From a virus, in the IMG/VR virus record IMGVR_UViG_3300005910_000046, positions 1-20,429 of that record: DNA of 20,429 bases; one strand, given 5' to 3'. Shown here one piece after another: positions 1 to 20,429 of this stretch. Both the position numbers and the translations under genes were made by a program. The notes below the pieces were generated by a model. That model was not told the DNA's origin. It worked only from the letters and a program-made list of their open reading frames with translations, and did not search any database. Each line of letters begins with the position of its first letter. Positions within the stretch are counted from its first letter, which is position 1.

Positions 1-393
1 AAAACCTACGACTACATCAAGGAACGTAAAGACGAAATAACAGAATTCCATAAGACACGAGGAGAGAAATCAGACGGATACGACAGGCTCATAAAAGTAA
101 AGATTCCTACAAAACAAGGACTCGCTTCTTATTTGGGTGTAAGCAGTAAATCAGTAGATAGATGGTCAGCACTTGACGAAGACGGAAAATCATTGCATCC
201 AAAATTTAGTCTTGCTATTGCAAAATTAGTACAGGAACAGCATGATAGACTTGTCGAGAACGGTTTATCAGGTGACTATAATCCAACGATAGCAAAACTA
301 TTGTTATCAGCAAATCACGATTACAAAGAGAAATCAGATATAACATCAGACGATAAAGCAATAACCTCCTTCGAGGTAGTAATTAAAAAGTAA
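1..393 (+). CDS. terS: Small terminase subunit, P22 gp3-like, 5' end cut off
   Basis: The open frame runs from the first base of the window without a stop, so the true start lies upstream; the TTG at 133 is internal. The visible part is 130 residues. It has a helix-turn-helix-like stretch (SYLGVSSKSVDRW, about residues 43-55) and then a helical oligomerisation region with QEQHDRLVENGLSGDYNP and IAKLLLSANHDYKEKSD. This GL-G-YNP-IAKL-L-NH-YKEK pattern is typical of gp3-type DNA-packaging proteins. Such proteins form a ring, recognise the packaging site on the phage genome and hand the DNA to the large terminase. The large terminase gene follows after one small gene, which supports the call. The fold assignment is from motif recognition; I cannot see the N-terminus. 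Confidence 0.85.
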   Translation, partial: KTYDYIKERKDEITEFHKTRGEKSDGYDRLIKVKIPTKQGLASYLGVSSKSVDRWSALDEDGKSLHPKFSLAIAKLVQEQHDRLVENGLSGDYNPTIAKLLLSANHDYKEKSDITSDDKAITSFEVVIKK

Positions 394-405
394 CCCAATT
401 ACATT

Positions 406-591
406 ATGGCGAAAGCTAAAACGGTATCGGTAGATGTAACACCTCCAGCTGAACCAAAGAAAGCAAAGTTAGATATTCCTGAAGAAATACAGGAACTCTA
501 CGAGGAACTCTTGAAGACAGAACCAGTAGGAGAATACTATTCAGGTGAATGGTGTATGGATACTCTGAAGAAAGAAATACGAAAAGCATAG
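406..591 (+). CDS. Small hypothetical protein between the terminase genes
   Basis: A 61-residue protein whose ATG lies 12 bp after the small terminase stop. The bases before the ATG (cccaattacatt) hold no Shine-Dalgarno site. The N-terminal 25 residues are rich in Lys, Pro and Ala and probably disordered; the rest looks helical and acidic (PEEIQELYEELLKTEP) and ends in a basic KKEIRKA tail. I recognise no family. The position between the terminase subunits suggests a packaging accessory or a small virion protein, but this is only inference. It is the last gene before a structured gap of 184 bp. Confidence 0.6.
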   Translation: MAKAKTVSVDVTPPAEPKKAKLDIPEEIQELYEELLKTEPVGEYYSGEWCMDTLKKEIRKA

Positions 592-598
592 ACTAAAG

Positions 599-673
599 TC
601 CTCACTATCCTCATTCTTGGAGACGAATGGAGGTTTTTTCAGCTCTTACCCTTCGGGGTGAGGGTAGTGGGGA
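599..673 (+). ncRNA. Candidate three-way-junction RNA structure upstream of terL
   Basis: Three helices fit together with almost no unpaired bases. P1 pairs 599-607 with 665-673 (tcctcacta with tagtgggga, one G-U). P2 is the hairpin 609-633. P3 is 643-664, nine pairs closed by a cTTCGg tetraloop (652-655). P3 abuts the 3' strand of P1 with no spare base, so the two could stack coaxially. The joining strand 634-642 contains TTTTTT. P2 followed by that T run could also act as a terminator. The element may therefore be an attenuator, a processing site or an independent RNA. The pairing is read by eye; no energy was computed and no known RNA family is recognised. Confidence 0.45.
609..639 (+). 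terminator. Probable rho-independent terminator or attenuator before terL
   Basis: Stem cctcattc (609-616) pairs with gaatggagg (625-633), with one bulged G, an 8-nt loop, and then TTTTTT at 634-639. The form fits an intrinsic terminator after the small terminase transcript. Because it is also helix P2 of the larger fold, termination could depend on which structure forms. No promoter of good quality is seen between here and terL, so some read-through is expected. Confidence 0.5.
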
Positions 674-692
674 TTAGATAGCTATTGACAAA

Positions 693-753
693 TGGGTCTG
701 ATAAATTTGATTTCCTCGGTGAGCGAAGTTGCCTTTACGTAGATATAGACCCA
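693..753 (+). other. Second inverted repeat in the terS-terL gap
   Basis: Bases 693-703 (tgggtctgata) pair with 744-753 (tatagaccca): ten pairs with one bulged G at 700. The 40-nt interior shows only weak further pairing. A TTGACA at 685-690 lies just before it, but 17 bp further is TGATTT, a poor -10 box. Together with the fold at 599-673 it makes the whole 184-bp gap look structured. Its function is unknown. Confidence 0.35.
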
Positions 754-775
754 AATCTCAAAGTAGTATAATAAC

Positions 776-2044
776 ATGAAGAAACAATTTGAAGCAACCG
801 TTGTCTACGAAAAACTCTGGGAAGCTATACAAGCTAAAAACGAGGATGGTTCAAGACGGTACAACTTGATATTACTAGAGGGTGGAAGTCGTAGCTCAAA
901 GACTTGGAGTATTATTCAAGCGTTAATCTTATACGGATTCAATAAGAACTTGCGTATCTCTTGCTTTCGGGACAAGAGCACATGGACAAGAGAAACCATC
1001 TGGAACGACCTCCAGAAGAATTTAGAGTACATGGGTATCTTCGACCCAGAGAATGTGAACAAACAGAACATGGATTACAGACTCGGAGCTACCATGTTGG
1101 AGTTCAGAGGACTCGATGACATAGCTCGAACTCGGTCACGAACTCAAGACATAACATGGATAAACGAAGCTCTGGATGTGAACAAAGATATGTTCGATGA
1201 GCTTGAGCAACGAACAAACGATTTCTGTATCTTGGATTACAATCCAGTGTTAGACCAGTGCTGGGTGTACGACCTCAGGAAGCGTTCTGACGTGTATTGG
1301 ATGCACTCGACTATGCTCGACAACCCTTTCCTTCCTGCAAAGATTACAGCGAAGATTAAAGGGTACGAACCAACAGAGGAGAACGCTCAACAGGGAACAG
1401 TGGATAAATACAAATGGCAAGTGTACGGATTAGGAAAGCCAGCAAGACGTGAGGGAACAGTGTTCACCAACTGGAAAGAGTGTAAAGAAATCCATCTCAA
1501 TGCTAAGTTCCTCGGATACGGTCTGGACTTCGGATACACAAACGACCCATCGGCTTGTGTTGCTATGTATGAATATGACCATGAAATCTATTTGGATGAG
1601 ATATTCTATGAGACAGGTCTGCTCAACAGTGATATTTGCGATAAGTTTGAAGCTATCGGAGTTACGAATGAGGAGATTGTAGCTGACTCAGCAGAACCAA
1701 AGAGTATCGCTGAAATACATAAGAACGGATACAGAGTCAAATCATGTACGAAAGGGAAGGACTCAATCAATTACGGTATCGACTTACTGAAAGACAGACA
1801 GGTTTATTTCACCGAGAGAAGCAATAATCTCAAGCAAGAGTTCAGGAACTATATCTGGCTTCAGGATAAGGACGGAAAGAGTCTGAACAAACCAATCGAC
1901 AAAGACAATCATCTCATGGATGCCACGAGATATATTGCAATGGAGAAACTACGGAGTAAGAAAGAAACAGCAAGCGTGAGCCAAAGAGCTGATAAAATAG
2001 CAATGATGAAGAAACAACTTCAAGCACGAGGTGTAAAGGTGTAA
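776..2044 (+). CDS. terL: Large terminase subunit (packaging ATPase and nuclease)
   Basis: 422 residues, normal for this family. The N-terminal half is the packaging ATPase: a Walker A-type loop GGSRSSKT at residues 36-43, a Walker B-type strand TWINEA at 127-132 with the catalytic Glu, and a DYNP motif at 154-157 in the coupling region. The C-terminal half is an RNase H-like nuclease: LDFGYTNDPSA (Asp251), VADSAEPKS (Asp304) and DNHLMDATRY (Asp377, Asp382) supply the acidic metal-binding residues. The protein pumps DNA into the prohead through the portal and cuts the concatemer. ATG 776 follows TATAAT (767-772) by only 3 bp. That box has no convincing -35, so expression from upstream is equally likely. 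No Shine-Dalgarno site is present. Confidence 0.96.
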   Translation: MKKQFEATVVYEKLWEAIQAKNEDGSRRYNLILLEGGSRSSKTWSIIQALILYGFNKNLRISCFRDKSTWTRETIWNDLQKNLEYMGIFDPENVNKQNMDYRLGATMLEFRGLDDIARTRSRTQDITWINEALDVNKDMFDELEQRTNDFCILDYNPVLDQCWVYDLRKRSDVYWMHSTMLDNPFLPAKITAKIKGYEPTEENAQQGTVDKYKWQVYGLGKPARREGTVFTNWKECKEIHLNAKFLGYGLDFGYTNDPSACVAMYEYDHEIYLDEIFYETGLLNSDICDKFEAIGVTNEEIVADSAEPKSIAEIHKNGYRVKSCTKGKDSINYGIDLLKDRQVYFTERSNNLKQEFRNYIWLQDKDGKSLNKPIDKDNHLMDATRYIAMEKLRSKKETASVSQRADKIAMMKKQLQARGVKV

Positions 2045-2047
2045 CGA

Positions 2048-2076
2048 TTGACATTTGGCTTGAAATCTGCTATGCT
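2048..2076 (+). promoter_or_regulatory. Sigma70-type promoter giving a leaderless transcript
   Basis: A perfect TTGACA (2048-2053), a 17-bp spacer and TATGCT (2071-2076) are followed by 7 bp and then ATG 2084. The usual start of transcription, about 7 bp after the -10 box, falls on the A of that ATG. The spacer shares GGCTTGAAAT and GCTA with the promoter at 4604. Confidence 0.72.
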
Positions 2077-2083
2077 CCTTGTG

Positions 2084-2329
2084 ATGAAGAAAATGGAACC
2101 GCTTACGAATGAAATGCTTGCTGATTGTGGTAGGGATGAATTTGAAACACCATTGACACTTGCTATCAGTACCCTCAACCAACTCATCGAACTGTCTAGC
2201 AAGTTAATCGACAAAGTCGAAAAACTTGAGAGCAACCAGAATGAATTGATACAAGACAATGGAGACAGGGCAGAGAACCTACAACGACTCACAGAGGATA
2301 TTCATAATCTTCAAAACCCAGATGAATAA
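2084..2329 (+). CDS. Small coiled-coil protein, function unknown
   Basis: 81 residues from ATG 2084 (MKKMEPLTNEML). The frame is open upstream to a TTG at 2048, but that TTG is part of a perfect -35 box and the transcript should begin at 2084, so the later start is chosen. The middle (residues about 25-75) is a long amphipathic helix with heptad-like Leu and Ile (IELSSKLIDKVEKLESNQNEL) and is probably a coiled coil. No enzyme motif is seen. It is the first gene of a three-gene set joined by overlaps; its stop overlaps the next start by 8 bases. Confidence 0.72.
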   Translation: MKKMEPLTNEMLADCGRDEFETPLTLAISTLNQLIELSSKLIDKVEKLESNQNELIQDNGDRAENLQRLTEDIHNLQNPDE

Positions 2330-2600
2330 AACTGATACCGATTTACGAGAGGAGTTTGAAAATGTATATTTCAATCATTGTCACCACAATGGAGCAGAAG
2401 GAAGGATAGATATGTGGGACTGGATACAAGCCAATTATGTAAGCAAATCCGAAGCAATTTCGCGTAAAGACGCGGTGAGCAAGAGTGAGGTTTCAAGAAA
2501 AATAAACGAATTAAGCGTGGATAGAGATGGTTGGGTAAAAGAACATATTGAAGACTTGGAAATCCTCCTAACCGAAGTAGATAAACCCAATAAATCATGA
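2322..2600 (+). CDS. Small hypothetical protein
   Basis: 92 residues. The chosen start, ATG 2322, lies in ATGAATAA together with the upstream stop, a layout that suits translational coupling; the frame is open further upstream but that would overlap the previous gene much more. The sequence has an unusual NHCHHNGAEGRIDMWDW region (about residues 18-34), where a Cys and several His residues could bind metal, followed by a Ser/Lys-rich helix and an acidic C-terminus. I do not recognise the family. It lies between the large terminase and portal genes. Confidence 0.65.
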   Translation: MNKTDTDLREEFENVYFNHCHHNGAEGRIDMWDWIQANYVSKSEAISRKDAVSKSEVSRKINELSVDRDGWVKEHIEDLEILLTEVDKPNKS

Positions 2601-2749
2601 AAGAAGGATTTAAAAACTACATCGACATACGAATAAGTGACCTTCGTACAAAGAAGGAATCCAGAGATATGATTAAGAATTGGGAAGAAACAGTAGAGTA
2701 CATTAAAGCAGAGATAGAGAAGATTATCGGAGACTTGTCAGGAAGGTAA
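2597..2749 (+). CDS. 50-aa helical protein
   Basis: ATG 2597 overlaps the previous stop as ATGA. The 50-residue product (starting MKEGFKNYID) is charged and almost entirely helical in appearance, with aromatic and Ile/Leu residues at helical spacing (WEETVEYIKAEIEKIIGDL). It ends 43 bp before the portal start, and the portal promoter occupies that gap. Function is unknown. Gene reality is supported by the ATGA coupling and by its filling an otherwise empty 150-bp gap. Confidence 0.6.
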   Translation: MKEGFKNYIDIRISDLRTKKESRDMIKNWEETVEYIKAEIEKIIGDLSGR

Positions 2750-2756
2750 ACAAAAA

Positions 2757-2785
2757 TATACATTTTTTGTTCAATGGTGTATAAT
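2757..2785 (+). promoter_or_regulatory. Leaderless promoter for the portal gene
   Basis: TATACA (2757-2762, four of six consensus bases), 17-bp spacer, perfect TATAAT (2780-2785), then 7 bp to ATG 2793. The geometry is identical to that at 2048. The upstream in-frame ATG at 2784 lies inside the -10 box and cannot be used by this transcript, which decides the portal start. Confidence 0.68.
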
Positions 2786-2792
2786 GGTGGCA

Positions 2793-4607
2793 ATGAAAAA
2801 TGTTATAGAACAGCCCATTGAGGTTAATGATTTGCAGTCTGACCTAGACGATGCAACAGTACAGAGTTTCATTCAGCTTCAAGAGAAGTGGTCGAACTCG
2901 TCAATCCGTACAGATAAGATGACGGAAATCGAGGAGGACAAAGAAATACTTGAAGAACTAAACGAGACATTAAACACAGACGAAAGACCGCAAATGAAAC
3001 CGAGTCTGTATTTTAAGCTGATGCGTATTTACGATATTCAAGCATCTGAGCTACCAAAGACGTATGCCAGAAAGAAAGGAATATCAGACGTAGAGCTTTC
3101 ACTGGTGAATTCATTGAAAGACCATATCTACGATGAAGCTGGAGCAGAAGATGTTTATGTGGATGTGATTCAGAGATTCAAAGCAGAAGGTACAGCCGTT
3201 GTTCAAATTGGATTTGATGATGAAGGGAACTATATCCCAATCGAAACGTGTGAACTCGGAGAGATTTACATTGACCCGAAAGTAGACAGCATTGCAACTC
3301 ATGTAGGAATGAAAGGACGAGTAGCACGAACTGTAATCAGAGCCGCTAAAATGAAATACGGAGAGTTCCTACAATACTTTCCAGACATGGAAGGGAAGGT
3401 TTCATCAGGAACACCAGGAACAGAAGAAGTGTTTGCGGTTGAAGACAAAGACATGACAGGAAACAGACTGATGGATGATAAGGATGAGCTTACTGTTTTG
3501 TATTGTTACTCAGTAGAGAAAGGAGAACCAACAATGGCAATCTTCGCTGGGAGCACTGGAGCATTATGTGAACCAGTGAGAAAAGGGAAAGATTATCCGT
3601 TCTGGAGAAAACGAAGGGGACGAGATGTAGCATTTCTACCGTTTGTTGATTTCCATTACTCACGAATGAAAAGAGGATTCTACTCAATGAGTATGATTGG
3701 AATGATGAAAGACATTGCAGAGAGTTTCCGAAAGATGCTCAATTCTGCGTTGCCTGTATTCGCTAAGATAGTGAATCCGTTATTGTTCTTGTTCGGAGCA
3801 ACTGATGACCAGACCATTGAAGAAATGCAACTGGCATACGAACAACAGAAACTCGGAATGAACCCAATGATTGCATCTGAAGAAGGTGTAAGTATGCAAG
3901 CCGTTTCACCGAACTCAAACATATTCACTGAGTTCATCAACGCAAAACAGATAGTGTTTGCTGAAGCATCAGACCGATTCGATATTGATTTCCAACGACT
4001 GAGTGGAGAAGCTGTTAAAGCAACAGTGTTCGTAGGAAAAACAAAGACTGAGTTACAAGCAATCGCTGGACTGTACACAATCAATAAAGTTAAATTCGAC
4101 CTATTGGCTGAATACACAATGGCTCTTGCTTCAAAACACTGGAGCTTGAAAGACCCACGAATAATCAACATTGCTATTACTGAGGATGACTATGTACCTC
4201 TTTCCATTGGGAGAGCTTTACAGGTCTTTAAAGAATTTGAAGGATACTTTGATACAGATACAGATTTACGGATGCCTACGAGCACTGTAGATAAAGCAAA
4301 CGCAATGACGGAGATGGAACAACTTGTGTACTCAACATTCTACGGAAGACCGTTCACATCGGCAGAAGAAATCAGTGTAGAGATTCAGGCACTTGCTTAC
4401 CGAGCCAGATTACGAGATATTGATGATGTTTACACAGTGGCTGCACTCGAAAAGAAAGCCAATCTTGTGTTGCAAGGGAGACAGCAACCTCCACAGCAAG
4501 GAACATCACCAGATGGTTCACTTACGGCAACGAATCCAGCTAACGAGGACGTGGCTCAAGAACTTAGTCCAAATACTGCATTGGCTGAAGCAGCAGCAGG
4601 AGCTTGA
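2793..4607 (+). CDS. Portal protein
   Basis: 604 residues from ATG 2793; an ATG at 2784 would add three residues but overlaps the -10 box. Portals form a dodecameric ring at one capsid vertex, through which the terminase drives DNA and to which the tail attaches. The call rests on length, place between terminase and scaffold, and typical portal-like stretches: an acidic helical N-terminus, a middle with YVDVIQRFKAEGTAVVQIGF and IYIDPKV (about residues 118-163), the helix-rich FVDFHYSRMKRGFYSMSMIGMMKDIAESFRKMLNS segment (split across about 280-315), and a Gln/Ala/Pro-rich tail after residue 560. The stop codon at 4605-4607 lies inside the -35 box of the next promoter. Confidence 0.85.
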   Translation: MKNVIEQPIEVNDLQSDLDDATVQSFIQLQEKWSNSSIRTDKMTEIEEDKEILEELNETLNTDERPQMKPSLYFKLMRIYDIQASELPKTYARKKGISDVELSLVNSLKDHIYDEAGAEDVYVDVIQRFKAEGTAVVQIGFDDEGNYIPIETCELGEIYIDPKVDSIATHVGMKGRVARTVIRAAKMKYGEFLQYFPDMEGKVSSGTPGTEEVFAVEDKDMTGNRLMDDKDELTVLYCYSVEKGEPTMAIFAGSTGALCEPVRKGKDYPFWRKRRGRDVAFLPFVDFHYSRMKRGFYSMSMIGMMKDIAESFRKMLNSALPVFAKIVNPLLFLFGATDDQTIEEMQLAYEQQKLGMNPMIASEEGVSMQAVSPNSNIFTEFINAKQIVFAEASDRFDIDFQRLSGEAVKATVFVGKTKTELQAIAGLYTINKVKFDLLAEYTMALASKHWSLKDPRIINIAITEDDYVPLSIGRALQVFKEFEGYFDTDTDLRMPTSTVDKANAMTEMEQLVYSTFYGRPFTSAEEISVEIQALAYRARLRDIDDVYTVAALEKKANLVLQGRQQPPQQGTSPDGSLTATNPANEDVAQELSPNTALAEAAAGA

Positions 4608-4632
4608 CAAACGGCTTGAAATACGCTAGTAT
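4604..4632 (+). promoter_or_regulatory. Leaderless promoter overlapping the portal stop codon
   Basis: Perfect TTGACA (4604-4609) that includes the portal TGA stop, 17-bp spacer, TAGTAT (4627-4632), 6 bp, then ATG 4639. The spacer GGCTTGAAAT and the following CGCTA nearly repeat the spacer of the promoter at 2048, so the match is more than the two core boxes. Confidence 0.75.
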
Positions 4633-4638
4633 CAAGGC

Positions 4639-4758
4639 ATGGATATTACACCTGCTGATATTGAGAAGTACGAAGCCGACAAGAAAGAGCTTCTCGATGA
4701 AGATAGTGAGAAACGCAAGAAACCAATGCGTGACTTCTTTAATAAACTGAACAAATGA
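4639..4758 (+). CDS. 39-aa leader gene of the S4-domain operon
   Basis: A 39-residue acidic then basic peptide (MDITPADIEKYEADKKELL, ending RDFFNKLNK), placed exactly at the expected first base of a leaderless transcript. Its TGA overlaps the next ATG (ATGA at 4755-4758). It may be a real small protein, or it may serve mainly to deliver ribosomes to the downstream S4 gene. No family is recognised. Confidence 0.6.
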   Translation: MDITPADIEKYEADKKELLDEDSEKRKKPMRDFFNKLNK

Positions 4759-4961
4759 GTGATATGAAACGAGTTGGTATTATTGATTTACTTGTAGATG
4801 TAACGAAATACGCTCCTTCAAGGTCTGAAGCACGAAGACTTGTAGAACAGGGCGGTGTTACTTACGATGGAGAAGTAATTAAAGATGCTAGGGCAGTCGT
4901 TGATGTAAAAGGAGGAGAAGTATTGAAAGTAGGGAAACGTAAATTTGCAAGAATCAAATGA
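4755..4961 (+). CDS. Stand-alone S4 RNA-binding domain protein, TyrRS C-terminus-like
   Basis: 68 residues that form one S4 domain and nothing else. The signature is clear: IDLLVDV (about 10-16), SRSEARRLVEQGGV (22-35), YDGEVIKD (37-44) and the ending VGKRKFARIK (59-68). That combination is typical of the C-terminal tRNA-binding domain of one class of bacterial tyrosyl-tRNA synthetases; the catalytic domain is absent. S4 domains bind structured RNA, in tRNA, rRNA or mRNA leaders. Start and stop each overlap a neighbour as ATGA, so it is translated with the genes on both sides. Its place between portal and scaffold is odd for an RNA-binding protein. Possible roles are binding phage RNA, host tRNA or the ribosome; which one is not shown. 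Confidence 0.85.
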   Translation: MSDMKRVGIIDLLVDVTKYAPSRSEARRLVEQGGVTYDGEVIKDARAVVDVKGGEVLKVGKRKFARIK

Positions 4962-5287
4962 GAAACTTTCTAATCGACATCGGAGCACGAATAAAATTGT
5001 TGTTCAACAAATCCAAATTAGAGAAGGATAATATAACAGACGAAATGACGTATGTTATGTTCAAGAAGATATTGAAGCAGAACAATACAGCCGACTCAAT
5101 CAAAGAGTATATCCGAACAACAGACTTCAACGACAACACGAGGATGATGGCATCACGAGAGAGCTTCTATGATATTTGTAGAATAGTACGAGTAATGAAC
5201 TGTCACGAGGACAAGAAGTATGAAGACTTCTTTGTAGACCTCAAGAAATTCCTATCGGCAATGGAAGCCCACATGAAGTTAAAGTAA
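4958..5287 (+). CDS. Hypothetical protein coupled to the S4 gene
   Basis: 109 residues, ATG overlapping the S4 stop (ATGA). Basic N-terminus with an amphipathic hydrophobic helix (FLIDIGARIKLLF), then helical, charged sequence containing SRESFYDICRIVRVMNCHEDKKYEDFF and a C-terminal helix ending MKLK. No catalytic motif or known domain is recognised. Coupling to the S4 gene suggests a shared role, but a structural role next to portal and scaffold is equally possible. Confidence 0.68.
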   Translation: MRNFLIDIGARIKLLFNKSKLEKDNITDEMTYVMFKKILKQNNTADSIKEYIRTTDFNDNTRMMASRESFYDICRIVRVMNCHEDKKYEDFFVDLKKFLSAMEAHMKLK

Positions 5288-5290
5288 AAT

Positions 5291-5319
5291 TTGTGTTCAG
5301 TCAGATATTGTGATAAAAT
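5291..5319 (+). promoter_or_regulatory. Promoter for the scaffold gene
   Basis: TTGTGT (5291-5296), 17-bp spacer, TAAAAT (5314-5319). Transcription would begin near 5326, leaving a leader of about 38 nt before ATG 5365. The leader has a small hairpin (GTATC 5326-5330 with GATAC 5341-5345) and no Shine-Dalgarno site. Confidence 0.5.
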
Positions 5320-5364
5320 GTATTCGTATCTATTTATTTGGATACTCGCTCTTAACAACACATT

Positions 5365-6081
5365 ATGTCTGAAACAACAGAACATACCGAAGAAGTGGTT
5401 GTAGAACCACAAACCGTTGAAGCTCTGGATGATGTAGAGGTTATCGAACCCGATAACGAACCATCCGAAGTTGAAGACCAGCTCGACATTGATGAGCTTA
5501 TTTCTAAACCTAAGTCACAACTCAAGACAAAAGAGGAACGGCAAGGTTTGTCTCGTAAAGAAATCGCCACTCTCAAACATGAGAATGACGAAGAAGACGA
5601 ACAACCAGACCCTATACTTGAGAGAATGGCACAACTGGAAGGTGAAATCTCAGAACTCAAAGCGAATAGTGGAGAAGTCCACGAACTTGCCAAGACTACT
5701 AAGAACAACCAATCAGAATCGTTCATTCGGAACGAATTGGATAAGAAAGGAGTGTCTAATGCCGATTTTAATAAGCAGTATAAGTCTGCGTTCTTGAAAG
5801 AACGTGACGAACTTGTTGCAGAGGGTATGGCAATGGATAAAGCCGTACAACGAGCAATGAAGTACACGCTTAGCGAAATCAAGGCAGACAAAGCCGTTGA
5901 TGAAACTCGTGCTGAAGGAAGAAGGGGGGCAAAAATGCCAGCCGCTTCCACATCGAGTCCTACCGCAACTTCTATTAAGAGGTCTGTACTGGAAAATATG
6001 CCAGTAAATACCCCAGACCAGAAAGGCAAATATAATGCTATTATGGATAAAATAGAAAGTGGTGAGATGAAAATGATATAG
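5365..6081 (+). CDS. Scaffolding protein
   Basis: 238 residues directly before the coat gene, the standard place for a scaffold, which directs prohead assembly and then leaves or is degraded. The first 60 residues are strongly acidic and low in complexity (Glu, Asp, Val), followed by Lys/Glu-rich helices, a coiled-coil stretch ILERMAQLEGEISELKANSG (about residues 83-102), another long helix, an Ala/Ser/Thr/Pro linker (about 192-205) and a short basic C-terminal helix. Scaffolds of P22-type phages use a small basic C-terminal domain to contact coat protein, and the C-terminal segment here (KYNAIMDKIESGEMKM) could do the same. There is no sequence signature beyond composition and position. Confidence 0.75.
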   Translation: MSETTEHTEEVVVEPQTVEALDDVEVIEPDNEPSEVEDQLDIDELISKPKSQLKTKEERQGLSRKEIATLKHENDEEDEQPDPILERMAQLEGEISELKANSGEVHELAKTTKNNQSESFIRNELDKKGVSNADFNKQYKSAFLKERDELVAEGMAMDKAVQRAMKYTLSEIKADKAVDETRAEGRRGAKMPAASTSSPTATSIKRSVLENMPVNTPDQKGKYNAIMDKIESGEMKMI

Positions 6082-6109
6082 TTGGACGAGCGTTTTAAAC
6101 GCTTATACT
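6082..6109 (+). promoter_or_regulatory. Coat-gene promoter with an inverted repeat filling its spacer
   Basis: TTGGAC (6082-6087), 16-bp spacer, TATACT (6104-6109), 5 bp, then ATG 6115. The 15-bp perfect inverted repeat AGCGTTTTAAACGCT (6089-6103) occupies the spacer almost completely and ends at the base before the -10 box. A protein bound there would block RNA polymerase, so it looks like an operator. The -35 match is modest. Confidence 0.5.
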
Positions 6110-6114
6110 AAATT

Positions 6115-7332
6115 ATGGCTAATACAATCATAACCGTTGCAATGTTGCAACGAGAGGTCATCCGAAAGATTGACCGATATGCGATTATCGCACCAACAGC
6201 GAATCGTGAGTATGAACGAACAGGTCTTGATGGACTCCTTTCACAGGGGGACACAGTGACGGTTCAAACATTCCCACGAATCACAGGAACTCTAGGAGGA
6301 ACTTTGGGAGATGACATTTCAGAAACTAATTTTGCGATTACTTCTGAGAACTTTCAAATCTTGGACAGTTACCAACTTAACGTACCTATCAAGGACATTG
6401 AGAAAATCCGTTCAAACCTTCCACTAGAAACTCATGTTGCGGAGCAAATCGCATACGATGTCGCACAAATGTACGACAAAAAAGTCGCTCAAATCGTTGT
6501 AACAAATGCAAATTCAAGCAACGTATTGAACGCATCTACTAACTACACTCCAGACGGTTCTACTGTTTACGGTAAACTTACTGAAATGAGTGAATTGGCA
6601 GATATTCAAGACCTTACTGATGTAGACTTGGACTTGTTTGTAACTCCTAAAATGTGGAGATACATCAAAGAATCAGGAGTTTACGATACAGTAGATGCAG
6701 GATTCAAAATTCGACAGTCGAATGGAGCTGCTGCAACACGAGGTTATCGAGGAAAGATGGACAGATACAATATCTTCGTAACTAATAACTGTCCTTACCG
6801 ACAGAAAGTTACATTTGCTTCTGCACCTTCAAACACTGAAGCAATGACTATCACTGATGGTACAGATACTGTAACGGTTCAATTCGTTACATCTATTGGT
6901 ACTGCTGCTGGTAATATCTTAATTGGTAACGCTGCTGTTTGTTACACGAATCTTCAAACTCTTTTGAATACTCCTGGAACAACTACAGCAAACGGAGTTG
7001 CCCTAGCTGCTGCTGATATTTCATTACTCAAGAAATGGAGATTGCATCTTGGAGATGCTACTTCAACTGTTTCTTACGAAACTTCAGCTGTTCCTTTGGT
7101 TTTTGCAGATACTATTGTTACAAATACCGATTGGGTATCTGGAACAGAGTACCGAGTAGTGTTCGCACTACAGCCGCAGAAATCAGTTCACTTTGTCGCT
7201 CAAATGACAAAGATGAAAACTACTGATGCGGAGGCTGCTTTCAAAATGAATATTCTTACAGAACACGCATTTGACGGTAAAGTCTTCGATGAAAACGCTA
7301 AACGTATCTTCACAATGGGTGTTGATAAATAA
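6115..7332 (+). CDS. Major capsid (coat) protein, P22 gp5-like with an inserted domain
   Basis: 405 residues. It opens with MANTIITVAMLQREVIRK and continues with REYERTGLDGLLSQGDTVTVQTFPR and FQILDSYQLNVPIKDIEKI, a pattern typical of P22-type coat proteins of the HK97 fold. These proteins form the icosahedral shell. The core runs to about residue 225 (YNIFVTNN). It is then interrupted by about 120 Thr/Ala/Val-rich residues (about 230-353) with beta-sandwich character, including DTVTVQFVTSIGTAAGNILIG. The core resumes at about 355 (QKSVHFVAQMTKMKTTDAE) and ends KRIFTMGVDK. The ATG lies 5 bp after a -10 box; no Shine-Dalgarno site is present. A stable hairpin follows the stop. Confidence 0.92.
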   Translation: MANTIITVAMLQREVIRKIDRYAIIAPTANREYERTGLDGLLSQGDTVTVQTFPRITGTLGGTLGDDISETNFAITSENFQILDSYQLNVPIKDIEKIRSNLPLETHVAEQIAYDVAQMYDKKVAQIVVTNANSSNVLNASTNYTPDGSTVYGKLTEMSELADIQDLTDVDLDLFVTPKMWRYIKESGVYDTVDAGFKIRQSNGAAATRGYRGKMDRYNIFVTNNCPYRQKVTFASAPSNTEAMTITDGTDTVTVQFVTSIGTAAGNILIGNAAVCYTNLQTLLNTPGTTTANGVALAAADISLLKKWRLHLGDATSTVSYETSAVPLVFADTIVTNTDWVSGTEYRVVFALQPQKSVHFVAQMTKMKTTDAEAAFKMNILTEHAFDGKVFDENAKRIFTMGVDK

Positions 7333-7339
7333 AGTTTTT

Positions 7340-7363
7340 ACCTTGCTCCTTCGGGGGTAGGGT
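7340..7363 (+). terminator. TTCG hairpin after the coat gene
   Basis: Ten pairs (accttgctcc with ggggtagggt, four of them G-T) close on a cTTCGg tetraloop (7350-7353). Only TAAGATTTT follows, so the T run is weak. It probably terminates part of the coat transcript or protects its 3' end, which would set coat above the tail genes. Confidence 0.55.
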
Positions 7364-7377
7364 TAAGATTTTAAAAC

Positions 7378-7917
7378 ATGGCTTTCAATAACACAGAGTT
7401 TCTCGAATTCAAAGAAATACCAGGATATTCTGGTAGATATGCAATAAATACATACGGCTCTGTTTTGTCTCTCCCGAAAGAAGGGGGAACTAGGTTCGGA
7501 AGTATTTTCATTCCACAAGAAAACTTAGATGGATACCATCGAGTGTGCCTGCTTGGAAAAACAGTGTCTGTACACAGACTTGTTGCTAAAACATTCATCG
7601 TTAGAGAAAGGGGAAAGGATTGTATAAACCACAAAGATGGGAACAAGCAGAATAATCATGTTTCTAATCTTGAGTGGTGTACTCCAAAAGAAAACGCACA
7701 ACACGCTGTACGAATTGGATTGTTTAATACACAACGAAGAAATAAGGCGAACACAATGAACGCTATAAATAGAAAAAAGTTTAGCGACATACAGGCGAAT
7801 AAAATACGAGAAATAAAAAAAGAAACAGGTTGCTCGATGCGTTCATTGGCAAGATTGTTTAGCTGTAGTAATACAGCGATTAGTAACGTTATTTACAAAA
7901 AAGCAAAATATGTTTAA
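7378..7917 (+). CDS. NUMOD4/HNH homing endonuclease
   Basis: 179 residues. NUMOD4-type start [23 protein letters not shown] (split; about residues 10-32). HNH region: [12 protein letters not shown] (about 63-74) and [20 protein letters not shown] (81-100), then TPKENAQHA; His and Asn residues of the nuclease motif are present. A C-terminal helix-turn-helix ([21 protein letters not shown], split at about 150-172) should bind DNA. Such free-standing enzymes cut a cognate site in phages lacking the gene and spread by repair. It sits between coat and adaptor, where phage gene order expects no other gene. Its last 8 bases overlap the adaptor start, so the adaptor may now depend on it for translation. 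Confidence 0.92.
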
Positions 7918-8524
7918 CAATACTTCATTGACGGCAGAGGACGTGAAACTGCATTTTATCCGAAGGACGAAAGACCAATCCATTGTGGACAACGATGTGA
8001 TTGATGCTCTCAACGACTTCTACTCTATTATGAAACGAGCCGAAAGACAGGCAAAGAGAATAAGAAGCCGAGAATATTCAGCAGTAGCGGTTACTTCAGC
8101 TGGGTACACTCTTACTGGGCTTACTGATATTGGGAGTGATAACGTCAAGGTTTATAAAGGGACAGCTCTTACGGATGTTTCACCATCTACGCTGTTACCA
8201 GAGAGAAACTTTGATGACCAGAAAGCAGGATGGTGTCTCCTCGGAGATGGGAAGCTGTACATCACTCCATTTGGAGGAGCTGAAAGTGTTGTTATCTTCT
8301 ATGATAAGAAAACACCACGAGTAGCAGTGGGGTCTACATTATCAGACCATGTGTTACTTATTGATATTGATTTAGAACAAACATTAAGACGATATGTACG
8401 ATATACGTTCTATGAAGGACAGTATCAAGACGGATTGGCTCAAGAGAATGAGCAGAAGTTTTTAGAGGAGATGACACGATATTTCAGTATGGGGTCGAAA
8501 GCTCACTTCTTTAATCAAACCTAA
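7910..8524 (+). CDS. Head-to-tail adaptor protein
   Basis: 204 residues. Helical N-terminus with [23 protein letters not shown] (split; about 24-46), a central beta-rich part ([35 protein letters not shown]) and a C-terminal helix [23 protein letters not shown]. Similar all-purpose adaptor proteins stand directly after the coat in P22-like and T7-like phages, sit below the portal and carry the tail. The call comes from position, size and general pattern, not from a diagnostic motif. ATG 7910 is inside the end of the endonuclease gene; its stop overlaps the next start as TAATG. Confidence 0.65.
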
Positions 8525-10137
8525 TGCCAAAGGTAGACTTCAGAACTAACAGAAAATTCAATAAACCAAAGCAACAAAGCGTTGTTACGAGAGACTTTAG
8601 CAAACTTCAGAACACAGAATTGGACTCAGATAAGCTCCCTTTTGATGTTTTTCACAGTGTGAAGAACATGGTTCACAAAGGACTTAATGCTGATATTCGG
8701 AAAGGGATTAAGAAACTCGGAGAAGTGACTGATATTCTTGGGATTGGATTCCACAAGAAATCAGCAGAAACAGCGTTACTTGGAATGGTGCAGACAACAG
8801 CTACTTCAAAATTAGTAAAGATAGATAGGTCTGATGGTTCAACAACAGATATTAAAACAGCAATAGCTGGAACAGGAAAACCAGTATTTACATCATTGAG
8901 ACAAGCTGCTTATGTTTGCAACGGAATAGCTAACATTGAAGTTGTAGATTCTGCAGGAGCAACGACAACAGCAATCGCATTACCGAGTAGCGGAATAGCA
9001 CGATTTGTCACAAACGACACAGAACGACTCATTGTGGCTCAAACCGATGGAATATTAAGGGCAAGTGCCATTGTTTCGGGGGATGTAGCCTCTGCTAACT
9101 TCACAGTGTCTGGTACAGCGATTGGGAGAGCAGTTTTGATGCTCACGCAGATTGTTGATTTTAAATCGCTTAAATCGAATGGTAAAATCATTTGTGTAGC
9201 TGGAGAGAATGAAATCGAGCTTCACAGGACACCAGACTTTGCAACGAATGGAATTACGGTATATCCAGCAGATGTATCGACAGTGATTCGAGCATATCCG
9301 AATATTGGAGTTTCGAGCAACGATGCAATTATTCCATACGGAACAGGTTTCTTTGTAAAACCTACGGACGGAGTTCTGTATTTCATATCAGAAGAACTCC
9401 AAGACCCACAAGAATTCAGAGATGACTTAGGGGAGATGGAATCTATAAGTTGGCTTCTCGCATCATCTGGAATCGACCTAAACAAGAAAATGCTTTACCT
9501 AACAGGTTCAAAAGTAAATGCGTATGACACAACAATAGCGTTCAATATTCAAGAACAGAACTTTTCACATTTTGAGAACATTTGGGGGAAACAATGGGTT
9601 TCTGATTCAAGCAATTTGTATTACTTGAACTCTTACAACTACGATATTCAAGATGCTTTTTCTCCGTTGTACTTAACAGACAATGGGGCAGATATAAATT
9701 GGGGACTTCAAACAGCTTCGGTGTACGGAGACTTGAAGCACTACTGGAAAGCAACAGACTTCTTCATGAATATTGCCACTGGCTCAGATACTTTGGTGAA
9801 AGCAACTCTTGTGGCAGATGGAAAAATAGGTGGTGATAAAACTCCTGTTTGGACACAAGACTTTGATATAGACGATAATTCTTCTGCGTTTACGAAAGGA
9901 ATCTCTGGATTTGGTGGAGGTACTTTCAGCGGTGTAGAAGCTGGAATTAGTATGCTTCATAATCAAAGTGATATTTACACTGAATACTACAACTACAACA
10001 CGAAAGTTCTTAAAACCTTTAAACGAGCGAGATTAACTCTTTCTGGCTCAGCAAATAACACCTTCAGTATACGAGGTGTTGGACTCGATATTGAACCCAC
10101 TTCTCGTGTAGCGAGGGGGATTACAATGACTTCTTAA
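8524..10137 (+). CDS. Beta-propeller tail protein, P22 gp10-like
   Basis: 537 residues, translationally coupled to the adaptor (TAATG). After a basic N-terminus (RTNRKFNKPKQQSVVTRDF) comes a long series of beta-strand repeats (for example VFTSLRQAAYVCNGIANIEVV, split, and GKIICVAGENEIELHRTPDF), as in propeller-type DNA-stabilisation or tail-hub proteins. The C-terminus KRARLTLSGSANNTFSIRGVG resembles the domain ending many such proteins (shown in part). In P22 this class forms the tail hub that plugs the portal and receives fibres or spikes. The family identification is moderate; a tail role is well supported by context. Confidence 0.68.
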   Translation: MPKVDFRTNRKFNKPKQQSVVTRDFSKLQNTELDSDKLPFDVFHSVKNMVHKGLNADIRKGIKKLGEVTDILGIGFHKKSAETALLGMVQTTATSKLVKIDRSDGSTTDIKTAIAGTGKPVFTSLRQAAYVCNGIANIEVVDSAGATTTAIALPSSGIARFVTNDTERLIVAQTDGILRASAIVSGDVASANFTVSGTAIGRAVLMLTQIVDFKSLKSNGKIICVAGENEIELHRTPDFATNGITVYPADVSTVIRAYPNIGVSSNDAIIPYGTGFFVKPTDGVLYFISEELQDPQEFRDDLGEMESISWLLASSGIDLNKKMLYLTGSKVNAYDTTIAFNIQEQNFSHFENIWGKQWVSDSSNLYYLNSYNYDIQDAFSPLYLTDNGADINWGLQTASVYGDLKHYWKATDFFMNIATGSDTLVKATLVADGKIGGDKTPVWTQDFDIDDNSSAFTKGISGFGGGTFSGVEAGISMLHNQSDIYTEYYNYNTKVLKTFKRARLTLSGSANNTFSIRGVGLDIEPTSRVARGITMTS

Positions 10138-10148
10138 TCTGTTACAAT
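10120..10148 (+). promoter_or_regulatory. Leaderless promoter for the 10156 gene
   Basis: ATTACA (10120-10125, four of six), 17-bp spacer, TACAAT (10143-10148), 7 bp (acacaca), ATG 10156. Geometry matches the promoters at 2048 and 2757. The -35 box lies inside the end of the preceding gene. Confidence 0.55.
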
Positions 10149-10155
10149 ACACACA

Positions 10156-10968
10156 ATGACACTCTCATTAGCAAACTCGCCTTCGGATGTCTACCTCAAC
10201 CACGTTGGAGAGATAGACAATACTACAGTAACTCCAACTATTCGGCTCAAGCCAGTTAGTGCATTGAAACGACAGGTCGATAACGACCCAACAAACGATG
10301 TACTCTTAACTGAAATTGTTGCCACGATTAGTGCTGATGAAGTTTCGACAGATGGAACACTGAATAGTGAAAGGTTTTATCTCACAGGTGGAACTGAAAC
10401 AACTTATGCTGGAGAAGCAATAGTAGAATACACGACAGTCGTTCGTGGTATTTTCAATACTAACAAAACAAATCCTCCAGTAGCAGGAAGTGGAGGAGAT
10501 AGAAATTATAAAACTCATGCAACAGGAGCACGATGTGTTCTTGATGGGGGATTTCTTGCAAGACGTTTAGAAGAAGACTTTGAAGCAACGGTGAATGATA
10601 AAGTTCTACAAGCTACTTGTTTCGATTACACAACAGATGTGACAGTGGGAGATGGAAGAAACTACTTTGTTATTCCAGATAAACTTGATGGCACAAGTTT
10701 AAATCGTGTTCATGCACGAGTTATTACAGCTGGAACGACAGGAACAACAGATATTCAAATCAGAAATGTAACAGATACAGCAGATATGCTTTCCACGAAA
10801 CTCACGATTGATAGCACTGAGACAGGAAGTGATACGGCTGCAACTCCAGCAGTTATTGATAACACTGCGGCTGCAGTAGCAACCAACGACTTACTCGCAA
10901 TAGATATTGATGCAACAGCATCAACAAAAGCAAAAGGACTTATAGTAACCTTAGAATTTAGAGGATAA
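10156..10968 (+). CDS. Tail or fibre-associated protein with C-terminal beta-sandwich
   Basis: 270 residues in two parts. Residues 1 to about 155 hold many short beta strands plus a Gly/Asn-rich loop (GSGGDRNYKTHATGA). Residues about 172-270 form a domain recognisable in many phage structural proteins: IPDKLDGTSLNRVHARVI, GTTGTTDIQIRNVTDTADM, LSTKLTIDSTETGSD, and DLLAIDIDATASTKAKGLIV. It is probably a jelly-roll used for virion attachment or host contact, but no enzymatic role is indicated. It stands between the propeller protein and the glycine-rich adhesin, so a fibre or decoration role is likely. Confidence 0.6.
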   Translation: MTLSLANSPSDVYLNHVGEIDNTTVTPTIRLKPVSALKRQVDNDPTNDVLLTEIVATISADEVSTDGTLNSERFYLTGGTETTYAGEAIVEYTTVVRGIFNTNKTNPPVAGSGGDRNYKTHATGARCVLDGGFLARRLEEDFEATVNDKVLQATCFDYTTDVTVGDGRNYFVIPDKLDGTSLNRVHARVITAGTTGTTDIQIRNVTDTADMLSTKLTIDSTETGSDTAATPAVIDNTAAAVATNDLLAIDIDATASTKAKGLIVTLEFRG

Positions 10969-10969
10969 T

Positions 10970-12196
10970 ATGGCAGGATTTACCACTGGTGTCATCGACT
11001 TATCAGCAGACAACACGTTTGACAGCGTTATTATGGGTAATGGTGATACAATGACATTCTCGAACGCTGGTACAGGTGGAGGAGTAGAAGCTCCGATTGT
11101 TGTAACGGGAGACTTTACAGTTGCAGGAACAGCGATTATTACATTAAGAAATAACACGAATCTAACAGTTGGAGAAGTTTCTGTTGTAGGAATCACAAGA
11201 GACTTAAATGCAGTAGCTTTATCAACTGGTACAGCAGGTGGAGGCGGTGCTCATGGTGGGGGTTCTAATGTTCATGGTGGATATGGAGGTGGCGGAAGTG
11301 CAACAACTGATGGTGGAGCAGGTTCTGGTTATTATGGGTGTTGGTCTGGCACAAGTGCTAGTACAGCTGGTGGAACATATCCAAACGGAGCAGGAGATGG
11401 TGGTGGTTCTGGAACAGCGGTTTGTAGCGGTTATGGGTATCCATGTGGAGCAGGAGGTGGAGGTGGAAGTGCGGGAGCACCAGGAACTTCAACAGAAAGT
11501 GTTTCATTTTATGTACAAGGAAACGTATCTATTACAGGAGGAACTATTACAGGGGCTGGAGTAAACGGAGTATCCGCAGGTGGAAGTGGTGGTAGCGGTG
11601 GCTCAGGAGGAGGAACATACGGAGGAAGTGCAGGGGGTGGAGGTGGAGGTGGAGCTGGTGGTTCTGGAGGGAATGGTGGGAATTTATATCTTTTCCATCT
11701 CGGAACTGCTGCAGAAGCATTTGATACAACAACATTAGACGGAGGAACTGGAGCAGCGGGTGGTGGTGCTGGAGGAGCGGGAGGTGGTTCTGCCCCTGGT
11801 TCACCTGGAATTGCTGGAGGAGCAGGAACAACGGGAACAACAGGAATTGTTGAACTTATCGAGGTAGATACGACTCCAGAAATGACAACAACGTCAGTCA
11901 CAAACATTTTTTCACTCCAAGCTACGGCAGCTGGGACGATAGTAAATAATGGTGGAAACGCTATAACTGAAAGAGGATTTGTTACTGGTGCAAGTTTAAA
12001 CCCAGATATTACAGACACAAAACATATAGTAGCTGGTGTAACCACACCGTATACAACGACATTATCAAGTTTAACAGCAGACACTACATATCACTGTAGA
12101 GCATACGCAACGAACTCAGAAGGGACTGCTTACGGAGCAGATATAGAATTCAAAACAATTACGGCATTCGTGCCAAGACAAATAGTTAGCATATAA
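10970..12196 (+). CDS. Polyglycine-rich adhesin with C-terminal Fn3-like domain
   Basis: 408 residues. An N-terminal beta region (1-84) is followed by three glycine-rich blocks (about 85-175, 200-240, 260-295), with GGGG runs separated by beta strands such as SFYVQGNVSITGG and NLYLFHLGT. This layout recalls the glycine-helix sandwich of T-even gp38-type receptor-binding adhesins. The C-terminus (about 300-398) is an Fn3-like domain: GTIVNNGGNAITERGFVTG, TTTLSSLTADTTYHCRAYA and TNSEGTAYG. Cys residues (in GCWSG, CSGYGYPC) may stabilise loops. The likely role is receptor binding. GAGG at 10961-10964, five bases before ATG, is the only Shine-Dalgarno-like site near a chosen start in this window, and it also encodes the end of the upstream protein. 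Confidence 0.72.
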   Translation: MAGFTTGVIDLSADNTFDSVIMGNGDTMTFSNAGTGGGVEAPIVVTGDFTVAGTAIITLRNNTNLTVGEVSVVGITRDLNAVALSTGTAGGGGAHGGGSNVHGGYGGGGSATTDGGAGSGYYGCWSGTSASTAGGTYPNGAGDGGGSGTAVCSGYGYPCGAGGGGGSAGAPGTSTESVSFYVQGNVSITGGTITGAGVNGVSAGGSGGSGGSGGGTYGGSAGGGGGGGAGGSGGNGGNLYLFHLGTAAEAFDTTTLDGGTGAAGGGAGGAGGGSAPGSPGIAGGAGTTGTTGIVELIEVDTTPEMTTTSVTNIFSLQATAAGTIVNNGGNAITERGFVTGASLNPDITDTKHIVAGVTTPYTTTLSSLTADTTYHCRAYATNSEGTAYGADIEFKTITAFVPRQIVSI

Positions 12197-12197
12197 T
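12192..12197 (+). promoter_or_regulatory. Possible -10 box before the large ejection gene
   Basis: TATAAT (12192-12197), 8 bp before ATG 12206, nearly the leaderless spacing seen elsewhere. No good -35 lies 16-18 bp upstream (CGTGCC at the 17-bp position), so the box may be chance in AT-rich sequence. Confidence 0.3.
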
Positions 12198-12205
12198 TTA
12201 TTAAC

Positions 12206-15200
12206 ATGGCAAAAACAGCTGCACAGATTCGGGAGGAAATTAAGCGAAAGAACGAGCTTCGCGCTGGAACTTTTGCGAACAAAACACTTGTTCAGAATCC
12301 CAATGCGAAATCCGCACAAACGACCACTAAGGTAACTCCTGTTAAATCAACAACATTGAAAGATGGAGTGTCGAGTTTCCGACAACCTGAAACGTCACAA
12401 CAGAGGTCTAAGCGACTTGCCGCCAATGCACCTGTTCCTACGAGCGGTGGGAATCAACAGCAGAAGGAGACATTTGAAAGTCTTATTAGTAGACAAATAG
12501 GAAAAGAAACTCAGCAATTCAAGAAAGCATCTGAAACGGGGGCAGACACTTCTGCTATGACTCATACAAAACAGTTTGCAATAAATGGACAACTATATGC
12601 AGTAAACCAAGAAACAGGAAAAATGGAGGTTGTTGGAGACTTTAAAGACCAGACAAAAAGGGGAGAAGATGGTAAACCAACCCCTATTATTAGTGGTGAG
12701 ATTATCGGTATTAGAAGTGATGGAACACAATATAGAATTGGAGAAGTACAAGATGCAAGGGCTGGAATCATGGGAAATGTGGTTACTGGGGCAAATGCTG
12801 GTGGTGTAATGTCACGAGCACAAGCAACAGAACAACTAAGAATATCGGCAGAAACAGGACTACCTTTGGATGGAGCAAAGACAGGAATCGAGAAGCTACA
12901 AGATTTAGCGAAAGCTGGACTCCATTCGTTTGGAAGTCAGGGAGCAAATACTCGTGCATCACAACTGGGACTATCGACACCAGGAGCAGCTGGATTAGGA
13001 GGTGTAGATTTCGCAGCAGAGATGCTTGATTTAAACCCGAATCGACCACAACAAGGAGAAAACGAAGACCCAGATAAATACAAGATTCGAGTTCTTAACT
13101 GGTCTTTGGATAATATTACTGAAGCATTTAATGTATCAAATTCACAAGTACAAACAGATAAACTGGCGAATCTTCTTAAAGGAGACTTCAGAGAAACAAA
13201 ATCAATACCAACATTGCGACAGTTGGCTGCTGATTTGGCTGATAATCCAGCGTTCAATGCAGCGAATGGGTTTTTGGATAACATGAGAGAGGGTGCTATT
13301 GAGGCATCTGTAAAGAGTCGTATGGAACGAGTACAAGGAGCAAACGAAGCAACACGAGAAGCTATCAGAGAAGCGATTACAGCCGAAGAAACCAAAAGGA
13401 TTGATAATAAAATTTCACACGCTAAATCTCAACTACAGCAAGCCAACACAAAGGCAGCTAAGGCAGCAGCACAGGCTCAAATTGATGCTATAGGTCTACA
13501 GGTACAAAAAACACCAGAAGAACGTGCAGCTGAGCAGAAAGAGAGCATGATACAATCTGAAACAGCTAAAATCATGGCTTTAGACCCTACAATGGGAATC
13601 TACCAAGCACGAGATAAAGCAACGAGAAATATAAACGCTATGAATACAGCGGTTGGAGAAGATAAAGAAATTACAGAAGATTTGAATAATCTGTTTGATG
13701 ACCCTACTTATAAAGCAACACATAAAGACGATGTAGTAGAAGTTGCTTTTGGAAAATTCAAAGATATGAAGAAAGCAAAAGATTACGCACAAAATGTACA
13801 GAATGTTCCACTTTCAGAAATCAATCGACAAGTTACAGAGTTACAATCTGCAGGAGGATGGAACACTGACTCTATTGAAGCTGATGCGTTCAGGACTCGA
13901 AAAGACAAGATTGTTGCTGGTGAGGGTGATAAGAGTGCAATTTCTTTGGCACAACTCTTTAAAGATTATGCTGCATTTGATAAAACTGGTGGGCTTTCAT
14001 TGCATCTCGCTTACGGAGTTCTTGGCTCAGATAATACAAACGAAGCCGAAAAGAAATACGCTAATGATATGATTCCTTTGATAACTGCACAACAGGCAGA
14101 AGCTCGTGGTGATATTGAAGAAAGAATCAGTCGTGGTGATAAGACGGTAACGAAAGAAGAAAGACAAGCGTTCTTCAAAGCACAATCAGATATTCAGAGA
14201 GCCAAAGACTTATCTGGATTCATTACTGGTGGTATTATTGAACCAGATGAAGAATTCGTTGGAGTTTCTGACGGAGACTTAACGGAGAGTCAAAGACTGT
14301 CACCAACCGAACAACAAAAGAAATCAATTCTTGCTCGTATTCGAGTGGGACTTGTTGAACGAAAAGACGTTAAAGCACAGGAACAACTATCAATTATTCA
14401 AGGATGGAATGATGAATGGAGTGCTGCTACTGCTGAAGGAAAACCAATATCAGCAACGGTAGCTAAGAGATTCGGAGTTGCTGAAGGAGTAACGAAAGGA
14501 CGATTTAATAAGATGGTTGAAACCAACGAAGAAGACGGACTTGGAAACGAGAGGTTTCAAGGTTCTGAACAGGAAGAATATGTATCACTTCAAAACTTTC
14601 TAAACACAGAAATAGATATTAGAACGATGCAATACATAAAGATGGGACACGATGCTTTCAAGGAGGAGCTTGATGTTACTGGTATATCAGCAGAAGAACA
14701 GGCACGAATAATGAATGATGTAGAGCTGGAGGTAGCTTCTGCATTACAAGATGAAGGGGAAACATTTGAAGGACACAAGGCAATAAATACTGGTGGAGGT
14801 GTCTCAATCCAACAAGGAGCTGCAGAATTCTTCGGTGTACCGAACAAGATGAAAGAACAGCTTGCTACACTAACTGGTAAATACACTGTTGCCTATATGA
14901 AGGCAGCATCAGGAGTTGCCATCTCAGAAAGAGAGGCAGTAAGACTCCAGAAACTTATTCCTAATATACGACAAGCAGATGCAGGATTTGTCGCTGGAGC
15001 GAGGGATGCACTTAAAGAAGTAAACAGAACATCTGATGTTGCAGCAGGTTTATATGGACTAGATGATAGAGCAGCACTTCAATTTGCAGTTAATAACATT
15101 GGAGATAAGATAACACGATGGGAAGAAATCGCACCAAATGTTGAACAACAATTTAGTACACCAAGCAGGGTCGGGGTAGAACCGAGAGTAGGAGATTCTT

Positions 15201-15352
15201 TTGAGCCAGAGCCAATCGTACAATATCCACAAGACTTCTTGGATGCGATTTCCGAACAAGGAGCTGTACAAGACAATTTTGGAAACTTCATAACACCAGA
15301 CGGCAGACTTTTAGATGTAGACGCTTTATTAAAACAATTTAACATTAGATAA
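12206..15352 (+). CDS. Large helical virion protein, probable ejection protein
   Basis: 1048 residues, the longest gene here. The sequence is mostly hydrophilic, Ala/Gln/Glu/Lys-rich helix, with a basic disordered N-terminus (first 60 residues), a small beta part near 125-180 (QLYAVNQETGKMEVVGDF, GIRSDGTQYRIGEVQDA) and long coiled-coil-like segments (about 365-440: AEETKRIDNKISHAKSQLQQ). No lysozyme or transglycosylase motif is visible. In podoviruses one or two very long helical proteins after the tail genes are carried inside the capsid and injected with the DNA to form a channel, and this is the best guess. A tape-measure is unlikely without long-tail genes. Its stop overlaps the next start (TAATG). 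Confidence 0.6.
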   Translation: MAKTAAQIREEIKRKNELRAGTFANKTLVQNPNAKSAQTTTKVTPVKSTTLKDGVSSFRQPETSQQRSKRLAANAPVPTSGGNQQQKETFESLISRQIGKETQQFKKASETGADTSAMTHTKQFAINGQLYAVNQETGKMEVVGDFKDQTKRGEDGKPTPIISGEIIGIRSDGTQYRIGEVQDARAGIMGNVVTGANAGGVMSRAQATEQLRISAETGLPLDGAKTGIEKLQDLAKAGLHSFGSQGANTRASQLGLSTPGAAGLGGVDFAAEMLDLNPNRPQQGENEDPDKYKIRVLNWSLDNITEAFNVSNSQVQTDKLANLLKGDFRETKSIPTLRQLAADLADNPAFNAANGFLDNMREGAIEASVKSRMERVQGANEATREAIREAITAEETKRIDNKISHAKSQLQQANTKAAKAAAQAQIDAIGLQVQKTPEERAAEQKESMIQSETAKIMALDPTMGIYQARDKATRNINAMNTAVGEDKEITEDLNNLFDDPTYKATHKDDVVEVAFGKFKDMKKAKDYAQNVQNVPLSEINRQVTELQSAGGWNTDSIEADAFRTRKDKIVAGEGDKSAISLAQLFKDYAAFDKTGGLSLHLAYGVLGSDNTNEAEKKYANDMIPLITAQQAEARGDIEERISRGDKTVTKEERQAFFKAQSDIQRAKDLSGFITGGIIEPDEEFVGVSDGDLTESQRLSPTEQQKKSILARIRVGLVERKDVKAQEQLSIIQGWNDEWSAATAEGKPISATVAKRFGVAEGVTKGRFNKMVETNEEDGLGNERFQGSEQEEYVSLQNFLNTEIDIRTMQYIKMGHDAFKEELDVTGISAEEQARIMNDVELEVASALQDEGETFEGHKAINTGGGVSIQQGAAEFFGVPNKMKEQLATLTGKYTVAYMKAASGVAISEREAVRLQKLIPNIRQADAGFVAGARDALKEVNRTSDVAAGLYGLDDRAALQFAVNNIGDKITRWEEIAPNVEQQFSTPSRVGVEPRVGDSFEPEPIVQYPQDFLDAISEQGAVQDNFGNFITPDGRLLDVDALLKQFNIR

Positions 15353-16920
15353 TGGCAGATTTTAAATTCGACTTCGATGCAGCAACACTTGACACTCCAA
15401 TAAACAAACCAGCGTTTGAGTTTGATTTTGAAGCAGCAATAAAAGATTCTGGTATATCACAAGAACAAACACCAGAACAGAAAGCTATAAATCAAGGATT
15501 TGAACCATCAAGAGGATTAAACGGATTTATCCCTGCAGCAAGAGAGCGTTTTGAAAGAAAACAGCAAAATCTTTCGAGTGAGTTTGATAGATTGGCAACA
15601 GACGTAGCGGAAGATGGAGAATTCACTACTGGTGAAAAACTCAAAGCTGGAGGAGTCGCTACACTTGCTACTATTGGTAGTGCAGCTTCTTTTGCGGTAG
15701 AAACTGCATTAGATGGGATTGTTCGTACTATCAGTACTCTTGTTCCGAACCCATGGGAAGAAAGAAAGATAGCTCAATTTAAAAAGAAAGGGGCAGAGAT
15801 AATGAAATCAGATATTGGGAAGGAAGCACTACTAACTCTTTCTTCAGGACTTGAAGAATGGGACAAATTCAAAGAAAAGAACCCAAATACTGCATCAGTA
15901 GTAGAGTCTGCTCTTAAAATTGCCGAAATAATCCCAGCCGTAAAAGGGTCGAAGATTGCAAAAGAAGGGATTGAAGAAGGGGTAATTCTTGCCGAGAGAG
16001 GACTTGTAAAAGGTGGTCAATTTGCAACAGAAGCAAAGGGAGCTATTGATGTTTTAGGGGACTCGTTTCAAGGAGCTAAACCTGTTCTTGGGGCAGAAGT
16101 AGTCCCAGTCATTGCTAGTAAAAGCAAGAAAACAGCGTTAGAAATGCTAAAACCAAGCGGAAAGAAAGCAGAACAAATAGCTTTACGAGAGGGGAGGGTT
16201 ATAACACCAAAAACAAAACTTCAAAAGTTGTTGTTTGGGGAGAAAATAACACCATCTCAGTTTGAAAACGAAGCAGCTACCTTTATGGCAGAAAACATAA
16301 AGAACCTATCAAACAGTAGGGCGAAAGCTATTAGTCAGATAAGTGAAACGATAGATAAGATAGATGGTAATGTTACGGCTCGTGCAAAAACAATAAAAGC
16401 ACCAAAGAACGCACTCGATGGAGTCGAGGAATCTTTTTTGCAAAAAGCAGATGACATAGCAACTGATTTTAGTAAACAAATAGATGACAGAGGGATTAAG
16501 AAATTTGTTCAACAATTTAATGATAATGTTGCAGAACTAAGAAGTACAATATCAAAGAAAGGAGGGAATATCGGAGATTTAAGAGAAGCTAGAATTAAAT
16601 GGGATAATTCTTTTGATAGGTCTATACGAAAGATAACACCGGACGAAATAATCGGAAAACCAAACTCAACTCAAATAAAATGGAGAATGTGGAAAGATGG
16701 AAGAAATGAACTAAACACAAAATTCTTTGAGATTGCAGCAGAGAACGGAGATGACCTAATGAGAAAGAACCTCAAAGACATGAGTCTTGGTATCCGTTCC
16801 ATTGATGAGATAGCAAACAATGGAAGTGTCGCAAAAGACATATTAAGGGAGCACAAAAGGAAGATAGTTACTGCTGGATTAACAACCCTCGGATTAGGTG
16901 GTCTTGGTATACTTAATTAA
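15352..16920 (+). CDS. Second probable ejection or internal virion protein, membrane-active
   Basis: 522 residues, coupled by TAATG to the large helical protein. It begins with two copies of a short motif, FKFDFDAA (residues 4-11) and FEFDFEAA (22-29). A small-residue hydrophobic stretch follows at about 98-130 (GGVATLATIGSAASFAVE), then long helices, and the protein ends in a hydrophobic tail (about 507-522: IVTAGLTTLGLGGLGIL). These features suit a protein that inserts in the host envelope during DNA entry. No catalytic motif is seen. Its TAA overlaps the stop of a minus-strand gene: TTAATTAA at 16913-16920 serves both. Confidence 0.6.
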   Translation: MADFKFDFDAATLDTPINKPAFEFDFEAAIKDSGISQEQTPEQKAINQGFEPSRGLNGFIPAARERFERKQQNLSSEFDRLATDVAEDGEFTTGEKLKAGGVATLATIGSAASFAVETALDGIVRTISTLVPNPWEERKIAQFKKKGAEIMKSDIGKEALLTLSSGLEEWDKFKEKNPNTASVVESALKIAEIIPAVKGSKIAKEGIEEGVILAERGLVKGGQFATEAKGAIDVLGDSFQGAKPVLGAEVVPVIASKSKKTALEMLKPSGKKAEQIALREGRVITPKTKLQKLLFGEKITPSQFENEAATFMAENIKNLSNSRAKAISQISETIDKIDGNVTARAKTIKAPKNALDGVEESFLQKADDIATDFSKQIDDRGIKKFVQQFNDNVAELRSTISKKGGNIGDLREARIKWDNSFDRSIRKITPDEIIGKPNSTQIKWRMWKDGRNELNTKFFEIAAENGDDLMRKNLKDMSLGIRSIDEIANNGSVAKDILREHKRKIVTAGLTTLGLGGLGILN

Positions 16921-16975
16921 CACCAAGTCCGTAGCAGATTCCAAAAACGACTAGAAATATACATATAAATTCCAT
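16913..16975 (-). CDS. 20-residue membrane micropeptide, leaderless
   Basis: The reading frame starts at ATG (complement 16973-16975) and ends in TAA (complement 16913-16915). The product is 20 residues, begins MEFICIFLVVFGICYG and is hydrophobic throughout with two Cys, so it should span or coat a membrane. On length alone it would be noise. However, a near-consensus promoter stands upstream in the exact leaderless geometry used elsewhere in this genome, and the gene ends by sharing TTAATTAA with the converging structural gene. It may be a toxin-like, holin-related or superinfection-exclusion peptide; this is speculation. Confidence 0.45.
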   Translation of the reverse strand: MEFICIFLVVFGICYGLGVN

Positions 16976-16982
16976 GTCTCGA

Positions 16983-17011
16983 ATACTATCACAGATAGTG
17001 TCTTTTGTCAA
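16983..17011 (-). promoter_or_regulatory. Minus-strand leaderless promoter with a dyad over its -10 and spacer
   Basis: Read on the minus strand: perfect TTGACA (17006-17011), 17-bp spacer, TAGTAT (16983-16988), 7 bp, then the ATG of the 20-residue gene. The perfect inverted repeat ACTATCACAGATAGT (16985-16999) covers most of the -10 box and half of the spacer and may be an operator. Read on the plus strand the same repeat followed by GTCTTTT could be a weak terminator for the ejection-protein transcript. Confidence 0.62.
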
Positions 17012-17031
17012 TCTATTTGAAGCTCCGATAC

Positions 17032-17202
17032 TCAATTTAATATCATTGTTGCTCCTATTACAAACAACACAAATGATACGAGTGCAACCCACGTTACAAC
17101 CTTTTCATATTTGGTTCTTTTTGGATATGTCTTGTGCCAAGAAATAACAAAAAAGTGTATCCAGCTATAAACCATTATGAAACCAAGAAGTTCATCTGAC
17201 AT
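17032..17202 (-). CDS. 56-residue protein with two membrane helices
   Basis: From ATG (complement 17200-17202) to TGA (complement 17032-17034), 56 residues. An acidic start (MSDE) leads into helix 1 (LLGFIMVYSWIHFFVIS, about 5-21), a basic loop (HKTYPKRTKYEK, 23-34), and helix 2 (VVTWVALVSFVLFVIGATMIL, split; about 35-55). The clear helix-loop-helix pattern argues for a real gene although it is short. The positive loop should stay in the cytoplasm, with both ends outside. Size and topology would allow a holin or an immunity protein, but no family is recognised. It fills a gap that otherwise has no plus-strand gene and is transcribed against the late genes. Confidence 0.6.
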   Translation of the reverse strand: MSDELLGFIMVYSWIHFFVISWHKTYPKRTKYEKVVTWVALVSFVLFVIGATMILN

Positions 17203-17213
17203 TTTGTGGAAAA

Positions 17214-17227
17214 TAAGAATATTCTTA
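17214..17227. promoter_or_regulatory. Perfect 14-bp palindrome, likely operator
   Basis: TAAGAATATTCTTA is perfectly self-complementary. It abuts the -10 box (complement 17227-17232) and covers the expected transcription start of the 56-residue membrane gene. Such placement is typical of a repressor site. No matching second copy was noticed in the window. Confidence 0.5.
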
Positions 17228-17255
17228 ATATAGCGTGTTTAAGCCAAGAGAGCAA
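17227..17255 (-). promoter_or_regulatory. Minus-strand promoter for the 56-residue membrane gene
   Basis: On the minus strand: TTGCTC (17250-17255), 17-bp spacer, TATATT (17227-17232), start near 17220, giving a leader of about 17 nt. The spacer contains GGCTTAAA and CGC, again close to the GGCTTGAAA and CGC of the promoters at 2048 and 4604. The -35 match is weak. Confidence 0.42.
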
Positions 17256-17281
17256 ATCCACTGATAAACTATAAAATAAAC

Positions 17282-17310
17282 TTGCAACCCGAAGGCAACA
17301 AGTTTATAAT
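17282..17310 (+). promoter_or_regulatory. Promoter for the tandem endonuclease genes, within a dyad
   Basis: TTGCAA (17282-17287), 17-bp spacer, perfect TATAAT (17305-17310); leader of about 16 nt to ATG 17333. A 9-bp perfect inverted repeat (ATAAACTTG 17276-17284 with CAAGTTTAT 17299-17307) overlaps both boxes. It diverges from the minus-strand promoter at 17227-17255, with about 25 bp between the -35 regions. Confidence 0.6.
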
Positions 17311-17332
17311 GAATTTAGCTTAATAAATTCAA

Positions 17333-17989
17333 ATGAATAATACTCAGTTATCAGAAATAGGCAAGCGATTTGGTCGGTTGGTTGTTTTAGAAGAAACGAA
17401 TCCAAAATTTTCTCCATCAGGAATAAAGAGAAGGATGTATTCTTGTTTATGCGATTGTGGGAACATAAAAAAAACAAGAAGGCAGAGTTTGATAAGGGGA
17501 TATACAAAAAGTTGTGGCTGTCTTTCGTCAGAAATGTTAATAGAAAGAAGGACAACACATAATCTTTCTTATAGTGTTGAATACAAAACATGGATGAGCA
17601 TGAAAGAACGGTGTTTCAACGAAAAAACCACCAGCTATAAGAATTATGGTGGACGAGGAATTGCAATATGCGAACGATGGCTAAGATTTGAAAACTTCTA
17701 TGAAGATATGGGAGAGCGTCCAGAGAAGCACTCTATTGAAAGAATAGATAATGATGGAGATTATGAACCAGAAAACTGTAGGTGGGCTGTATCAAGAGAA
17801 CAAAATAATAACAGCAGAAATAATCATTTTCTTTGTCACGATGGACATGAATTAACTATTGCACAATGGGCAAGGAGACTAAGCGTAAACCCACAAGCAA
17901 TATACTCAAGAATAAGAAAAGGATGGAGTACGGAAAAAACACTCACAAAACCAGTAACTATTTATAAAAGAAGCTCTCATGCACAATAA
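17333..17989 (+). CDS. HNH/AP2-type homing endonuclease-like protein, copy 1
   Basis: 218 residues. It opens with GKRFGRLVVLEET (about 11-23). A zinc-ribbon-like part follows (CLCDCGNIKKTRR, then KSCGCL, about 38-64). The conserved central motif is TWMSMKERC, YKNYGGRGIAICERWLRFENF and IERIDNDGDYEPENCRWA (about 85-152). A C-terminal helix-turn-helix follows (LTIAQWARRLSVNPQAIYSR, about 173-192). This family is common as free-standing, mobile nuclease-like genes in phages; the exact catalytic residues are less well defined than in true HNH enzymes. It lies between the minus-strand membrane genes and a second copy, with an 11-base overlap at its 3' end. The early ATG after TATAAT is used; there is no Shine-Dalgarno site. 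Confidence 0.8.
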   Translation: MNNTQLSEIGKRFGRLVVLEETNPKFSPSGIKRRMYSCLCDCGNIKKTRRQSLIRGYTKSCGCLSSEMLIERRTTHNLSYSVEYKTWMSMKERCFNEKTTSYKNYGGRGIAICERWLRFENFYEDMGERPEKHSIERIDNDGDYEPENCRWAVSREQNNNSRNNHFLCHDGHELTIAQWARRLSVNPQAIYSRIRKGWSTEKTLTKPVTIYKRSSHAQ

Positions 17990-18668
17990 AAAAGTTGAAA
18001 ACGTTATTGGCAATAGGTATGGCAGATTCACTGTATTATCTGATGCAGAGCCAAGAAAGCGTTCAAATGGGCAAAACAGACGTGCAGTTCTTTGCCAATG
18101 TGATTGTGGTGTAGAAAAAATAGTTGTTTTATGTTCTCTGAAAAACTCTACTACACAAAGTTGTGGATGTTACGGAAGAAAGATTAGTTTAAAAGCATTA
18201 AAGAAAAGCAATACGAAACATGGAATGACAGGGACTAGGTTTTATAGGATATGGAAAGCAATGAGAACAAGAAGTACAGACCCGAAAACACCAATAAATG
18301 CTAGGTATCTAAAACTTGGTATTCGTTCTTCTGTTGGGTGGGAAGATTTTGTTAATTTTAGAAATGATATGTATGAAAGTTATTTAGAGCACATAGAAGA
18401 ATTCGGAGAAAACCAAACATCGTTAGACAGAATTGACAATTACGGAAACTACACAAATAAGAATTGTCGTTGGGCTACACTAAGCGAACAACGAAGAAAT
18501 ACTGATTATGATAAGTTTGAAGTATTTGGAAAGGAAAAAAAGAGAATGTCAGAGTGGGCAAAAGAATACAACATAAATCAGAACACAGTTCGGAGTAGAC
18601 TATATCAGGGAATGAATATTGAAGAAGCTCTAACAATACCAGTAAGACCTACCAGTAGAGCGTATTGA
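17979..18668 (+). CDS. HNH/AP2-type homing endonuclease-like protein, diverged copy 2
   Basis: 229 residues, same architecture as the preceding gene: IGNRYGRFTVLSD (about 10-22), CQCDCGVEKIVV and QSCGCYG (about 40-68), GTRFYRIWKAMRTR (about 87-100), SLDRIDNYGNYTNKNCRWA (about 145-163) and a C-terminal helix-turn-helix (MSEWAKEYNINQNTVRSRL). The YKNYGGRGI motif of copy 1 is replaced by ARYLKLGIRSS, so the central site has changed and activity is uncertain. The two proteins are similar in plan but differ much in sequence, so they look like separate arrivals or an old duplication. Its ATG lies 11 bases inside copy 1. Confidence 0.78.
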   Translation: MHNKKVENVIGNRYGRFTVLSDAEPRKRSNGQNRRAVLCQCDCGVEKIVVLCSLKNSTTQSCGCYGRKISLKALKKSNTKHGMTGTRFYRIWKAMRTRSTDPKTPINARYLKLGIRSSVGWEDFVNFRNDMYESYLEHIEEFGENQTSLDRIDNYGNYTNKNCRWATLSEQRRNTDYDKFEVFGKEKKRMSEWAKEYNINQNTVRSRLYQGMNIEEALTIPVRPTSRAY

Positions 18669-18684
18669 CAAATATTAAAAAGGT

Positions 18685-18828
18685 TTAATGGAAGGAGCGT
18701 TCGAACCCACGCTGAACTAACCACTCAAGGGTCTTAGAGTCTGTCTTTTCGTTCAGAAACTCTTTGGTTATCTTCACAATCTCCTCAGTATCCTGAGTTC
18801 TCGGAATAGCGTATCTTCGCTTTTTCAT
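18685..18828 (-). CDS. 47-residue minus-strand protein
   Basis: From ATG (complement 18826-18828) to TAA (complement 18685-18687). The frame stays open further upstream, but the promoter and its start lie just before this ATG, so the shorter form is chosen. The product is hydrophilic: basic start MKKRRYAIPRTQ, an acidic helix EEIVKITKEFLNEKTDS, then a helix LEWLVQRGFERS. It could be a small DNA-binding or regulatory protein; no family is recognised. It lies alone between the endonuclease pair and the fibre genes, in a 244-bp gap without a plus-strand gene. Promoter and operator-like repeat upstream are the main support. Confidence 0.5.
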   Translation of the reverse strand: MKKRRYAIPRTQDTEEIVKITKEFLNEKTDSKTLEWLVQRGFERSFH

Positions 18829-18838
18829 TTGTACGCAA

Positions 18839-18867
18839 ATTATACCACACTTTTGTGTACATTTAAA
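18839..18867 (-). promoter_or_regulatory. Extended -10 promoter with spacer dyad for the 47-residue gene
   Basis: On the minus strand: TTTAAA (18862-18867), 17-bp spacer, TGG then perfect TATAAT (18839-18844), an extended -10. Ten bp separate it from the ATG, so the leader is about 3 nt. The spacer contains the perfect inverted repeat ACACTTTTGTGT (18847-18858), and TGTAC occurs at 18830-18834 and 18856-18860, flanking the -10 box. Confidence 0.58.
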
Positions 18868-18887
18868 GTGTTCAGCTTCAAAAGAGC

Positions 18888-18893
18888 TATAAT
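18888..18893 (+). promoter_or_regulatory. Possible -10 box for the paired fibre genes
   Basis: TATAAT at 18888-18893, 19 bp before ATG 18913, giving a leader of about 13 nt. No convincing -35 sits 16-18 bp upstream. It diverges from the minus-strand promoter at 18839-18867. Confidence 0.38.
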
Positions 18894-18912
18894 GAGTTTT
18901 TAACCCTTTTAT

Positions 18913-18936
18913 ATGACGGATTTTATTAACCGTACA
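18913..18936 (+). repeat. 24-bp exact direct repeat, copy 1, at a gene start
   Basis: Identical to 19249-19272, base for base from the ATG onward. The bases before it (TTTTTAACCC) also resemble those before copy 2 (TTTTTAAACCCC). After the repeat the two genes share almost nothing. Confidence 0.9.
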
Positions 18937-19230
18937 TCGCATCGTATTAACGATAACAACACTACAGCATCTAGTGGAGCAGGTGCTATCCCTTTATCTG
19001 GTAGGATTCACCAGATTACTACTACTTCTGCGGATGCCTTAACATTGGCAGACGGATTTGAAGGACAACGAATTACTCTTGTTCTTGAAACTGACGGAGG
19101 AGATGGAACACTCACACCAACAAATCTTGCTGGTGGAACAACTATTGTATTCGATAACGCTGACACAGCAGAGATGTTGTTTACAGGGGGAACATGGTAT
19201 ATGCTCGGAGGAATCGCAGCACTTTCTTAA
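18913..19230 (+). CDS. Short fibre-like protein sharing its N-terminal tag with the next gene
   Basis: 105 residues. The first 13 (MTDFINRTSHRIN) match those of the following protein except at one position, and the DNA of the first 24 bases is identical. The rest is a compact beta-rich domain: ISGRIHQ-like strands, TTTSADALTLADGFEGQRIT, LTPTNLAGGTTIVFDN and LFTGGTWYMLGGIAAL. This pattern, with repeated short strands ending in a GGxWYMLGG turn, is common in small tip domains of phage fibres. The shared N-terminus is best explained as the part that fixes the protein to the virion or to a chaperone. The assignment is from context and composition. Confidence 0.6.
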   Translation: MTDFINRTSHRINDNNTTASSGAGAIPLSGRIHQITTTSADALTLADGFEGQRITLVLETDGGDGTLTPTNLAGGTTIVFDNADTAEMLFTGGTWYMLGGIAALS

Positions 19231-19248
19231 TTTTTAAACCCCTTACAA

Positions 19249-19272
19249 ATGACGGATTTTATTAACCGTACA
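19249..19272 (+). repeat. 24-bp exact direct repeat, copy 2, at a gene start
   Basis: Second copy of the repeat at 18913-18936, 336 bp downstream. It encodes the first eight residues of the second tag protein. Homologous recombination between the copies would delete or swap the first gene exactly, leaving an intact start. Confidence 0.9.
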
Positions 19273-20013
19273 AGCCACAAAATCAATGCGGCTTCAGACA
19301 CAACAAAAAATATGACCACTACTGGTGATACAGTAATTGGTGATGCTGCCGAAGACACACTAACAGTGAACGGTATATCTACTTTCGATACTTACGTTAG
19401 GGTTCGTAACCGACCAGTTACAACAGACGTTTACGCACTCGAAGTCAAAGGAGACTACGCTGCAGCAACAGGAGTGTATCAAGGAGCATTTCAATGTTCT
19501 ACAAGAGTTTACCCAACAGGAGATACCTCTGCTGCTTTAGCTAGGGGTGGGTATTTTCAATGTCAGTTACACGCTGATGACACAATGACTGCTGGTGGAA
19601 TGACAGGACTTTATACACAGGTTCACAATAACGGAACTGGTATAATGAACGGTGCAGCCCTTGTAGTTCAATCACTACATACAGATATTGCCGATGGTGG
19701 AACATGGACTGCTGTAGAACGACTTTGTTCACTTCATGTAGACAGTAATCTCGCACAAGCTGTTAGCTCTGGAATCTATAACCTTTTGTTTATTCAAAAC
19801 AGCGGTTCAACAACAGCAGCAGATGCTATTGCTATTGACGGAAACGACAAGGTTACAGCTCTTATGACACTAACAAATATAGATGGAGCAGCTATGGTAG
19901 CTAATGGTGCTGTTCTTGCCGACATCTCTAGTACAGCAAATGCAGGATATATTAAAGTTATTGTAGAAGGAGACACTAAATATATCGCTTTATACGATAC
20001 AAAGACAAGTTAA
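19249..20013 (+). CDS. Fibre-like protein, second member of the N-terminal-tag pair
   Basis: 254 residues. It begins MTDFINRTSHKIN, the same tag as the previous protein, then a Thr/Asp/Gly-rich strand region (TTGDTVIGDAAEDTLTVNG) and a long run of beta-strand repeats (AFQCSTRVYPTGDTSAAL, GGYFQCQLHADDTMTAGG, ALVVQSLHTDIADGGTWTA). The C-terminus is ANAGYIKVIVEGDTKYIALY, a small domain often found at the end of phage surface proteins. The repeats suggest a fibre or a capsid-decoration protein. No endosialidase or chaperone motif is visible. A terminator follows after 18 bp. Confidence 0.6.
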   Translation: MTDFINRTSHKINAASDTTKNMTTTGDTVIGDAAEDTLTVNGISTFDTYVRVRNRPVTTDVYALEVKGDYAAATGVYQGAFQCSTRVYPTGDTSAALARGGYFQCQLHADDTMTAGGMTGLYTQVHNNGTGIMNGAALVVQSLHTDIADGGTWTAVERLCSLHVDSNLAQAVSSGIYNLLFIQNSGSTTAADAIAIDGNDKVTALMTLTNIDGAAMVANGAVLADISSTANAGYIKVIVEGDTKYIALYDTKTS

Positions 20014-20017
20014 GCTA

Positions 20018-20046
20018 TTGACCTTCAACTTAAAAAATGCTACGCT
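20018..20046 (+). promoter_or_regulatory. Possible promoter overlapping the terminator hairpin
   Basis: TTGACC (20018-20023), 17-bp spacer, TACGCT (20041-20046). The spacer CTTAAAAAATGC resembles CTTGAAATCTGC of the promoter at 2048. The start would fall near 20053, within the hairpin, so the leader would carry only its right arm. Either a real promoter of the same class or a by-product of the terminator arm. Confidence 0.35.
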
Positions 20047-20065
20047 TTCGGGTGTAGTATTTTTT
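20032..20065 (+). terminator. Rho-independent terminator, usable in both directions
   Basis: Left arm AAAAAATGCTACGCT and right arm GGTGTAGTATTTTTT pair over about 14 positions (a few G-T) around a TTCG loop (20047-20050). A run of T follows the right arm, and the A run in the left arm gives a T run on the other strand. It ends the transcript of the fibre pair. Confidence 0.82.
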
Positions 20066-20076
20066 AATTATACAAC

Positions 20077-20232
20077 ATGAAGAAATTTGAAATTACAGAG
20101 GAAACTCTGGTGGAGGTATTCAATTATTTGACTATGAAACCATTTGGTGAAGTAGAAAAGATAATGGCTAGTCTTCGTACAACGGCTCAAAATGAAATAA
20201 AAGAACCAATCAAAGAAGAAAAGAAAAAATAA
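20077..20232 (+). CDS. Small conserved-type phage protein
   Basis: 51 residues from ATG 20077. The core LVEVFNYLTMKPFGEVEKIMASL (split; about 11-33) fits a short helical protein often found among phage tail and lysis genes, with the pattern Y-L-x-x-x-P-[FY]-x-E-V. Then comes a Lys/Glu-rich tail that is probably disordered (ending EEKKKK-like). Function is unknown. It lies between the terminator at 20032-20065 and the next promoter, and has no Shine-Dalgarno site. Confidence 0.65.
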   Translation: MKKFEITEETLVEVFNYLTMKPFGEVEKIMASLRTTAQNEIKEPIKEEKKK

Positions 20233-20238
20233 TCTTTT

Positions 20239-20267
20239 TTGTATTGCAATGGTAAAAGGTGTATAAT
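20239..20267 (+). promoter_or_regulatory. Promoter for the last, partial gene
   Basis: TTGTAT (20239-20244), 17-bp spacer, perfect TATAAT (20262-20267). Start near 20274 gives a leader of about 60 nt, the longest here for a promoter-gene pair, and the leader is folded. Confidence 0.65.
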
Positions 20268-20281
20268 ACGGCTGATTTCGG

Positions 20282-20329
20282 AAAGTCCACTAATAATGGG
20301 GTCGATTTGAATCGAATTATTAACACTTT
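20282..20329 (+). promoter_or_regulatory. Long hairpin in the leader of the last gene
   Basis: AAAGT (20282-20286) pairs with ACTTT (20325-20329), TAATAAT (20291-20297) with ATTATTA (20316-20322), and TCGAT (20302-20306) with ATCGA (20311-20315), around a 4-nt loop. GGGG (20298-20301) is left as a bulge on one side. It ends 5 bases before ATG 20335. No T run follows, so it is not a plain terminator. Confidence 0.5.
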
Positions 20330-20334
20330 ATCAC

Positions 20335-20429
20335 ATGAGTCTTATAACAGGACAAAGAGGGGTATCCCCTCAACGAGGTATGCCTACGGATGACAAAGGA
20401 GCATCCACACAGACAGTAGCAGTAACAGG
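20335..20429 (+). CDS. Start of a gene cut by the window edge
   Basis: The first 31 codons, beginning MSLITGQRGVSPQRGMPTD and rich in Gly, Pro, Gln and Thr, as in the flexible N-termini of virion or fibre proteins. The stop is beyond the window. It has its own consensus-like promoter and a structured leader. No family can be named from so short a piece. Confidence 0.6.
   Translation, partial: MSLITGQRGVSPQRGMPTDDKGASTQTVAVT

Follow-up and report, generated by a model that had tools for sequence, protein, structure and literature searches.

In phage T7, intercistronic hairpins are processed by RNase III, and a helix of 21 pairs (two turns) suits this enzyme as a substrate. Like those of T7, the element described here is a long double-stranded hairpin between co-directional genes; its cleavage is putative. 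The element also resembles the intrinsic terminators that lie between phage operons, since it is found just after a stop codon, on the same strand as the genes, and contains a UUCG-capped stem. Unlike these terminators, the 21-pair hairpin has no U-tail or U-run after its long stem, and the part that does have a U-tail (P2, see below) is weak and internal. A third system to be compared is that of phi29, in which the packaging components are gp3, gp16, and pRNA (PMC2366019). As in phi29, the element here is structured, the gap is of similar size, and a packaging gene adjoins it; the difference is that this phage has TerS and a Terminase_3 TerL and that the element has no match in Rfam.

The window analysed corresponds to an entire virus record and is a linear fragment of 20429 bases, with its main genes on the plus strand. 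It starts within the gene for the terminase small subunit TerS (1-393, +; PF16677 GP3_package, 5.3e-11; phrog_606, 4.8e-06), whose 5' end is cut by the contig end. A 61-aa ORF of unassigned function, taken from the ORF list, follows at 406-591 (+) and had no match in family searches against Pfam and phrog. The gap of 184 bp between this ORF and terL covers 592-775, and a tRNA search of it found none. The gene for the large subunit TerL itself is located at 776-2044 (+; PF04466, 7.9e-18; PF17288, 2.4e-16; TIGR01547, 2.3e-32). The original prediction had proposed a structured RNA covering most of the gap, and this holds for 597-675 only. The element looks like one of an ordinary kind, an end-of-transcript or RNA-processing hairpin, and resembles neither a packaging RNA nor a proven switch. 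We put at about one in two the probability that it is an operon-boundary hairpin of a 3' UTR, one that would end the transcript, protect it, or be processed by RNase III.

A plus-strand hairpin at 597-675

The main RNA hairpin (597-675, +) begins 5 nt after the stop codon of the 61-aa ORF and contains 21 uninterrupted pairs (597-617/655-675), with extra pairs at 619-622/651-654. Fifteen of the 21 pairs are Watson-Crick and 6 are G-U, with zero mismatches. RNAfold gave -58.7 kcal/mol for the entire gap (z -3.4), and the folding signal was located in 597-675. This segment folds at -38.3, whereas 500 dinucleotide shuffles of it average -23.3 +/- 3.2 (z -4.66), and the slightly larger segment 592-680 has a z of -4.42 against such shuffles. 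The second long pairing of the original prediction (693-753, +; 693-703/744-753) is not significant, the segment 685-760 being within the shuffled range (z -0.92).

The hairpin was also compared with the rest of the window. Among 10176 windows of 80 nt, starting 4 bases apart along each strand, the lowest fold is the main hairpin at -38.9 kcal/mol, and the next independent fold reaches -30.0. When helices were scanned by length, with G-U pairs allowed, a span of up to 130, and no energy model involved, the longest uninterrupted helix on either strand was again 597-617/655-675. The longest helix in shuffled whole windows had 19 pairs, and none of the 256 shuffles reached 21. Because some 90-nt windows within genes also have z values below -4 (25 shuffles each, with a wide spread of z), z alone is no proof for the main hairpin, and more weight is carried by its absolute stability and the length of its helix.

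The minus strand of the element folds far worse (-22.0, z -2.65), which indicates that the element is a plus-strand RNA and not a DNA palindrome. The same is indicated by the 6 non-Watson-Crick pairs, all of which are G-U on the plus strand. We conclude that 597-675 is a real, strand-specific RNA hairpin that had been drawn wrongly in detail.

Predicted order of folding and the P2 hairpin

The drawing in question was a three-way junction. Its helices P1 (599-607/665-673), P2 (609-616/625-633, with one bulge), and P3 (643-651/656-664, with a cUUCGg loop) are present as written, but the predicted ground state is the single hairpin 597-617/655-675, which at -38.9 kcal/mol is about 4 kcal/mol better than the junction (-34.0 to -34.8 kcal/mol). 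Folding of growing transcripts predicts mutually exclusive helices in the element: P2 is dominant with the polymerase at T6, P2 and P3 are found together at 664, and the long hairpin is formed from 668. The P3 hairpin (643-664, +; -13.1 kcal/mol) has a probability of 0.93-0.98 when the transcript ends at 664 and near 0 at 675, and is thus predicted to be transient, its 3' strand being captured by the long helix. Because the long hairpin takes over from 668 and the junction is energetically worse, the three-way junction would be at best a folding intermediate.

The P2 hairpin and the T6 that follows it (609-639, +) could form a weak intrinsic terminator, as had been proposed. The pairing probability of P2 is 0.6-0.9 in transcripts ending at 633-636. 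Its energy of -7.0 kcal/mol lies within the shuffled range (z -0.44), and the real window is no richer than shuffled windows in hairpin and T-run pairs of this strength. A frequency at chance level gives the terminator no support by itself, and termination at this site is possible. The further proposal that the fold switches between termination and read-through into terL is weak. The U-run comes behind P2, which is the first hairpin to form, and the chief competitor of P2 (655-664) is transcribed only once the polymerase has left the U-run, and therefore this strand cannot block termination; in addition P2 is at chance level and terL seemingly has its own promoter.

A related model, which we regard as unlikely, is an attenuator in which P2 and U6 stop transcription unless 595-603 pairs with 630-638 and keeps P2 from forming. 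A ribosome finishing at 589-591 would mask 595-603, favour P2, and link read-through into terL with the translation of the 61-aa ORF. In transcripts that begin at 592, P2 and the alternative pairing are nearly equal in energy, masking of the bases up to 604 lifts P2 to 0.91, and the direct repeat TCCTCA occurs at 599-604 and 608-613. However, the near-equality is restricted to short transcripts, and with more upstream RNA P2 dominates regardless (0.86-0.89 from 540). The chance level of P2 and the apparent promoter of terL speak against an attenuator as well.

A proposed boundary between the terS and terL messages

The reading of the element as an operon-boundary hairpin draws on two other places in the window where plus-strand hairpins follow genes. 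Both of these hairpins are intergenic and have UUCG-type loops. The first is directly 3' of the major head protein gene (7330-7373, +; -21.4, z -6.16), and a single-sequence covariance model of 592-684 ranked 7328-7379 second among its matches in the window (16.7 bits, E 0.017). The second, found after the gene at 19249-20013, is an intrinsic-terminator-like hairpin with a U-tail (20030-20067, +; -17.8, z -4.7); it is the best combination of hairpin and T-run in the window and, judged by sequence and predicted fold, a clear, classical intrinsic terminator. An HNH endonuclease gene with a NUMOD4 motif (7378-7917, +) immediately follows the capsid gene together with its hairpin.

The start of terL was also inspected. 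A -10-like hexamer, TAGTAT (764-769, +), lies 6 nt before the ATG, as in a leaderless-type start, and the -35 is weak (TAGATA at 740-745, 4/6 matches, spacer 18). The motif TAnnnT is present 5-8 nt before the start codon at 7 of the 22 annotated starts, terL included; of the other ATGs, 6.8% have it (p 0.0005). When the starts at 2084, 2793, and 4639 are re-chosen, the count becomes 10/23, a biased figure since the choice was made partly by promoters. A leaderless terL message would exclude the hairpin, which would therefore belong to the 3' end of the upstream message. Near-identical promoter-like repeats, TTGACAnnnGGCTTGAAATnnGCTA, were observed at 2048-2072 and 4604-4628 (+), with the -10 located 6-7 nt before an ATG. 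These ATGs are at 2084 and at 4639, the latter opening an unlisted 39-aa ORF that overlaps the S4 gene described below, and a weaker copy of the repeat is present at 20018.

Transcription, termination, processing, and promoter activity are what we infer from these data, as follows. The hairpin would sit in the 3' UTR of the transcript of terS and the 61-aa ORF and would mark the boundary to terL. With the polymerase at T6 the small P2 would form and may end some transcripts; on read-through, the RNA would rearrange via P3 into the 21-pair hairpin. This hairpin could shield the 3' end of the upstream message, could offer an RNase III-type enzyme a double-stranded site at which to split the terS and terL messages, or both. 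The 21 pairs do provide the roughly two helical turns of near-continuous duplex between genes that such a site calls for. TerL would then be expressed from its own promoter, with TAGTAT as the -10, probably from a leaderless message. In favour of a boundary hairpin are a helix and an energy beyond those of the shuffles, the signs of a plus-strand RNA in the G-U pairs and the poor minus-strand fold, the sister hairpins, the leaderless-type -10 hexamers, and the predicted folding order; against it are the failure to find a relative of the element, the long hairpin lacking a U-tail, the chance level of P2 and T6, and the weak -35 of terL. If correct, it would show how this phage separates the messages of its two terminase subunits, which is a modest point.

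Relatives of the element and other explanations

Searches for homologues of the element were negative with the exact P3 pattern in genome and viral contig collections, with blastn in phage and plasmid collections, and with a single-sequence covariance model over 100 loci, in collections that may leave out records very near the window. The arm pattern gave 27 matches in viral contigs, with no second arm visible in the stretch displayed for any of them. Single-protein scans with TerL, the capsid protein, and the portal-like protein returned no relatives. In TerL alignments, the relatives have no more than about 52% identity over the full protein and do not have the gap. In 257 TerL relatives, the median spacing between terL and the nearest ORF upstream of it is -11 (overlap), and where the spacing is larger it mostly contains the TerS gene or a small ORF. 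One TerL relative (L117) has a gap of about 180 nt before terL, with its own 12-pair hairpin at 1908-1936 of unrelated sequence. In another (L116), near 4001, an intein-C-terminus-like sequence (...NHSYYLDCEKPILVHN) lies immediately before the Walker A region.

The failure to find the element in any relative would fit a chance or decaying inverted repeat without function. We hold such a repeat to be quite unlikely in view of the whole-window shuffles (0/256 with 21 pairs), the exact wobble compatibility of all non-Watson-Crick pairs, and the sister hairpins after other genes. It is very unlikely that the inverted repeat acts at the DNA level, as a binding, pac, or recombination site near terS and terL. 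The element does adjoin the terminase genes, and packaging sites are often near such genes, but just 15 of the 21 positions are complementary as DNA, and the others all permit G-U pairs, a property that a DNA site would not require.

The strong structure could also belong to an independent noncoding RNA with a function in trans, for instance in packaging or as the partner of the S4-domain protein that this phage encodes. That protein is a stand-alone S4 RNA-binding domain of 68 aa (4755-4961, +; PF22421, PF01479) and resembles the C-terminal domain of tyrosyl-tRNA synthetase. Such an independent RNA is highly improbable: a promoter of its own was not found, Rfam gave no match, such a gap is absent in most of the 257 TerL relatives, and ordinary tailed phages need no more than TerS and TerL for packaging. 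For the S4-domain protein the phage collection yields just five matches, all of them weak, and as a pointer to the host the S4 domain is not discriminating. There is only a small chance that the terS-terL gap gives rise to an undescribed noncoding phage RNA that works in trans, either in packaging or in the control of genes, with the phage's own S4 protein as a possible binding partner. Should the element RNA prove to be a stable separate molecule, it would matter more since, to our knowledge, phi29-like phages are the only ones from which a packaging RNA is known.

A phi29-type pRNA, which had been considered conceivable, finds no support: TerS (PF16677) and a classical TerL (PF04466 and PF17288) are present instead of packaging by a gp16-type ATPase without them, the TerL relatives usually lack such a gap, all Rfam families, the pRNA covariance model included, had no match when 560-800 was scanned with cmscan and E values as high as 5 were admitted, and no family was found in the gap at gathering thresholds or in the whole window at E up to 1.

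Two other regions of the window were noted. A 413-nt gap contains small hydrophobic-rich ORFs on the minus strand (16913-17202), with the arrangement TTGACA-17-TAGTAT-7-ATG at 17011; these ORFs possibly encode lysis or membrane peptides. At 17333-18668 (+), two adjacent proteins of 218 and 229 aa, without a Pfam match, are seemingly related and have cysteine motifs ('CDCG...SCGC').

Follow-up and report, generated by a model that had tools for sequence, protein, structure and literature searches.

Gene content of the window

The stretch of DNA analysed here, referred to as the window, is the whole of IMG/VR virus record IMGVR_UViG_3300005910_000046, which is linear, 20,429 bp long, and probably a piece of a longer genome. 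It carries a podovirus-like structural cassette with all genes on the + strand. The genes recognised were those for a large terminase (776-2044, Terminase_3), a portal (2784-4607, a weak match to phrog_1216), a capsid (6115-7332, phrog_267), and an SU10-like adaptor (7910-8524, slightly under the Pfam cut-off), along with several large proteins without family assignment that extend to position 16920. The capsid and adaptor genes are separated by an HNH gene (7378-7917), and two further HNH endonucleases belonging to one family (phrog_374) are encoded by overlapping genes at 17333-17989 and 17979-18668. Directly downstream of these are the two genes under study, which we call tag genes 1 and 2. 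Tag gene 1 (18913-19230, + strand) encodes 105 aa, made up of a 13-residue tag, a short linker, and a C-terminal domain. Tag gene 2 (19249-20013, + strand) encodes 254 aa, with the same 13-residue tag in front of a different body of about 240 residues.

Several other features of the window were recorded. A stand-alone S4 RNA-binding domain of 68 residues is encoded at 4755-4961 (+), between the portal and a scaffold-like gene; it matches Pfam S4 with E = 2.5e-10 and is of the tyrosyl-tRNA synthetase C-terminal type. The 408-aa glycine-rich protein encoded at 10970-12196 (+) has a C-terminal part that looks fibronectin-like by eye, without a Pfam match. The beginning of tag gene 1 is overlapped by an antisense frame, 18685-18942 (-), of 85 aa, or 47 aa when counted from its ATG at 18825; this frame weakly matches the repressor family phrog_362 (E = 0.013). 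Downstream of tag gene 2 are a 51-residue frame with no family match (20077-20232, +) and another gene truncated by the record end (20335-20429, +). A third tagged gene may lie downstream of tag gene 2, past the record end. The window contained no tRNA. Around the tag pair, no RNA family was recognised, and sites resembling promoters or terminators were no more numerous than in shuffled sequences.

The phage is poorly sampled, and every test that depends on relatives is limited to that extent. Its terminase is nearest to those of Parabacteroides, Phocaeicola, and Flavobacterium phages (30-34%), and was at most 46% identical to those of viral contigs. Just two of the relatives found by terminase share another window gene, an HNH gene. 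Neither phages nor viral contigs yielded a match to the capsid protein, and no close relative of the phage was present in the searched collections. Clear Shine-Dalgarno sequences are missing before most genes in the window; taken with the relatives of the terminase, this suggests that the host is Bacteroidota-like.

The repeated gene start

Exact copies of ATGACGGATTTTATTAACCGTACA are present at two places only, 18913-18936 and 19249-19272 (both + strand), identical at 24/24 positions and 336 bp apart. Each copy begins precisely with the start codon (ATG) of an open frame and covers codons 1-8 (MTDFINRT), which confirms the identity of the first 24 bases reported in an earlier note on this DNA. 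It is the longest exact repeat within the record; in 60 Markov-simulated sequences of equal length, the maxima ranged from 13 to 18. The leaders of gene 1 (18897-18912, +, with no Shine-Dalgarno sequence) and gene 2 (19233-19248, +) are also alike, as that note had seen. They share the form TTTTTAA(A)CCC(C)TT and differ at positions -1, -3, and -4.

The note had further held that the rest of the two genes differs completely, but this does not hold for the five codons that follow. These encode SHRIN in gene 1 (18937-18951, +) and SHKIN in gene 2 (19273-19287, +), with 4/5 residues identical and DNA identity at only 6/15 positions. All four identical residues are written with different codons (TCG/AGC, CAT/CAC, ATT/ATC, and AAC/AAT). 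The two proteins, which start with MTDFINRTSHRIN and MTDFINRTSHKIN, thus have 12 of the 13 residues of the tag MTDFINRTSH[R/K]IN in common, and only past residue 13 are they unrelated by sequence.

The probability of codon identity was computed with the window's own codon usage. Inside the repeat, all seven variable codons are identical (P = 0.0017), and a run of seven identical codons anywhere in the 11 shared residues has P = 0.004; independent drift to seven identical codons is unlikely. Over the whole 13-residue tag, 7/11 shared residues use the same codon where 4.5 would be expected (P about 0.10). As the residues were kept while the later codons changed, the pair appears to share an old peptide tag, not a fresh 24-bp copy, and the 12/13 identity alongside fully diverged later codons points to a tag kept at the protein level. 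Such a protein-level tag accounts for most of the observation. The first 24 bases may also have been homogenised later; the sharp boundary at codon 8/9 hints at this, as modest evidence. Gene conversion or recent recombination, which the earlier note had proposed, is thus weakly supported: the seven-codon run speaks for it (P about 0.002, or 0.004 for a run at any place in the tag), but the overall count of 7/11 does not, the leaders already differ at three positions, and the codons after the repeat are fully diverged.

The same observations bear on a constraint at translation start, in which the need for efficient initiation in the absence of a Shine-Dalgarno sequence would hold the leader and first codons, with no docking role for the peptide. 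The identity does begin exactly at the ATG, the leaders are alike, the scarcity of clear Shine-Dalgarno sequences in the window would suit such a mechanism, and the repeat can fold into a weak hairpin of 4 bp (-3.1 kcal/mol). However, the protein identity outruns the DNA identity, with codons changed, which a pure nucleotide-level constraint does not predict, and none of the other window genes has the 24-bp start. We consider this explanation quite unlikely.

Searches for the tag elsewhere found no MTDFINRT in other viral contigs, and no relative carrying the tag among the phages, genomes, and viral contigs searched. Matches to MxDFINRT (24) and MTDFINRT (10) in genomes look like chance, being in short frames or unrelated proteins. 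One of these, a capsid-like protein starting with MADFINRTSAQ, has no similarity to the tag proteins beyond that start.

The two bodies and paired genes in other phages

The domain of gene 1 covers residues about 21-100 (about 85 residues) and carries the motif LADG[FAV]EGQ. A profile search yielded 202 relatives among 325 candidate stretches, the best 80 of which were kept. The domain occurs in >80 viral contigs and in Pelagibacter phage HTVC008M; in most relatives it lies near the C-terminal end, and the N-termini are unrelated among carriers. One carrier is a head cement protein (Phage_cement) with two copies of the domain (L003), and another has it behind a T4_gp9_10_N-like N-terminus slightly under the Pfam cut-off (L008). 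In three contigs (L149, L147, and L187), it is found on proteins with the N-terminus of phrog_6465, annotated as 'tail protein'. In L130, a short-tag protein with the domain is encoded one gene downstream of an SU10-type capsid gene, an order repeated in L131, L132, and L139; the domain proteins of these four contigs, all encoded near the major capsid gene, have 110-143 residues. Like gene 1, these have about 20-60 N-terminal residues before the same domain and are 60-68% identical to it where aligned, but they differ in having other N-terminal peptides, in standing close to the major capsid gene, and in lacking a second gene that shares their tag. The tag may loosely resemble the short N-terminal peptides in L130-L139, with hydrophobic residues at positions 4-5, S/T at 9, and basic residues at 10-11; we give this likeness no weight. 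Among its carriers (L003, L008, L130-L208), the domain was also seen on signal-peptide-like N-termini, and the gene 1 version reaches no Pfam family at its cut-off.

Because the domain stands behind many different N-termini, it is a movable body with both head-type and tail-type mounts. Its own similarities are faint: the gene 1 protein has a weak match to Pfam Phage_depo_C (E = 0.0055, below the cut-off), and the model of it, low in confidence, weakly resembles a tailspike depolymerase (E = 0.087). That model is weak (pLDDT 50), and its PDB matches are all above E = 0.05, so that it serves as a hint only. The label 'fibre-like' would name one possibility only, and a head-decoration role would fit equally well. 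For gene 2, we found a weak match to phrog_14293, a family of unknown function (E = 1.8e-4, residues 15-188), and no relatives in phages or viral contigs; its single-sequence model is unusable (pLDDT 33).

The company that the gene 1 domain keeps also bears on an inward targeting peptide of the T4 capsid targeting type, by which the two products would be internal proteins packed in the head for injection. The logic is the same as in T-even phages, whose diverse internal proteins share nothing but a conserved N-terminal targeting sequence (PMC3012670); like the window, T4 has diverse proteins of one phage united by a short N-terminal peptide. The T4 internal proteins are packed with the DNA, whereas body 1 belongs to a domain that elsewhere sits on surface-type proteins (cement, tail-fibre anchor, gp9/10-like). 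In addition, no head protease was recognised among the window proteins scanned, from a record that is incomplete. Inward targeting is, in our estimate, slightly less probable still than a translation-start constraint.

To place the pair among other phages, 207 loci (1.85 Mb) were surveyed for same-strand pairs sharing >=7 of the first 13 residues. In about 17 contigs (L135-L194, L200), several of them near-copies, so that roughly a dozen are distinct, a gene with the gene 1 domain adjoins another that shares its N-terminal module but differs in the C-terminal part. The shared module reads MALES.T.IDDL... in those pairs and MAFSKQ... in L200. An unrelated phage (L107/L119) has two structural proteins with a common MADYQS... 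start. The window has the arrangement of the comparator pairs: adjacent genes with a common N-terminal module and different C-terminal parts, one of them with the LADGxEGQ domain. The pairs of the phrog_6465 type (L149, L147, and L187; module MALESVTNIDDL...SEGDDHIRNIK) resemble it in being adjacent genes, one with the gene 1 domain, but their module is much longer, belongs to a tail-protein family, and has an exact DNA prefix of 4-6 nt, whereas the window tag has no PHROG match. Those three loci do match phrog_6465, and neither window protein does. In the comparator pairs generally, the shared module is longer than the window tag, with homology past residue 40 in most. By its arrangement, the window pair is a compact, short-tag case of a known modular tandem design. 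The suggestion in the earlier note that a common tag stands before exchangeable distal domains agrees with these results, body 1 being found behind unrelated N-termini and tandem pairs recurring among its carriers.

At the DNA level, the exact prefix of the comparator pairs is mostly 4-6 nt, reaching 17 nt in L107 and L200, and the 24 nt of the window pair is the longest identical start among the 207 loci. The share of identical codons in the tag is 7/11 in the window and about half in the comparator pairs, values not far apart. These numbers bear on an active exchange site, at which recombination between the copies would keep the 24-bp identity and genes with different bodies could come, go, or be exchanged behind the tag. 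The record length of the identical start among 1.85 Mb is in line with such a site, as are the identity of the first seven variable codons (P about 0.002) with its abrupt end at codon 8/9, and the geometry: with the copies in frame and 336 bp apart, a crossover between them would delete gene 1 in frame. The clean removal of the first gene envisaged in the earlier note is thus geometrically sound, but no such event was seen. Against active exchange stand the codon identity over the whole tag, which does not clearly exceed chance (P about 0.10), the lack in the collections searched of a second phage with the tag, and so of any exchange observed, and the comparator pairs, which retain their module without DNA identity. 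We regard active exchange as unlikely. A stronger form, in which the 24-bp start would be a dedicated exchange site, perhaps aided by breaks made by the HNH endonucleases (17333-18668), with fast-changing surface proteins behind a constant tag, seems highly improbable.

A putative docking peptide

The interpretation that we favour, with somewhat better than even confidence, sees the 13-residue peptide as a docking tag that mounts both proteins on the same kind of particle site, with the bodies differing. It draws on the retention of the tag at the protein level and the position of the gene pair at the end of a structural cassette; on the occurrence of body 1 on cement, gp9/10-like, tail-type, and near-capsid proteins; and on the recurrent tandem pairs and the precedent of K1-5/SP6 and Klebsiella phages. 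Genes 1 and 2 would encode small virion proteins sharing the docking peptide, which would bind one kind of particle site, be it tail, adaptor, or capsid lattice, while the different bodies would face outward and offer different surfaces. The pair could have arisen via an old duplication or fusion of leader and tag before unrelated bodies, after which selection would have preserved the peptide sequence of the tag. A brief homogenisation at a later time, or else constraint combined with chance, might then account for the identity of the first 24 bases. The presence of both proteins in the virion, docking by the tag, the docking partner, and a role in host range are things that we infer from sequence and analogy.

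Tail spikes of K1-5 and SP6 have 7- and 11-residue N-terminal docking peptides, established for the two of K1-5 (PMC6872550), and conserved N-terminal peptides of second receptor-binding proteins have been proposed for docking in Klebsiella phages of the KP32, KP34, Menlow, and PhiK64-1 groups (PMC6872550). As in the K1-5/KP32 type, a very short N-terminal peptide (there 7-29 residues) is kept and the rest exchanged, with a location in the tail-fibre part of a podovirus genome. In those phages, the peptide is conserved from one phage to another, whereas in the window the same peptide stands on two proteins of one phage. In K1-5 itself, the two proteins carry different peptides, MAKLTKP and MIQRLGSSLVK, and bind different adaptor sites (PMC6872550). 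We counted this difference against docking, together with the longer comparator modules, the poor models, and the absence of relatives of body 2. No T4 gp10-like adaptor or anchor was found among the window proteins scanned (in part in Pfam), in a record that is a fragment and has several large proteins unmatched.

The finding extends a known principle and adds none. The presence of the LADGxEGQ domain on head-cement, gp9/10-like, and tail-fibre-anchored proteins shows that bodies move between quite different mounts. If the tag docks, a handle of about 13 residues would be common to two different virion proteins of one phage, and the pair would be a compact example of how surface proteins may be changed without rebuilding the particle.
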